A stretch of 64,000 nucleotides of DNA, taken from positions 1,922,001-1,986,000 of the forward strand of contig NZ_CP012750.1 of NCBI RefSeq assembly GCF_001302565.1, read 5' to 3'. Numbering within the stretch: the stretch's first letter is position 1; each line of letters begins with the position of its first letter. This stretch comes from Glutamicibacter halophytocola (GTDB taxonomy: Bacteria > Actinomycetota > Actinomycetes > Actinomycetales > Micrococcaceae). The position numbers and the translations under genes were made by a program. Positions 1 through 64,000 of the stretch are shown here, in pieces. The notes under the pieces are model-generated. The model saw only the letters and a list, made by a program, of their open reading frames with translations, searched no databases and was not told the origin of the DNA.

Positions 1-584
1 GAGGAGACTTCGCCCTCGTTCATCTGGGCGCCTTCGGTCAGCCGCGGCTCCTGGGCGTGCTGGGCGATGACCCCGTCGAAGGCCTTCACGTATTCCAGGG
101 CGCGGCGCATCAGCAGCGGGTCCCAGACGCAGATGCCGTCATCGGAGAACATCTTGACCTGGGCGCGCGAGTCGGCCATGGCGCCGATTTCGCTCAGCTG
201 CTTGCCGGCCAGGCCCACGGTGACCGCGCCGACCGGGCGGACATCCACCCATCCGGCCTTGCGGCCCAGCTCGTAGACCTGCTCGACCACGCCGGCGGTA
301 TCGGCCACCGGGGTGGAGTTGGCCATGGCGTGCACCGCGGTGTAGCCGCCCTTGGCCGCAGCCTGGGAACCGGTTTCCACGGTTTCGGCATCTTCGCGGC
401 CCGGTTCGCGCAAGTGGGTGTGGGTATCAACGAGCCCTGGCAGCAGCACGAGATTCTTCGCGTCAACCACCTGGACGTCGCCGCTGGCTTCGATGGAGCC
501 GATCTGGGCGATCTTCCCGTCGACGATCAGCACGTCCTGGGCTTCGCCGCCGAGGATGGCGGCCTGTTGGATCAAGTAGTTCAT
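1..584 (-). CDS. pyrC: Dihydroorotase, 3' end outside the window
   Basis: N-terminal 194 codons of dihydroorotase, the third step of de novo pyrimidine synthesis (carbamoyl-aspartate to dihydroorotate). The visible protein starts [15 protein letters not shown] and contains the amidohydrolase metal motif [10 protein letters not shown] followed by [19 protein letters not shown], diagnostic of class I PyrC. The reading frame is still open at the window edge, so the C-terminal half is not seen. ATG at 584 lies 12 bases after the pyrB stop, on the same strand, fitting a pyrRBC operon. Family assignment is secure; only completeness is unknown. Confidence 0.93.
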
Positions 585-595
585 GGGTTCTTCTT

Positions 596-2163
<1,568 letters not shown>

Positions 2164-2388
2164 TTAAAGGAATATTGCTACCTCAAATTATCACGAGCCC
2201 GCAGCGATTCCCTAGCGGAAAGCTATGCATGACACTGGATGGACAGTGAGATGCGCCACCTGATGCCGTGCCTGCCGCTGGCGCACCGGCGATTTAACGC
2301 AGATCGGTGCACGGATCGGGCTTCTGGGCCAGCTGCTGTTGGCTTTGGCACATCCCCTGGGCAGGTGTTCGATGGTAGGGCCGGCGCG

Positions 2389-2949
2389 CTATTGCCCCAC
2401 GCGCCCGTCAATGCATTCGCGCAGCAAATCCGCGTGGCCGCAATGCCGGGCATATTCTTCGATCCGGTGCACCTGCAGTTCGCGCACGATCACCTCTTCC
2501 CGGCCAACACGCTGCCCGAGGTCCGCGAAGTTCGCCAGCGCCCGGTCCGTGGCGTGCTGCTCCTCATGGAGAATCTGCAGGGCCTGGGCAAGGCATTCGG
2601 GCTCGGGCCGCACCCCGTCGAAATCCGCACCGTGCCCGCCGTAGATTGGGGCAATCCTCTCGCCGTCGCTGATCCAATTGCGCCAGTCGCGTTCAACTTC
2701 GCCCAGATGGCGCAGGAGTCCGAGCAGGGACATGGTCGAAGGAGGCACAGAGCGCCGGGCCAGCTGCTCGGGTGCCAGGCCTTCGCATTTCAGCTCCAGG
2801 GTAAGCCGGTAATCCCGAAGGTATCTGGCGTAGGTTTCACACTCCCCTGCCGGATCCGGCTCGGTTGTATCCCTGGGATCCTGATCGGGGTCCAGCCACA
2901 TGTCGGGGAGCTGGACCGATTCGCTCCATCGTTCAGGTACGTGGTTCAT
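2389..2949 (-). CDS. DinB-family (DUF664) protein
   Basis: A 186-residue protein with the four-helix DinB/YfiT-like architecture. The run LAPEQLARRSVPPSTMSLLG is typical, followed by LLRHLGEVERDWRNW with the conserved His and then EEQHATDRALA. The C-terminal VHRIEEYARHCGHADLLREC supplies the usual third His site. Some members are metal-dependent thiol-S-transferases; the role here is unknown. Start taken at ATG 2949 (MNHVPERW); an upstream ATG at 2979 lacks a better ribosome site. It stands alone between the nusB terminator and pyrR, same strand. Confidence 0.8.
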   Translation of the reverse strand: MNHVPERWSESVQLPDMWLDPDQDPRDTTEPDPAGECETYARYLRDYRLTLELKCEGLAPEQLARRSVPPSTMSLLGLLRHLGEVERDWRNWISDGERIAPIYGGHGADFDGVRPEPECLAQALQILHEEQHATDRALANFADLGQRVGREEVIVRELQVHRIEEYARHCGHADLLRECIDGRVGQ

Positions 2950-3002
2950 CCCGCCATTCTTGCCGGGCGGATCGAGCATGGCAAGAGGGCGTTCCAGGGC
3001 GC

Positions 3003-3050
3003 AAAAAAGCCTGGGCCGGAAAACCCCGCGAAGGGTGATCCGGCCCAGGC
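3003..3050 (-). terminator. Rho-independent terminator after nusB
   Basis: Perfect 12-bp stem GCCTGGGCCGGA / TCCGGCCCAGGC with an 18-base loop. On the minus strand it is followed immediately by six T. It lies 21 bases after the nusB stop and ends the efp-nusB transcript. Confidence 0.88.
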
Positions 3051-3070
3051 AATTGGACTGGGAAAAGAAA

Positions 3071-3481
3071 CTAGTCGACCAGGGTGTCCTTGACGCTCTG
3101 GATCCGGCCCAGTACGCCATTGACGAACTCCGGGGACTCGTCGGTGGAGAGCTCGCGAACATTAACCACGGCTTCCGCCACGGCTACTGCATCGGGCACA
3201 TCATCGTTGTAGAGCAATTCCCAAACGCCGATGCGCAAGGCAGCGCGGTCAACGGCCGGCATGCGCTCGATGGTCCAGTCCTTGACGTAGCTTTCAAGCA
3301 CTTCGTCGATGCGGTCCAGATGGGCCATGACGCCTTCGACGATCGTCAACGAGTACTCATTGAGCACGATGTCCGAGTTTTCCCGGCGCGAGATGGCAAC
3401 ACCCATGGGGTCGACATCGCGGGCTTCAGCCTCAAACAGGAATTCGAGGGCTCGGCGACGGGCTTTGGCGCGGGCTCTCAC
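3071..3481 (-). CDS. nusB: Transcription antitermination factor NusB
   Basis: NusB, with NusE/S10, binds boxA RNA and supports rRNA antitermination. The 136-residue protein starts with RARAKARRRALEFLFEAEARD, where the arginine-rich N-terminal helix and FLFEAE are characteristic, and ends with the VNGVLGRI helix. The start is GTG at 3481, sharing one base with the efp stop (TAGTG), so the two genes are translationally coupled. A strong terminator follows. The efp-nusB pair is conserved in Actinobacteria. Confidence 0.95.
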   Translation of the reverse strand: MRARAKARRRALEFLFEAEARDVDPMGVAISRRENSDIVLNEYSLTIVEGVMAHLDRIDEVLESYVKDWTIERMPAVDRAALRIGVWELLYNDDVPDAVAVAEAVVNVRELSTDESPEFVNGVLGRIQSVKDTLVD

Positions 3482-4041
3482 TAGTTGACACGACCCAGGT
3501 AGTCGCCGGTGCGGGTGTCAACCTTGACCTTGGTGTTCTGCTCGACGAACAGCGGAACCTGGATTTCCTTGCCGGTTTCCAGGGTTGCTGGCTTGGTGCC
3601 GGCCGAGGAGCGGTCGCCCTGCAGGCCAGGCTCGGTGTAGGTGATTTCCAGAACGACCGAAGCTGGCAGTTCCAGGTACAGCGGGCTGCCATCGTGCATG
3701 GCGATGGTCAGTTCCTGGTTTTCCAGCATGTAGCCAGCGGTCTCGCCCACGGTTTCGCCCGGGACGGTGATCTGGTCATAGTCTTCCAGGTTCATGAAGA
3801 CGTAGTCGTCGCCATCCTGGTAGAGGTACTGGTAATCGCGGCGGTCAACAGTTGCGGTTTCGATCTTGGTTCCGGCGTTGTAGGTCTTGTCGACCACCTT
3901 GCCGCTCATCACGTTGCGCATCTTGGTGCGGACGAAAGCGCCGCCCTTGCCTGGCTTGACGTGCTGGAAGTCGATGATGGTCCAGAGCTGGCCCTCGATC
4001 TTCAGAACCACGCCATTTTTAATGTCAGTTGTATCCGCCAC
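3481..4041 (-). CDS. efp: Elongation factor P
   Basis: EF-P enters the ribosomal E site and rescues polyproline stalls. The 186-residue protein has the KOW-like N domain with the loop [18 protein letters not shown] (about residues 27-44); the Lys at the tip of PGKGG is the position modified in other bacteria. No epmA/epmB or rhamnosyltransferase gene lies nearby, fitting actinobacterial EF-P thought to work without those modifications (inference). First gene of the efp-nusB unit. Confidence 0.97.
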
Positions 4042-4151
4042 GTTTCCTCAATCCTCTATTGACACCAGCATGCACTGGCATTATCAAAAATCCATATACA
4101 AGTTTACCCTACTCGGCCTCGGGCCGTTAGGGTTGCGCGCGGTGGCGCTCG

Positions 4152-4682
4152 TTACTGCGCGGCCCGCTCTTCGGCGATATTCAGGCAGATGCTCGATGCG
4201 TTGACCAGGTAGGCGTCATCGCCCAGCTCGATGCGCAGGTCCATCGCCTTGCGGAAACGCGTCGCCGCCGCCTTGAAATCGCCCTTCGCGAAGAAGGAAA
4301 GACCCAGGTGGTGGTGCATCAGCGGTTCGTAATCGGTGCCGGCGAACTCTTCGGAGAGCTTGCGCAGCCGATTGATCGCGCGATCAAAATCGCCCTGCAT
4401 GCGGGTCAGCTCGGTATCCAGCACGCGCAGGTGCGCGTTGGTTGGATCGATCAGCCGGGATTCGGCGATCAGTTCGCCGGCGTCGGCAAGATCGCCGCGA
4501 GCCAACAGGATCATGACCTGGTCGGTAGGGGAACCAACCTGCATCTGGTGCTGCGCGGCCTGTTCGTCGGCGACGTAGGGCTTGAGGGTTACCGGGTCGA
4601 TCAGGACGCCGTTGACCGAAGTCCCGACACCTTCCCGGTTTACCGATGCGACATCAATGGCGTATGCGGTGTGGTCGCCCAT
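4152..4682 (-). CDS. Tetratricopeptide-repeat protein in the aro gene block
   Basis: About 176 residues, not assignable to a named enzyme. The N-terminal ~50 residues are polar. The rest forms paired amphipathic helices with TPR spacing, for example DQVMILLARGDLADAGELI, HHHLGLSFFAKGDFKAAATRFRKAM and NASSICLNIAEERAAQ. A protein-protein interaction role is likely. ATG 4682 is preferred to GTG 4688 because GGGGA is 6 bases ahead of it. The GTG form would overlap the aroB stop by 4 bases. It directly follows aroB and probably shares its transcript. Confidence 0.75.
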   Translation of the reverse strand: MGDHTAYAIDVASVNREGVGTSVNGVLIDPVTLKPYVADEQAAQHQMQVGSPTDQVMILLARGDLADAGELIAESRLIDPTNAHLRVLDTELTRMQGDFDRAINRLRKLSEEFAGTDYEPLMHHHLGLSFFAKGDFKAAATRFRKAMDLRIELGDDAYLVNASSICLNIAEERAAQ

Positions 4683-4684
4683 TT

Positions 4685-5776
4685 TCACTCCCCGATTTCC
4701 TGGTAGGCCGCGAACAGCAGCGAGTTATCCGGCACTTCGTAGATGCGCGGCTTGCCGATCTCTTCGAGCACGACGAAGCGCAGCTGGTTGCCACGCGCCT
4801 TCTTGTCCCGCTTCATGCCATCGAGCAAAGCGGCCCAGCGGTCGTTGCGGTAGCTGGTTGGCAGTCCCAGCGATGTCAAGATGCTCACATGGCGATCGGC
4901 GATCGCATCGGAGGTGTAGCCAACGGAGCGGCCCAGCTCGGCAGCGAAGCACAGGCCGATGGACACCGCGGCGCCGTGGCGCATCTGGTAGCGCTCGGCC
5001 AGCTCGATGGCATGGGCCAGGGTGTGGCCGTAGTTCAAGAATTCGCGATCGCCCGATTCCTTCAGGTCGCGTGAGACCACGTCGACCTTCACGGCGATGG
5101 TGCGTTCGATCAGCTCTCGCAGGCGTGCGCTGGCCGGGTTGATGGCGTCTTGCGGATCTTCTTCGATCAGTTCCAGAATGCGCTCATCGGCGATGAATCC
5201 GGTCTTGACAATTTCAGCCATGCCGGTGACCAGTTCGTTCTTCGGCAACGTGGCCAGGGCGTCGAGGTCCGCGAGCACGGCGGCAGGAGGGTGGAATGCG
5301 CCCACCAGGTTCTTGCCTTCGGCGGTATTGATGCCGGTCTTGCCGCCTACCGCGGCGTCGACCATGGCCAGCAGGGAGGTCGGAATGTGAATGACCTTGA
5401 CCCCGCGCAGCCAGGTGGCTGCCACAAAACCGGCCAGGTCGGTGACGGCGCCGCCGCCAACGGAGATGACCGCGTCGCTGCGGGTGAAATCATTCTTGCC
5501 CAGAACTTCCCAGCAGAAGGAAGCCACCTGGATGTGCTTGCCTTCTTCGGCATCCGGGATCTCTGCGGTCAGTGCTTCCAGGCCGGCATTGGCCAGTTCA
5601 TCACGAACCACGTCGCCGGTGGTGCGCAGCGCGCGAGGGTGGATCACCAAAACCTTCTTGACCGAAGGTCCGAGCAGTTCGGGCAGGTGCCCCAACAATC
5701 CGTTGCCAACCAGTACTGGGTACGATTCGGCGGCCGTGTTTCCCGAGACCTTTAAAGTGGTCGGTGCTAATGGCAT
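4685..5776 (-). CDS. aroB: 3-dehydroquinate synthase
   Basis: Cyclises DAHP to 3-dehydroquinate, step 2 of the shikimate pathway, using NAD and zinc. The 363-residue protein carries [21 protein letters not shown] (NAD loop) and [20 protein letters not shown] (phosphate/active-site segment, with the conserved Lys). [11 protein letters not shown] supplies zinc ligands. The open frame extends 22 codons further, but ATG 5776 is preceded by a consensus AGGAGG ten bases upstream and gives the family length. Part of a minus-strand aroC-aroK-aroB series. Confidence 0.97.
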
Positions 5777-5855
5777 CAGTCTTGTTCCTCCTGATGGTGC
5801 TGATTTGTCTAGCGTACGCGTGGGATTGTCGAGAACTGGCATCTCGTGGCGCTAA

Positions 5856-6344
5856 TCACAGCTGGTCGAGTTGCGGCAAAATCTCTTCGACAATTTGTAG
5901 AACAGACTTTCCGTCAACCACAACGTGCACGTCAGCCAGCATTTCGTAAATTGGACGGCGCTTTTCGTAGACCGAAGCCCAGACGGTGAGTGCTTCGTCA
6001 CCTGCCAGCAATGGCCGATTGGAGTCCGCCTTGATCCGCTCGGCCGCTGCCTGCATGCCCAGCTCCAGGTAGATGACGGTGCCGCGGGAAAGCAGCTGCT
6101 GGTTCTCCTCGCGGAGCACCGCTCCGCCACCGGTGGCGACAACCCCGGTGAGCAGGCGCGCCAAGGCCTGGACTTCCAGGTCGCGGAAATGCGCTTCGCC
6201 ATGCTCGGCAAAAATTTGCGGAATCGTGCCGTGATGGGCCACGACCGTCGCGTCGGAATCGGCAAAACTGGTTGATAAGGCCGTGGCCAGTGACCTGCCC
6301 ACGGTGGACTTGCCACTGGCCATCGGACCAATGAGGTAAATCAT
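5856..6344 (-). CDS. aroK: Shikimate kinase
   Basis: Phosphorylates shikimate at O3 with ATP. The 162-residue protein begins MIYLIGPMASGKSTVGRSLA (Walker A). The shikimate-binding Asp of FADSDATVV, Arg of HFRDLE and the GGG of VATGGGAVLR follow, then SNRPLL and the lid Arg of EKRRPIY. ATG 6344 is chosen because AGGAAG overlaps the aroC stop 13 bases upstream; the longer frame would run back into aroC. It lies between aroC and aroB on the same strand. Confidence 0.95.
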   Translation of the reverse strand: MIYLIGPMASGKSTVGRSLATALSTSFADSDATVVAHHGTIPQIFAEHGEAHFRDLEVQALARLLTGVVATGGGAVLREENQQLLSRGTVIYLELGMQAAAERIKADSNRPLLAGDEALTVWASVYEKRRPIYEMLADVHVVVDGKSVLQIVEEILPQLDQL

Positions 6345-6357
6345 TAACGAATGCTTC

Positions 6358-7557
6358 CTAGACGCCGGTCGATCCCAGGTTATCCGGGATGCTGGCCAGG
6401 TAGGAGTCGATATTGCGCTTGGTTTCCGCAACCGAGTCGCCGCCGAACTTCTCGAGCAGAGACTGGGCGAGCACCAGGGCAACCATGGCTTCGGCAACCA
6501 CGCCAGCCGCCGGGACGGCACAGACGTCTGAACGCTGGTGGTGCGCGGTGGTGTCTTCGCCGGTTGCGGTGTCGACGGTGCGCAGGGCACGGGGAACGGT
6601 CGCGATCGGCTTCATGCCAGCGCGCACGCGCAGCACCTCGCCAATGCTCATGCCCCCCTCAATGCCGCCGGCGCGATTGGAATTGCGCTTGATGCTGCCA
6701 TCTTCGGCGTGCACGATCTCATCGTGGGCGGCCGAACCGCGGCGCGCCGCGGTTTCAAAACCGTCGCCCACTTCCACGCCCTTGATGGCCTGGATGCCCA
6801 TCAACGCGGCGGCCAGGCGTGCGTCCAGGCGGCGGTCCCAGTGCACGTAGGATCCAATGCCCGGAGGCAGGTTGTAGGCCAGGACCTCAACCACGCCACC
6901 GAGGGTCTCCCCCGCCTTGTGCGCGTCGTCGACCTCGGCCACCATGGCCTGGCTGGTTGCCTGGTCGAAGCAGCGCAGCGGATCGGCATCGAGCGCTTCA
7001 ATATCCGCAGCGGTCGGCAGCGGGGCATCAGCCGGAGCCGAAACAGCGCCAACGGCGGTGGTGTGCGACACCAATTCGATGCCGAGGTCGTTCAGGAAGC
7101 GGGAGGCTACTGCGCCCAGGGCCACGCGGGCCGCGGTTTCGCGGGCACTGGCTCGTTCCAGGATCGGGCGGGCGTCGTCGAAACCGTATTTCTGCATGCC
7201 GGTGAAGTCGGCGTGGCCCGGGCGCGGACGGGTCAATGGCGCATTGCGCGCCAGCGAAGCCAGCTCGTCGAGGTCCACTGGGTCCGCGCTCATGACGCGT
7301 TCCCACTTGGGCCATTCGGTGTTCCCGATTTCGATGGCCACCGGACCGCCCTGGGTCTTGCCGTGGCGCACACCGCCAAGGAAAGTGACCTGGTCCTTTT
7401 CAAACTTCATCCGCGCACCGCGGCCGTAGCCGAGACGGCGACGCGCTAATGCTTCGCGTACAACTTCGCTATCCACCGATACTCCGGCAGGTAGCCCTTC
7501 AAGAATTCCAACAAGTGCCGGGCCATGCGATTCGCCCGCGGTCAACCAACGCAACAT
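6358..7557 (-). CDS. aroC: Chorismate synthase
   Basis: Converts EPSP to chorismate with reduced FMN, the last shikimate-pathway step. The 399-residue protein starts [21 protein letters not shown] (GESHG signature) and has the second signature [16 protein letters not shown]. The third signature region contains [13 protein letters not shown], with the C-terminal [19 protein letters not shown]. Length is normal. It lies between aroE (29 bases upstream) and aroK (13 bases downstream). Confidence 0.97.
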
Positions 7558-7586
7558 GTCCTCTATTTTGCCATGACCTGAAGCAA

Positions 7587-8429
7587 TTACTGGTGTCGGG
7601 CCAGTCCCAGGGAGTCATACATCGCATTTGTGACGTCAACACGCCGCTCTTCATCCCAGGCTGCACCGGCAAACAGGCGCACCTGTTCCACTGCCTGGTG
7701 CACCAGCATGTGAAGCCCGGAAATGACCTGGCCTTGCCATGAGGCAGCCAGCTTGGAGGGCCATGGATCGTAGGCCACATCGAGCAGGATCCCGTTGCCG
7801 GAACCGATCGCAGGCACCCATTCATCGCCCGCGTGCGGCGGCAGCGTGCTGAAAACCAGGGGCATCAGGCGCAGCTGATCGGACAGCTCGCGGGTGATGC
7901 CGGAAATTTCGTGGACGACCGGGTGCAGGCCCAGTTCCTTGGCCAGGTCCACAGCGCGCCGGGAGCGCTGAACGGAGCGAACCACGAGGGTGACGTGCTC
8001 GACGCCGAGCTCGGCACAGGCCTGAAGGGCCGCTAGCGAGGTATTGCCCGACCCCAGGATCAGGGCCTGATCGGCGGCGGTCATCGAGAAATCGGCCAGG
8101 GCCTGGACCAGGCCGTCGATGTCGGTGTTCTCCCCGAACAGCGTTCCGTCTTCGCGCACCACAATGGTGTTCAGGGCGCCAAGTTGCCGCACGCGGGCAG
8201 AAACCTCGTCCATGAGCGGCACAAAGGCATCCTTCAGCGGCATGGTCACCGACGATCCGGCCCAATCCCCCGAGCGCAGGCGTGCAACGTGTTCGGCGCA
8301 CTGTTCGGGCACGAGGTCGATGGCCTCATAATTCAGCGGCGCGCCCAGCAGCTGGTAGGCGGTGCGGTGCAGCACCGGTGACTTGGAGTGGCCGACCGGG
8401 TGCCCCAGTACGGCAGCCTGCTTTATCAA
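7587..8429 (-). CDS. aroE: Shikimate dehydrogenase
   Basis: NADPH-dependent reduction of 3-dehydroshikimate. The substrate motif [10 protein letters not shown] lies near the N terminus, the catalytic-Lys region is MPLKDAFVP, then GENTDIDG and the dinucleotide loop [10 protein letters not shown]. The frame runs back to ATG 8489, which would overlap mltG by 31 bases and add 20 unusual residues. TTG 8429 gives a normal N terminus (about six residues before GHPVG), so I prefer it with moderate confidence; the ribosome site is weak for both. The aroE-mltG adjacency is common in Actinobacteria. Confidence 0.9.
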
Positions 8430-8458
8430 TTCACATACTTTCTGCGTTGCTGCTGCGC

Positions 8459-9856
8459 TTAGCAGACATCCGAATTCTGTTGGCACCATGCCCGGAATTC
8501 AGCCTGGTTGCGCTGATGTTCGGCGTAGCTGGAAGCGAACTTGGTTTCGCCCGTTTCAATGTTCACGGTCACCCAGTAGTAGTAGCCGTTGGACTGCGGG
8601 TTGGCCGCAGCCTTGATCGCCGAGGTGGCTGGTGAGCCGATCGGCGTCGGGGTCAAGCCCTTATGCACATAGGTGTTGTATTTGTTGCCGGCGTCCTTGC
8701 GCTCGGCCTGGCTGAACTGCAGGCTGTAGCGGTCCAAGCCGTAGATCACCGTGGAATCCACCTGGAGCAAGCCATGGGTTTCCTTGTTGGCAGGATTCAG
8801 CCGGTTCTCGATGGCTCCGGCCACGGTGGCATAGTCCTTCTCGCGGGCCTCTGCCTGCAGGATGGAGGCTACCTTCAGGGTGCGGTAGCCCTTCTCGAGG
8901 TCGGTGATGCCGGCGTCTTTGAGGGTGTTCTTGGTGGACCTGACCATCTTGGCCAGCACGTCCTTGGGGGTGCTGTCCAGGGCGAAACGGTATTCGCCCG
9001 GGTGCAGCCAGCCCTCGAGGTTCGGCACAGAGGAAGGAAGCCCGAACTTTTCCGGCTGGCCGGCCAGTTTTTCCAGGTCGGCAAGCTTGAGCCCGGAGCC
9101 CTTGGCGATCTCCTCCAGCGCCGCGTTCAGGCGCAAGTTCGCCTTGAGCCCGATGTAGAACACCTTGCCAGGGCGATTATCGACCAGGATTTCAGCAGCA
9201 TCGGCTGCCGGCATCTGGGATTTGAGCTGGTAGGTTCCCGGGTGGACGACCTTATTGGCGCGTTCGGAGTTCTCCACGGCCTTGATCAGCAGCTTGTCGT
9301 TGGAAATGACGTCCAGGTCCTCGAGCTTGCGCGAGATTGCGCCCAGGCCCCAGCCGTCTTCCACGGTGAATTCGACCGTGGCGCCGCCCGGGCCGGGATA
9401 GTCATCCGGGTTGAACTGCTTGACTAAGGACTTGACGAAATAGAAGGAGCCGGCGACAACCAGGGCAAAAATCACCACGGTGGCTAGCATCACCAGGTTG
9501 CGCTTCCGGCGGGTTTTCTTGCGCCGCAGCTTCTTGGAGGCTTCGTCATCCTGGTCGAGCAGCCCATCGCGGTGGAGCGCGTCTTGCTGTTCGATGACCG
9601 GAGTCTGCGCGGTATGCGCCGCGGCCAGGGTGGGCAGGAACCGGGTATGGGTTTGCTGCCCATCCTGGTCATCGGCGGTTGCCAAGGCGGCATCCGGTGC
9701 CGCCTCGCCATCAGAGGAAGCTCCGAGATAGTGGTCCAGCCCGGTCAGCTCAGGAGTGGAAGGTTCAGCGATGGGAAGCCCTTGGCCTGCCGCGAAGCTC
9801 TCGTACAGGGCACGAAGAGTTTCGCGTTGCCGTTCTTGACGGGCTTCTTCTCGCAT
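8459..9856 (-). CDS. mltG: Endolytic murein transglycosylase MltG
   Basis: Cleaves nascent glycan strands at the membrane and sets peptidoglycan length. The 465-residue protein has a long acidic cytoplasmic N terminus (about 110 residues) ending in a basic stretch KKLRRKKTRRKR. One transmembrane helix (NLVMLATVVIFALVVAGSFYF) follows, then LysM-like and YceG domains. The catalytic-Glu region is ASILQAEAREKDY, with TYVHKGLTPTPIGSP near the C terminus. ATG 9856 chosen over TTG 9859. It sits between ruvX and aroE, all minus. Confidence 0.94.
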   Translation of the reverse strand: MREEARQERQRETLRALYESFAAGQGLPIAEPSTPELTGLDHYLGASSDGEAAPDAALATADDQDGQQTHTRFLPTLAAAHTAQTPVIEQQDALHRDGLLDQDDEASKKLRRKKTRRKRNLVMLATVVIFALVVAGSFYFVKSLVKQFNPDDYPGPGGATVEFTVEDGWGLGAISRKLEDLDVISNDKLLIKAVENSERANKVVHPGTYQLKSQMPAADAAEILVDNRPGKVFYIGLKANLRLNAALEEIAKGSGLKLADLEKLAGQPEKFGLPSSVPNLEGWLHPGEYRFALDSTPKDVLAKMVRSTKNTLKDAGITDLEKGYRTLKVASILQAEAREKDYATVAGAIENRLNPANKETHGLLQVDSTVIYGLDRYSLQFSQAERKDAGNKYNTYVHKGLTPTPIGSPATSAIKAAANPQSNGYYYWVTVNIETGETKFASSYAEHQRNQAEFRAWCQQNSDVC

Positions 9857-9906
9857 CAACTCTCATTTCTCGGTATGGCTTCGAACTGGGCCGCGACGTG
9901 CGGGAT

Positions 9907-10372
9907 CTATTTCATGACGATCCGGCTGGCCTGGACACGGACGTTGTTCCGGCGCATTTCCAGCACTTGCTGCAGGATCTCGGTGGCAGCGACCTGGTCG
10001 ACAACCTTTCGATGATCCTCCATCTTACGGCCTGAGGCGTGCAACGCGCGATGGGCGTTGACGGTGCTCAACCGCTCGTCGACCAGGAAAACCGCAAGCT
10101 CGATATTGGAGCTATCGGCTAATTCGGCCAAGGCAATAGCATAGTCACGGGCCATTTTGGTGGACTCGGTATCATTGCCGGCCAAGGATTTCGGCTCGCC
10201 GATGAATACTTCGCCCACATTCCGGTCCGTGATGATGCGCAGCAGCATCCGGCGGTCAGAATTCTTCTTCGCATCCCGGCGCAGGGTCATGACCGGCGTG
10301 GCCAGGATCCCCGAGGGATCTGAGATGGCGACGCCGACGCGGGCCAGGCCCACGTCGACGCCGAGTGCCACT

Positions 10373-10380
<8 letters not shown>
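9907..10380 (-). CDS. ruvX: RuvX/YqgF-type Holliday-junction resolvase-like nuclease
   Basis: RNase H-fold protein of 157 residues, with MAKVALGVDVGLARVGVAISD at the N terminus (first catalytic Asp) and FIGEPKSL and FLVDERLSTVNAH as the other acidic motifs. In other bacteria it acts in pre-16S rRNA 5' maturation and/or junction resolution. The start is ATG 10380 inside the last codons of alaS (8-base overlap). The longer open frame upstream is antisense-free but lies inside alaS and lacks homology. Transcribed with alaS and mltG. Confidence 0.93.
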
Positions 10381-13063
<2,683 letters not shown>

Positions 13064-13082
13064 CGTGTTACGGATGATCCCT

Positions 13083-13292
13083 TCACTTAGCGGCGTCCAC
13101 GCCCAAGGCGGAACGTAATTCTTCTTCTCTGGCGGTCATTCCCTGATGGAAGGCTTCCAGATATTCGGCAACACGGTCGGCGTACTTGCCGACCTGGCGA
13201 TTGAGCGCTGCACCGGATTTAACGTCAGCGTATTTCCTGGTTGCGAGCACTCCAACGCCCACTCCAATAGAAACCCACAAGAACTTTTTCAT
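13083..13292 (-). CDS. Small membrane-anchored protein preceding alaS (DUF6167-like)
   Basis: A 69-residue protein with an N-terminal hydrophobic helix (KFLWVSIGVGVGVLA). A polar helical tail follows, including KYADRVAEYLEAFHQGM and EEELRSALGV. Its position between a DUF948 protein and alaS matches a conserved actinobacterial small protein of unknown function (DUF6167, recalled by context). It lies 19 bases upstream of alaS and is probably cotranscribed with it. Confidence 0.7.
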   Translation of the reverse strand: MKKFLWVSIGVGVGVLATRKYADVKSGAALNRQVGKYADRVAEYLEAFHQGMTAREEELRSALGVDAAK

Positions 13293-13369
13293 TCTAGTCT
13301 CCTTGGCGGCCTTCGATGGGCCGTCCGTCGTTCAGCGCGCCGATACGTGTTCGATCGAACAGCTCTGGC

Positions 13370-13741
13370 TTAGCGGCTGCGGCGTGCTTTGCCGCTTGGC
13401 TTGGTGTTCATCGCGGCTTTCACGCCTTCGGTGAACGCGGCCGCCTTGATCAGCGGCTTGCCGACAGTAGCTGCGATCAGCGAGGACAGCGCGGAAACAT
13501 TGGCGGTGGCATCAGAAACGTTATTGGTGATCGTATCGACCTTCTTGAGCTGGTCGTTGGTGGTCGCCACGGTGTTGGCGACTTCGCCGATCAACGGGGT
13601 GGTGCCATCGGCAACGTCCCTGATCGATTTGCGCAGCTCGTCGAACACCTTGCCCAACTTGATGATCGGCACAGCCAGCAGCACTACTAGTACAACAAAT
13701 GCGCCGGCGGCGATGAGCCCTGCAATATCCGAACCCGACAT
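13370..13741 (-). CDS. DUF948 membrane-associated protein
   Basis: A 123-residue protein with one N-terminal membrane helix (GLIAAGAFVVLVVLLAVPII). A heptad-rich segment follows (ELRKSIRDVADGTTPLIGEVA, DQLKKVDTITNNVSDATANVS), then a basic C terminus. This is the layout of DUF948, related to YtxG-type stress/apolipoprotein-like proteins; function unknown. ATG 13741 has GAGGAAG six to ten bases ahead; the longer frame begins in a region without such a site. Conserved upstream of alaS. Confidence 0.8.
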   Translation of the reverse strand: MSGSDIAGLIAAGAFVVLVVLLAVPIIKLGKVFDELRKSIRDVADGTTPLIGEVANTVATTNDQLKKVDTITNNVSDATANVSALSSLIAATVGKPLIKAAAFTEGVKAAMNTKPSGKARRSR

Positions 13742-13818
13742 GTGCTTCCTCTTCTGCTTGGGTTTTTGGTGCCAGTCCACCTTATCGAAGTCAGAGCCAA
13801 GATAGGTAGTTAAGCGAC

Positions 13819-13849
13819 AAGCCCGCAACCGTTGGACGGTTGCGGGCTT
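13819..13849 (-). terminator. Hairpin after rpsD
   Basis: Perfect 14-bp stem (AAGCCCGCAACCGT and its complement) with a 3-base loop, 17 bases after the rpsD stop. It has only two T directly after it on the minus strand, so it is a stem-dominated terminator of the kind common in high-GC genomes. Confidence 0.75.
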
Positions 13850-13865
13850 GGAACTAGCGCACGGT

Positions 13866-14489
13866 TTAGCGTGCGTAGTACTCGACCACGAGGTTCTCTT
13901 CGCAGGTCACTGGGATCTCTGCACGCTCAGGAGCGCGCAGGTAGGTAGCCTGAAGGGCTTCCAGCTTTACGTCCAGGTAAGCAGGAACAGCTGGCAGCAC
14001 CTTAGCGTGCTCACCTGCTGCAGCCATCTGGAATGGAACCATCTTCTCGCTCTTCTCGTGTACGTGGATCAGCTGACCCGGCTGTACCTTGAAGGATGGG
14101 CGGTCTACACGCTGGCCGTTGACCAGGATGTGGCGGTGCACGACCAGCTGGCGAGCCTGCTGGATGGTGCGGGCGAAGCCTGCACGCAGAACCAGGGCGT
14201 CCAAGCGGGACTCGAGCAGTGCCAGCAGGTTGTCACCGGTCTGGCCGCCGAGGCGCTTTGCTTCCTTGAAAGCGTTCAGCATCTGAACTTCGCGGATGCC
14301 GTACTGGGCACGCAAACGCTGCTTTTCGCGCAGACGCACTGCGTAGTCGCTGTCCTGCTTCTTACGGGCGCGGCCGTGCTGGCCTGGACCGTATGGACGG
14401 CGCTCCATGTACTTTTCAGCTTTAGGGGTCAATGCAAGGCCGAGCGCACGCGAAAGGCGTACGGTGCGGCGGGCACGGGCGTTAGCCAT
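13866..14489 (-). CDS. rpsD: 30S ribosomal protein S4
   Basis: Primary 16S rRNA-binding protein of the small subunit. The 207-residue protein has RRTVRLSRALGLALTPKAEKY and RRPYGPGQHGRARKK, and the S4 RNA-binding domain RLDALVLRAGFARTIQQARQ followed by VVHRHILVNGQRVDRPS. It is a monocistronic minus-strand gene between a hairpin terminator and rarA, as often in Micrococcaceae where rpsD lies away from the alpha operon. Confidence 0.97.
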   Translation of the reverse strand: MANARARRTVRLSRALGLALTPKAEKYMERRPYGPGQHGRARKKQDSDYAVRLREKQRLRAQYGIREVQMLNAFKEAKRLGGQTGDNLLALLESRLDALVLRAGFARTIQQARQLVVHRHILVNGQRVDRPSFKVQPGQLIHVHEKSEKMVPFQMAAAGEHAKVLPAVPAYLDVKLEALQATYLRAPERAEIPVTCEENLVVEYYAR

Positions 14490-14677
14490 TGATGTGTCCT
14501 TTTCGTTCAGCGACGGTATCTACTGGCCTCCAGGATGGAGAGTGTGTGGGCGTCGCGTCCCTGCTACACTGCAACCTTGCTCCGCAGGCCGATCACTCGG
14601 ACTCCGGGCAGGGCTTGCCAGCCAAAGATCAAGTCTACACGAAAGGGATTAGCCTCGGGCTGAGGCATAGCGCACAA

Positions 14678-16084
14678 TCAGCGCTTGCGCTTGTCGCGTA
14701 CCGGGTCCTTGCCGCGGATGATCTCGCGAAGCCGGGCCAGGCGCGTTCCGATGGTCTTCTCGGCGCCGTTGATGGTCGGCGTGTAGTAATTGGTGCCGAC
14801 CAGATCGTCGGGCAGGTATTGCTGGGTGGCGATCGAATGCGGCGCGTCGTGGGCGTAGATGTAGCCCACCCCGTGGCCCAATTGCTTGGCTCCTGGATAG
14901 TGCGCGTCGCGCAGGTGGTCCGGAACCAGCGAGCCCTTGCCTTCGGAGACGTCGGCCAAGGCAGCGTTGATCGCGTTGTACGACGCATTGGATTTTGGCG
15001 CGGTCGCCAGATGCACGGTGGCTTGGCCCAGCATGATCCGCGCTTCGGGCATGCCGGTGAGCTGCACCGATTGGGCTGCGGCCACGGCCAGGGGCAGGGC
15101 GGTGGGATCGGCCATGCCAATATCTTCGCTGGCCGAGATCATCAGGCGGCGGGCGATGAAACGCGGGTCCTCCCCCGCGGAGAGCATGCGCGCGAGGTAG
15201 TGCAGGGCGGCATCCACGTCGGAGCCCCGGATGGATTTGATGAAGGCCGAGATGATGTCGTAGTGCTGATCGCCGTCTTTGTCATAGCGCTGCACGGCCT
15301 GGTCCATGGCCAGCTGGACATGGTCGGCGGTGATTTGCACCGGCGGATCCACTTCGGCGCCAGCGGCATTCCATGCGACGGCCCCGGCCGCCTCGAGCAC
15401 GGTCAGCGAGCGGCGGGCATCGCCTTGGGCCAGGCGGACGATGGCGTCGCGCTGCTCGCCATCCAGCTGGACCTGCCCGTTGAATCCGCGCTCGTCTTCG
15501 ATGGCGCGTTCCAGCAGGGCCGCGAGGTCACCATCGGTCAGCGGGCGCAGGGTCAGCAGCAGGGAGCGCGAGAGCAGCGGGGAAATCACCGAGAAGGACG
15601 GATTTTCGGTAGTGGCGGCGACCAGCACAACCACCCGGTTTTCGACTCCGGGAAGCAGTGCATCCTGTTGGGCCTTGTTGAAGCGGTGGATCTCGTCGAG
15701 GAACAATACCGTGGTCATCCCGCGCAGGTCGCGGTCGTCCTTGGCCTGCTCGATAACCCGGCGCACATCCTTGACGCCTGCGGTGATGGCGGAGAGCTCG
15801 ACAAATTTCCGGTTGGTGGCCCGCGCAATGACGTGGGCGATGGTGGTCTTGCCGATGCCCGGCGGGCCGTAGAGGATCACGCTGGCAGGCCCGGCCAGGC
15901 CTGTTTCAGGATTCTCGGCCAGTTGCCGCAGCGGCGAGCCCGGACCGAGCAGGTGCTGCTGCCCGACCAGTTCCTCGAGCGAGCGCGGGCGCATCCGTAC
16001 CGCCAGTGGCGGGCGGGGCCGGTTGACTTGGGCCTCGCGCGCGTCCTGCGGATCATCGGTCAGGGAATCGAACAAATCGCTCAC
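14678..16084 (-). CDS. rarA: Replication-associated recombination protein A (RarA/MgsA)
   Basis: AAA+ ATPase acting at stalled replication forks. The 468-residue protein has Walker [10 protein letters not shown], Walker [10 protein letters not shown] and sensor-1 ATTENPSF. The C-terminal MgsA domain follows, with [15 protein letters not shown] and [21 protein letters not shown] sequence. It is divergent from dtd, with 83 bases between the two start codons. About 190 bases separate it from rpsD; no gene is seen there. Confidence 0.95.
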
Positions 16085-16167
16085 CGTCCAAGCCTACCGA
16101 TATTCTGGTGTCAATGCGGTACCGGCCTTTCGCCCGCCGCTTATTGCCTATTGAGAGGATTTTCTGC

Positions 16168-16605
16168 ATGCGCGCCGTCGTCCAGGTCGCCAGCACCGCC
16201 CGCGTTGAAGTTGAAGGGGAAATTGTCGGGCAGCTCGACTCCCCCGGCTTGGTGATCCTGCTGGGCGTGACCCACGACGACGACCAGGCCATAGCGCGCA
16301 AGGTCGCCGAGAAGATCTGGCAACTGCGCATCATGGAGGATGAAACCTCGGCGGCCGGCAACCAGGCCCCGTTGCTGGTGATCAGCCAGTTCACCCTCTA
16401 TGGCTCGGTGCGCAAGGGCCGGCGCCCTTCTTGGTCCAATGCCGCGCCCGGCCCGGTCAGCGAGCCGCTCTACGAATACTTCGTGCAGTACCTGCGTGAA
16501 CTCGGATCGCACGTTGAGACCGGGCGGTTCGGGGCAATGATGGATGTGTCGCTGACCAACACCGGCCCGTTCACAATGATCGTCGATTCGGCGGACCTGG
16601 CCTAG
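16168..16605 (+). CDS. dtd: D-aminoacyl-tRNA deacylase
   Basis: Hydrolyses D-aminoacyl-tRNA and Gly-tRNA-Ala. The 145-residue protein shows MRAVVQVASTARVEVEGE, the catalytic SQFTLYGSVRKGRRPSW segment and the C-terminal GP motif (TNTGPFTMI). ATG 16168 is chosen because GAGAGGA lies 9 bases upstream and the protein then begins at the family start. It converges with the PadR gene: the two stop codons share the palindrome CTAG. Confidence 0.94.
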   Translation: MRAVVQVASTARVEVEGEIVGQLDSPGLVILLGVTHDDDQAIARKVAEKIWQLRIMEDETSAAGNQAPLLVISQFTLYGSVRKGRRPSWSNAAPGPVSEPLYEYFVQYLRELGSHVETGRFGAMMDVSLTNTGPFTMIVDSADLA

Positions 16606-16931
16606 CTGCCGGCGGACTTCACCAGCTGCACGAGCATCTCGAAGCTTGCGCGCTGCGCATTCAGCTCGGTTTGGCCGGTGGCGGAGAGCTCGTAGACTTT
16701 CCGCCCAGGCCCGCCCTGGCCTTCTTCCCATCGGGTTTCCACGAAGCCCGAGGCTTCCAGCTTTGCCAGCGCGGGATAGAGCGTTGCGCCCTTGATCGGT
16801 CCGAAACCTCGTTCTTGCAGGGTTTTGGACAGGGCGTAGCCGTGGGCTTGCCCGGACGACAATTCAGCCAGCAGCAGCATCGGGAGCATGGCGCGCTGCC
16901 AGCTGCCGGGAAACGGCGAGTCCTTACTCAT
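16602..16931 (-). CDS. PadR-family transcriptional regulator
   Basis: A 109-residue winged-helix protein: MLPMLLLAELSSGQAHGYAL, KGATLYPALAKLEASGFVETR, then GPGRKVYELSATGQ, which is the PadR signature. ATG 16931 lies inside the end of the upstream membrane-protein gene (8-base overlap), so the pair is coupled. PadR regulators of this type often control the membrane protein or transporter encoded next to them (inference). Confidence 0.9.
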   Translation of the reverse strand: MSKDSPFPGSWQRAMLPMLLLAELSSGQAHGYALSKTLQERGFGPIKGATLYPALAKLEASGFVETRWEEGQGGPGRKVYELSATGQTELNAQRASFEMLVQLVKSAGS

Positions 16932-18042
16932 CGCGCCCTTCTTCCAGGCCGCGGGCATGGGCACGCCTTTGGGCTAGCTTGGATTCCACGTATTCTGCGC
17001 GGTTCGCGGGGCGCAATTCGTAAAGGGAAACCGCCGCAAAAACCGCAACGCATACGGCGAAGAAGATGTCCCATCCGCTGCGGTCCGGGGCAAGCGCCTC
17101 CGGCAGCAGGCTTGTGCCGTACAAGAATACGAGTGCCAATGGCAGCAACCGGAGCATGAGCCATCGTCGCCGCAACGCCGTGGCGGTGTTGACTCCCAGT
17201 CCGATGGCGAATTCGTTTGGGGTGCCGAATTCCTCAACTATCGATGCTTCGCCTTCTGCCCTGCACATGTTCGACCAGTGCTCGCGGGCTGGCGCCAGGA
17301 CGGATGCCGCCTCTCTAGCTCGCATTCCATAGCGTCCGCGCAGCAGGCGCGTGGATTCGGCAAACCATGCTTCGGGATCAGTAAAAGCTGTGGCGTCGTT
17401 GCGCGTTGCTCCAGGCTCATCCTTGAATGGCAGCCAAAACGCGCCGATGGCCAGGGCTATCCCGAGGATCGGTGCTAGCCAGTTGGGCATTGGCAGGGCT
17501 TGTTCATCGCCTAGTGTGGCGATGAGTGCGGCGCCTGCGATGGATACCGCTATTCCGGCCACCCCTAGCGCCCAAGATCGCGCGAATTTGCCTTTCACGC
17601 GGTAGAACCACCATAGGTGCCCGGATAAGGCGATTCCCGTGCCTGCGCACAAGGCCGCTAGCTGCCAATAGTGCCACGAGTTCGCAGTCCATCCGTCACG
17701 GAATCCGACCCAAGTGCCAAAACCGGTGCATAGCAGGCCAACACCAATTCCGAGACCAACGAGCAGCAGCACGCTGCTGTTGACCGGCATCTCCGAGTCC
17801 GCCAGCTGTTGCGGCGTCAACCGCGAGTACGCCCGGGCTTCGCCGTATTCGAGGGGGGCGCCAAAAAGATCCTCTGCAGCTTCGCCGCTATCCCGGATGG
17901 TGGCCAAAGCATTTTCCAGTTCCTGGACGCTCTGCGAATCATCCAAGTCATGGAGCATCATGGCAAGCCTGAAGTCCTGCGCCCAACTGCGGTCGCGCGC
18001 CGGGTATTGCTGGACGATGTGCTGGGGTTCTGCCGAGGCCAA
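16924..18042 (-). CDS. HAAS-domain-like multi-pass membrane protein paired with PadR
   Basis: A 372-residue protein with two soluble helical segments flanking the membrane part. The first is residues ~20-65 (DFRLAMMLHDLDDSQSVQEL, then AAEDLFGAPLEYGEARAY). The second lies after four hydrophobic helices (STRLLRGRYGMRAREA, then IVEEFGTPNEFAIGLG). Both resemble the HAAS/DUF1700 signalling helix domain often linked to PadR. Two more membrane helices lie near the C terminus. The start is TTG 18042, preceded by AAGGAG. Function unknown; likely the target or partner of the PadR protein. Confidence 0.72.
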   Translation of the reverse strand: MASAEPQHIVQQYPARDRSWAQDFRLAMMLHDLDDSQSVQELENALATIRDSGEAAEDLFGAPLEYGEARAYSRLTPQQLADSEMPVNSSVLLLVGLGIGVGLLCTGFGTWVGFRDGWTANSWHYWQLAALCAGTGIALSGHLWWFYRVKGKFARSWALGVAGIAVSIAGAALIATLGDEQALPMPNWLAPILGIALAIGAFWLPFKDEPGATRNDATAFTDPEAWFAESTRLLRGRYGMRAREAASVLAPAREHWSNMCRAEGEASIVEEFGTPNEFAIGLGVNTATALRRRWLMLRLLPLALVFLYGTSLLPEALAPDRSGWDIFFAVCVAVFAAVSLYELRPANRAEYVESKLAQRRAHARGLEEGRDE

Positions 18043-18132
18043 GAAGTCTCCTTGGAGAGAAATAACTAGTGTGAAAACTAACCTAGTATTAAAATCAGCA
18101 TTAATCCACGCTGTGGCCTATTTTGGGGCAAA

Positions 18133-18176
18133 AAGAAGCCGGATGGAACGCACTTGCGCGTTCCATCCGGCTTCTT
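18133..18176 (-). terminator. Terminator after aspS
   Basis: Perfect 19-bp stem (left arm AAGAAGCCGGATGGAACGC) with a 6-base loop. It is followed on the minus strand by a T-rich run. It ends aspS, and also isolates it from the divergently read membrane-protein promoter at about 18045-18110. Confidence 0.9.
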
Positions 18177-18190
18177 ATAGCTGCGTAAGC

Positions 18191-19990
18191 CTACTTGGCT
18201 TCAGCCTTGGCTTCGGTCTCTTCGGCCTTCTTCTTCTCAGGCTTGAAGTCGATGCCGGCTTCCTTGCGCTGCTGCGGGGTGATCGGTGCAGGAGCAGCGG
18301 TCAGCGGGTCGAAACCGCCACCGGTCTTCGGGAAGGCGATGACGTCGCGGATGGACTCCGAGTTGGTCAGCAGCTGCAGCACGCGGTCCCAGCCCAGGGC
18401 GATGCCGCCATGCGGCGGGGCGCCGTACTTGAAGCCCTCGAGCAGGAAGCCGAACTGGGTGTCGGCCTGCTCCTGGGTCACGCCCATGAGCTTGAAGACG
18501 CGCTCTTGCACATCGCGCTGGTGGATACGGATCGAACCGCCGCCGATTTCGTTGCCGTTGCATACGATGTCGTAGGCGTAGGACAGTGCCGAGCCGGGGT
18601 CGGTGTCGAAGGTGTCCATGAACTCCGGCTTGGGGCTGGTGAACGCGTGGTGCACGGCGGTCCAGGCGCCGGCGCCCACGGCCACGTCGCCCGAGGCCAC
18701 GGCATCCGAAGCGGCTTCGAACATCGGTGCGTCGACGATCCAGACGAAGGCCCAGTCGCCTTCCTTGATCAGGCCGGTGCGGTGGCCAATTTCGACACGA
18801 ACCGCGCCGAGCAGGGCACGGGATTCGTTCTTCTTGCCAGCCGAGAAGAAGATGCAGTCGCCAGCGCTTGCGCCGGTAGCTGCGGCCAGGCCGGCCTTCT
18901 CTTCATCCGAGAGGTTCTTGGCCACTGGGCCGGCCAGCTCGCCATCTTCCTTGATCAATACGTAGGCCAGGCCCTTGGCACCGCGCTGCTTGGCGAATTC
19001 CTGCCAGGCATCCAGGGTGCGGCGCGGCTGCGAGGCGCCGCCGGGCATAACCACGGCACCGACATACTCGGACTGGAAGACCTTGAAGGAGGTGTTCGCG
19101 AAGTACTCGGTCATTTCGGTCAGTTCCAGGCCAAAGCGCAGGTCCGGCTTGTCCGAACCATACTTGGCCATGGCCTCCGAGTACGCCATGCGGCGGATCG
19201 GGGTCGGGACCTGCACGTCGATCAGGTTCCACAGCTCGGTAACCAGCTTTTCGCCGAGCTCGATGATGTCATCTTCCTCGACGAACGAGGCTTCGATGTC
19301 CAGCTGGGTGAACTCCGGCTGCCGGTCCGCGCGGAAGTCCTCATCGCGGTAGCAGCGGGCGATCTGGTAGTACTTCTCGAAACCGCCGACCTGCAGCAGC
19401 TGCTTGAACAGCTGCGGGGACTGCGGCAGCGCGTACCAGCTGCCCGGGGTCAGGCGGGCCGGCACGACGAAGTCGCGGGCGCCTTCCGGGGTGGAACGGG
19501 TCAGCGTCGGGGTCTCGATCTCGATGTAACCCTGGTCGTGCAGCAGGTTGCGTGCTACGCGGTTGGCCTCGGAGCGCAGGCGGATGTTGCGGGCCGGGGT
19601 CGGGCGGCGCAGGTCCAGGTAGCGGTGGCGCAGGCGCGCCTCCTCGCCGACCTCGACATGCTCGTCAACCTGGAAAGGCAGCGGGGCGGCGGTGTTCAGC
19701 ACGGTCACGGTGTCCGCGATGACCTCGATCTGCCCGGTAGGCAGGTTCGGGTTCTCGTTGCCTTCCGGGCGGCGCTCCACGGTGCCGGCGATCTGCAGCA
19801 CGAACTCATTGCGCAGCGGGTGGAAGTCCTCTTCATCGCGCACGACAACCTGGGCTACGCCCGAGGCATCGCGCAAATCCAGGAAGGCGACACCGCCGTG
19901 GTCACGGCGACGCGCGACCCAGCCGGTGAGGGTGACCTGCTGTCCAATGTGCTCGGCGTTCAATTCGCCCAGCTGATGAGTGCGTAGCAC
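18191..19990 (-). CDS. aspS: Aspartate--tRNA ligase
   Basis: Class II synthetase of 599 residues. The OB-fold anticodon domain contains [15 protein letters not shown]. The catalytic core has [40 protein letters not shown] (motif 2) and [13 protein letters not shown] (motif 3). A lysine/alanine/glutamate-rich tail ([17 protein letters not shown]) extends the C terminus. The start is GTG 19990 with AAAGGA upstream, giving LRTHQLGEL as in homologues; the longer frame has no such site. Cotranscription with hisS is possible (91-base gap). Confidence 0.97.
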
Positions 19991-20081
19991 TACGATCCTT
20001 TCGGTCGGTTGGGAAAGTTTCTCCCCATGAAGTTTAGTGCACCGCAAGACGGTGCAGGTGCGGGCGGCCAAGCCCAAAGCA

Positions 20082-21404
20082 TTAGCTGATGGCGATCTTC
20101 AGGTCTTCGGCGTTGGGCATCCAGGTGGCCGGCTCGGCTGCGACCTGCTCGCCGGAGCGGATGTCCTTGACCTCGTGGGTGCCATCGGCCTGGGTGAACC
20201 AGACGAAGGGAATCCCCCGGCGATCGGCGAATTTGATCTGCTTGCCGAACTTCTCAGCGCTGGCTGCGACTTCGCAAGCGATCCCGCGCCCGCGCAGCTG
20301 CGAGGCGACGTCCTGGGCTTCGTGCCAGGAGTCGTCATTGGCCAGCGTGACATATACCACTGATGGCACGCTGCGGCTGGCGGTGACTACTTCTTCAGTC
20401 AGGATGCGCGAGATCAGGCGGGTAACGCCGATGGACAAGCCAACACCCGGGTAGTTCTTCTTGCCCTTGGATGCCAGCGATTCGTAGCGCCCGCCCGAGC
20501 AGATCGACCCCAGGGATTCGTGGCCGACCAGCACGGTTTCGTAGACGGTGCCGGTGTAGTAGTCCAGGCCGCGGGCGATGGACAGGTCTGCCATAACCTT
20601 GCCCGGGGCGCGCTTCGAGGCCGCGTCGATCACCTGGGAGAGCTCATCCAGGCCGGTGTCCAGCAGCTCGTGCCCAACGCCCAGGGCGCGGACCTGGTCA
20701 ACAAAGGAGGTGTCCATGGTGCGGATCTTGGCCAGCGCCAAGGCCGCATCGGCCTGTTCGCGCGTCGCGCCAACTTCCTCCACGAGGATCTTTGCGACCG
20801 CTTCATCGCCGATCTTTTCCAGCTTGTCAATGGCGCGCAGCACGGCATCCGGATCATCCAGGCCCAAGCCGCGGTAGAAGCCCTCGGCCAGCTTGCGGTT
20901 GTTCACGCGCAAGCGGAAGTCCCCGATCGGCAGCGCGGAGAGCGCATCGGCAATGGTCAACGCGAGCTCTACGTCGTAGCTGAAGGGCAAGGTGCCATCG
21001 CCGACCACGTCGATGTCGGCCTGGGTGAATTCGCGGAAGCGGCCATCCTGCGGGCGTTCGCCGCGCCACACCTTCTGCATCTGGTAGCGGCGGAAGGGGA
21101 AGGCCAGGTGGCCGGCGTTCTCCACCACATAGCGGGCGAAGGGCACGGTGAGGTCGAAGTGCAGGGCCAGGGCGTTGGGATCGTTCTTGTCGTCCTCGGC
21201 GGCCAGGCGCGAAAGTCCATAAACTTCCTTGTCGATTTCGCCCTTGCGCAACAATTGGGCGCGGGTTTCAACTGCACGGGTCTCGATGTTGGCGAAACCA
21301 TGTAGTTCAAAAACATGACGCAAGGTGTCCAGCACGTGCTGTTCAACAGCCCGTTCAGCTGGAAGCCATTCTGGGAAACCTGAAAGTGAGGCCTTGCGTG
21401 CCAT
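20082..21404 (-). CDS. hisS: Histidine--tRNA ligase
   Basis: Class II synthetase of 440 residues beginning [15 protein letters not shown]. Motif 2 is [19 protein letters not shown], the histidine-specific motif is [12 protein letters not shown], and the C-terminal anticodon domain follows. The variant N terminus (SGFPEWLP instead of RGTRD) marks the form found in several Actinobacteria. ATG 21404 has AAGGAG just upstream. hisS is divergent from the DUF349 gene. Confidence 0.95.
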
Positions 21405-21546
21405 GAAACTCCTTAGTGCAAATTGGGCTACCAAACCATCTTAAGCCTGTTTTGCAAGAAACCTGTGCACGTCGGCTTACTAAGAAACGGAGGTCACAGG
21501 TAGAGTTGGCTACAGCAAGTGCTCGTAAAGTGAAAGAGTTTCAGCG

Positions 21547-22905
21547 GTGACCACCAGTCAGCAATCCGACGACAGCCACAAGACCCCTTTGCCGCAGGCG
21601 CAGAAGCCTGCTGCAAAACCGGTTGTAGCGCCCAGCGTCGCACACACCACTCCCCTCGACGAAGCGGCTAAATTTGCCCGCATCACCGAGGACGGCCACG
21701 TCTTCGTGATTATCGATGGCGCCGAGTTCCCCGTGGGCCAGTACCCAGATGCCACGCAGGAAGAAGCCTTGGGCTACTTTGTGCGCAAATATGACGATGC
21801 GCTCTCGCAGCTGATGCTCCTCGAGCAGCGTGTTGTCGCCAAGGCTCCGGCCGGCGAATTGGGCAAGGCAGTTCAAGCCCTGTCGGCAACTGTCGCAGAG
21901 CGCCACATGGTTGGCGACATCCCGGCCCTTGAATCGCGCCTGGAAAATGCCCGTGTTGCTGTGGAGAACCTTTCCGCAGAACAGCGCAAGGCCCACGATG
22001 CCGCCCGTGCCGAGCAGCTGGCCACGCGCGAATCCATCGTTGCCCAGGCCGAAGCCATGGCCGAGAAGCGACCAGAGCAGATTCAGTGGAAGACCGCTTC
22101 GGCGTCCATGAATGAGCTGTTCGAGCAGTGGAAGGCCTCCCAGCGTTCCTCGGTTCGCTTGCCACGAGCCACCGAAGACGCCTTGTGGAAGCGGTTCCGT
22201 GCTGCACGCACCACTTTTGATCGCCATCGCCGCGCCTACTTCTCGCAGCTTGATTCAACCAACGCCTCGGCCAAGGCCGTGAAGGAAGAATTGATCGCAC
22301 GGGCAGAAGCCTTGCAGGGCTCCACGGACTGGGCTGCCACCGCCGCCGAGTACCGCAAGCTCATGGACGAGTGGAAGAAGTCGCGCCGTGCCTCGCGCAA
22401 GGATGACGACCAGCTCTGGGGCCGTTTCCGCGCTGCCCAGGATGTCTTCTTCCAGGCTCGTGCCGCCGAGAACGCCAAGATCGATGAAGAGTACGCTCAT
22501 AATCTTGTGGCGAAGGAAGCTCTGCTCGAGGAAGCTCGTGCGCTGTTGCCAATCAAGGATCTGGCCACCGCCAAAGCCAAGCTGGATTCCATCCGCGAAC
22601 GCTGGGAAGCTGCTGGCAAGGTGCCGCGCAACGACCTGCAGCGCGTCGAATCAGCACTTCGCCAGGTTGAAGATGCTGTCAAGGGCGCTGAAGATGAGCA
22701 GTGGCGCCGGTCCAACCCGGAGACCAAGGCGCGTTCCAATTCGATGCTCAGCCAGCTGCAGGACACGATTTCTGCACTGGAAGAGGATCTGGCCAAGGCC
22801 CAGGCCAAGGGCAACGCAAAGCAGATCGCTGCGGCCCAGGAAGCACTGGATGCACGCCGCATGTGGCTGAACACCCTGGAAAAGTCGGCAGCCGACTTCC
22901 AGTAA
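21547..22905 (+). CDS. DUF349 coiled-coil protein
   Basis: A 452-residue helical protein with repeated DUF349 units: WKTASASMNELFEQWKASQ, ALWKRFRAARTTFDRHR, YRKLMDEWKKSRRASRKDDD, LWGRFRAAQDVFFQARA and SIRERWEAAGKVPRNDLQR. Low-complexity Ala/Gln/Lys sequence precedes them. DUF349 proteins are widespread next to rel genes in Actinobacteria; the molecular role is not established. The start is GTG 21547. It is read away from hisS and ends 60 bases before the next plus-strand gene. Confidence 0.88.
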   Translation: MTTSQQSDDSHKTPLPQAQKPAAKPVVAPSVAHTTPLDEAAKFARITEDGHVFVIIDGAEFPVGQYPDATQEEALGYFVRKYDDALSQLMLLEQRVVAKAPAGELGKAVQALSATVAERHMVGDIPALESRLENARVAVENLSAEQRKAHDAARAEQLATRESIVAQAEAMAEKRPEQIQWKTASASMNELFEQWKASQRSSVRLPRATEDALWKRFRAARTTFDRHRRAYFSQLDSTNASAKAVKEELIARAEALQGSTDWAATAAEYRKLMDEWKKSRRASRKDDDQLWGRFRAAQDVFFQARAAENAKIDEEYAHNLVAKEALLEEARALLPIKDLATAKAKLDSIRERWEAAGKVPRNDLQRVESALRQVEDAVKGAEDEQWRRSNPETKARSNSMLSQLQDTISALEEDLAKAQAKGNAKQIAAAQEALDARRMWLNTLEKSAADFQ

Positions 22906-22965
22906 GTAATCCACAGATCGTCAGCACACGCTCAACGCGGCGGCGCTTGCTGGTTCAGTAGCCAC

Positions 22966-23589
22966 ATGGAATCTAGAAATTGCCAGGCTACCGGGCCACG
23001 CGCCGCCGCGTTGCGCATTCCAGAAGACCTCTGGATCGCCGGCCAAATGTTCAGCCGAAATGAGTTGCAGGCGATGGCCTCGAACGGTTTGCTCCGCGAG
23101 GTGCTTGGTGACTGTTTTCTTCCCAGCCAGATTCAAATCACTGCCTCGCTGCGGGCACAGGTTGCTGCTTTTGCCTGCGGGCGGGAGCTGAATTCCAATG
23201 CCGTGCTGGCGCGTCAAACGGCCGCCTGGATTCATGGGCTGCTGCCCGAAGTCTTTACGCTGTGCATCTATACGCGCAATTACCATCGGCCTTTTGCACC
23301 CGGCTTCGGGTTGAATGCCCAATTCATGCAGGCCATAGTTCCCGATACGCAAATGGTCTTCCGCAGCCGGATCAAGGTAACCTCCGCCTTGCGCAGCGTA
23401 TGCGACTGCGCGCAGTTCGACCCATTGCCAATAGCCAGTCGAGTTCTGGGCAACGCGATTTCCCTGGACGATCCCTATTTGAATCTGGAGTCGATCCGGG
23501 AAAGCCTCAATAACTTCGAGAAGTCCCCAGAAAGATCACGCGCCCTGCGCTTAGTCGATTCCTTTGACGACTTCGCGCAGGCCGCGTGA
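22966..23589 (+). CDS. AbiEi-antitoxin-like hypothetical protein
   Basis: 207 residues. The N-terminal part has a winged-helix pattern typical of AbiEi-like regulators (FSRNELQAMASNGLLREVLG, then DCFLPS). A segment with ARQTAAWIHGLLPEVFTLCI follows. The C-terminal half has SRIKVTSALRSVCDCAQFD and a long final helix. No partner nucleotidyltransferase toxin is adjacent. Single-copy AbiEi-like genes of this size are common in Micrococcaceae and may act outside toxin-antitoxin systems. The assignment rests on motif resemblance only. Confidence 0.55.
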   Translation: MESRNCQATGPRAAALRIPEDLWIAGQMFSRNELQAMASNGLLREVLGDCFLPSQIQITASLRAQVAAFACGRELNSNAVLARQTAAWIHGLLPEVFTLCIYTRNYHRPFAPGFGLNAQFMQAIVPDTQMVFRSRIKVTSALRSVCDCAQFDPLPIASRVLGNAISLDDPYLNLESIRESLNNFEKSPERSRALRLVDSFDDFAQAA

Positions 23590-23611
23590 TTTATTGGAGG
23601 CAGTTGCGTTT

Positions 23612-25879
23612 CTAGCGGCGTGAGCCAGCAGTGGTGCGGTACACGTCGTATACGCCATCGATCCGGCGCACTTGGTTCAGTACGTGGCTCAAGAACTTCG
23701 GATCGCCCATTTCGAAGGAGAAACGGGACAAAGCCACGCGGTCCCTGCTGGTTTGAACCGTGGCCGAGAGGATATTCAAGTGGCTCTCGGACAAAATTCG
23801 GGTCACATCGGAGAGCAGCGATTTGCGGTCGAGCGCTTCCACCTGGATCTCCACGAGGAACACGCCGTGGTGCTTAGCTGCCCAAGTGACGTTGACCAGC
23901 CGATCTGGCTGGTTTGACAGCTGCGTCAGGTTCAAGCAATCCGAGCGGTGCACGGAGACGCCCGCGCCACGAGTCACAAAGCCCTGGATCTCATCTGGTG
24001 GCACTGGGGTACAGCAACGGGCCAGTTTCACCAGGACGTCGCCGACGCCCTCAACAATCACGCCGGCGTCGTTGCCCGTTGTGGGGCTCGGAGCGTTCGG
24101 GCGGACTACCGCTTCCTCATCGACTTGTTCGGCCTCAGGAGGGCCAATGAGGGCCGTCAGGTGCTCAATGACGTTCTGCGCACTGGTATGCCCGTCGCCA
24201 ACAGACTGATACAGCGCCGAGATGTCCGTGTGGTGCAGCTCGTTGGCAACCGCGGTCAGCAGGTCGTGAGTCATCAATTTCTGCAGGGGCAGGTGGTTGC
24301 GCCGCAGCTCCTTGGTCAGAAGCTCCTTGCCCTTTTCGATGGCTTCTTCACGGCGTTCCTTGGAGAAGTATCCACGGATCTTCGCTTTGGCACGTGGTGA
24401 TTTGACGAAGTTCTGCCAGTCCTGGGATGGTCCGGCGCCTTCTGCCTTCGAAGTGAAAACCTCTACTACGTCGCCCTGTTTGAGTTCGGTATGCAGCGGC
24501 ACGAGCTTGCCGTTGACCCGGCTGCCGATCGTCCGATGGCCAACGTCGGTGTGGATCGAGTAGGCGAAGTCCACCGGAGTTGCACCCACTGGCAGCGACA
24601 TGATGTCGCCCTTGGGCGTGAAGACATACACCTCGGCGGAGCTGATCGTATAGCGCAGCCCGTCGAGGAATTCCTCGGAGTCGGTGGTATCTGCCTGCCA
24701 TTCCATCAAGGACCGCAGCCAGTCCATATTCTGTTCCGGTGACAGCATGGAGTTCGCGTTTTGGCCATGCTTGTATTGGAAGTGCGCAGCCACGCCGTAC
24801 TCGGCACGCACGTGCATGTCGTGGGTGCGGATCTGTATTTCTACCGGCTTGCCTTCCGGCCCCATTACCGTGGTGTGCAGCGACTGGTAGAGGTTCAGCT
24901 TCGGGATGGCAATGTAATCCTTGAAGCGGTTGGGCAGTGGATTCCACTCTGCGTGGACGACGCCCAGTGCCCCATAGCAATCCTTGACGGTATCGACCAG
25001 GATGCGAACACCCATCAAGTCATGGATGTCGTCAAAGTCCTTTCCTCGGACAATCATCTTCTGGTAGATCGAGTAATAGTGCTTTGGACGCCCGGATACG
25101 GTGGCATGGATATCGACATTGCCCAGGTCGCCCGAGAGCGTCTGGCGAATTGAGGAGAGGTACTTTTCTCGCTCGGGGGTGCGATCCCCCACCATGCGGA
25201 CGATTTCTTGGTAGACCTTGGGGTGAAGGGCCGCGAAGGAAAGATCTTCAAGTTCCCATTTCACGGTGTTCATGCCGAGGCGATGTGCCAAGGGCGCGAA
25301 AATTTCCAGCGTCTCCTTGGCTTTGCGCGAAGAAGACTCGGGCGAAACGTAGCGCCAGGTACGGGCATTGTGCAGGCGGTCGGCAAGCTTGATCAACAGG
25401 ACGCGGATGTCGCGAGACATGGCGACAACCATTTTGCGCACGGTTTCAGCCGGTGCCGCTTCACCGTAGGTGACCTTGTCGAGCTTCGTCACGCCATCAA
25501 CGAGCATGGCAATTTCTTCCGAAAATTCCTTCTTGACCGATTCAAGGGAGTATTCGGTGTCTTCAACCGTGTCGTGCAGGAGCGCGGCAGCGAGAATTGC
25601 GCCGGTCATTCCCATCTCGGCCAAAATTGTAGCAACGGCTACGGGGTGGGTGATGTACGGGTCACCGCTTTTGCGTTTCTGGCCATCATGATATTTTTCG
25701 GCTACCTCGTAGGCGTGCACGAGCAGGTCCAGATCCGCACGCGGATGCTTCGACTTTACTGTGCGAAGCAGCGGCTCAAGTGTCGGCGACGTGCTAGGGG
25801 TACTGCCGCGTCCGGCAAACCGCACTAAACGGGAAATTGAGCGCCGTTTCGAATTGTTCAGGTTTGACGTATTCGCCAT
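23612..25879 (-). CDS. rel: Bifunctional (p)ppGpp synthetase/hydrolase
   Basis: Long RSH enzyme of 755 residues controlling the stringent response. An intact hydrolase HD domain is present ([21 protein letters not shown]). The synthetase domain has [13 protein letters not shown] and [14 protein letters not shown] ([15 protein letters not shown]), zinc-finger ([13 protein letters not shown]) and C-terminal ACT domains follow. ATG 25879 is chosen because AAGGAG lies 6-7 bases upstream and the longer frame shows no homology. It converges with the AbiEi-like gene (22 bases between stops). Confidence 0.97.
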
Positions 25880-26067
25880 GCCCCGCTCCTTCCCCATTGC
25901 CACCTGACGCCGCTGGCCTGTGCGAGCTAGCGTGGCGACATCCGGTGGTAGTTTCCGGCCGCGGTTACGTCCACGACCTTGCACCAAAAAAACACGTTGT
26001 TTAGTTCATTTGTTATAGCACGTTCGGCCGGTGACAACTAATTACACCGCTTCACGCCATTGTGAAA

Positions 26068-26097
26068 AAGCGCCTCCAGCGAATGCTGGAGGCGCTT
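26068..26097 (-). terminator. Terminator after secF
   Basis: Perfect 13-bp stem (AAGCGCCTCCAGC and complement) with a 4-base loop. On the minus strand the stem runs into five T. It separates the sec operon from rel. Confidence 0.88.
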
Positions 26098-26114
26098 CTT
26101 CAGACCGGGTGCGA

Positions 26115-27083
26115 TTAAGCGACGGCCATTTTCTTCGAGTGCTCAACGACATCCGAATCGTTGCGGCGCAGCCATTGGTACAGCGGCGCTTGAACGAACA
26201 GGGTGGACAACGCCGAGATGATAATGCCGACGAACAAGGCCAATGAAAGATCCTTGAGCGTACCTGCACCGAGCATGTAGGAACCGATGAAGAGAATCGA
26301 CGCCACAGGCAGTACGGCCACCACAGAGGTATTGATTGAACGGACCAAGGTCTGGTTCACCGCGAGGTTCACCAACTGCTCAAAGGTGCGCTTGGACTGC
26401 TTGGTGAAGTCCTTCGTATTTTCACGAACCTTGTCGAAAACCACGACGGTGTCATAGAGCGAATAACTCAGAATCGTCAGGAAGCCGATAATGGCACTGG
26501 GGGTAATCTCGAATCCGGTGACCGAATAGATGCCGGCGGTCACGAAGATCACGACCAGCAGGCCTACGATGGCGGCCAGCGACATCTTCCAGGTGCGGAA
26601 GTATGCGGCCATCAAGAGTCCAACGAGGACCACGAAAGCGAACAGGCCAAGCAGCGCCTGACGAGAAACGTCCTGCCCCCAGGTTGGGCCGATGAAGTTG
26701 CTGGTCACTTCGTCACTGGATACCCCGTAGTCCTCAGCCAAAGATGCTGCGATTGCCAGAGTTTCGTCATCGCTCAGGCGCTCGGTCTGAACACGCATGG
26801 TGTTCGGTGCAATATTCGTGACCGTGGCCTCGGCGCCCGAAGCAACCGAGGTAACTGCGTGTTCACCGATTTTGATATCGGTGTTCTGGACATCCGAGAC
26901 GGTGAACTCCGAGCCACCACGGAAGTCGATGCCGAGATTGAATCCGCCCTTGACTACAGGGACAAGGATCGACAAGATCACCATTGCGCCTGCGATGGCG
27001 AACCAAAGCCGGTGCTTGGAGGTGAACGGGTAGGAACGCTTGCCGGTGTAGAGCTCGTTGCCCCAAGTCACTAGCTTATTCAT
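26115..27083 (-). CDS. secF: Protein translocase subunit SecF
   Basis: Works with SecD to use the proton motive force for late steps of Sec export. The 322-residue protein has the first transmembrane helix near residue 25, the motif NLGIDFRGGSEF, a periplasmic P1 region and five further helices. The segment SYSLYDTVVVFDKVRENT is the SecF signature. ATG 27083 follows a consensus AGGAGGAG and overlaps the secD stop by 8 bases. Confidence 0.96.
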   Translation of the reverse strand: MNKLVTWGNELYTGKRSYPFTSKHRLWFAIAGAMVILSILVPVVKGGFNLGIDFRGGSEFTVSDVQNTDIKIGEHAVTSVASGAEATVTNIAPNTMRVQTERLSDDETLAIAASLAEDYGVSSDEVTSNFIGPTWGQDVSRQALLGLFAFVVLVGLLMAAYFRTWKMSLAAIVGLLVVIFVTAGIYSVTGFEITPSAIIGFLTILSYSLYDTVVVFDKVRENTKDFTKQSKRTFEQLVNLAVNQTLVRSINTSVVAVLPVASILFIGSYMLGAGTLKDLSLALFVGIIISALSTLFVQAPLYQWLRRNDSDVVEHSKKMAVA

Positions 27084-28809
27084 TGTTCTCCTCCTGAGCC
27101 TTCGACGATGCATTCCCGGGCCGGATCGCTTGGGCTGCCTCTTCGCGGCGGCGCTCAGCAATAGTCATGCGCTTGGCAGCTTCGTCTGAAGCCTTGGCAT
27201 TCTTCTTGCCGCGGTTCGCCTCCGCATTCTCGCCGAATCGGCGAACCTGGCCGGCGCCCTTGTACAGCGGCTCAACGCCCAAAAGCGACGGATCAAGGCC
27301 GGACAGGCGGTGGCCATCGGCGAAGAACTTGGTCCGGGCCAGCAGCACCAGTGTTGGGTGCGTCAGGCCATAGACCACGACAAGGTCGATGATTGCAGTC
27401 AGGCCCAGGGTGAAGGCGAAGCCTCGCACGTTGCCGACGGCGACGATGTAGAGCACCACTGCGGCCAGGACGTTCACGGCTTTGGAAGCCAGGATAGTGC
27501 GCTTGGCTCGGCCCCAGCCAATGTCGACGGCACTGGCCAACGGACGGCCTTCGCGCAATTCGTCGCGTACGCGTTCGAAGTACACGATGAAAGAGTCGGC
27601 GATCAAGCCGATCGCTACAATCAGGCCCGCAACACCGGCCAGCGAGAGCCGGTAGTTCATTCCCCATCCAAGCAGGACCAGGGACAGGTAGGTGAGTACA
27701 CCGGAGACCAACAGGGAAGCGATGGTCACCAGGCCCAGTGCGCGGTACTGGAACAGCGAGTAGATGAATACGAGCACCAGGCCGATGATGCCTGCGATCA
27801 AACCGGCAGTCAGCTGGTCGGCGCCAAGAGTCGCAGAAACCTGGCGCTCCGACTGAATGTCGAAGCTGATCGGCAAGGCGCCGTATTTCAGCTGCTCGGC
27901 CAACGCTTGCGAAGTTTCCTGCGTGAAGCCACCGGAGATCTGCGGGCGTCCGTCGGAAATCACGGCATTGGTCGTAGGGGCCGAGATGATCTGTCCGTCT
28001 AGGACGATCGCGAACTGGTTCTGTGCACCCTGGAGCGCAATCAGGCGCTGGGTGGTGTCAGCAAAGGTCTTGGTGCCCTGCTGGTTGAATTCAATGACAA
28101 CAACCCACTCGCCAGTGACGGAACCATTTACTCCGCGGGCCAGCTGTGCGTAAGCGTCGGAGATCTGGTCGCCAGGGATTTCCTGGGGGCCAAGAATGTA
28201 CTTGACTCCCACGCTCTCATCGCAAGAGATCATGGGCTTTGCGGGATCAGCGTCTTCACTGCTCTTCTTGTCTTCTTCATTGGTGCAGTCGAAGGCTTCG
28301 AATTTCTGGTAAAGATCTGCGGTCACCCAATTGGTGTCCGAAGCGTTTTTAGGTTCACCGTTTGGCTTGGGAAGATCAGCCTTGGCGGTGCGCTGGTCCT
28401 TGGGCGTCGCTTGGTAGCTGCCAGAGACGAGTACTGGACGGAATTCCATGGCCGCTGAAGCCTGGATCAGTTCGCGGGTTGCCTGGTCAGGAGTGCCCGG
28501 CATGGATACAACGACGTTGCGACCGGACTGGGTGGTGATTTCCGCTTCCGAAACACCGGAGCCGTCCACGCGCTGGCGGATAATTTCCACTGCCTGGTCC
28601 AGCTGCTCCTGGTTGATTTCCTGATCGCCCTGAACCCGTGGGGCCAGGATCATCTCGGTGCCGCCTTCAAGGTCGAGGGCCAGCTTGGGTCCCCACCCGG
28701 TTTTACCGTTCGCTGCACCAGCCACCAGCACGCCGGTTGCGATGATGAAGACGATCAGCAACCACAGCAACGCCTTGCGCGCCTGCTTAACAGGTCTGAT
28801 TGATGACAT
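27076..28809 (-). CDS. secD: Protein translocase subunit SecD
   Basis: 577 residues. It has an N-terminal membrane helix, LALDLEGGTEM (D1 motif), a long extracytoplasmic domain and the C-terminal RND-like five-helix block with VAIGLIADSFIVYFERVRDE. An insertion of about 60 polar residues (FDCTNEEDKKSSEDADPAK region) lies in the extracytoplasmic part, as often in Actinobacteria. A ~70-residue charged cytoplasmic tail follows the last helix. First of a secD-secF pair, 59 bases after yajC. Confidence 0.96.
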   Translation of the reverse strand: MSSIRPVKQARKALLWLLIVFIIATGVLVAGAANGKTGWGPKLALDLEGGTEMILAPRVQGDQEINQEQLDQAVEIIRQRVDGSGVSEAEITTQSGRNVVVSMPGTPDQATRELIQASAAMEFRPVLVSGSYQATPKDQRTAKADLPKPNGEPKNASDTNWVTADLYQKFEAFDCTNEEDKKSSEDADPAKPMISCDESVGVKYILGPQEIPGDQISDAYAQLARGVNGSVTGEWVVVIEFNQQGTKTFADTTQRLIALQGAQNQFAIVLDGQIISAPTTNAVISDGRPQISGGFTQETSQALAEQLKYGALPISFDIQSERQVSATLGADQLTAGLIAGIIGLVLVFIYSLFQYRALGLVTIASLLVSGVLTYLSLVLLGWGMNYRLSLAGVAGLIVAIGLIADSFIVYFERVRDELREGRPLASAVDIGWGRAKRTILASKAVNVLAAVVLYIVAVGNVRGFAFTLGLTAIIDLVVVYGLTHPTLVLLARTKFFADGHRLSGLDPSLLGVEPLYKGAGQVRRFGENAEANRGKKNAKASDEAAKRMTIAERRREEAAQAIRPGNASSKAQEENNE

Positions 28810-28868
28810 CTAATGTGCTTTCTCGTGTTGGTGGCTGTAGCTTCGGGCCACCGCTTGCTACCCGGAAA

Positions 28869-29276
28869 TTAGGAGTTGCGCTCGTCCTTGCCCTCGTCGT
28901 TCAAGCGACGCAGGGACTCTTCTGGGGTTTCAGCAACATCGCTGGTTTCTGCTGGCTGCTGCGTTGCGGCGGCAGCTGGCTCGTTATCCAGGAAGGTGGA
29001 AATGGCCTGGCGGTGCAGGGTCAGCACAACGCCGTTGGCGACCTCGACCTGTACGCGATCCTCTGCGTCAATGCCCACGACAGTGCCGAAGATGCCCGAG
29101 TTGGTCATCACCTTCGCGCCTGGCACGGTGTTGTTCTTCAGCTTCTCCTGCTGAGCGGACTGCTTCTTGCGGCCACGGAACATCATGAAGATCAACACTG
29201 CAAACAGCGCCACCATCAAGATGAGCGAAGGGTTGAAGCCGCCGCTGGCGGCCTGGGCGATTACGAGGGAATTCAC
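28869..29276 (-). CDS. yajC: Preprotein translocase accessory subunit YajC
   Basis: A 135-residue single-pass protein: NPSLILMVALFAVLIFMMF followed by RGRKKQSAQQEKLKN, then TNSGIFGTVVGIDAEDRVQV, the conserved YajC core. The acidic, Ala/Gln/Glu-rich tail is longer than in Escherichia coli. It heads the yajC-secD-secF operon, whose upstream boundary is the hairpin after ruvB. Confidence 0.93.
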   Translation of the reverse strand: MNSLVIAQAASGGFNPSLILMVALFAVLIFMMFRGRKKQSAQQEKLKNNTVPGAKVMTNSGIFGTVVGIDAEDRVQVEVANGVVLTLHRQAISTFLDNEPAAAATQQPAETSDVAETPEESLRRLNDEGKDERNS

Positions 29277-29356
29277 GTATTTACCTGCTAACGAATTGTT
29301 GCGATTTGATCAAAAGTTCTAGGTTGCCGGGTCGCCCAGGGTCGGGCATTAACGGC

Positions 29357-29403
29357 AAAGACGCCCTACCGGACCCGTAAACGGGCAGAGGTCGGGCGTC
29401 TTT
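29357..29403 (-). terminator. Terminator after ruvB
   Basis: Outer stem AAAGACGCCC / GGGCGTCTTT enclosing a small inner hairpin (CCCGT/ACGGG). It ends in TTT on the minus strand and is placed between ruvB and yajC. Confidence 0.8.
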
Positions 29404-29463
29404 AGTCTAATGGCATACGGTCAACCGGCAGACCATTTACGCGGGCAGTGAAGTATTGCTTGC

Positions 29464-30519
29464 CTAATCCTCATCGGATTCATAGCTTTGGGCGCTGGCA
29501 AAGATGGCGTCCTTGGGCATGGCCAGTCCCAAATGCTCCCAAGCGCCTGGCATCGCGATGCGGCCGCGTGGGGTGCGCCCCATCAAGCCTTCGCGAACCA
29601 AGTAGGGTTCAGCTACGGTCTCCACGGTTTCCGTTTCTTCACCGACCGCAATGGCCAGGGTGGATAGGCCTACTGGTCCCCCGCCAAACTTGGTGCACAA
29701 TGCTTCCAATACGCCGCGGTCCAATCGGTCCAGCCCACGCGCATCGACTTCATACATGTCCAGTGCTGCCGAGGCCGCCTTATGGTCGATCTCTTCGAGC
29801 TTGTGCACTAGCGCCCAGTCGCGCACACGGCGCAGCAGCCGGTTGGCAATTCGAGGTGTTCCGCGCGAGCGGCCGGCGATCTCGGTGAAGGCCGCCGAAG
29901 TCACGCTCAAATCCAGCATCATCGCTGAGCGGCGCAGTACAAGTTCAAGTTCTTGGACTGCATAGAATTCCAGGTGCCCGGTAAAGCCGAAGCGGTCGCG
30001 CAGCGGACCAGGCAACAGGCCAGCACGGGTAGTGGCACCGACCAGTGTGAATGGCGGCAACTCCAATGGGATGGCGGTAGCTCCCGCGCCCTTGCCGACA
30101 ACAATATCTACACGGAAGTCTTCCATCGCCATGTAGAGCATTTCTTCTGCCGGGCGGGACATTCTGTGGATTTCATCCAGGAAAAGAACTTCGCCCTCGG
30201 TCAGCGAGGAGAGAATGGCTGCGAGGTCTCCCGCATGCTGGATTGCCGGGCCAGAAGAAATGCGCAGTGGCGCGTTCATCTCCGCGGCAATGATCATGGA
30301 AAGCGTTGTTTTACCGAGGCCCGGAGGCCCGGATAGCAGCACGTGGTCTGCAGTGCGTTCGCGGATCTTGGCAGCCTCGAGGACCAGCGATAGCTGCTGC
30401 CTGACGCGTGACTGGCCGACAAAGTCGTCAAGGTTGCGTGGTCGCAAGGCTGCTTCAAGGACCCGTTCCTCGGGCTCGCTCCCGGCGTTGGTCAGCCCTG
30501 TGGAATCGTTCATCGTCAT
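29464..30519 (-). CDS. ruvB: Holliday junction branch-migration helicase RuvB
   Basis: AAA+ motor of the RuvAB complex. The 351-residue protein has [20 protein letters not shown], Walker [10 protein letters not shown], Walker [10 protein letters not shown] and [18 protein letters not shown] (arginine-finger region). The winged-helix C domain contains [16 protein letters not shown] 30519 and ATG 30513 are both possible; GAGAGGA is better spaced for the second. It follows ruvA by 18 bases. Confidence 0.96.
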
Positions 30520-30537
30520 GATCCTCTCGAAGCCGGC

Positions 30538-31155
30538 CTAGACTCGGGTTCCACTGGACATGCTGCGCAGCGCAGCACGCAAAATTTCGGCGACGTTGCC
30601 GCCGGAAACAATTTCCGGTTCGGCCTTGGAGAGCGACTTGAGCGTGCTGGTGGCGTCCTTCTCGCTCCAGCCCAGTCCGGTGAGCGCTTCGATGACCTGG
30701 GGCTCCCAGACGCTGAGCGAGCCGGCACCCGCCACCGGTGAGACCGGCGCGCCGGTTGGCACGAGCTTGCCATTGAGTTCCAGCACAATTCGGCTGGCTC
30801 CCTTGGGGCCAATGCCGGAAACCTTGGTGAAAGCGGCGGTGTCCTTGGTATTAGCCGCAATGCGCACTTCTTCGGGGCTGTGGACTGCGAGAATCGCCAG
30901 GCCGGTACGCGGGCCAATACCCGAGACCGAGATCAAGACTTCAAATACGTCGCGCTCTTCAGCGCTGGCGAATCCGAAAAGGGTCATGGAATCTTCACGG
31001 ACCACCATGGAAGTGAATACGGTGGCTTCGCGTCCAACATGCAAGGTTGCCAGGGTTCCTGGGGTGGCATTGATCAACATGCCGAAGCCGTTGACGTCAA
31101 TTACCGCAGTATTCAGGGTCACCGCTTGCACGGCGCCGGTCAATGAGCTGATCAT
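30538..31155 (-). CDS. ruvA: Holliday junction branch-migration protein RuvA
   Basis: Junction-binding tetramer that loads RuvB. The 205-residue protein has the OB domain MISSLTGAVQAVTLNTAVID and two helix-hairpin-helix motifs (VSGIGPRTGLAIL and VSGIGPKGASRIVLEL). The C-terminal RuvB-contact domain contains ALTGLGWSEKDATS. ATG 31155 has AAGGAG upstream. Middle gene of ruvC-ruvA-ruvB. Confidence 0.96.
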   Translation of the reverse strand: MISSLTGAVQAVTLNTAVIDVNGFGMLINATPGTLATLHVGREATVFTSMVVREDSMTLFGFASAEERDVFEVLISVSGIGPRTGLAILAVHSPEEVRIAANTKDTAAFTKVSGIGPKGASRIVLELNGKLVPTGAPVSPVAGAGSLSVWEPQVIEALTGLGWSEKDATSTLKSLSKAEPEIVSGGNVAEILRAALRSMSSGTRV

Positions 31156-31247
31156 GCCACTCCTTGGGATATATGTTCGATCGAACCCAGTTTATCGAAG
31201 ATACCTACGAATCGCGACGTGGGCGGCGCAACGGTGGGTCGTGTTGC

Positions 31248-31847
31248 CTACCGGCGAATAGCTCGGCGCTTGGCCGAGGCTTCGGCGGCGATCCACGCTT
31301 GTTGCGCACCAGTGAGCTGGGAGGACCCGGTAGCGCTGGCTGCCGAGGCCGAAGCGTTCGACCCTGCAGCTGCTCCGCGCCAGCCGTGGGCGATCGCCAA
31401 AGCCACAGCATCTGCTGCGTCGGCTGGCTTGGGAGGCTCGTCGAGACGGCAGATCTTGGCAACCATTTTTCCGATCGCCACCTTGGTTGCCTGTCCTGAA
31501 CCGGTCACCGCGGCCTTCACTTCGGTGGGCGTATGCAGCGCTACGGGGATGCCTCGCCGGGCTGCGGCCGTGATGACGACACCGGTGACCTGAGCCGTGC
31601 CAATAACGGTAGATACGTTGGCCGAAGCAAAGACCCGTTCGAGGGCCAGAACATCCGGCTTGTGCTCATCAAGCCACGCGTCGATGGCGTTGGCGATCGT
31701 CAAGAGCCGGGCGTCCAAGGGGGTGCCCGGCGGGGTGCCGGCAACGGTGACATCAACCAGCGAAACTTGCCTGTTTGCAGCGACGTCGACCACGGCCAGG
31801 CCACAGCGGGTCAGTCCGGGGTCGACGCCGACAACGCGAAGGGACAA
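31248..31847 (-). CDS. ruvC: Holliday junction endonuclease RuvC
   Basis: RNase H-fold resolvase. The core has [12 protein letters not shown] (first catalytic Asp), [13 protein letters not shown], and [16 protein letters not shown] with the C-terminal Asp. The TTG at 31847 gives 199 residues; it is the only plausible initiator between the yebC stop and the first conserved residues, although the ribosome site is weak. The open frame continues upstream inside yebC without homology. The C-terminal ~35 residues are Ala/Ser-rich and family-variable. Confidence 0.92.
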
Positions 31848-31851
31848 GCCT

Positions 31852-32610
31852 TTACTGCTCTTCGTCCAGCGCGGCGCGAACCTCGTCGGACAGATCGGCG
31901 TTGGTGTAGACGTTCTGCACGTCGTCAAGCTCTTCCAATGCGTCGAAGAGCTTGAGGAACTTGCGGGCGCCGTCAACGTCCAGCTCTACCTTCATCGAAG
32001 GCAGGAATTCCATTTCATCGGATTCGTAGGCGATGTCAGCCTCATCCAATGCGGCGGCAACAGCACGCAGATCCGAGGGATCCGAAACGATGGCGAAATT
32101 CTCGTCCTCGTCCAGGATCTCGTCAGCACCGGCATCCAGCACGGTCATCAGCAGATCGTCCTCGGTCAGCTCGCCCTTTGGCAAGCGGACAACGCCCTGG
32201 CGGTTGAACAGGTACGCGACCGACCCCGGGTCGGCAACGGTGCCGCCGTTGCGGGTGATGCCAACTCGAACCTCGGACGCTGCGCGGTTCTTGTTGTCCG
32301 TAAGGCACTCGATCAGCAGAGCCGAGCCTTGCGGGCCACGTGCCTCGTAAATGATTTCGGTGTAGTCAACGACCTCGCCGGTCAGGCCGGCACCGCGCTT
32401 GATTGCGCGATCGATGTTGTTGACTGGCACAGAGTTCTTCTTGGCCTTGCTGACGGCAAGTTCCAGTGCCGGGTTGCCCGACATGTCTGCGCCGCCGGCG
32501 CGGGCTGCAACTTCGATGCCCTTGATGAATTTTGCGAAGGCTTTGGCGCGCTTGGCGTCAATCGCGGCCTTCTTGTGCTTGGTGGTTGCCCATTTGGAGT
32601 GGCCTGACAT
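31852..32610 (-). CDS. yebC: YebC/PmpR-family regulator or translation factor
   Basis: A 252-residue protein beginning [21 protein letters not shown], the YebC signature. GGSV/T-type sequence ([20 protein letters not shown]) and the ferredoxin-like C domains follow. YebC proteins were described as transcription regulators next to ruv genes, and more recently as translation factors at proline-rich stalls. It starts 4 bases after the pdxT stop, with GAGGAG upstream. Confidence 0.95.
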
Positions 32611-32613
32611 GCT

Positions 32614-33225
32614 TTAAGCGTCTCCTCGCGTGAGTTGGATGAAAAATTCGTGGATCGCCGTGCTGCCGGTGACTTCCGGGTGAAAGCTGGTTGCCAACAA
32701 ATTTCCCTGGCGTACTGCAACAATTCTACCCTGTTCGCCATCGCCTTCGGCTGGAACCGTGCTGATCACTTGCACATCGGCGCCTACTTGCACCGCTTCA
32801 GGAGCCCGAATGAATACAGCTTCGAGGTTCTGCCCCAAGAAGCCCAACTGGTATTCGAATGAGTCCACTTGGCGGCCGAAGGCATTGCGCCGAACTGTCA
32901 TGTCGATGCCGCCGAAGCTCTGCTGGATGGCACCAGTGCTGGAGACCGCAGGGTTCTCAATTCGGTCCGCCAGCATGATCATTCCCGCGCAAGAGCCGTA
33001 GGCCGGCATGCCCTGTGCGATGCGCTGCTTGATTGGCTCTGCCAGTGAATAGTTGCGGGAGAGCCGGTCGATGACCGAGGATTCTCCGCCGGGGATAACC
33101 AAAGCGTCGACCTTCGAAAGGTCGTCCGGGGTGCGCACAGCGAGCGTTTCTTGTCCCAGGCGCTGCAGGGATGCAAGATGTTCGCGGAAATCTCCCTGGA
33201 GGGCGAGGACGCCAATTTTCGGCAT
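32614..33225 (-). CDS. pdxT: Pyridoxal 5'-phosphate synthase glutaminase subunit
   Basis: Supplies ammonia from glutamine to PdxS. The 203-residue class I glutaminase has VLALQGDFREHL, IPGGESS, the catalytic Cys in YGSCAGMIML and the His/Glu pair in SFHPEV. ATG 33225 (MPKIGVLAL) is preferred to ATG 33240 because AAGG lies 8-9 bases before it. It heads pdxT-yebC-ruvC-ruvA-ruvB. Its partner pdxS lies about 14 kb away on the same strand, although the two are often adjacent. Confidence 0.95.
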   Translation of the reverse strand: MPKIGVLALQGDFREHLASLQRLGQETLAVRTPDDLSKVDALVIPGGESSVIDRLSRNYSLAEPIKQRIAQGMPAYGSCAGMIMLADRIENPAVSSTGAIQQSFGGIDMTVRRNAFGRQVDSFEYQLGFLGQNLEAVFIRAPEAVQVGADVQVISTVPAEGDGEQGRIVAVRQGNLLATSFHPEVTGSTAIHEFFIQLTRGDA

Positions 33226-33528
33226 GGATGTGACCTTCATAGTTTGCGGGGTTCGAGGCGCACTAGGCGCCGAATCAACGTTAGTACCGGCTGAAGCAGC
33301 AGTTGATTTTGTTGCTCGGTGTGTCGTGTTTTCCCCGGTTGCGATTTTCAAGTCACACCTCAGCATCAAGCGGCATGAGGACTTTTCCCGGCTGGCTATC
33401 GCCACATGGAGCTGAAGAAGAGAGCCCCAGGCGCAATCAAGCAGGGAAAAGCGCCGGATCGATTCAATCCGCGGAAGTGACTAAACAGGTACTCTGAAAA
33501 TACGGAAATTCCGATGAGAAGGTTGAGC

Positions 33529-34164
33529 ATGCTTCAGGGGTACCAGCGTCCAAAGATAACCCACAGTGCCTACACAGATGACAGTGGCGCACCTATTGGC
33601 TATGGGCAGCGATGGGACGACCAGCCACCAGCGGAAACCTACTCGGTAACAGCGCATCCGCAGCGCTTCTCCCCTGTGCAAGTTGTGGCTGAGGCGCTCG
33701 TGGAATGGATCTGCGAATTCTACAAGGTGCGGTGTTTCGAAGACCCCGGCCTAGCGGCCCAATTGCGGGTACCTAGTGACGAGTTGGTGCGCTCAGTGAG
33801 ATTGTTTCCGGAAGATTCGCGTTGTGCACCCATGGGCCTGGTTTTCACCAGGTTTTCCGGGGTGCAGCTTCGATTCGGCGCATTATTCCAGGCAGCCATG
33901 CCCCACTGCGGTTGCGATGCCTGCGATGAATCTGTCCCGGATCTGCTCGACGAGCTTGAGGCACAAGTGGGAGCGGTCCTCTCCGGCTCTTTTGTTGAAG
34001 TCCTGGATCTGGGGAACGGCCGGATGACCCATCAATTCAACGTGGAGGAGCTAGGTTCCTGTCAACAAGCGACAGGACTCGACGAAATTTCTCCCGCGCA
34101 GCTTGCATGGGCCCGTGCGGTCATTCCCGTGGATGGCGCGTGGGCGCCCTGGCCGGCACGCTAG
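33529..34164 (+). CDS. DUF6226-like hypothetical protein
   Basis: 211 residues with the conserved pattern TYSVTAHPQRFSPVQVVAEA, then RSVRLFPEDSRCAPMGLVFT and the Cys cluster MPHCGCDACDES, followed by a long helix. This is the layout of an uncharacterised actinobacterial family (DUF6226, recalled from sequence pattern). The Cys cluster could bind metal; no function is known. ATG 33529 is chosen over 33514 because GAGAAGG precedes it. It converges with the CapA-like gene with a 1-base gap. Confidence 0.68.
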   Translation: MLQGYQRPKITHSAYTDDSGAPIGYGQRWDDQPPAETYSVTAHPQRFSPVQVVAEALVEWICEFYKVRCFEDPGLAAQLRVPSDELVRSVRLFPEDSRCAPMGLVFTRFSGVQLRFGALFQAAMPHCGCDACDESVPDLLDELEAQVGAVLSGSFVEVLDLGNGRMTHQFNVEELGSCQQATGLDEISPAQLAWARAVIPVDGAWAPWPAR

Positions 34165-34165
34165 C

Positions 34166-35344
34166 TTATTCGATTTTCCAGTCCTCCAGCCCATCATCGA
34201 ATGCGCCGTAGGCATTTACGGTGGCCGTCGTCCGGGCTAGTGATGACTTGGCATCGGCTTCGGGCAAGCAAGCCGATGCTTCGAAGACCTGGCACCATGC
34301 CACCGGTGATTGCGAGAGCATATGCGGCACCCATTGAAGTTGTGAAACTTTCCAGTCGCCCGACTTCTCATCGTGGCTGAACGTTGCCTTGACGCTGATT
34401 CCTTCTCGGTTCAAGATGGTTTTTGTCGCATGCTTGGCCACCGAATTTCCCAGCCCGTAGACGATCCAGGTGCCATCGTGTTTTTCGATTGGCAGCGCCG
34501 AATGCGTGTGGTGCATGTAGATGAAGTCGAAGACTCCAGATTCGGCCAGCTCCCGGCCCAGTTTGCGCTGTTGGGCAGTTGGCCTGTTCGAATATTCAGT
34601 GCCATCGTGAATTGCGGCCACCACAACGTCAGCACCATCCTGGCGGGCCGATTTTCCGCGCTGTATCAGCTTTTGCGCGTCGACTCCGGTATCAACCTGC
34701 CAGTCGGCGGCCTCCGGCAGGCCATTGAGCGAGAACGTACTGGCAATCACGCCGAGCTTGATGCCGTCGATCTGTATGATCGGCGGTTCCTGCGCTTCTT
34801 TCTTGCTGCGGTACGACCCGGTGGCAAACAGCTCCTGCTCCTCCAGCGCGTCAAGGGTCCTGTTCACCCCGCTGGTTCCGGCGTCGACCGTGTGGTTGGT
34901 GGCAGTGGTGCAGCCGTCATAGCCGATGGATTTGAGATCGGAGAGAATCTGCGCAGGGACGGTGAACCGGGGATAGCCGGAGTACGGTGGCGTGCCGATG
35001 GGGGTTTCGAGATTGCATAGGGCGGCATCTGCGTCGTTCGCATAGGGTTTCAGGCCCGCAAGCAAAGCAGAAAAATCGTAGTCCTTCCCGTTGCCGGACT
35101 TGGCAGCGCTGCGAGCCTGCTCGAGCAGCGGAGGATGCAACAAGACATCCCCAGTCACCATGAGCGAAAACTCCTTCGGCTCGCTGGTTGCACTGGACTC
35201 GGGAGCAGGGGTGCTTGCTAGCGCGGGCTTGGAAGGGCGGGGTGCTTCGTCTGGCTCAACGCTTGCCGAGCACCCTGCCAGCAGTGCCGAAAGCAGTACG
35301 CCGACGGTCAAGGAACGGCAGGCCAGAGGCAAACGTGAGTGCAT
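34166..35344 (-). CDS. CapA-family lipoprotein
   Basis: A 392-residue exported lipoprotein. The signal has hydrophobic LTVGVLLSALLAGC with a lipobox Cys at about residue 25, then a Ser/Pro/Ala-rich linker. The CapA metallophosphatase-like domain follows: LMVTGDVLLHPPLL, CNLETPIG, TATNHTVDAGTSG, VVAAIHDGTEYS and HHTHSALPIEKHDGTWIVYGLGN. CapA/PgsA proteins assist poly-gamma-glutamate or related surface polymers, but no pgsB/C genes are here. Substrate unknown. Confidence 0.88.
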   Translation of the reverse strand: MHSRLPLACRSLTVGVLLSALLAGCSASVEPDEAPRPSKPALASTPAPESSATSEPKEFSLMVTGDVLLHPPLLEQARSAAKSGNGKDYDFSALLAGLKPYANDADAALCNLETPIGTPPYSGYPRFTVPAQILSDLKSIGYDGCTTATNHTVDAGTSGVNRTLDALEEQELFATGSYRSKKEAQEPPIIQIDGIKLGVIASTFSLNGLPEAADWQVDTGVDAQKLIQRGKSARQDGADVVVAAIHDGTEYSNRPTAQQRKLGRELAESGVFDFIYMHHTHSALPIEKHDGTWIVYGLGNSVAKHATKTILNREGISVKATFSHDEKSGDWKVSQLQWVPHMLSQSPVAWCQVFEASACLPEADAKSSLARTTATVNAYGAFDDGLEDWKIE

Positions 35345-35414
35345 GCCTAGACCCTATCCCAGCAAGCTCTCAGGGGTGTAAATGCAAGCTAAATCACGTT
35401 GCCTGTGAAAACCT

Positions 35415-37433
35415 ATGCTTATGCAAAATCCGCTCCTGGCGCCCAGCGCCAACCCCTATCAATGGCCGGCATTCGACGAACTCACTGCCGAACACTATTT
35501 GGAAGCGGCCAAACTCGGCGCCGCAGAACAGCGCACCGAATTGCAGCGCATCATCGAAGAGCAAAGTGCACCCGACTTTGCCAACACCTTCCTGGCGCTG
35601 GAAGCCAGCGGGCAGGTGCTGCGCCGTTCGATGATGACCTATTTCAGCGTCCTATCGGCCCACGGAACCGAACCGATCAGAGCCATCCAGACAGAGATGT
35701 CATCGATCTTCAGCGCCCAAGAAGACGAGATCTACCTAAACCAGGCCTTGTATTCGCGTTTACAAGCCGCAGATTGTTCGGGATTAGCTGGTGAAGACGC
35801 GCGCCTGGCCGAGCAAACGCTCAAAGCATTCAGGCTGGCCGGCGCTGATCTGGATGAAGCCCAGAAGCAGCAGCTGAAGCAGCTCAACGCACAGCTTTCC
35901 GAGCTCTCCAGCCAGTTCTCCAATCGCGTACTGGAAAACCAAAACGCCCATGCAGTCCACTTCGACTCGGCTGACGAGCTGGACGGCCTGTCACCACAGG
36001 CCCTCGAATCCGCAGCACAGTCGGCCAAGCAGGCCGGCCATTCGGCAGGATATCTTCTGCCATTGGTCTCCCCGACGCAGCAACCGGTTCTGGAGTCATT
36101 GACCAGCGGCGAAGCGCGGCGCAAGGTATTTGCCGCATCCATCTCACGCGGGGTCACCGAAAACCCCACGCTCCAGCTGGCCGCAGATATGGCAAAGCTA
36201 CGTGCCGAACGTGCAGCCCTGCTGGGTTTTGCAAACCACGCTGAAACGGTGCTGGCCCAAGCGACAGCACCATCAACCGCGGCAGTTGAACAACGCCTCG
36301 CGGAATTGACCAAGGCGGCCACTGCCAACGCGCGCAAAGAAGCTGCGGTGCTGGGCAGCGTTGCCGACCACGAAGTGCAGGCGTGGGATTGGAAGTTCTA
36401 CTCCAACCAGGTTTTGCGTGAACAGTATGCCGTGGACTCCGAGTCGCTGCGCAACTACTTCGAACTTGATCGCGTGCTGGTCGATGGCGTATTTGCCACC
36501 GCTACCAAGCTCTACGGGATCACCTTCGTTGAGCGTTTTGACCTGCCTGCCTATCACGAGCACGTTCGAGTCTTCGAAGTTTTTGATGCCGACGGAAGCC
36601 CGCTGGCGCTCTACACCGGTGACTATCTGGCCCGCGAGACGAAGAAGGGCGGCGCCTGGATGACCAGCCTTCGTGATGCCGCCTCCTATTTCAATGAACG
36701 TCCGATTGTCACCAACACCTTGAACATTTCGGCTCCTGCCCCTGGAGATCCGGTATTGCTCACCCTGGATGAAGCCAATACGCTCTTCCACGAGTTCGGC
36801 CACGCCCTGCACGGCATGTTCTCCAACGGGAAGTACGCTTCGCTCTCGGGCACCTCGGTCCCCCGGGATTTTGTTGAATTCCCCTCGCAGGTCAATGAGA
36901 TGTGGGTACTGGATCAGCAGGTGCTGCCCGGTTACGCCGTGCACCATCAGTCCGGAGAGCAACTGGATGATGAAACCATTGCCAGAATCCGCGCAGCAGG
37001 ACTGTGGGGCCAGGGGTTTGCCACGACCGAGTATCTGGCCGCGAGCGTTCTGGACTGGGCTTGGCACACCATTAACGCCGATACGGTCATTGATGATCCT
37101 GTGGCGTTCGAGCAACAGGTCCTTGCTGACGCCGGTTTTGATGCCGAGATGATTCCGCCACGCTATCGGACCGGTTATTTCCAGCACATTTTCGCCAATG
37201 GCTACTCCGCTGGCTACTACTCCTACATCTGGAGCGAGGTGCTTGATGCCGACACTGTGCAGTGGTTCGAGGAAAATGGCGGCCTGATGCGCGAAAATGG
37301 TAATCGGTTCCGCGAGGAACTGCTCTCGCGCGGAAACACGCGCGACCCCCTAGAGTCCTACGAATTATTCCGCGGCCGCACCGCACGGGTAGAACCGCTG
37401 CTGCGCCGTCGAGGATTGGTGAACGCAGAATAA
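35415..37433 (+). CDS. M3-family metallopeptidase (peptidyl-dipeptidase Dcp-like)
   Basis: A 672-residue cytoplasmic peptidase. The zinc motif is TLFHEFGHALHGMFS, with the third ligand region FVEFPSQVNEMW. The C-terminal FQHIFANGYSAGYYSYIWSE substrate segment is typical of Dcp/oligopeptidase A. Two in-frame ATGs (35415, 35421) lie close together and neither has a clear ribosome site. The stop overlaps the ATG of the GNAT gene (TAATG), so the two genes are coupled. Confidence 0.94.
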   Translation: MLMQNPLLAPSANPYQWPAFDELTAEHYLEAAKLGAAEQRTELQRIIEEQSAPDFANTFLALEASGQVLRRSMMTYFSVLSAHGTEPIRAIQTEMSSIFSAQEDEIYLNQALYSRLQAADCSGLAGEDARLAEQTLKAFRLAGADLDEAQKQQLKQLNAQLSELSSQFSNRVLENQNAHAVHFDSADELDGLSPQALESAAQSAKQAGHSAGYLLPLVSPTQQPVLESLTSGEARRKVFAASISRGVTENPTLQLAADMAKLRAERAALLGFANHAETVLAQATAPSTAAVEQRLAELTKAATANARKEAAVLGSVADHEVQAWDWKFYSNQVLREQYAVDSESLRNYFELDRVLVDGVFATATKLYGITFVERFDLPAYHEHVRVFEVFDADGSPLALYTGDYLARETKKGGAWMTSLRDAASYFNERPIVTNTLNISAPAPGDPVLLTLDEANTLFHEFGHALHGMFSNGKYASLSGTSVPRDFVEFPSQVNEMWVLDQQVLPGYAVHHQSGEQLDDETIARIRAAGLWGQGFATTEYLAASVLDWAWHTINADTVIDDPVAFEQQVLADAGFDAEMIPPRYRTGYFQHIFANGYSAGYYSYIWSEVLDADTVQWFEENGGLMRENGNRFREELLSRGNTRDPLESYELFRGRTARVEPLLRRRGLVNAE

Positions 37434-38200
37434 TGACGACGATTGCCTCCGCACAGGAAGCACTGAGCCACTGGCATCAGGCACTAGCAGTTGCCACCGG
37501 CGGCAAGATCTTTACCACCCACGGGTGCTCGTGGGCCTGGCAGCCGGTGCGCAAGCGCCTGATCCTGCTGTTCCCCGAGCATCCCGAACAAGCCGGGTTG
37601 CGCCCGGCGCTTGCCGAAGGCCACCGCCTGGGTGCCCGGCGGGTGGAAGCCTGGGTGAATTCCGGCGCCGACGCCGCCGAGCTGAAAGCCACCGGCTTTT
37701 CCGACAATGCCCAGGTCTCCTGGCATGCCGGCCCGCTGGCGATCCCGATGGATCGCTGGGCCGGCAAGATCCGCCTGGGCAACAACGTGCCCGAGGCCGC
37801 CGGGGCGGATGCCGCCGAACTGAACGTGACCAACCTGTGGCGCGAAACCAGTTCGCAGCTTTCCAGCGGCCACCCGGCCCTGCGCCGCGTCGAGCACGCC
37901 CTGGCGCGCACCGATGAGGGCGAGATTGTCGGGCGCGGTTTTGCCCAGCAGGGTTTGGGCGGGCAGCTGATGGTGCACTCGCTGGCCGTGGGCAAGGAGC
38001 ACCGCCGCCACGGAGTGGGCACCGCGCTGCTCCATGGGCTCTCGCGCTCGATGATCAACCCGCTCTCACCGCCCGATGAGGAGGTCCCGCAGGAGCTGCT
38101 GGCCGCGGCCACGCCGTCCAGCGCCGATTTCTTCAGCGCCAACGGGCTGAAGCTGCTGGGCCGCGGGCGCCATATGGTGCTTCGCTCCTGGAACCAGTAG
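37433..38200 (+). CDS. GNAT-family N-acetyltransferase
   Basis: 255 residues. The N-terminal half has no recognised motif. The C-terminal GNAT core shows MVHSLAVGKEHRRHGVGTALLHG, i.e. the acetyl-CoA pyrophosphate loop, and ends with ADFFSANGLKLLGRGRHMV. Substrate unknown. ATG 37433 overlaps the M3 peptidase stop by one base, suggesting coupled translation. Confidence 0.85.
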   Translation: MTTIASAQEALSHWHQALAVATGGKIFTTHGCSWAWQPVRKRLILLFPEHPEQAGLRPALAEGHRLGARRVEAWVNSGADAAELKATGFSDNAQVSWHAGPLAIPMDRWAGKIRLGNNVPEAAGADAAELNVTNLWRETSSQLSSGHPALRRVEHALARTDEGEIVGRGFAQQGLGGQLMVHSLAVGKEHRRHGVGTALLHGLSRSMINPLSPPDEEVPQELLAAATPSSADFFSANGLKLLGRGRHMVLRSWNQ

Positions 38201-38218
38201 CGGGCTGTCCAACCTGCA

Positions 38219-38268
38219 AAAGCAGCGAGCCGGCCACGGGAAATCTCCCGTGGCCGGCTCGCTGCTTT
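38219..38268. terminator. Bidirectional terminator between GNAT and DHFR-like genes
   Basis: Perfect 23-bp stem (left arm starts AAAGCAGCGAGCCGG) with a 4-base loop. A and T runs lie at the two ends, so it can serve the plus-strand GNAT gene and the minus-strand DHFR-like gene. Confidence 0.92.
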
Positions 38269-38292
38269 AATCACGCCGCGCTCAACACCGGG

Positions 38293-38853
38293 TCACGAGG
38301 CCCGGCGCACCCGATAGACCAAACGCGCAAAAGGACCCGCTGGCCTCGCCTCGGCCAGTTCCAGCCGGTCGCTGCCAATGTTCCTCGGCAGCAATGGTGC
38401 CCCGCCGGCCAAGGCCGCGGGCGCGATGGTCAGGGCCAGGGTATCGATCGCATCGATATCGAGGAATTGGCCGAGCAGTTCTCCCCCGCCGAGCACCCAG
38501 ATGTTCTTCTCTCCTGCCGCGCCGCGGATCTGGGGCAGCACCCCGGCAACCGGGCCATTGACCAGGCGCACGTCGGCCCCTTCCGGGATGGGCAGCTCGC
38601 GCGAGGTGAACACATAGGTGGTGATCCCCGGGTAGTAATCCTGCCACTTGTGCGGGTTCTCGATGAACCGTTCATGCTCGAGCAGCCACAAGTAGGTGGA
38701 GGCGCCTTCCACGTGGACGCCGACGTTGCGGGGCAGCAGTTCCGGGTCGGGCTCGTGCGCTCCGGGAACTTCGAAAAGCCACTGCAGGCTGTGGTTTTCA
38801 TCGGCCAGATAGCCGTTCAGCGTGACGGCCGCGTCGAAAATGATCTCGCTCAT
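38293..38853 (-). CDS. RibD C-terminal/dihydrofolate-reductase-family protein
   Basis: A 186-residue protein with the DHFR-like fold of YyaP/YwjB proteins: FDAAVTLNGYLADENHSLQW at the N terminus, STYLWLLEH, TTYVFTSRELP, and the nucleotide loop NIWVLGGGELLGQFLD. Some members are NADPH reductases of unknown substrate. A stand-alone gene whose start lies 6 bases from the end of a truncated regulator gene. Confidence 0.85.
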   Translation of the reverse strand: MSEIIFDAAVTLNGYLADENHSLQWLFEVPGAHEPDPELLPRNVGVHVEGASTYLWLLEHERFIENPHKWQDYYPGITTYVFTSRELPIPEGADVRLVNGPVAGVLPQIRGAAGEKNIWVLGGGELLGQFLDIDAIDTLALTIAPAALAGGAPLLPRNIGSDRLELAEARPAGPFARLVYRVRRAS

Positions 38854-38858
38854 GGGCT

Positions 38859-39075
38859 TCAGTCTGCCACAGCTGCGTGCTCGGCGCCGGCGTTCCTGCT
38901 GCGGAGCAATTCCAGGGCATCGGCACTAGAACTGCCCGGCTCTGGCAGATAGCTGGTGATAGTCAGCCCAGAGGAGGACTGCACCGCGAGAACCTCGTAG
39001 CAGATCGCCATCTTCCCCGCCACAGGGTGGACGATGCGCCAGATGCCACTAATTTGCAGGAATTGAAGTCCGCGG
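38859..39075 (-). pseudogene. Truncated C-terminal part of a MmyB-like XRE regulator
   Basis: The minus-strand frame encodes about 70 residues, including WRIVHPVAGKMAICYEVLAV then SYLPEPGSSSADALELL and a stop. This matches the end of the MmyB ligand-binding domain found in XRE-type regulators (HPVVG...L.YEVL...AEPGS.SAEAL.LL). The helix-turn-helix and the rest of the domain are missing: upstream the sequence runs straight into the terminator and orphan tail of pdxS. A 5'-truncated remnant is the best reading. Confidence 0.65.
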
Positions 39076-39093
39076 CAGTTGCATCAAGACTGA

Positions 39094-39143
39094 AAAAGCA
39101 CGGGCCCGCCCACCGGAATTCGGTGGCACGGACCCGTGCTTTT
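39094..39143 (-). terminator. Original pdxS terminator, now behind the orphan gene tail
   Basis: Hairpin with outer stem AAAGCACGGG / CCCGTGCTTT and inner stem CCACCG / CGGTGG, followed by five T on the minus strand. It stands 12 bases after the stop codon of the orphan pdxS tail. Confidence 0.8.
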
Positions 39144-39154
39144 CGCTGTGCAGG

Positions 39155-39214
39155 GTTTACCAGCCGCGCTCCGAAAGGCGGTGAGGCACTGGCACGTCGG
39201 CGACGTTGATGCCG
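39155..39214 (-). repeat. Orphan pdxS 3' end (left att-like repeat)
   Basis: 60-bp direct repeat of the end of pdxS at 47570-47629, with 54 of 60 positions identical by eye and the inner 24 bases (39191-39214) fully identical. Read on the minus strand it encodes [18 protein letters not shown] then TAA, the same C terminus as PdxS apart from Ser for Ala. Most changes are silent, so this was a functional gene end from a different allele, not random similarity. Confidence 0.88.
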
Positions 39215-39770
39215 TGGTCCAAGATGAGCGATCCTCAAAATATGGCGAGAAACGGCCGGAGATCCGAATGCACCCGGACACCACGTACGCTCACGCAATG
39301 CCTTCGTGTGGTAACCAGTGCTGACCACGGTAGAGTAGACAGATGGAGTCCAAAAGCTTCAATCGCGTGAATAAACTCTACTTCAGCAGTCACCCTGCAA
39401 CCGTCAATCAGAGACACCTCCACCTACGACTTCCCGATTCGTGACAGCATGATGCAACAAAAGCCTTACCAAAGTCGCGTAGCGTCTGGTTAGACCCCCT
39501 GTCAGCAGTCCAGCGTCTATGCGATAAGCAATCGGTATTCGAGCGTCCAGTTATCCCAATAACGATTCGGCGTCATATCGTTCGGTGATAGGTTTGCTCG
39601 TTCCTGTTTGTAAACAGCCTTCGACTCCTCTGACGCTGTATATCAGAATTCAATTGCCATCCACCGCTGCAGACTTCCCGCCAGTGTTATCGGAGACGCT
39701 TCGAACCTGTTCGCATCTGTAGAAATGCCGCTAGAATGACAGGAACTCTGCGGCCTGAAAGAGGAGCCTA
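39215..39770. other. Gene-poor left end of the island
   Basis: No convincing reading frame was found on either strand. Base composition is near balanced. The last part holds the likely promoter and ribosome site of the next gene: TAGAAT at 39732-39737 and GAGGAG at 39761-39766. Confidence 0.6.
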
Positions 39771-41531
39771 ATGAAACCAGGAACCTGTGATGAACCGCTA
39801 TGCGACGCCGAAGCCGCATGGGGAGCCAGCAAACGCTCAGCTTGGTGTCAGAATCACGCAGTCCAGCGATTTCGCCAGAAGGGTGTCGAGCCGTTGGAGC
39901 CGGTCCAAAAGCTCACCACCTTCACGCTTACCCGTTGCCTGACATGTGGGTGCGAGGCCCACTACAAGTTGGACTACGCGCTCACTCGCCATGACCCTGA
40001 GGAGGGTGTCTGCCGTGCTTGCTACTGGAAAAAGTGGGCGGAGAGCAGTGAGCAGTGGGGTTCACGTGTCCCCGCAGACCTATCCCAGGTGCGGGAGCTG
40101 GCTGACGAGAATGGCTACGAATATCTTGGTCCTCTGACCAGTCCCGCTCTCGGTGAAGACCCACATCATGTACGCTGCCGGTTCTGTCAGCGGCTATCTG
40201 CCGAGCGCCCCGGCGACATCGCCTGGGGCTGTGGTTGCCAGCGGAGAACACGAAGGAAGAGCGCATCGGCACCATCAGCCAACATAGCCAAGAAGCCGAA
40301 CCTCTTCAAGGAATCAAACAGCGCGGCTCTTGCCTGGTGGGACTACGAACTCAACGACCCTCATTCACTGGCAACAGCGACAATTCGGGCGACGAGGCAG
40401 GCTCATTGGGTATGCCCGAAATGTGACCATCACTTCACAGAGTCAGTTCGGAGAATGGCTGAGTTATATCCATCTTGTCCTGTATGTCTTGAACGGGAGC
40501 GGGCGGAGCGTAAGAAGGAACATGACTACTACTCCAACCTCCATGTCTTCGACGTGCCCGAACTTCTTGTTGCTTGGGCCGATGAGCAAGACCCCAGACA
40601 GGTGTCAGTGACTCAAAACTTCCCACTGAGGCGGTTCGTCTGCGCGAAAGGTCACCACCCACGGATATCGCCCTACACCTTCCTTAAATCCGGCTGCCCT
40701 CACTGCCGTAGTGATGACACTCGAGCCGCAACGGACATGGCGATTGAGCAAGAGCCTGAGTTGATGCGGTTGGACCCAGAAACCGCCTCTCAGTGGCACC
40801 CCACCGCAAATGATCGTTTGGACATCCGCAAGATATCGCCGACGTCGAATCGCGAAGTCACCTGGTTGTGTCACGAGTGCGATCACACTTGGGTGGAAAC
40901 ACCTAAGTCGAGATCCTACGCATCCGCACTCAGATGCCCCGTGTGCCGCTCCATCTTCGACAGCCTCGCCTTTCACCATCCAGATCTGGCAGCAGAGTGG
41001 AGTCCCAACAATCCGATGACCGCTTGGCAAGTCCGTCCTAGCTCGAACGTCATCACGCCGGCATGGGTCTGCTCCACAGATCCGGCTCATATCTTCACGA
41101 TGGCACTGGCCTCAAGGACAAAAGGCGGCACTTGTCCTGAATGCAGCGAGCACGGCAAGTCGAAGACAGAGCTCGACTACCACGCGGCAGCAAAGAAGGC
41201 ATTTGGTAATGCGACATCAGGAAAGCGGATCGCAACAGGAAAGGGCAGCACCGCCCGCATCTGGCGACCCGATATTACGGTAAAGCTTGCAGATGGATCG
41301 GCACTCGTTATTGAATACGACGGCAGTTACTGGCATAGGAACAAGCAGGAGGTGGACGTGAGGAAAAGTGAAGCGGTCCTGAATGCTGGGCACCGCGTTG
41401 TCCGCCTTCGGGAACACCCCCTTGGACCACTGCCGATCGATCACGAGCGCTACTTGGAACTACAGGTCTACCCCACGGCTCCAGACCCTGAGGGGGTCAT
41501 GAAAAGCATAATGATTTGGACAGAGACTTAA
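39771..41531 (+). CDS. Zinc-ribbon repeat protein with C-terminal PD-(D/E)XK/Vsr-like nuclease domain
   Basis: 586 residues. A series of zinc-binding pairs starts at the N terminus (CDEPLC...CQNH, CLTCGC...CRAC, CRFC...CGC). About four repeats of the 'treble-clef/zinc-ribbon' PF14311 type follow: WVCPKC...SCPVC, FVCAKGHH...GCPHC, WLCHEC...RCPVC, WVCSTDPAH...TCPEC, the first, third and fourth preceded by a LAWWD / ASQWH / LAAEWS motif. The last ~100 residues resemble a Vsr/DUF559-like nuclease: RPDITVKL...VIEYDGSYWH...D..KSEAVLNAGHRVVRLREHPLG. GAGGAG precedes ATG 39771. Likely nucleic-acid binding and cleavage; a defence role is an inference from the domains and island location. Confidence 0.8.
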   Translation: MKPGTCDEPLCDAEAAWGASKRSAWCQNHAVQRFRQKGVEPLEPVQKLTTFTLTRCLTCGCEAHYKLDYALTRHDPEEGVCRACYWKKWAESSEQWGSRVPADLSQVRELADENGYEYLGPLTSPALGEDPHHVRCRFCQRLSAERPGDIAWGCGCQRRTRRKSASAPSANIAKKPNLFKESNSAALAWWDYELNDPHSLATATIRATRQAHWVCPKCDHHFTESVRRMAELYPSCPVCLERERAERKKEHDYYSNLHVFDVPELLVAWADEQDPRQVSVTQNFPLRRFVCAKGHHPRISPYTFLKSGCPHCRSDDTRAATDMAIEQEPELMRLDPETASQWHPTANDRLDIRKISPTSNREVTWLCHECDHTWVETPKSRSYASALRCPVCRSIFDSLAFHHPDLAAEWSPNNPMTAWQVRPSSNVITPAWVCSTDPAHIFTMALASRTKGGTCPECSEHGKSKTELDYHAAAKKAFGNATSGKRIATGKGSTARIWRPDITVKLADGSALVIEYDGSYWHRNKQEVDVRKSEAVLNAGHRVVRLREHPLGPLPIDHERYLELQVYPTAPDPEGVMKSIMIWTET

Positions 41532-41786
41532 TTCCGGAACGCAACCTCGAAGGAGTTTGCAACGACGGAGCCACCTTTCGCCCGCTGTACTTGACCGGCG
41601 ACGAGTGGGCGCGGGAGCTGCCAGATGGCTCGTGCACGCTGTCGTGCACATCGGCTGGTTTCGCGAGGAAACTGGCGGGAGCCGGGGCCAACTAGCCGTC
41701 CTGTTAAAACCACGTGGCCTCGCAAGTGGCCTACATGGACGCGAATAGGCCACTGCGTCGCCGCATCGTGTTCCCTGCAAGTTGCG

Positions 41787-41906
41787 CAAATGCGCGAGAA
41801 ACTCATCTTCATCGCCCAGGATCAACCGCAGATACTTGCTACGTCGCACAATGCCCGTGATCGTCGCACCGGCCATCCGCGCTGTGAGAGCTGCAGAACC
41901 AGCCAC
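41787..41906 (-). pseudogene. Fragment of an Fpg-type DNA glycosylase (N-terminal region)
   Basis: The minus-strand frame reads ALTARMAGATITGIVRRSKY then LRLILGDEDEFLAHL, which follows the Fpg segment '..F..RLAG..I..V.RRGKYL...L.....L.AHL'. No initiator region precedes it, and the glycosylase similarity stops after HL. The downstream 41532-41786 holds short frames without recognised homology. Confidence 0.45.
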
Positions 41907-41997
41907 ATGACCACGAGTTGCCCAGACATTCCAACCGACCGCCGGGGCGGTCGCCGGACCGCAGGCACGGCCATCTGGATGAACTTTGCAGGAACCG

Positions 41998-42155
41998 TCA
42001 GCACCTGCGCAGCCGCGGTTGGTTCACCGGGCAGGTGTAGGACGATCTTCTCATGAACGCGTCACGGCGGATCAACGCGAGACCACCCCGTTGTCGGTGC
42101 AGTGTTGGCCCTCGTGTTCATAGGCATTCAGCGGCCGGGCGAAATATCCTGACTT
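41998..42155 (-). pseudogene. Decayed C-terminal end of an Fpg-type DNA glycosylase (copy 1)
   Basis: Two adjacent minus-strand frames give GYFARPLNAYEHEGQHC then, after a frameshift, ALIRRDAFMRRSSYTCPVNQ. This parallels the Fpg/Nei end 'GYF.RSLNVYGREGQPC..C...I.R..F.NRSSYFCP.CQ'. Zinc-finger cysteines are partly lost and stops interrupt the frame. It is homologous at DNA level to 46901-47120. Confidence 0.65.
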
Positions 42156-42182
42156 CACACGCTAGGTACGTTCAATGACAGG

Positions 42183-42590
42183 ATGAGCGATGAAGAGCGT
42201 TTGCCCTGGTCGGAATCATTTTCGCGCCGGGAGTTAGCCATCGCGATCACGGAGCTTGCCTGTGAGAACCTCGCCGATGTGCGTAGGTTCACAGTGGAAC
42301 GGCCTCGCGGACCTCACGGACGTACTCGTCGTGCGCGACAGAAGGCTTCCCTGGCAGACGCGTCGCCAGATGGTCCTGGTACGGCAGCGGCGGCGACGCC
42401 GAGGAGTCCATCTTTGGACATCGGACATCGGGAGTCTGGTGCGTAATTGCTGATGATGGTTTGGTTGGCTTACGCCCTCATCGCGACACCTTGCTCATAG
42501 CTGCCGAAGAATGCTCGTGCGTCTCCCGCCCAAAGATTCAGACGCTGACGAGGTCATGTTCCCGTGGCTTCACGGTCTGGCAACGCGCGG
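42183..42590 (+). pseudogene. Degraded reading frame of unknown family
   Basis: The plus strand starts MSDEERLPWSESFSRRELAI but shifts frame. A second frame further on reads WYGSGGDAEESIFGHRTSGV then WCVIADDGLVGLRPHRDTLL before ending in the end of the MFS gene. The segments look protein-like but no single frame spans them. No family recognised. Confidence 0.35.
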
Positions 42591-43758
42591 CATAGACGAT
42601 TTGTCCGATTAAGATCGCTCCGAACGAGCTGAAAATTCCGGCCGCAAGGGTGATCGAACGGACGCCCAGTGCGAAGGCGATGACCTGGCCGCCCGCCCAC
42701 GAACCAAGCGCTGCGCCTAGGGCAAAGGCGGCCATGTTGACGGTCAGCGACAGGGTCGGCGCGTCCGCAGCTGTGGAGAGGATCCTGACTTGGAGTCCGG
42801 GGATTAGCGCGAACGTCGCGATGGAGAACAGAACGAGGAATACGGCGCTTCCCACCGCGGACAGGGCGACGATCCAGTACAAGATGCAGACCGCCACGAG
42901 CACCCATGAAAGACCGACGACGGTGGCTTCGACGGAGCGATTGGCGCACCGGCCACCGATGAAGTTCCCGATGATCGAGCCGATGCCGTAGGCAAGTAGC
43001 ACCAAGGGCACCCATTCGGCGGGAAAGCCGCCGACGTCAGTGAGCAGGGGCACCATGTAGGTGATCAGGGTGAACATGCCAGCCGCGCACAGCACTGTCC
43101 CCAGTACTGTCCCGATGACCTGCCACTTCAGGAAGGCTCGCACCTCATGCTTTACCGAGGTCGGTTCCACTGCCTTGCCATCGTCGGGGATCGCGATGAG
43201 GATCAGCATGGATGAGATTAGGGCAAGCACGGCGACGCTTCCAAAAGTGGCTCGCCAGTCGATCTGCTGCGCGACGAACGTGCCAAAGGGAACCCCAAGC
43301 ACTGTTGCCAGGTTCACTCCGAGTTGGGTGCCTGCGACAGCGGACCCCTTCTTCTGCTCGGTGGCCATATTGCCTGCGGTCACAACGCATACGGCCATGA
43401 AGGTGCCCTGGATGACTGCGGTGATCATGCGACCGACCAGCAACAGTTCGAAGGTTGGCGCGAAAACGCACACGATGTTGCCGAAGACCGACACGAGTAG
43501 GAGCAGAACGAGCAGGTACTTGCGCCGGAAGCGCGTCGTAACTGCGGTGACGATGGGGCCTCCGACGACGACCGTAAGCGCGTACACGGTGACCAGTAGT
43601 CCTGCCGTGGGTATCGTCACCGACAAGTCTCGTGAGAGTTCACCGAGCATGCCGCTCGGTGAGAGTTCCGCGGTACCGACGCAGAATATGCCCAGGACGA
43701 GCACGGCCATCCGAAAATGTATGGAGGTTTTCCCAGAAGCTGATGAAGAAGAATACAA
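42538..43758 (-). CDS. MFS transporter, DHA1 drug-efflux type
   Basis: 406 residues with about 12 hydrophobic helices. MAVLVLGIFCVGTAELSPSG opens helix 1. The region after helix 2 ends TRFRRKYLLVLLLL, and VGRMITAVIQGTFMAVCVVT is the helix 4 segment. This is typical of AraJ/chloramphenicol-exporter-like DHA1 proteins. Substrate unknown. TTG 43758 is a likely start (GAGGAAG 9 bases upstream); an internal ATG at 43710 is the alternative. It lies 6 bases after the hydrolase gene and is probably controlled by the divergent MerR gene. Confidence 0.85.
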   Translation of the reverse strand: MYSSSSASGKTSIHFRMAVLVLGIFCVGTAELSPSGMLGELSRDLSVTIPTAGLLVTVYALTVVVGGPIVTAVTTRFRRKYLLVLLLLVSVFGNIVCVFAPTFELLLVGRMITAVIQGTFMAVCVVTAGNMATEQKKGSAVAGTQLGVNLATVLGVPFGTFVAQQIDWRATFGSVAVLALISSMLILIAIPDDGKAVEPTSVKHEVRAFLKWQVIGTVLGTVLCAAGMFTLITYMVPLLTDVGGFPAEWVPLVLLAYGIGSIIGNFIGGRCANRSVEATVVGLSWVLVAVCILYWIVALSAVGSAVFLVLFSIATFALIPGLQVRILSTAADAPTLSLTVNMAAFALGAALGSWAGGQVIAFALGVRSITLAAGIFSSFGAILIGQIVYAARCQTVKPREHDLVSV

Positions 43759-43764
43759 GGACCG

Positions 43765-44358
43765 TCACTTCCTCAACGACAGGATCGTGTCGCGGACGTG
43801 GGGCAGCTCGATGATACCCTCGTCGGCGAGGAAGTGCCCTGCACCAATAACAACCTGTGCTGAGACTCCGAGCCGGCCTGCCAGGTCGTCGGTATACGTG
43901 GGCGGGACGATTGAGTCGTTGTCGGAGCGGATGACCACGATCCGATCGATGTGCTCGCTGAAGCCAGTCAGGTCGCAGCCGTCACCTATGAAGTCGTTTA
44001 GCTCGGGCAGAATGGGAAGCCGGTCGATGAAACCCGACACGAGGACCAACGTGCCCAGCCTCCAACTGCCAGGCAGAGAACGCAGATAGCGCAGCACTGA
44101 CAGGCAGCCAAGGCTGTGGGCGATCGCGATCGTGTGCTCGTTCGGCTGTTTCAGGGCGGATCGGACGTTGTTCTCCCACTGAACGGCGCAAGGGTCGAGA
44201 GGGCTCTGCAGTGCTGGGATCGCGGTGCTGATGTTCTCTGCTTCGAGTTGCTCGGCGAGCCAGCCAAACCAGTGGTCCTCGGGGGTCGCGCCGTAGCCGT
44301 GGAAGATTACGGCGCGCTGCTGCGTTGTGCTTGGAGTCTGAAGAGTTGCAGTCGTCAT
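43765..44358 (-). CDS. RBBP9/YdeN-family alpha/beta hydrolase
   Basis: 197 residues. VIFHGYGATPEDHWFGWLAE is the oxyanion/HG region. The nucleophile elbow is IAHSLGCLS, then VVIRSDNDSIVP (Asp) and VIGAGHFLADEG (His) complete the triad. The family is of serine hydrolases with unclear substrates. First gene of a two-gene unit with the MFS transporter. Its ATG lies only about two bases from the predicted transcription start of a MerR-type promoter, so the mRNA may be leaderless. Confidence 0.85.
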   Translation of the reverse strand: MTTATLQTPSTTQQRAVIFHGYGATPEDHWFGWLAEQLEAENISTAIPALQSPLDPCAVQWENNVRSALKQPNEHTIAIAHSLGCLSVLRYLRSLPGSWRLGTLVLVSGFIDRLPILPELNDFIGDGCDLTGFSEHIDRIVVIRSDNDSIVPPTYTDDLAGRLGVSAQVVIGAGHFLADEGIIELPHVRDTILSLRK

Positions 44359-44363
44359 AACTC

Positions 44364-44398
44364 AGGACTGTAGAGGTTCACGTTAATGTGAAGGTCAA
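44364..44398 (-). promoter_or_regulatory. MerR-type promoter/operator of the hydrolase-MFS unit
   Basis: On the minus strand, TTGACC (44393-44398) and TACAGT (44367-44372) are separated by 20 bases, longer than normal as in MerR-activated promoters. The spacer holds the imperfect dyad ACCTTCAC-N6-GTGAACCT. The divergent merR start is at 44420. The predicted start of transcription is next to the hydrolase ATG. Confidence 0.65.
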
Positions 44399-44419
44399 AT
44401 CGAGCAGGAGGAGCGAATC

Positions 44420-44770
44420 GTGCAGATCGGCGAACTAGCGAGAAAGACGGGCGTGAGCGCGAGGGCGCTCCGACACTACGAAGACAGAGGACTCCTAATC
44501 CCCGAACGCACCAGCGGCGGCTACCGCGACTACTCCGAAGAGGACGTGACCCGGGTCGCGCAGATCAAAGCGATGATCGCCGCCGGCCTTAGCACCGCCA
44601 CTATCCGGCGCTACCTCGACTGCGCCCGATCCGGAGATCACGGCACTACTTTAGAGATGTGCCCAGACCTGCGTACCGAGCTCGACTTGATCGCCGAAAG
44701 CCTCACCGCGAAGCAGGCCCACCTCCGTGACACCCAGCAACGGCTTGAGGCGATCACGTTATTCCCTTAG
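44420..44770 (+). CDS. MerR-family transcriptional regulator
   Basis: 116 residues. MQIGELARKTGVSARALRHY then EDRGLLIPERTSGGYRDYSE is the MerR winged helix, followed by the coiled-coil dimer helix (AESLTAKQAHLRDTQQRLEA). One Cys in the hinge (LEMCPDLR) but no metal-binding pair or long effector domain, so it is a short MerR whose inducer is unknown. Divergent from the hydrolase-MFS unit, with its presumed operator between. Confidence 0.9.
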   Translation: MQIGELARKTGVSARALRHYEDRGLLIPERTSGGYRDYSEEDVTRVAQIKAMIAAGLSTATIRRYLDCARSGDHGTTLEMCPDLRTELDLIAESLTAKQAHLRDTQQRLEAITLFP

Positions 44771-45142
44771 GCCCGAAAACAACGTGATCAAGCATCATCG
44801 TGCCTGACTGACGGTGCTCGCTTCACGCAGACCGGCCGTCGAAGCTTCTTCGTGCAATGCTTGCGACATCATGATCAGCTCGATGCCGCAAGGCACGGGC
44901 TGATTTTCCGTTCCGTGCGTTTCATGGCGGACCAGCGCGAAGCCTTGGCTGCCCATCGACGAACAGATCCACCGGCTGGCGTGGCACGGTGTCGAAATCG
45001 AAAACCGGTGTCGGGCCGCCTCGGTCGTGCGGGCGGGCGGATGCTGTCGACTCATTGATTGTGCATGCCCCTCAAAATGTGGGCAGGCTCGGAGTCACGG
45101 CCTTCGAACCTCGCAAGTCCTGGATCTCGTAGAATCAGGCTC
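44771..45142. other. Stretch without a supported gene
   Basis: An open minus-strand frame (44795-45055) exists but has no ribosome site, promoter or recognised motif. Nothing else was seen. Confidence 0.5.
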
Positions 45143-45625
45143 ATGACCCCCGAGGAACTTCAGCAGCTGCCCACCGGCCAACTCCTGCGGTTGGAAACAA
45201 TGGTTCGGGCGGAATTTGCCCGACGCGGAATCTCCCGCACAGCAACCAGCCTGGCCGGCGAACTGGGCGAACACCTCACGAAGCTGGTCTATGGCGGCAC
45301 TCTGGCAGTCCAGGGCACCGCATCGCACGATCTCATCGATCGGCAGGGCCGGACAATTCAGGTGAAGACCCGCATGCTTCCTACCGGTGCCCAGCGTCAT
45401 TTTCAGTTCAATGAAGACCAGCTCGAATTCAAGCTCGCGGTCTGCCTGTGCTTCAACCGTGAGACCTTCGAACTTGAGTGGGCTCGCGAGTTCAATCGTG
45501 CAGAGATAGAAGATCTGAGCACCGATCACGAAACGGGTCCTCGCTTGCGGACCGGCAAAGCGTTCAAGAACGGCAAGGACAAGACCGAGCTGTTCCGTTC
45601 TGCGCTCGCCAGCCTCGACATCTGA
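45143..45625 (+). CDS. PD-(D/E)XK nuclease-like hypothetical protein
   Basis: 160 residues. An N-terminal helix contains TPEELQQLPTGQLLRLETMV, then AGELGEHLTKLVYGG. The segment ASHDLIDRQGRTIQVKTRML has the D...(I/Q)xVK pattern of PD-(D/E)XK nucleases, with the upstream Glu of GELGEH. Similar small proteins (DUF6998-like) occur in defence islands; activity is inferred. ATG 45143 is chosen as the first Met before the conserved helix; no strong ribosome site is visible. Confidence 0.65.
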   Translation: MTPEELQQLPTGQLLRLETMVRAEFARRGISRTATSLAGELGEHLTKLVYGGTLAVQGTASHDLIDRQGRTIQVKTRMLPTGAQRHFQFNEDQLEFKLAVCLCFNRETFELEWAREFNRAEIEDLSTDHETGPRLRTGKAFKNGKDKTELFRSALASLDI

Positions 45626-45720
45626 CGGCGTCCATGCGGTGAAGTACACGTCGCTTGCCGATCGGTGGAATCGCCATGGACGCGCACTATTGCAATCATT
45701 GCGCACACCGTGCACCATAC

Positions 45721-45738
45721 TTCCGAACACGTTCCGAA
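45721..45738 (+). promoter_or_regulatory. Candidate antitoxin operator
   Basis: Two copies of TTCCGAA 11 bases apart (one helical turn), with GGAATC as an inverted half just downstream at the antitoxin start. Placement fits autoregulation of the toxin-antitoxin pair; this is inference. Confidence 0.4.
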
Positions 45739-45750
45739 TATCATGGAATC

Positions 45751-46212
45751 ATGACGATCGCAGCTGATTCTTCCACGACCACCCGACGCTCATCGGATTT
45801 AAGCAAGCACTCGGCCGAGGTCTTCGCCGAGGCCGAGGAGCACCCCGTCACAGTGACCCGCCGCGACGGCGAGTCCCTCGTGCTCATGTCTCAACGCGAG
45901 GCCGACGCCCGCGCCGAGCTCCTGAACATCGCCGGCACGCTCATCACGGTGACGCTCGAGGAGGGCCTCCTGAGCGAGCGCATGGCCAACCAGTACCCGT
46001 GGATGTACGCACTGAGCGCCCAGGATCGCGAGCAGTGCGCCCGGGACCTCATCGACGCCGCTCGGGCGTCCTTCTCGACGCAGCAGCCTCACCTGGCGAT
46101 CACGAAACTCACCAGCTGGCGCGAGACCGCCACGGCAATCGCCGCGGGCCTGGGCTCTGAACCGGTCGAATGGCTTGACGAAGACGACGACACTGTAGTC
46201 GAGCGCCCCTGA
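45751..46212 (+). CDS. Phd/YefM-like antitoxin
   Basis: 153 residues. RSSDLSKHSAEVFAEAEEHP then VTVTRRDGESLVLMSQREAD is the Phd/YefM DNA-binding fold. The C-terminal half (SWRETATAIAAGLGSEPVEW, then acidic DEDDDT) would neutralise the toxin. ATG 45751. The downstream toxin reading frame starts 3 bases after the stop, the usual coupled arrangement, but that gene is frameshifted. Confidence 0.82.
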   Translation: MTIAADSSTTTRRSSDLSKHSAEVFAEAEEHPVTVTRRDGESLVLMSQREADARAELLNIAGTLITVTLEEGLLSERMANQYPWMYALSAQDREQCARDLIDAARASFSTQQPHLAITKLTSWRETATAIAAGLGSEPVEWLDEDDDTVVERP

Positions 46213-46214
46213 CC

Positions 46215-46558
46215 ATGGCTAAGCAGCCCCTTGTCCCACGTCCTGCGAAGAAGTCGGAATACGTATTGAAGTTCGCCACGAATCAGTCGGAAAAGGGCTG
46301 GCGAGACCTCGTAGCTACGATCAGGAACCCCATGAGCGAGACCTGGGATTTCCTGACTCGCGCCCCCCCTTGATGAGAACCCTAAGCAACTACCCGCTCG
46401 AAGGATCGCTGGGCGTGATCACTCGGGGCGACCGAACATGCGAGCGCTGGCAGCATAAACCCACACTCAAGGGCACAGCTCGGGTATGGTTCTACGTTGA
46501 CGCTGGCACTGTCTTCCTGGAACAGGTCCATACTGCTCATCCCCACGAGGCAAAGTAG
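46215..46558 (+). pseudogene. Frameshifted toxin partner (RelE-like cytotoxic translational repressor family)
   Basis: Frame 1 (ATG 46215) gives KFATNQSEKGWRDLVATIRN then SETWDFLTRAPP and a stop at 46371. A second frame gives PLDENP. A third (to 46558) gives SNYPLEGSLGVITRGDRTCE then LKGTARVWFYVDAGTVFLEQ and VHTAHPHEAK. Joined, they match one ~113-residue toxin family. Two single-base shifts are needed, one at a run of seven C (46363-46369), so the toxin is probably inactive unless the run is a sequencing error. Confidence 0.75.
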
Positions 46559-46900
46559 CCCGGCATCGGATAGTTCACCCCGCGGGTGATGCGACTGCTC
46601 TCAGAAGACGTGACAGGCAGGCCCCAGCGCGAAATCGACGCGTTCTTCGGCGATCGGGGAATCCGCCTCGGGCCGCCGCAGTCCACGCCGCCACCGACAT
46701 AAAATGCTCGCGGTGCCAACCCTGCTTCTCATCACGGATGGCACCGCTCTGATGTTCTCAAGCATGCGATACGAGTTATCGATATCGGCGCGACGAGAGA
46801 TCTCGAAAAGGAGGTCTCAGTCCTCCGCATACTCGTACGCGTCCCATTGCCGCCGCGGCTGCCACTCTGCACACGCCGCCACATCTAATTCGGAGCCAGA
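46559..46900. other. Stretch without a supported gene
   Basis: A short plus-strand frame ends at about 46701 (REIDAFFGDRGIRLGPPQST), which looks like the tail of a lost gene but matches no family I recognise. The rest shows nothing. Confidence 0.4.
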
Positions 46901-47120
46901 TTAACGCCGCGGGCGCGGCTGGCACACCGGGCAGGTGTACGAGGAGGCCCCATGAACTCGTCCCGGCGAATCAGCGAGGCCACCCCGTTGTCGGCGCAGC
47001 ACAGACAGGACTGGCCCTCGCGACCGTAGGCGTTCAGCGACCGAGCAAAGTAGCACGATCTTACGCTCACATTGACGTACAGGGCATCGATGCTCGCCCC
47101 ACCGCTCTGCACAAGCCGCC
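46901..47120 (-). pseudogene. Decayed C-terminal end of an Fpg-type DNA glycosylase (copy 2)
   Basis: The minus strand reads VQSGGASIDALYVNVSV, CYFARSLNAYGREGQSCLCC and ASLIRRDEFM. After a one-base shift it reads ASSYTCPVCQPRPRR and stops. This is the helix-two-turn-helix end and zinc finger of Fpg (GGTS..DYV, VYGREGQPC, CP.CQ). The N-terminal catalytic part is absent, so it is a remnant. It resembles copy 1 at 41998-42155. Confidence 0.72.
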
Positions 47121-47515
47121 TCATGGTGAAGAAAATGAGATGAGAAGTATGCCTCGACCGAAAATTGTATCTCGCGGTTACCGGCCTCCCCTGGCGCAAT
47201 CGGACGATATAACAGCTATCGTCTAACTGGCAACTGTCGAGCACCAAGGCTACTGGTCAGTCCAATGTAATGTGCCTGATCAACATCGCTGAGATTGAAG
47301 TTGAGCAGACACTTGTCGCAGCAGTGGAACTGCCAAAAGGGCAATTTACATCAACGTGGCGCGGAAGGCTGTGGTTTGCCTTCGCCTGCAAGCCGCGCTT
47401 GAGTACCACCCGCCCGACCATATATTCCATCGCCAACGTGATAGCAAAACCACATCACCTACGGATACCCATCTTGGACCACGGCGTCAGACTTGAATCG
47501 GCGACTAAGACAGAA
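47121..47515. other. Gene-poor right end of the island
   Basis: No reading frame with recognisable protein features; AT-richer than the flanking chromosome. Confidence 0.5.
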
Positions 47516-47547
47516 GCCCACGCCACCGAAATGTCAGTGGCGTGGGC
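47516..47547 (-). terminator. Terminator after the intact pdxS
   Basis: 11-bp stem GCCCACGCCAC / GTGGCGTGGGC with a 10-base loop, 25 bases after the pdxS stop. It has little T after the stem. It differs from the terminator behind the orphan tail, so it came with the element. Confidence 0.7.
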
Positions 47548-47569
47548 CCGAATTGCTTGGTATTTCAGT

Positions 47570-47629
47570 GTTTACCAGCCGCGCTCGGCCAGACGGTGAG
47601 GGACAGGCACGTCGGCGACGTTGATGCCG
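47570..47629 (-). repeat. pdxS 3' end (right att-like repeat)
   Basis: Direct repeat partner of 39155-39214. It forms the last codons of the intact pdxS ([18 protein letters not shown] and stop). The fully identical core is 47606-47629. Confidence 0.88.
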
Positions 47630-48471
47630 ACCATGGCTTCGCCCAGGCCGCGGGAGATCTTGGCCAGTTCGTCCGGGTTGTCGAAGAAGGTGGTGGCCTT
47701 CACGATGGCTTCGGCGCGCTGCACCGGGTTGCCGGACTTGAAGATGCCCGAGCCGACGAACACGCCGTCTGCTCCCAGCTGCATCATCATCGCAGCGTCG
47801 GCCGGGGTGGCAATGCCGCCCGCGGTGAACAGCACTACTGGCAGCTTGCCGGTGTGCGCGATTTCCTTGACCAGCTCGTATGGTGCCTGCAATTCCTTGG
47901 CGGCAACGTACAGCTCGTCTTCTGGAAGGGCAGCGAGCTTGGCGATCTCGGCGCGGATCTTGCGCATGTGCCCGGTGGCGTTCGAGACATCGCCGGTGCC
48001 TGCTTCGCCCTTGGAACGGATCATCGCAGCACCTTCATTGATGCGGCGCAGGGCTTCGCCCAGGTTGGTGGCACCGCAGACGAATGGCACGGTGAATGGC
48101 CACTTGTCGATGTGGTTCTCGTAGTCAGCTGGGGAGAGCACCTCGGACTCGTCGATGTAGTCCACACCCAGGGACTGCAGGATCTGCGCCTCGACGAAGT
48201 GGCCGATGCGGGCCTTGGCCATGACCGGGATGGAGACCTCGTTAATGATGCCATCGATCATGTCCGGGTCGCTCATGCGCGATACGCCGCCCTGGGCACG
48301 AATATCTGCAGGAACACGCTCCAGAGCCATGACTGCAACGGCACCGGCATCTTCAGCGATGCGGGCCTGCTCGGGAGTGACCACATCCATGATGACGCCG
48401 CCCTTGAGCATTTCGGCCATTCCGCGCTTGACGCGATCCGAACCGACGACGGAGTTCTGAGTGTTAGACAT
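47572..48471 (-). CDS. pdxS: Pyridoxal 5'-phosphate synthase lyase subunit
   Basis: Makes PLP from ribose 5-phosphate, glyceraldehyde 3-phosphate and ammonia delivered by PdxT. The 299-residue TIM barrel has [20 protein letters not shown], the catalytic Lys in [10 protein letters not shown] and the second Lys in [13 protein letters not shown]. It ends with [23 protein letters not shown] 48471 is used; AAAGGA is about 12 bases upstream, a long spacing, and TTG 48495 is an alternative. The 3' end is an island attachment site. Confidence 0.97.
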
Positions 48472-48817
48472 GGGAGAGCTGATTCCTTTCGGCAAAGCAA
48501 AACTGCCACCAGAATTCCCGGCCTGTGTTGCTACAGAGCCGATCGGCGGCGGAAAGTACTCAATAATCGTAGGATCTGCCCACTTTATTACCGCGGGTGT
48601 GTCGTAACATTGTTACGATAGTAGACTTCTCCACCTGTTACCGATCGCGGCGTAACATTCGGAGCGTTGCATTTCCCCTTATCAGCTGGCATTTTGGCGA
48701 AACACGGGTGCGCCGGCTCAATCCCCCGCCAAGGGACACAAAGCCGGTTCATGGAGCCCGATGCGCGCGCGAAGCACAGCACTGTTGCGGCTTCAGTGCG
48801 ATGCCCGTCCTCAGTAC
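48472..48817. other. pdxS upstream region
   Basis: 346 bases between the pdxS start and the ABC permease stop. It holds the pdxS leader and promoter area, with the GTAAC repeats described separately. No gene or terminator hairpin was identified for the ABC operon. Confidence 0.6.
48602..48618. promoter_or_regulatory. Inverted repeat upstream of pdxS
   Basis: TCGTAAC-ATT-GTTACGA, a perfect 7-bp dyad 130 bases upstream of the pdxS start. CTGTTACCGAT and GCGTAACATTCGG lie within the next 40 bases. Repeated GTAAC half sites suggest a regulator-binding region, possibly a PdxR/MocR-type site. The regulator is not encoded in the window. Confidence 0.5.
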
Positions 48818-50482
48818 CTAGGCGCCCAGGATATCCCGGCGGTTGAACCGGGCCATGCCGGCCGCCGCGAGCACCAGCGATATCAGCACGAGCACCACCA
48901 GCGGGGTCCAGCTCAATTCCTCGGCCGGGACGCGCGCGATGGCGCCGAAGGGGGTCAAGCGAATGGCATCTTGCGACAGCGAGAACAGCCCGCCGAACAT
49001 GGCCGCCATCGCCGACAGCCCGTAGACGGACCAGGTGATCGCTGTGGTGAGGCGCGGAAGGAAACCGAAGGCCAGCAGTTGCAGGCCCAGCATCGACAGC
49101 ACTGCCGGCCAGAATGCGAGGCAGGCACCGGCCAGCTGCCCCGGATCCCCTGCTCCTTGGGAGGATGCCCCGGTCAGGGCCCCGGCAAGCAGCAGCATCA
49201 GCCCCGAGCCAAGCACCGCTATCAGCAGGTGGGCGCCGACCCACCAGCCGCGGGACAAGGCCCCGGCAAGTTGCTGCTCGAGCCGGCCGCTCTCCTCCTC
49301 GCTGCGCGCTGCACCCAGGCACTGGATGGCAAAGGCTGCGGCCAGCAAAGCATTGAACGCCACGAAGATGCCAAGCACCCCGTCGAGCATGCTGTGCCCG
49401 GTGCCGACAAAATTGCGGGCGAAGGGGTTCTCGGGATCCAGCAGCGTGCCCATGGAGCGTGCGACAGAGCCGAAGAACAGTCCGGACACCGCGGCGCCGA
49501 TGAACCAGCCGATCAGCGAAGATCGCTGCAGGCGCAGCGCCAGTCCCAGCGCCGTCGTGGTGAAGGGGCCGGCAGAGGCTGCTGACCGGCGTTCGGGCAA
49601 AATGCCCGAGCCCAAATCCCGCGAGCTGTCGATGCGCAGCGCCACGAGGCAACCGGCAGCGCCCAGGAAGGCCAAGGCCATCAGCGGCCACCAGTTGTCC
49701 TCGCCGTAGGCGCGCATGTTCTGCGCCCAGCCAATGGGCGAGAACCAGCTCAGCGCGCTGGGGGCCATGCCCTCGGCCTGCAGATCGGCTCCCGCGCGGA
49801 TGAAGTAGAACAGGCCGATCAGTGCCACTGCCAGCGAGTTCGCTCCGCGGCTGGTCGAGGCGAGCTGGCCGCAGATGGCCGCCAATCCGATGAAGGCCAG
49901 GCCGGTGCCGGCGATCGAGGCACCCATGATCCAGCTGCCGGCCGCCGGCAGCGCAACCGACAGGCACAGCAGGCTGATGAGCAACCCGGTCAGCAGGCAC
50001 AGGCCTGCGGAGACCAGATAGTTCGCTGTCGGGTAGGCGTGGCGTCCCAGTGCCGTGGCGCGCAGCAATTCGGTGCGCCCTGCCTCCTCATCGGCGCGGC
50101 CATTGCGGGTGACCAGGAAGACCACGGCGAAGGCCAAAGCCACAGCAAGCGTCATCCAGATCTTGATGACCAGGATGCCTCCCAGTGATCCTGCCGCATA
50201 GGGCAAGCCGGTCATGGCAGCCACGGCCGGGGTGTTGGCCACCTGGGCATAGGCATCGCGCGCTTGCTGCGTAGGGAAAGCCTGCTGCTGGGAGTCGTAG
50301 ACAATCGGAATCATCGATGCCAGCACCAGCGCCCAGAGGCCCAGGCGCAGCCAATTGCGGCGAAGGATGAACCACGCGGCTATCCCGACGCCGGCCAGCG
50401 TGCTGGTGCCGCGGGCCGAGCTGGCCGGTTGCCCCAGGTCTTCTGCCGCTGCATGGCGCCCATGGGCGGTGCCCGTAGTCAT
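48818..50482 (-). CDS. ABC exporter permease (polyketide-antibiotic exporter type)
   Basis: 554 residues in two similar halves of about six helices each, with a large outward loop carrying [20 protein letters not shown]. The pattern [17 protein letters not shown] and [20 protein letters not shown] (one per half) is characteristic of the ABC-2-like permease of exporters annotated for polyketide antibiotics. ATG 50482 overlaps the ATPase stop by 4 bases. Last gene of a TetR-ATPase-permease operon. Substrate unknown. Confidence 0.88.
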
Positions 50483-51411
50483 CGCAGCCCACCGCCCCGG
50501 GCAGCCACCGGTGTTGGCGCCTGGTCCGAGTAGTGGCGCAGGAACAGGTCTTCCAGAGATGGCGGGGTGCTGACCAGGTTGCGCGGCGAATACTGCGCCA
50601 AGGCCGCAAGAACACCGGGCAGCTGCTCCGGGTCGACGCTGAAGCTCGCGGTGGTGCCCGAGAGCTTGAAATCCTCGATGCCCTCGACCGCCGCAAGGCT
50701 GGCCGCGGCGCCGGAGACCTCAACGGCGACTTCGGTGCGCTGCAGGTGGCGCAGGTCCGAGAGGCGGCCGGCCTCAACGGTCTGCCCGTCGCGGATGATG
50801 GTCACGGTATCGCAGAGCTTTTCCACTTCGGCGAAGATATGGCTGGAGAGCAGCACGCTGCGCCCCTCTGCGGCGGCTTCGCGGATGCAGGAGGTGAAGA
50901 CCTGCTCCATCAGCGGGTCCAGGCCCGAAGTCGGCTCATCGAGCAGCAGCAGTTCTGCCCGCGAGGACAGCGCGGCGATCAGGGCGACCTTCTGGCGGTT
51001 GCCCATGGAATAGCTGCGGGCCTTCTTGGAGGGATCAAGGGCGAAGCGCTCAAGCAGCTGGCTGCGGCGTTGTTCATCGACCTGCCCGTGCAGCTTTGAC
51101 AGGATGCTGATCGCCTGTCCCCCGGTGAGGTTGGGCCAGAGGTTCACCTCGCCCGGGACATAGGCCACGCGGCGGTGCAGGGCGACCGCATCGGCCCAGG
51201 GGTCGGCGCCGAGCATCCGGGCTGTTCCCCCGTCGGCCTTCAGCAATCCCAGCAGGATGCGGATGGTCGTGGATTTTCCCGCGCCGTTGGGCCCCAGGAA
51301 CCCGGCAACCTGGCCGGTGTCCACTCGCAGGTCCAATCCTGACAGGGCGGCGGTGCGCCCGAAATTCTTGTGCAGTCCGCTCACTTCAATGGCCTGCTTG
51401 GTGGTGGCCAT
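50479..51411 (-). CDS. ABC transporter ATP-binding protein
   Basis: 310 residues: Walker [16 protein letters not shown], signature [16 protein letters not shown] (a divergent LSGGQ), Walker [13 protein letters not shown] and switch His in [10 protein letters not shown]. The C-terminal domain fits the DrrA-type exporter family. ATG 51411 is preceded by TAAGGAG, in which the TAA is the stop of the TetR gene. Partner of the following permease. Confidence 0.93.
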
Positions 51412-51421
51412 GGCGTGCTCC

Positions 51422-52093
51422 TTACCGGGGTTCGGCAGTTCCCGCGGATCCCGCGGGCGGGACGTCGGCTGCGCCGGAGGCCAGGTACTCGTTGAGGTAG
51501 GCCGGGTCGGTGAACAGCCCTTCGGAATAGAGTTCCAGTGTTGGCAGGGCAACTTGCGCATAGTATTCCTGCATCACGGTGGCGAAGTCTTCTGGATCCC
51601 GCGGCGGGTTCAGCGCGAAGTGCAATACCAGCGCACCCAGGGATTGCAGGACCAGAAAGCGTGCCCGCGCCGGCTCATTGCGGCTGGGGACGATCAGCCC
51701 GCGCGAAACGGCCCGATCCAATAAGACGAGCGCCTCTTCGACCAGCTGGCCGGTGAACTGCGTCCCCGCCTGCGCGCCCTCGCGCACCGAGCGCAGAATG
51801 TACAGAATCAGCACCCCGCCCTCTCTGGAGCTGGGCAGGTTGCTGAACACCTGCTGGGGACTGGCCGCCAGGGAATCCTCCTTCATGCGGCGGTAGCGCT
51901 CGAGCACCGTGGCGTCGCATTCTGCCCGCAGCGCCTGCTTGGACCCGAAGTGGTGTCGCACCAGTCCCGCGGTGACGTTGGCACGCGTGGCGATCGCCCG
52001 CAGGGATACATCAAATCCCTGCGCGGCGAAGGCCTCGATGGCCGCATCGCGCAACCTGGCGCGGCCTGTCAGATCCTGCTCAGCTGTACTCAC
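51422..52093 (-). CDS. TetR-family regulator of the ABC exporter
   Basis: 223 residues. The DNA-binding domain contains [20 protein letters not shown] then [20 protein letters not shown]. The all-helical C domain resembles TetR_C regulators of efflux. The start is taken at GTG 52093 ([10 protein letters not shown]); no ribosome site precedes it, and the region just upstream (AGGC-GTA-GCCT, 52100-52115 area) could be both promoter and self-operator. First gene of the exporter operon. Confidence 0.88.
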
Positions 52094-52181
52094 GTATAGG
52101 AGGCTACGCCTGTGTATAGCGGTTGGCAATGGGTATTTTTGGGCCAGTTCCACCGTCCCGGTTCCGCGTTCGCCGACCCGT

Positions 52182-52898
52182 TCAGCTTCCCGCCCCAGCT
52201 GTCAGGATCGACAGCGACAATCCGGCGCTGAGCAGCTGTTCCTTGATATCTCCCTTCATCCTGAGCTCTGGAATCGCGCCGGCAAAGTGCCACCGGTGAT
52301 GCTCTGCTTGCGCCCGGAGGTTCTGCAGATTCCTGCAATGCAGGGCCGTGGGATGATCGGGGAAGCTGCCCAGCAGCAGGGTTCCGCGGCTGAAGCCCCG
52401 ATTAACCGCCGCTTCAAGGGTCAGGGCCGTATGGTTCAAGGTTCCCAAATCCGGGCGGGTGACCACCACGAGGCGGGCATCCACCGCACTGGCAAGATCC
52501 GCGATATTCGCGCCTTCCGGGCCCAGGGTGACCAGCAGTCCCCCGGCGCCCTCGACCAGGACCGTGTCATATTCTGCGGCGAGCCTGCGAATCCGTTCGC
52601 AATGCTCATCGAGCCCGGGGAGCGCCTGGACCGCGCCCTGGCCCCCGGCCACCAGCGCAGCATCCACCGGGGCCATGGGCTCGCGCAGCCGCACCCCTTC
52701 TGCTGTGCTCAACCGCCCTGGGTCATCCAGCCATGCTGCAATGTTCCGCACATCGCCGGGTTCGCTGCCCTCCACTCCGGTTTGCGTTGGCTTGTAGATG
52801 GCCACGGCGCGTCCTTGGGCCAGCTCCCGGGCTGCCAGGGCCGCCGTTGCGACGGTTTTTCCCACATCGGTGCCGGTCCCTGAAATGACATGGATCAT
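52182..52898 (-). CDS. bioD: Dethiobiotin synthase
   Basis: ATP-dependent carboxylation of DAPA to dethiobiotin. The 238-residue protein has the P-loop ISGTGTDVGKTVAT, the substrate Lys in IYKPTQTG, and VLVEGAGGLLVTLG. ATG 52898 overlaps the P450 stop (ATGA), which sets the start; the frame upstream lies inside the P450. Last gene of the bio operon. Confidence 0.95.
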   Translation of the reverse strand: MIHVISGTGTDVGKTVATAALAARELAQGRAVAIYKPTQTGVEGSEPGDVRNIAAWLDDPGRLSTAEGVRLREPMAPVDAALVAGGQGAVQALPGLDEHCERIRRLAAEYDTVLVEGAGGLLVTLGPEGANIADLASAVDARLVVVTRPDLGTLNHTALTLEAAVNRGFSRGTLLLGSFPDHPTALHCRNLQNLRAQAEHHRWHFAGAIPELRMKGDIKEQLLSAGLSLSILTAGAGS

Positions 52899-54091
52899 GC
52901 GCTGGCGCTCCCGGTTTTCCTGCTCCGGGTAATGACCGCTTCCGGTGCCTGGAATGAAATGAGGTAGCGCCATCGGGGGCTCGGATCGCTGAGCTCGATG
53001 CCAGGCAGCGCCGCTGCGGCCTGGTGAACCACCACCCCGGTTTCCATCCGGGCAAGGCCCGCGCCGAGGCAGCGATGCAGCCCCTGCCCGAAGACCAGGG
53101 AATCGTCGCCCGAGGCGGCCGCGTCCCCGCCGGAGAGGCGAAGCAGCAGCTCGTCCCCGGCAGCGAAGCTGTGGCCGGAAAGGGAAATATCGCGCAGCGC
53201 GATCCGGCGCCAGGTGGGCACGGAGGATGCCCGCAGCAGCACCTCGTGCACCACGCGTTCGCTGGCTGGAACTCCGCCGTCCGCCGCGGCGCAGCTGGAC
53301 CAATGCCCGTCGCGCAAGGCGGTGAACAGGGCGCTTTGGATGAGCATGGCGGTGGTCTCCTGGCCGGCGATCCCCAGGAAATAGGCCAGCGAGACGATGC
53401 GGGCGCGATCCACCCCGGCGTGGTGCAGGGCGGAATAGAGGTTGCCGTCGTCGCGGGCTGTGGCCTCATCGACGGAACTGCGAAGCCACGCATGGTACGC
53501 AACCGCGCTGTGCGCCAGCTCCTGCTGCCGCTGGGCTCCGGGCCAGCCCCAGAACAATTCCAGCGAATCCTTGCTCCAGGCCTTGAGCTGGTCGAGGGGC
53601 GGCAGCGGTGTTCCGGTCATCCGCGCCATCACTTCTGGCGGGATGACGGCGGCGAGTTCGCTGGCGAGGTCCAGTTCCTCACCCAGCTGATAGCGGCCGC
53701 GCAGGTTCAGGCACAGTTCGCGGGTGCGCTGGGCGATGAACTCGCGCTGCGCAGCAACCTTTGCGGGGCTGAAGAACCCGGCAACCACCTTCCTGACGGC
53801 ACGGTGCCCGGCCCCGGAGGCGCTGGCCAGCACCGGCGGCAGGGCAAAGCGCCCGCGGGCAAGGATGCGCAGCGTGGCAGGTTCCAGGTCCACCGCCGCC
53901 TGCAGGGCGTTGGCAGGAGTGAATTCCTCGGCATGGCGCAGGATCCCGCGCACCAGTTGGGGATCTTCGATGCTGCGATAGCGTTCGCTGATCCGCGCCG
54001 GGAGCACCTTCTCCAGCGGCTGGGCCAGCGGGGCCGTACTGGTGGCCGAAGGCTCGGGAGCCAGAGGCGTTCGGGCGAAAGGGCAGTTCAT
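52895..54091 (-). CDS. Cytochrome P450 in the biotin operon (BioI-like role proposed)
   Basis: 398 residues with the heme-thiolate loop LVFGQGLHRCLGAGLARME and the I-helix oxygen motif FLGIAGQETTAM. The K-helix reads VVHEVLLRASSVP: the residue three before Arg is Val rather than the Glu of ExxR (by-eye alignment). Soluble bacterial P450 size, close to Bacillus BioI, which cleaves acyl-ACP to pimeloyl-ACP. It is embedded between bioF and bioD with 4-base overlaps on both sides, so a biotin-pathway function is strongly suggested. No bioC/bioH/bioW was seen in the window. Confidence 0.85.
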   Translation of the reverse strand: MNCPFARTPLAPEPSATSTAPLAQPLEKVLPARISERYRSIEDPQLVRGILRHAEEFTPANALQAAVDLEPATLRILARGRFALPPVLASASGAGHRAVRKVVAGFFSPAKVAAQREFIAQRTRELCLNLRGRYQLGEELDLASELAAVIPPEVMARMTGTPLPPLDQLKAWSKDSLELFWGWPGAQRQQELAHSAVAYHAWLRSSVDEATARDDGNLYSALHHAGVDRARIVSLAYFLGIAGQETTAMLIQSALFTALRDGHWSSCAAADGGVPASERVVHEVLLRASSVPTWRRIALRDISLSGHSFAAGDELLLRLSGGDAAASGDDSLVFGQGLHRCLGAGLARMETGVVVHQAAAALPGIELSDPSPRWRYLISFQAPEAVITRSRKTGSASA

Positions 54092-55269
54092 GATTCCACG
54101 TCGCTAATGGTTCGGGCCACAACCTTCAGGGCTGCGGCAAGCTCGGCAGGGTCTTGCTGTGCATGGGCGGCCAGGCGCAGGCGCGAGATTCCATCGGGAA
54201 CGCTCGGCGGCCTGAAACAGGAAACTGCGATGCCGTGTTCGCGCAGCAGCGCTGCGGCCAAGAGGGCCTGCTGCGGGGATTTCATGCGCACCGATTGCAC
54301 CGCGCCGGGGGCCTGCTCAACCCGGCCAGCCAGGTTCTCTTCGGCGTTCAGCACGCGCCGGATCATCAGGGCGTTGGCTGCGAGGCCTGCGATTCTTTCC
54401 CCGGTGGCCAGCTCCAGCGCCGCATGGGCGGCCGCCGCGGCGGCCGGGGCCAGGGCCGTGTCGAAGATGAAGGTGCGGGCGGTATTGAGCAGGTGCTCGC
54501 GCCACAATTCGGCCCGGCTGCCGCCGAAGAGCACCGCTCCGCCCTGGGCCCCGAGCGCCTTGGACAGGGTAGCGGTGACCAGGACGTTCTCCGCCTGGGC
54601 CAGCCCGGCAGCGTTCACGGCCGAACCGGCCGGCACGGTGGCCAGCGAGTGCGCCTCGTCAATGAGCAGCAGGGCGTTGTACTGCGCGCACAATTCGGCC
54701 AGCTGTTGCAGCGGGGCGGCATCGCCGAGCACCGAGTACACCGACTCCACCACCACAACCACCCGCGGCTTCGGGGCGGGCGATTGGGCATTGGCGTGCA
54801 ATTTGGCGCGCGCGTCATCGAGGTTGTTGTGTTCGAAGCGTGCCGTGCCCGCCCCGGAAAGCCTGGCCCCGTCGATCAGGCTCGCATGGGCGTGGGCATC
54901 GAGCAGCATCAGGCTGCCGGGGCCGCCCAAGGCGCCCAGCAGGCCCAGGTTCGCGCAGTATCCGCTGGAAAATACCAGTGCCTGGCTCCGGCCGGTGTAC
55001 CGGCTGAGCTCCGCCTCCAGCTCCCGGTGGATCTGCCAGGTTCCGCTGGCAACGCGGCTGGCCGTGGCGCCGGTTCCGAGACAGTTGAGCGCGCTGATCG
55101 CCGCCTGGCGCACCCGCGGATGAGAACTGAGCCCCAGGTAGTCGTTGGATGCCAGGTCGAACAGTGCGTGGCGCGAGTTGTCGCTGCGCTGCATGTCCCT
55201 GGCGGTGCGCACTGCGGACCGGGTGCGCAGCCAGGCATCCCAGCTCGCGGTGGTGGCAAGGGTTGTCAT
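54088..55269 (-). CDS. bioF: 8-amino-7-oxononanoate synthase
   Basis: PLP-dependent condensation of pimeloyl thioester with alanine. The 393-residue protein has ASNDYLGLSSHPRV, FSSGYCANLG, LIDEAHSLATV and the PLP-Lys segment VTATLSKALGAQGGAV. ATG 55269 follows the bioA stop by one base with GGAGG upstream; the stop overlaps the P450 start. Confidence 0.95.
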   Translation of the reverse strand: MTTLATTASWDAWLRTRSAVRTARDMQRSDNSRHALFDLASNDYLGLSSHPRVRQAAISALNCLGTGATASRVASGTWQIHRELEAELSRYTGRSQALVFSSGYCANLGLLGALGGPGSLMLLDAHAHASLIDGARLSGAGTARFEHNNLDDARAKLHANAQSPAPKPRVVVVVESVYSVLGDAAPLQQLAELCAQYNALLLIDEAHSLATVPAGSAVNAAGLAQAENVLVTATLSKALGAQGGAVLFGGSRAELWREHLLNTARTFIFDTALAPAAAAAAHAALELATGERIAGLAANALMIRRVLNAEENLAGRVEQAPGAVQSVRMKSPQQALLAAALLREHGIAVSCFRPPSVPDGISRLRLAAHAQQDPAELAAALKVVARTISDVES

Positions 55270-55270
55270 C

Positions 55271-56650
55271 TCAGCCTCCGTGGACCTGTTCGATGGCTCC
55301 GCACAGCGCGTCGCCCAGTTGCTGCAGCTGGCCGTCGGTGCACATGTAGGGAGGCATGACGTACACCAGGTCCCTGAAGGGCCGGACCCAGGCGCCGCGG
55401 TCGACCGCGGCGGCAGTCAGCGCTGCGACCTGGACGGGCTGGTGCAGCTGGATCACCCCGACCCCGCCCAGCACGCGCACCGCTTTGACCGGCGGCAGGG
55501 TGCGTGCCGGCGCCAGCGAGCCGCGCAGCCCGCGTTCCAGCCGCGCCACCTGCGATTGCCAGGGTGCTGGCCGCGCCGGCGCGCCGGAGCCGAAATCCGC
55601 GGCCGGGCCGGCTCCGGTGAGCAGGTCCAGCGAGGCGATGGCGATCGCGCAGGCCAGCGGATTGCCCATGAACGTCGGGCCGTGCAGCAACGCCGACGCA
55701 TCGCGCGCGGCGGCCAGCGCCTGGGCCACGCGCGCCGAGCAAAGCATGGCGGCCAGCGACAGGTAGCCGCCGGTCAGCGCCTTGCCCACGCACATGATGT
55801 CCGGCTCCACCTGGGCATGCTGCACCGCAAACAGCCTTCCGGTGCGCCCGAACCCCGTGGCGATCTCGTCGGCGATCAGCAACAGGCCGTGTTCATCGGC
55901 AATCTCGCGCAACACCGCAATGGCCTGCGGCGGGTAGATGAACATGCCGCCGGCGCCCTGCAGGACCGGTTCGACAATGATGCCCGCCAGTTCATGCGCA
56001 TGGGCCGCCGCGATGCCCCGTGCCCCGCAGGCCCACGCGTCGAATTCCCCTTGGTCATAGATCCAGTTGCCGTCCGCCGCGTGCTCTGCGGCAGGCGGGC
56101 GCGGCAGGAATAGCTGCTCGCTGCACAGCGGCGCGAAGGCCGAGTGCATGCCGTCGACCGGGTCGCAGACGCTCATCGCGGCAAAGGTGTCCCCGTGGTA
56201 GCCTCCGCGCAGCGCCAGGAAGCGCTGGCGTCCAGGGGCTCCGCAGGCCTCCTGGTACTGCAAAGCGAGCTTCAATGCCACCTCGACGCTGATGGATCCG
56301 GAGTCGGCCAGGAACACATGGCGCAAATTCTGCGGGGCAATGGCCACGAGCCGTTCGGCCAGCTCGATCGCCGGTTCATGGGTCAGGCCCCCGAACATGA
56401 CGTGGCTGAATTTCTCGATCTGCGCGTGCGCCGCGGCGTCCAGGGCCGGATTGCGGTAGCCGTGCACCATCGACCACCAGGAAGCCATGCCGTCCACAAC
56501 CCGGTGCTCGGTGCCGGAGCGATCGTGCAGCAGGAGTTCTGCACCCTGCGCGCCCTTTACCGCGTAGAGCGCCCCCGCGTCCACGGGCGCATAGGGATGC
56601 CAGAGCAGCCCCGCATCCCTGTCCAGCAGATTTTCGGCCAAGATTTTCAC
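55271..56650 (-). CDS. bioA: Adenosylmethionine--8-amino-7-oxononanoate aminotransferase
   Basis: Transaminates KAPA to DAPA using SAM. 459 residues: [31 protein letters not shown], the PLP region [30 protein letters not shown] and the Lys in [15 protein letters not shown]. The start is GTG 56650, overlapping the bioB stop by 4 bases (GTGA); the 34 codons upstream in this frame lie in bioB and have no homology. Confidence 0.95.
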
Positions 56651-57888
56651 GCGTTGGGCCCTTCCATGGTGCCAGCTCCGCGGCGGCGCAGCACTGGTTC
56701 GCGCCCGGCGGCGGCCCCGCAGCCTGCCGCCCCTGATTGAGCCGGTGCGCATCCGGTTCCGCAGCCGGAGCCGCAGCCGCCGGCGCGTTCTTCTTCGGCG
56801 GGGGCCGGAGGCGCAGCGTGAGCGGCGTCCTGCAAGCGGCGGGCCACCTCGGATGGGCTGGAGGACTCTTGCCCCAGGACGACAAAGCCCGCGTCGGCAA
56901 TCATCTGCAGGTCCTTGGCCGCGCCCTGGCCTTCGCTGGTGAGATAGTCGCCTAGGAAAATCGAGTTGGCGGCTTCCAGTGCGGTGGACTGCAATGAGCG
57001 CAGGTGCATCTCGCGGCCGCCGGCAATGCGCAGCTCCTTGTCCGGGCAGGCCATGCGCACCAGTGCGAGGATGCGCAGGCAGGCCATTGGGGTCAGCAGC
57101 CAGGTGCCCTGCATCGGGGTGCCGTCGAAGGGCATGAGGAAGTTGACCGGGATGGATTCGGAGCCCAGATCGCGCAGCGCGAAGATCGCTTCTACCAGCT
57201 GCTCGGGTGTTTCCCCCAGGCCCACGATGAGCCCGGAACAGGAGGAGAGTCCCGCGGACTGGGCCTGTTCCACCGTCTTGACCCGATCCTGGTAGCTGTG
57301 CGAGGTGCAGATCTCGGGGTAGAGGGATTCTGAGGTGTTCAGGTTGTGGTTGTAGGCGTCGGCCCCGGCGTCCTTGAGCCTGGCGGCCTGGCCGTCCTTG
57401 AGGATGCCCAGGCAGGCGCAGACCTCGACCTGCGGGTGTTCGTCCTTGAGCTGTTCGACCATCGTGGCCACCCGGTCCACATCGCGGTCGGTCGGCCCCT
57501 TGCCGGAAGCGACCATGCAGACCCGCGAGGCGCCGCCGGCAATGCCGAAGCCGGCTTGGGCCACCGCTTCATCGGGTTTGAGCCAGGTGTATTTGAGGAT
57601 CTCGGCGGTGGATCCAAGGCGCTGCGAGCAGTAGGTGCAGTCTTCGGGGCAGAGGCCGGACTTGAGGTTGACCAGGTAGTTGACCTTGACGGTGTTCCCG
57701 AAGTGCTGGCGGCGCAGGATTCCGGCAGCGCAGATCAATGGCATCGTGGCGGAATCCGGTGTTGCGAGAATGCCCAGGGCCTCGGATTCGGTGATGCGGT
57801 GTCCGGCGAGGATCTTTTCTGCGAGCTGTCCGGGGTCCAGTCGGCTCTCCCCCGGCGCTGGGGCAGTATTTGCGATGTTCAAGTTCAT
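56647..57888 (-). CDS. bioB: Biotin synthase with Cys-rich C-terminal tail
   Basis: Radical-SAM enzyme inserting sulfur into dethiobiotin. The [4Fe-4S] motif is [13 protein letters not shown], with YNHNLNTSE and the SAM/[2Fe-2S] regions normal. At 413 residues it is longer than most BioB. The extra C terminus contains [13 protein letters not shown] (about residues 370-382), another GCG, and ends [16 protein letters not shown] 57888 (AAAGG 7 bases upstream) is preferred to the longer frame. First gene of bioB-bioA-bioF-P450-bioD. Confidence 0.95.
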
Positions 57889-57958
57889 GGGGTGCCTTTC
57901 TAGCCGGTACACCGTGAGCCAGTCCGGGCTTGCGGATTTTCCCCGGACCCGAACGACT

Positions 57959-57975
57959 CTTGAACGGTGTTCAAG
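57959..57975. promoter_or_regulatory. BioQ-like operator 1 upstream of bioB
   Basis: CTTGAACGGTGTTCAAG, a perfect 7-bp dyad with 3-base spacer, 71 bases before the bioB start. The TGAAC-N3-GTTCA core resembles the actinobacterial biotin repressor BioQ consensus (TGAAC-N3-GTTAC). Confidence 0.7.
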
Positions 57976-58014
57976 TTCTATTGAATACACACCTTACACC
58001 CTGATCAGCATGTT

Positions 58015-58031
58015 CTTGAACACTGTTCAGC
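58015..58031. promoter_or_regulatory. BioQ-like operator 2 upstream of bioB
   Basis: CTTGAACACTGTTCAGC, same TGAAC-N3-GTTCA core, 56 bases upstream of operator 1. The two sites flank the probable bioB promoter. Confidence 0.65.
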
Positions 58032-58111
58032 GATGTGTCATGGAGCTCGTGCATCAACCGGCGTTCCCAGCGCCACGGCACCACTTGCCTTCCTCCTGGT
58101 TCCGGGCAGCA

Positions 58112-58155
58112 AAAAGCGCGTTGCCGGCCAGAATGATTCTGGCCAGCAACGCGCT
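58112..58155 (-). terminator. Terminator after the HIT gene
   Basis: Long hairpin, 10 bp (AGCGCGTTGC / GCAACGCGCT), one mismatch, then about 8 bp more, followed by five T on the minus strand. It ends the thrS-HIT transcript before the bio promoter region. Confidence 0.85.
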
Positions 58156-58207
58156 CATTGATCTTTGGGTCCGCCAGATCAGGCGGTGCGATTAAGGCAG
58201 GTTCGCC

Positions 58208-58762
58208 TCACTGGTTCCAGGCTGCGGCAATTGCGTCGCGCACCTCGGACAGCGTCTGGGGAATAGCCTTGGTTTGCGCGATGATCGGGAAGAAATTCCC
58301 GTCCCCGCTCCAGCGTGGCACCACATGCTGATGCAGGTGGGCAGCGATGCCAGCTCCCCCGGCTTCGCCCTGGTTCATGCCCAGATTGAAGCCCGAGGGA
58401 TTGGACACCTTGCGCAGCACCCGCATGGAATGCTGGGCCAGGGCCGCCATTTCCGCCGTTTCCTCCACCGTGATGTCGGTGTAGTTCGGCACATGGCGGT
58501 ACGGGCAGATCAGCAGGTGGCCCGGGTTGTACGGGAAGAGGTTCAGGATCACGAAGCAGGTTTCCCCGCGATGCACGATCAGCGCCTCTTCATCCGTGCG
58601 CTGCGGACCGGCGCAGAACGGGCAGCTGGCCTCGTCCTTGACCTGGTCCTGCCCGCCCTTGATGTAGGCCATGCGATAGGGAGTCCACAGCCGCTGGAAC
58701 GAATCCGGCACTCCGGCGAGTTCAAAGTCGTCGGTGACGGACTGGTCTGCTTGCTCCTGCAT
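58208..58762 (-). CDS. HIT-family nucleotide hydrolase/transferase
   Basis: 184 residues. ASCPFCAGPQRTDEEALIVH has the zinc-type Cys pair, then NLFPYNPGHLLICPYRHV and the catalytic HIT motif AHLHQHVVPRW (HxHxHxx). Closest to the actinobacterial Ap4A-phosphorylase-like HIT proteins encoded next to thrS. ATG 58762 and TTG 58768 are both possible; GGGAG suits either. It follows thrS by 24 bases. Confidence 0.88.
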   Translation of the reverse strand: MQEQADQSVTDDFELAGVPDSFQRLWTPYRMAYIKGGQDQVKDEASCPFCAGPQRTDEEALIVHRGETCFVILNLFPYNPGHLLICPYRHVPNYTDITVEETAEMAALAQHSMRVLRKVSNPSGFNLGMNQGEAGGAGIAAHLHQHVVPRWSGDGNFFPIIAQTKAIPQTLSEVRDAIAAAWNQ

Positions 58763-58786
58763 GCTCAATGGACTCCCTATCCCCTG

Positions 58787-60802
58787 CTAGTTGCTGTTAT
58801 CGCGGCTCTTGATGGCTTCAACGATGCGGGCTACCGCCTCGTCGACAGGAACCTGGTTTTCCTGGCTGCCATCGCGGAAGCGGAAGGACACGGCATTCGC
58901 ATCGGCATCCTCGCCACCGGCGATGAGCACAAACGGAATCTTGTCCTTGGACGCGTTGCGGATCTTCTTCGGGAAGCGATCCGAGGAGTCATCCAGTTCC
59001 ACACGGACACCCTGCGCCTTGAGCGTCGCGACAACCTCGGAGAGGTAGTCGTTGAAGGCCTCAGCCACCGGAATGGCGCGAACCTGCACCGGCGAGAGCC
59101 ACGCCGGGAAAGCGCCTGCGTAGTGCTCGGTGAGCACGCCCAGGAAGCGTTCGATCGAGCCGAACTTGGCGGCGTGGATCATCACCGGTTCCTGACGGGA
59201 GCCGTCGGCTGCCTGGTACTCCAGACCGAAGCGAGCAGGCTGGTTGAAGTCATACTGCACGGTGCCCATCTGCCAGGTGCGGCCGATGGCATCCTTGGCC
59301 TGAACCGAGATCTTCGGACCGTAGAAGGCCGCGCCGCCCGGATCGGCCACCAGCTCGACGCCGGATTCGGTGGCAACGCGCTCGAGGACCTCGGTGGCTT
59401 CTTCCCACTGCTCGTCCGAGCCGATGAACTTATCCGACTCTGGATCGCGGGTGGACAGCTCCAGGTAGAAGTCGTCCATGCCGAAGTCCTTGAGCAGGGA
59501 GAGCATGAAGTTCAGCAGGTGCTCGACTTCGGCCGGTGCCTGCTCCTTGGTGACGTAGGAGTGCGAGTCGTCCTGGGCGAAACCGCGCACGCGGGTCAGG
59601 CCGTGGACCACGCCGGACTTCTCGTAGCGGTAGACGTGGCCGAACTCGAACAAGCGCAGCGGCAGTTCGCGGTAGCTGCGTCCGCGGCCGCGGAAGATCA
59701 GGTTGTGCATCGGGCAGTTCATGGCCTTCAGCCGGTATTCCTGGCCCTGCTTGGTGATGTTGCCATCTTCATCGCGCTCTTCATCGATGTGCAGCGCCGG
59801 GAACATGGTGTCCGCGTAGTACGGCAGGTGGCCCGAGGTGTGGAACAGCCCGTCCTTGGAGATGTGCGGGGTACCCACGTACTGGAAGCCTTCTTCCACG
59901 TGGCGGTCGCGCACGTAGTCTTCCATCTCGCGCTTGATGATGCCGCCCTTGGGGTGGAACACCGGCAGGCCCGAGCCCAGCTCATCCGGGAAGGAGAAGA
60001 GATCCAGCTCGGCGCCGAGCTTGCGGTGGTCGCGGCGCTCGGCCTCGGCCAGGCGCTCCTGGTAGGCCTTGAGGTCTTCCTTGGTCGGCCAGGCGGTGCC
60101 GTAGATGCGCTGCAGCTGCTTGTTCTTCTCGCTGCCCAGCCAGTAGGCGGCGGCTGAACGGGTCAGCGCGAACGCGTTCTTGATCAGCTTGGTGTTCGGC
60201 AGGTGCGGGCCGCGGCACAAATCCTTCCACACGATGTCCCCGGACTTGCGGTCGACATTGTCGTAGATGGTGGTTTCGCCGGCGGCCACCTCAACGGTGA
60301 CGCCCTCGCCCGAGGTGTCCGCGGAGTCGGCCTTGGCCAGCAGCTCGCACTTGTAGGGCTCGTTGGCCATTTCGGCCTTGGCTTCTTCCGGCGATACCTC
60401 GCGGCGCGCAAAGAGCTGGTTCTGGTTGACGATCTTGAGCATCATCTTTTCCAGCTGCTTCAGATCTTCGGGGGTGAACGGCTCGGCGACGTCGAAGTCG
60501 AAGTAGAAACCGTCGGTGATGTACGGGCCAATGCCCAGCTTGGCATCGGGGCGCAGCTGCTGCACAGCTTGGGCCATCACGTGGGCAGTCGAGTGACGCA
60601 GCACCTCCAACCCTTCTGGGTCGGTGATGGTGACACGGGTGACGGTGCTACCGGCTTCCAGTTCGCGGGCCAGGTCGCGCAATACGCCGTCGACGTGCAT
60701 AACAACCACGTCTTTCTGCTCGGCGTAGTGCTGCAGACCGGTTGTTCCCGCGTCCACCTGTACCTGCTCGCCATCGATGGTGAGAGTCAGCTGCTCGCTC
60801 AT
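58787..60802 (-). CDS. thrS: Threonine--tRNA ligase
   Basis: 671-residue class II synthetase with N-terminal TGS-like domain and editing domain ([23 protein letters not shown]). The catalytic core has zinc ligands in [11 protein letters not shown] and [13 protein letters not shown]. Motif 3 region is [15 protein letters not shown], where the residue after the zinc-binding His is Ala instead of the more usual Arg. The C-terminal anticodon domain is normal. Upstream are 108 bases to the regulator gene. Confidence 0.96.
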
Positions 60803-60910
60803 GAGATCGGGTTCTACCTTTCAATCTGGGATGGCTTCATAGCTTGTGGCATACCTTGGCCACAGCCAGCCAGAATCCAGTTTAGTTCAGCACCCCGCCC
60901 GAGCGCGCGT

Positions 60911-61558
60911 TCACTTCGGGTTTTGCGATGATTGCTGGCCCGCATGTGACTCGTTCAACAGCGATTCGGCATTGAGCAAGGTCATCACGTGCCAGATTTC
61001 GCGGTCCCCGGCCGGCTGGGAGCTGTGGACCTTGCCTTCCTCCAGGTCCTTCCGGAACGCCGGGATGACCTTTTCCAAGCGGCGGATCAGCTCGCGCATT
61101 TCATCCATGGTGAGCATCAGGTCGCTGGTCATCATACGTGCCTTGGCCTCGCCGGCCTCTTCGCCGGAGTAGTGGCGTCCACCGTGGACCATGGCGGCAT
61201 GCAGGCGCCGCTGCTCGTCATTGATGACCTGCCCGAGATAGGCGCCCATGGCCATGCCGGATGGATCGTCTTCCCGCTCCCCCACCTCGCCGGTGGTGTA
61301 CGCAACGGCAGCCGACTTCCAAACCCGGTCGCGCTTGTCCCGTGCGAGCTCCGGGACCTCGACGATCATCTCGGCCTTGGCTAATTCGCGCAGGTGGAAG
61401 CTGATCTTGTTCGCCGGCATGTCCAGCACCTGTGCCATGTCCGCCGCGCGGGCCGATCCCATGGCCGATAGCGTATTGAGAATCTGCCGGCGCAGCGGGT
61501 TGGCAATCGCCTTAAGCATCGGCGTAGTGAACGTGACTAGCGACTCGTTATTGCTCAT
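60911..61558 (-). CDS. ArsR-like winged-helix regulator
   Basis: 215 residues. The N-terminal domain reads MLKAIANPLRRQILNTLSAM then ARAADMAQVLDMPANKISFH and LRELAKAEMI, typical of ArsR/HTH_20-type regulators. A longer helical C domain (HAAMVHGGRHYSGEEAGEAK, MDEMRELIRRLEKVIPAFRK) follows, with no metal-binding Cys motif. ATG 61558; GTG 61564 is possible. Divergent from the MFS gene with a perfect inverted repeat between, so it likely represses both. Confidence 0.88.
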   Translation of the reverse strand: MSNNESLVTFTTPMLKAIANPLRRQILNTLSAMGSARAADMAQVLDMPANKISFHLRELAKAEMIVEVPELARDKRDRVWKSAAVAYTTGEVGEREDDPSGMAMGAYLGQVINDEQRRLHAAMVHGGRHYSGEEAGEAKARMMTSDLMLTMDEMRELIRRLEKVIPAFRKDLEEGKVHSSQPAGDREIWHVMTLLNAESLLNESHAGQQSSQNPK

Positions 61559-61580
61559 GTGCACAGCTTAGCAATCCCCC

Positions 61581-61618
61581 AAATAAAGTTGCGCAAATTC
61601 TATTGCGCAACTTTATTT
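61581..61618. promoter_or_regulatory. Operator between the ArsR-like and MFS genes
   Basis: AAATAAAGTTGCGCAA, 6-base spacer, and its exact complement: a 16-bp perfect dyad. Each arm also contains the 8-bp palindrome TTGCGCAA, so two tandem dimer sites are possible. Confidence 0.85.
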
Positions 61619-61631
61619 GCGGACTTACAGT
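61603..61631 (+). promoter_or_regulatory. Promoter of the MFS gene
   Basis: TTGCGC (61603-61608), 17-base spacer, TACAGT (61626-61631). The -35 box is inside the operator dyad. The expected start point is at or one base before the ATG at 61639, implying a leaderless mRNA. Confidence 0.65.
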
Positions 61632-61638
61632 GGATTCC

Positions 61639-63018
61639 ATGACCACGACCCAGCCCAGCGGCCGCCCAGAGACCGCGGCGATTGACGCAAGCCCATTGCC
61701 CCCGTTGCGTGCGCAGAAAAATTACCGCAGGTGGTTGATGGCGGACTCCTCGGCGCTGCTTTCGGGCGGCATCTATGGGTTCATCTTCCCCTTGATGCTG
61801 CTGGCAGCCACCGGCTCGCCGGTGCTGGCCGGATCCTTGGCTGCGCTGGGGATGGCAGCCAGGGCCAGCGTCATATTGGCCGGCGGCGCCATGGCGGACC
61901 GCACCGACAAGGCCCGGATGATCGTGATCGGGAGCTTGTGCGGCGCAGCGGTGACCGCGGTCTTGGCCCTGGGCATCGGCTCTGGTTCGCTGCCGGTTCC
62001 CCTGTTATGCCTCGCCCATGTCCTGATGGAATTGCGCGGCGGATACTTTGGCTCAACAACCAATGCCGCCCTCAAGGATCTGGTGCACCCGAAACAGCTC
62101 GGCCGCGCGATGGCTGCCAACCAGGGCCGCGACTCCGTGCTGATGCTCGGCTCCGCTCCCCTTGGCGGTGTATTGCTCGGATTCGGCGGCGGCATTGCCC
62201 TGCTTGCCGTCGCTGTCCTGAAGCTGTTCGCTGCGGCCAGCGGGTTTGCCCTGCGCCGGCCTCTGCGGGCCGCACAGCAATCCTTCCGGGATCGAGGCGA
62301 GGCCGGCACTGGCGGCGAAGAGAAAGTTGCCCACGGAATTCTGGCCGGCATGCACTGGTGTTTTTCCCGCCCGCAACTACGAGCGCTGCTGATTTTGATT
62401 ACGGTCGTCAACATCGGCGTCAACGGGCTGATGACCGCTCTGATCTATGGGCTGGAGCAGCGTTCGGAAGCTCCGTGGATCATTGGGCTGGCATCGACGT
62501 GCATGGGCGCTGGAATGCTGATCGGCTCGCTGGCGGCGACCTCGCTCATTGAAAAATTCCGCAGCGGGCTTCTGGCTTGCAATTGCCTCACTCTTCTTGG
62601 CGCCGCCATGCTCCTCATCGGGTTTAACACGAACCTGTTGTGGATGGGCTCCATGCTGTTGCTCAGTTTCCTGAGCGTCCCCGCGCTCAACGCCGCAGTC
62701 GGCGGATACTTCATGGCATGCGTCCCCCAGGACATGTCCGGGCGAGCGAATTCCTTGATTACCTTCATGGCCCTGGCCGCCTTGCCTTTGGCACCGCTGG
62801 CCACCGGGCTCGGCCTGGAGTGGGTTGGCATGGGCCCGACACTCATCTTTTTCGGAGCATTGGTTTCCTTGGCTGCCATCTTGGCCTGGCTTTCGCCACA
62901 GGTCCGAGGGATCCCTCGCCCCGGGCATTGGGTTGCTGCCGCATCTCCAGCACCGCTTGAACGCGCCAGTTCCGATGGCTCCCAGAAGTCCCCCGCCCCA
63001 ACGTCACCCACCGAATAG
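61639..63018 (+). CDS. MFS transporter under ArsR-like control
   Basis: 459 residues with about 12 membrane helices. The signature between helices 2 and 3 is GGAMADRTDKARM, and the transporter resembles the enterobactin-exporter/NreB-like MFS_3 group. The N terminus has ~40 polar residues; the tail is Ser/Pro-rich (SDGSQKSPAPTSPTE). ATG 61639 is chosen; no Shine-Dalgarno sequence, consistent with a leaderless start. Likely an efflux pump; substrate unknown. Confidence 0.87.
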   Translation: MTTTQPSGRPETAAIDASPLPPLRAQKNYRRWLMADSSALLSGGIYGFIFPLMLLAATGSPVLAGSLAALGMAARASVILAGGAMADRTDKARMIVIGSLCGAAVTAVLALGIGSGSLPVPLLCLAHVLMELRGGYFGSTTNAALKDLVHPKQLGRAMAANQGRDSVLMLGSAPLGGVLLGFGGGIALLAVAVLKLFAAASGFALRRPLRAAQQSFRDRGEAGTGGEEKVAHGILAGMHWCFSRPQLRALLILITVVNIGVNGLMTALIYGLEQRSEAPWIIGLASTCMGAGMLIGSLAATSLIEKFRSGLLACNCLTLLGAAMLLIGFNTNLLWMGSMLLLSFLSVPALNAAVGGYFMACVPQDMSGRANSLITFMALAALPLAPLATGLGLEWVGMGPTLIFFGALVSLAAILAWLSPQVRGIPRPGHWVAAASPAPLERASSDGSQKSPAPTSPTE

Positions 63019-63029
63019 GAGTACCCGAA

Positions 63030-63206
63030 GTGATTTCCGATCCCACTGCACCCGGTGAATCCCGGCTCAAGCGATCAGCCCTCAAACGCATGTTCAGCAG
63101 CGAAAAGCGGTACCGCCATGCTTCTGCGTTGGAGCGCCAGAACAACGATGAGGTTGCCCGAATGAGGCATCAAGTGCTGCGCAACGAGCAATGGATCTAT
63201 TTATAG
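63030..63206 (+). CDS. 58-residue basic protein coupled to the MFS gene
   Basis: A small frame from GTG 63030 to TAG 63206 encoding a Lys/Arg-rich helical peptide (ESRLKRSALKRMFSSEKRYR, then ASALERQNNDEVARMRHQVL). AGGAG, overlapping the MFS stop codon (TAGGAG), is 8-9 bases before the GTG, which makes translation likely. No family recognised. Confidence 0.6.
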   Translation: MISDPTAPGESRLKRSALKRMFSSEKRYRHASALERQNNDEVARMRHQVLRNEQWIYL

Positions 63207-63277
63207 GGACGCAGGAAAAGTCTTGAAAGTTCCTCTAATCCATGGCTTTCATTTTCAACCGCTCCTACCCTAGGAAT

Positions 63278-63718
63278 ATGAACAAGCCGGCCCCACCCGT
63301 CATCAGCGCCATTACCCTCGGCGTGCGCGATGTCGGCGCTTCCACCAAGTTCTACACCGAGGGCCTGGGGTTTGAGCTGGTGCAGCCAGCCCACCCGGAA
63401 ATCGCCTTTGTCCGCGCCGGATATGGCTTGATGCTCGCCCTCTGGGACGTGAAACAGATGCCCAGCGAGTACGGCGATGTCGGGCACGGCCCATTGGCTC
63501 CGCCGATCTCGCTTGGGCATAACGTGCACTCGGATGCGGAAGTGGATCACCACTACCGGCGAGCGCTTGATGCGGGAGCAACGTCGATCACCGAGCCCAC
63601 CGTGCAGCCTTGGGGCGGCAAGAGTGCCTGCGTGGCCGATCCGGATGGCTTCCGCTGGGATTTTGTGCATAATCCGTCGTTTGTCATTGATGCCGACGGG
63701 CATGTTTCCTCGGTTTGA
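63278..63718 (+). CDS. VOC-family (glyoxalase-fold) protein
   Basis: 146 residues. SAITLGVRDVGASTKFYTEG then LGFELVQPAHPEIAFVRAGY is the first beta-alpha-beta-beta-beta unit. The second has NVHSDAEVDHHYRRALDAGA and ACVADPDGFRWDFVHNP. Metal-site Glu/His are not all obvious; the family includes dioxygenases and resistance proteins. ATG 63278 with AGGA close upstream is preferred to ATG 63242. Confidence 0.85.
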   Translation: MNKPAPPVISAITLGVRDVGASTKFYTEGLGFELVQPAHPEIAFVRAGYGLMLALWDVKQMPSEYGDVGHGPLAPPISLGHNVHSDAEVDHHYRRALDAGATSITEPTVQPWGGKSACVADPDGFRWDFVHNPSFVIDADGHVSSV

Positions 63719-63724
63719 GAATTG

Positions 63725-64000
63725 TCAGTCTTCAGCGATGTCCGTTGATGGTTTTCGTTCAGGCCAAGGTTCAGCGGTAAGCGACGGCCACTGGGATAGC
63801 CACCGTTTGGTCTTGGCTTCATACACGTTCCGGGGCGCGAGCACTGGGTTCGGAATGATCCTCCGGGCGAATAGATCTGCAAATCCATACGGCGCATAGG
63901 TGCTGATCTGCCCATTCGCATCGCTAGTGACTGCGAAGCAGCAGGTTTTCGCTGCGAAATGATCGATAGCGTCCGTGACGCTGGCGAATGGAATAGCTGG
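63725..64000 (-). CDS. Nucleotidyltransferase-like protein (COG3575), 5' part outside the window
   Basis: The C-terminal 91 codons are visible, open to the window edge. They contain PAIPFASVTDAIDHF, STYAPYGFADLFARRIIPNP and YEAKTKRWLSQWPSLTAEPW. This is the end of the DUF925/COG3575 nucleotidyltransferase-fold family ('YG..DLF.L.VRPNP...Y..K..RW...WP.L'). It converges with the VOC gene (6 bases between stops). Confidence 0.75.
   Translation of the reverse strand, partial: PAIPFASVTDAIDHFAAKTCCFAVTSDANGQISTYAPYGFADLFARRIIPNPVLAPRNVYEAKTKRWLSQWPSLTAEPWPERKPSTDIAED

Follow-up and report, generated by a model that had tools for sequence, protein, structure and literature searches.

Within the window (the entire 64,000-nt stretch of DNA analysed) the minus strand carries a complete pdxS gene (47572–48495; NF003215, 521 bits against a cut-off of 395, and PF01680) whose final codons belong to a tail that occurs a second time further downstream. 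A repeat search of the window returned one 64-nt direct repeat, with minus-strand copies at 47566–47629 and 39151–39214 (89% identity, 8,415 nt start to start); the best ungapped alignment of the copies matches 57/64 positions, whereas 20 composition shuffles reached 36/64 at best, and both contain an identical core of 24 nt (47606–47629 and 39191–39214). The initial annotation had described a directly repeated tail of about 60 bases, 8.4 kb apart and sharing a 24-bp core, and this description is borne out. It had further described the tails as encoding the same C terminus with mainly silent differences; the 54-nt tails differ at 6 positions and the encoded peptides at one residue (gene, LAERGW; orphan copy, LSERGW). 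It had also placed a terminator of its own behind the second copy, and each tail is in fact followed by a GC-rich, terminator-like hairpin, with predicted stabilities of –31.3 kcal/mol after the tail that completes pdxS (47516–47547, minus strand; genome G007 has a similar sequence behind pdxS) and –41.9 kcal/mol after the orphan tail (39093–39144, minus strand). ARAGORN found no tRNA genes in the window.

The repeat delimits an island of 8,415 bases (39215–47629) with a G+C content of 59.2% compared with 62.7% elsewhere in the window, and the tail completing pdxS forms its proximal end. Nearest the distal end, the plus strand encodes a 586-aa protein (39771–41531) with three treble-clef zinc fingers (DUF4379; PF14311, E 6.4e-32) and a C terminus with weak, sub-threshold similarity to the nuclease-like DUF559 (PF04480, E 0.023). 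The protein has 582 relatives at E ≤ 1e-10. Next on the minus strand come a degraded Fpg-type DNA glycosylase gene (41463–41906; PF01149, E 0.0026, below cut-off), which matches an intact gene of the G007 island at 78% DNA identity, an MFS efflux transporter (42538–43758; PF07690) whose nearest named model, Cmx/CmrA (NF033135), scores 267 bits and so falls below its cut-off of 400, and a serine hydrolase (43765–44358; PF06821, E 3.7e-22). The plus strand then encodes a MerR-family regulator (44420–44770; PF13411, E 3.8e-23), a DUF6998/mREase_II-like protein (45143–45625; PF22522, E 1.1e-6; PADLOC mREase_II, E 1.2e-9) and a Phd/YefM-like protein (45751–46212; PF02604, E 4.4e-6, slightly below cut-off). 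Across the islands described below the cargo consists of few genes of mixed kinds, among them nuclease-like, restriction, toxin-antitoxin and efflux genes.

An empty site, which the initial annotation had proposed to look for, is present in G011, a genome of the same genus: it aligns to the joined flanks of the window's island at 90.5% across 926 nt, up to and including the pdxS tail, then at 74.7% across 1,147 nt of flanking sequence, and its single tail is identical to the orphan tail (57/57 nt). Judged by this comparison, the orphan (left) copy is the native 3′ end of pdxS and the copy now completing the gene is an island-borne import. The pdxS frame is intact in the window and in the carrier genomes found, and pdxS still works because the island brings along a replacement for its last bases. 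Among the 17 other genomes of the genus, 12 have sequence of the left flank of the window's island no more than 1.5 kb behind pdxS. The orphan tail had been expected to be missing from island-free relatives, and a second tail occurs in just one of these 17, G007, which bears a different island of 15.35 kb with other cargo at the identical site and with the same ends. Among the marks of a site-specifically integrated island, direct repeats matching the attachment core at both ends are present and G011 supplies the corresponding empty site, while a recombinase of its own was not found in the islands searched.

The initial annotation had proposed searching other genomes for islands starting at pdxS, and such islands occur in another species of the genus, two further Micrococcaceae genera, Promicromonosporaceae and Nocardia. 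An unbiased tail scan detected co-oriented tandem pdxS tails in 5/395 genomes of the family, all five with the distal motif defined below. Exact matches to this motif numbered 8 among about 85,000 genomes, and seven of them, in four families, are orphan pdxS tails, the seven named matches having been selected by part of the motif. Tandem arrays are found in Myceligenerans pegani (M. pegani), Antribacter and G230, and islands of unlike content share the site and the ends in G007, G023, G063, G230 and the named genomes. The view of pdxS as an unusual target therefore needs qualifying, as it is uncommon yet recurrent, being used in several actinobacterial families. When up to three mismatches were allowed, the motif was found in 22/395 family genomes, five of which are the tails; the remaining 17 were taken as chance on the basis of their matched letters. 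None of the 17 has tandem tails in the 395-genome scan, but the pattern used there detects no pdxS tail whatsoever in four of them (G324, G082, G223 and G169). The near matches L050, L051 and L052 and the one-mismatch matches L032 and L037–L039 were judged by eye to be chance; L103 (Paenarthrobacter), in which the motif is embedded in other sequence, was likewise rejected.

The ends of the islands are more alike than their contents. Orphan tails start with a distal end like CAATCTTGGACCACGGC fused to the pdxS core ATCAACGT in 13 of 15 cases, the exceptions being the second tail of G230 and the third of Antribacter, which count against the explanation favoured below. Conservation is limited to the 17 nt that immediately precede the core, where 10–13 of the 13 sequences agree at each position compared with 5–7 of 13 at positions –40 to –24, and inward of this 17-nt end the islands are mostly unrelated to one another in sequence. 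In the window, this 13-sequence comparison places the 17-nt distal end at 39212–39228 (minus strand, TCATCTTGGACCACGGC), joined to the core. Behind the imported terminator, an inverted copy of the distal end lies on the plus strand at 47470–47489, forming a 20-nt inverted repeat with 39207–39226 (95% identity) that had been missed in the initial annotation. The inverted copy matches the distal motif at 16/17 positions, which was equalled by 0/300 shuffles. Islands of Micrococcaceae have such a copy behind the carried tail and terminator (weak in G063), and it is absent from the five islands tested outside this family. The 17-nt distal motif and the Micrococcaceae inverted copy probably serve to bind the recombinase or an accessory factor. 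The predicted junction is palindrome-like in all five Micrococcaceae islands, with fold z-scores of –3.4 to –7.2 (60 shuffles) that include the terminator hairpin and so do not test the long stem by itself, three core bases being missing from the model of the G023 junction. Mismatches in the arms do not favour pairing within one strand, as two islands have A-C where G063 has G-T on the same strand.

No tyrosine recombinase (PF00589) was found in five delimited islands (six carriers searched), there is no match inside or close to those of G000, G007, G023 and G063, and the nearest PF00589 match of G230 lies 42 kb upstream of pdxS. Likewise, no serine recombinase (PF00239) is encoded between the tails in 12 carriers, and domain scans of the ORFs in the window island revealed no recombinase. 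The PF00589 searches cover carriers other than the six named genomes G395–G400, which include the longest arrays; these were judged by reading the listed ORFs, among which no recombinase was seen, and by Pfam scans of eight of them, so that a short or diverged recombinase may escape. In Antribacter, the stretch from pdxS to the first orphan tail is not on a single contig. The left end of the island had no match among plasmids and phages. The PdxS tail peptide was found in 8 plasmid records and 0 phages, and in all six records inspected the tail continues from an upstream pdxS and the distal motif is not nearby, with one further matching place in record H5 lying outside the inspected sequence. 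At a lax E-value, the Sinomonas tail with its distal end gave 207 plasmid and 81 phage partial matches, none covering more than 80% of the query among the best 25 and 15, respectively. Searches of viral contigs gave 0 and 0 matches to the exact motif and, with pdxS as the query, a single 64% relative. No free circular or extrachromosomal copy of an island was found in the plasmids, phages and viral contigs searched, which, like the missing recombinase in the islands searched, also counts against the favoured explanation. Among the literature matches listed, none concerns islands in pdxS, which does not imply their absence from print.

Starting from the directly observed tail duplication, empty site, differing islands at one site, shared ends and arrays, and from the lack of PF00589 and PF00239 in the islands searched, we consider it likely that these are non-autonomous islands that a recombinase supplied in trans has integrated site-specifically into the end of pdxS. 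The site-specific, gene-restoring integration proposed in the initial annotation is thereby upheld by the empty site and the same-site islands, with the amendments that no recombinase was found and that the completing tail is imported. In this model the island would be a non-autonomous integrative element, and the gene core ATCAACGT, within the GINV codons, would recombine with its counterpart on a circular form equipped with a pdxS tail, a stop codon and a terminator. Insertion would swap the tails, the imported one completing pdxS and the native one being displaced to the far end, and repeated insertion at the rebuilt site would give rise to tandem arrays. Since the searches of the island revealed no recombinase, a helper would be needed, acting in trans from elsewhere and most likely of the tyrosine type. 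We infer the circular intermediate, the recombinase class, the role of the inverted repeat and present-day mobility. Further observations count against this model: the Kribbella orphan tail is not adjacent to pdxS, G117 has a proximal end but 139 kb of its sequence contain no distal tail, a second proximal end in G023 has no distal tail in the following 44 kb, the inverted copy is weak in G063 and lacking in the five islands tested from other families, and the seven named matches were selected by part of the motif.

The repeat coincides with the shared tail, and actinobacterial pdxS tails are conserved enough for pairing, so Campbell-type homologous recombination via the ~58-nt shared tail might place the islands with no dedicated recombinase, in line with none being found in those searched, the motif being kept through common ancestry of the donors. 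We regard this as unlikely, as the position of the junction is constant in 15 orphan tails, the 17-nt motif is retained although the islands are mostly unrelated further in, and exchange by RecA is not expected to be efficient over as little as 58 nt. Integrase-bearing elements usually integrate at gene ends with a carried tail, and the islands might instead be decayed members of this class that have lost their integrase, with no activity in trans; the decayed gene fragments in the window island and the two proximal ends without partner would fit such decay. It would, however, require loss of the integrase in each of the five delimited islands searched with PF00589, and short islands with both ends carry one or two genes, which makes this account improbable too.

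A homing-type nuclease that spreads the island by cutting pdxS is suggested by the 586-aa protein, as its zinc fingers and weak nuclease-like domain adjoin the distal end and PHROGs HNH and endonuclease profiles match its zinc-finger part; the Nocardia island also encodes a GmrSD-type nuclease. However, the protein occurs in 1/18 genus genomes (the window's own) and is missing from G007, a blastp comparison of six islands revealed no relative of it, and its 582 relatives mark it as a common protein with no known link to pdxS. Homing alone would moreover not create the tail-swapped junction, and we reject it as highly improbable.

In their logic the islands come nearest to the SCC elements of rlmH and to Xer (pdif) modules. 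Staphylococcal and enterococcal cassette chromosomes (SCC/ECC) lie in the 3′ region of the conserved rlmH gene with ~50-bp direct repeats at both ends, highly variable cargo and remnants at the same place (PMC6222049). The pdxS islands resemble them in lying at a conserved gene's 3′ region with direct repeats at the ends and variable cargo; in contrast, they target pdxS in actinobacteria, carry no ccr-type serine recombinase (PF00239) between the tails, and have a repeat comprising the entire coding tail and stop codon and an inverted copy behind the carried terminator. Acinetobacter Xer (pdif/Re27) modules are described as recombinase-less units of resistance, toxin-antitoxin or other genes flanked by recombination sites and thought to be mobilised by an enzyme encoded elsewhere (PMC7399989). 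The pdxS islands searched likewise revealed no recombinase and are bounded by putative recombination sites, but the site is the coding end of a gene, whereas XerC/XerD sites serve in the modules. A resemblance of the pdxS core to V. cholerae dif1, the one dif site compared, was rejected, as 12/28 positions match and 41% of shuffles equal this. Integron cassettes are small and arrayed, and CTX-phi attP has two inverted sites ~90 bp apart within a ~150-bp hairpin (PMC4792948, PMC3089051). The pdxS islands similarly include small arrayed cassettes, and their attachment region is one that may fold on one strand; however, no integron integrase (PF00589, inside or close to the G000, G007, G023 and G063 islands) or Xer site was seen, and the inverted copy is confined to Micrococcaceae. 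SGI1 and PAISt insert precisely into the 3′ ends of conserved protein genes, trmE and bacA, respectively, as pdxS islands do at pdxS, and SGI1 has its own Int and Xis. No Int/Xis-type recombinase was found in the pdxS islands searched, and a single pdxS site serves islands of mostly unrelated genes.

With these islands pdxS joins the list of protein-gene attachment sites, a single site that in several actinobacterial families receives mostly unrelated, often tiny islands, with no resident recombinase found in those searched. More speculatively, and with less than even confidence, the housekeeping-gene 3′ tail might be the attachment site of an actinobacterial cassette system in which small cassettes lacking a recombinase enter and accumulate behind pdxS. 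Many of these would carry toxin-antitoxin or defence genes, each would renew the gene tail, and a recombinase encoded elsewhere, either dedicated to them or belonging to the host, would move them, perhaps by acting on a palindrome folded from a single strand. The shared 17-nt end is a handle for finding further islands and the enzyme, and the defined attB/attP pair makes the mover of such islands directly testable. The cargo (restriction, toxin-antitoxin, nuclease-like, efflux and other genes) suggests that the 3′ end of pdxS is a hotspot for defence and resistance.

The 3′ end of pdxS occurs twice in the window about 8.4 kb apart, as the initial annotation had claimed: a repeat search of the window found 64 nt at 39151-39214 and 47566-47629 with 89% identity and a spacing of 8,415, and the match (57/64) is far beyond chance (≤36/64 in 20 shuffles). 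The right-hand copy completes a full-length pdxS (47572-48495, minus strand), and the 24-nt core described for the two tails is indeed identical in both. A hairpin of its own is predicted by folding behind each copy, in line with the terminator ascribed to the second one. That both encode the same C terminus with mainly silent differences holds for most positions, but one of the 6 that differ between the 54-nt tails changes an amino acid. No tRNA gene was found within the window.

To establish which copy is native we compared the window's genome with 17 others of the genus. The empty site expected in relatives is present in G011, whose single pdxS tail is identical to the window's orphan (left) tail at 57/57 positions and is followed by the window's left flank, the same arrangement that results when the window flanks are joined. 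In addition, 12 of the 17 other genomes have flank sequence ≤1.5 kb behind pdxS. The left copy is therefore the native one, and the tail that now completes pdxS was imported. The genome closest by pdxS (G015, 97%) lacks a second tail and has the flank ∼1.3 kb downstream. Its differences from the window number 5/54 in the tail versus 19/780 before it, a step that fits, though weakly, with foreign DNA that begins at the core; no such step was seen on comparing G011, G017 and G007 with the window.

Islands starting at pdxS do occur elsewhere. In G007, also of the genus, two tails spaced 15.35 kb apart enclose a different island at the same site, with an intact Fpg-type glycosylase gene and, judged from translations only, mercury-resistance-, heavy-metal ATPase- and IS3 transposase-like genes. 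The two islands have in common ∼200 nt inside the distal end, a proximal inverted motif, Fpg fragments and MerR-type regulators. Among the 18 genomes, these two alone have an exact copy of the 16-mer GCCGTGGTCCAAGATG; 10 match it with ≤1 mismatch. Across 395 family genomes the tail pattern matched in 276, to which the tail counts apply; 16 have at least two matches, co-oriented and in tandem in five from three genera (the window's genome, G007, Sinomonas mesophila and the Micrococcaceae G063 and G230). The other 11, all of genus g10, carry two or three tails each at distant places (other contigs, opposite strands or >500 kb apart), which probably belong to pdxS paralogues. In Arthrobacter and Paenarthrobacter records pdxS is also found on plasmids, and a viral-contig record (IMG/VR, L125) has a PdxS that shares 64% identity with that of the window.

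Scanning ∼85,000 genomes for exact matches to a 20-mer that runs across the distal end and the core yielded 8, of which 7 are orphan tails of pdxS (Sinomonas, two Myceligenerans, Promicromonospora, Antribacter, Nocardia and Kribbella). Successive tails are 45.7 kb apart in S. mesophila, 1.6 kb in G063, 7.3 kb in M. indicum (which has one further, decayed tail bearing the distal motif), 2.7 kb in Promicromonospora and 2.4 kb in Nocardia, with tandem arrays in G230 (5.4 and 1.2 kb), M. pegani (0.83 and 0.62 kb) and Antribacter (2.9 and 0.45 kb between orphan tails, on a 7-kb contig separate from pdxS).

The 17-nt distal motif adjoins the core in 13/15 orphan tails. The most frequent base at each position from –17 to –1 is shared by 10–13 of 13 sequences, compared with 5–7 at –40 to –24, and positions –23 and –19 each keep a G in 11/13. 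Seven named genomes were picked by part of this motif, but the five nucleotides beyond the scan pattern are also conserved, and the five family genomes were singled out by tandem tails alone. On the proximal side, a block 3′ of the stop codon (ACGCTGGTA, then GGCGATTC, then the hairpin) is common to the Nocardia island and to G230 and G117, both of the Sinomonas genus; this side is therefore partly conserved across orders. Micrococcaceae islands have an inverted distal-end copy 63–88 nt behind the stop, matching at 15–16/17 positions in four (0/300 shuffles as good) and 12/17 in G063 (a score reached by 4% of shuffles); none beyond chance was found in five islands of other families. Modelled circular junctions paired the two arms in 5/5 folds (z –3.4 to –7.2, the enclosed terminator contributing). 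G117 has the proximal end only: its motif lies behind pdxS (G117:C1 near 2,310,925) with metal-ATPase-like genes next and no second tail within 139 kb. Short repeats behind the terminators in Myceligenerans, GCAGAACAGCGAC being one example, and similar ones in Antribacter (L105, L107) perhaps represent insertion-sequence ends.

The cargo is mixed, with a defence-like character that is frequent but not universal. When ORFs from five islands and the 17 kb behind pdxS in G117 were compared by blastp, little was found in common except Fpg pieces, MerR regulators and P-type ATPases; the other pairs were one short (S. mesophila/G230) and one of 27% (S. mesophila/G117). The window's island encodes a zinc-finger/nuclease-like 586-aa protein (profile match; 582 relatives at E ≤ 1e-10, those named among 120 listed being actinobacterial, most often Streptomyces and Kitasatospora), along with MFS efflux, hydrolase, MerR, mREase_II-like and Phd-like proteins. 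It also holds two Fpg-type remnants on the minus strand 4.9 kb apart (repeats D3, D5, D8), at 41463-41906 (weak Pfam support) and 46885-47247 (no Pfam support). The intact Fpg of G007 sits near the proximal end, like the OGG-like glycosylase of G230. Other cargo comprises one GmrSD-type restriction protein (Nocardia), RHH plus PemK (M. pegani), DUF4143 ATPases (Promicromonospora, M. indicum), NUDIX/NrtR and a phosphorylase-type effector (M. indicum), SUFU (G063), a polysaccharide lyase (Antribacter) and an OLD-like ATPase (S. mesophila, where the genes in the first 20 kb of the stretch look metabolic from translations only).

The proposed site-specific integration restoring the gene accords with the tail arrangement and with the empty site in G011: recombination between an attB within pdxS and an attP carrying a pdxS tail leaves just such an arrangement and is its probable source. 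One tail is left unexplained by this, that of Kribbella antiqua, which bears the distal motif but lies behind a helicase-like gene (L108, G400:C2 near 240,670) with pdxS on another contig. Homologous recombination through the shared tail would be an unlikely source of the islands, and homing a very improbable one. Tyrosine recombinases (PF00589) are present in 6/6 carriers searched and absent from the five delimited islands, and G117 has two integrase-like fragments ∼129 kb downstream; that the islands are relics whose integrase was lost seems rather unlikely. Under site-specific recombination the enzyme would be supplied from elsewhere, outside the islands, and would most likely be of the tyrosine type, since integrases of that type typically show extended identity across the end of a gene. 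No free attP was seen among the matches listed from phage, plasmid and viral collections.

Closest in logic are the SCC/ECC elements at rlmH (PMC6222049) and Xer modules (PMC7399989). The enzyme that defines SCC/ECC, a serine recombinase (PF00239), was not found between the tails in 12 genomes (matches elsewhere in 10), and the pdxS core does not resemble the Xer sites when compared with V. cholerae dif1. Because both were tested and neither was found, the pdxS islands, whose examined members carry no recognisable recombinase, stand as a separate variant: they are tail-swapping gene-end islands.
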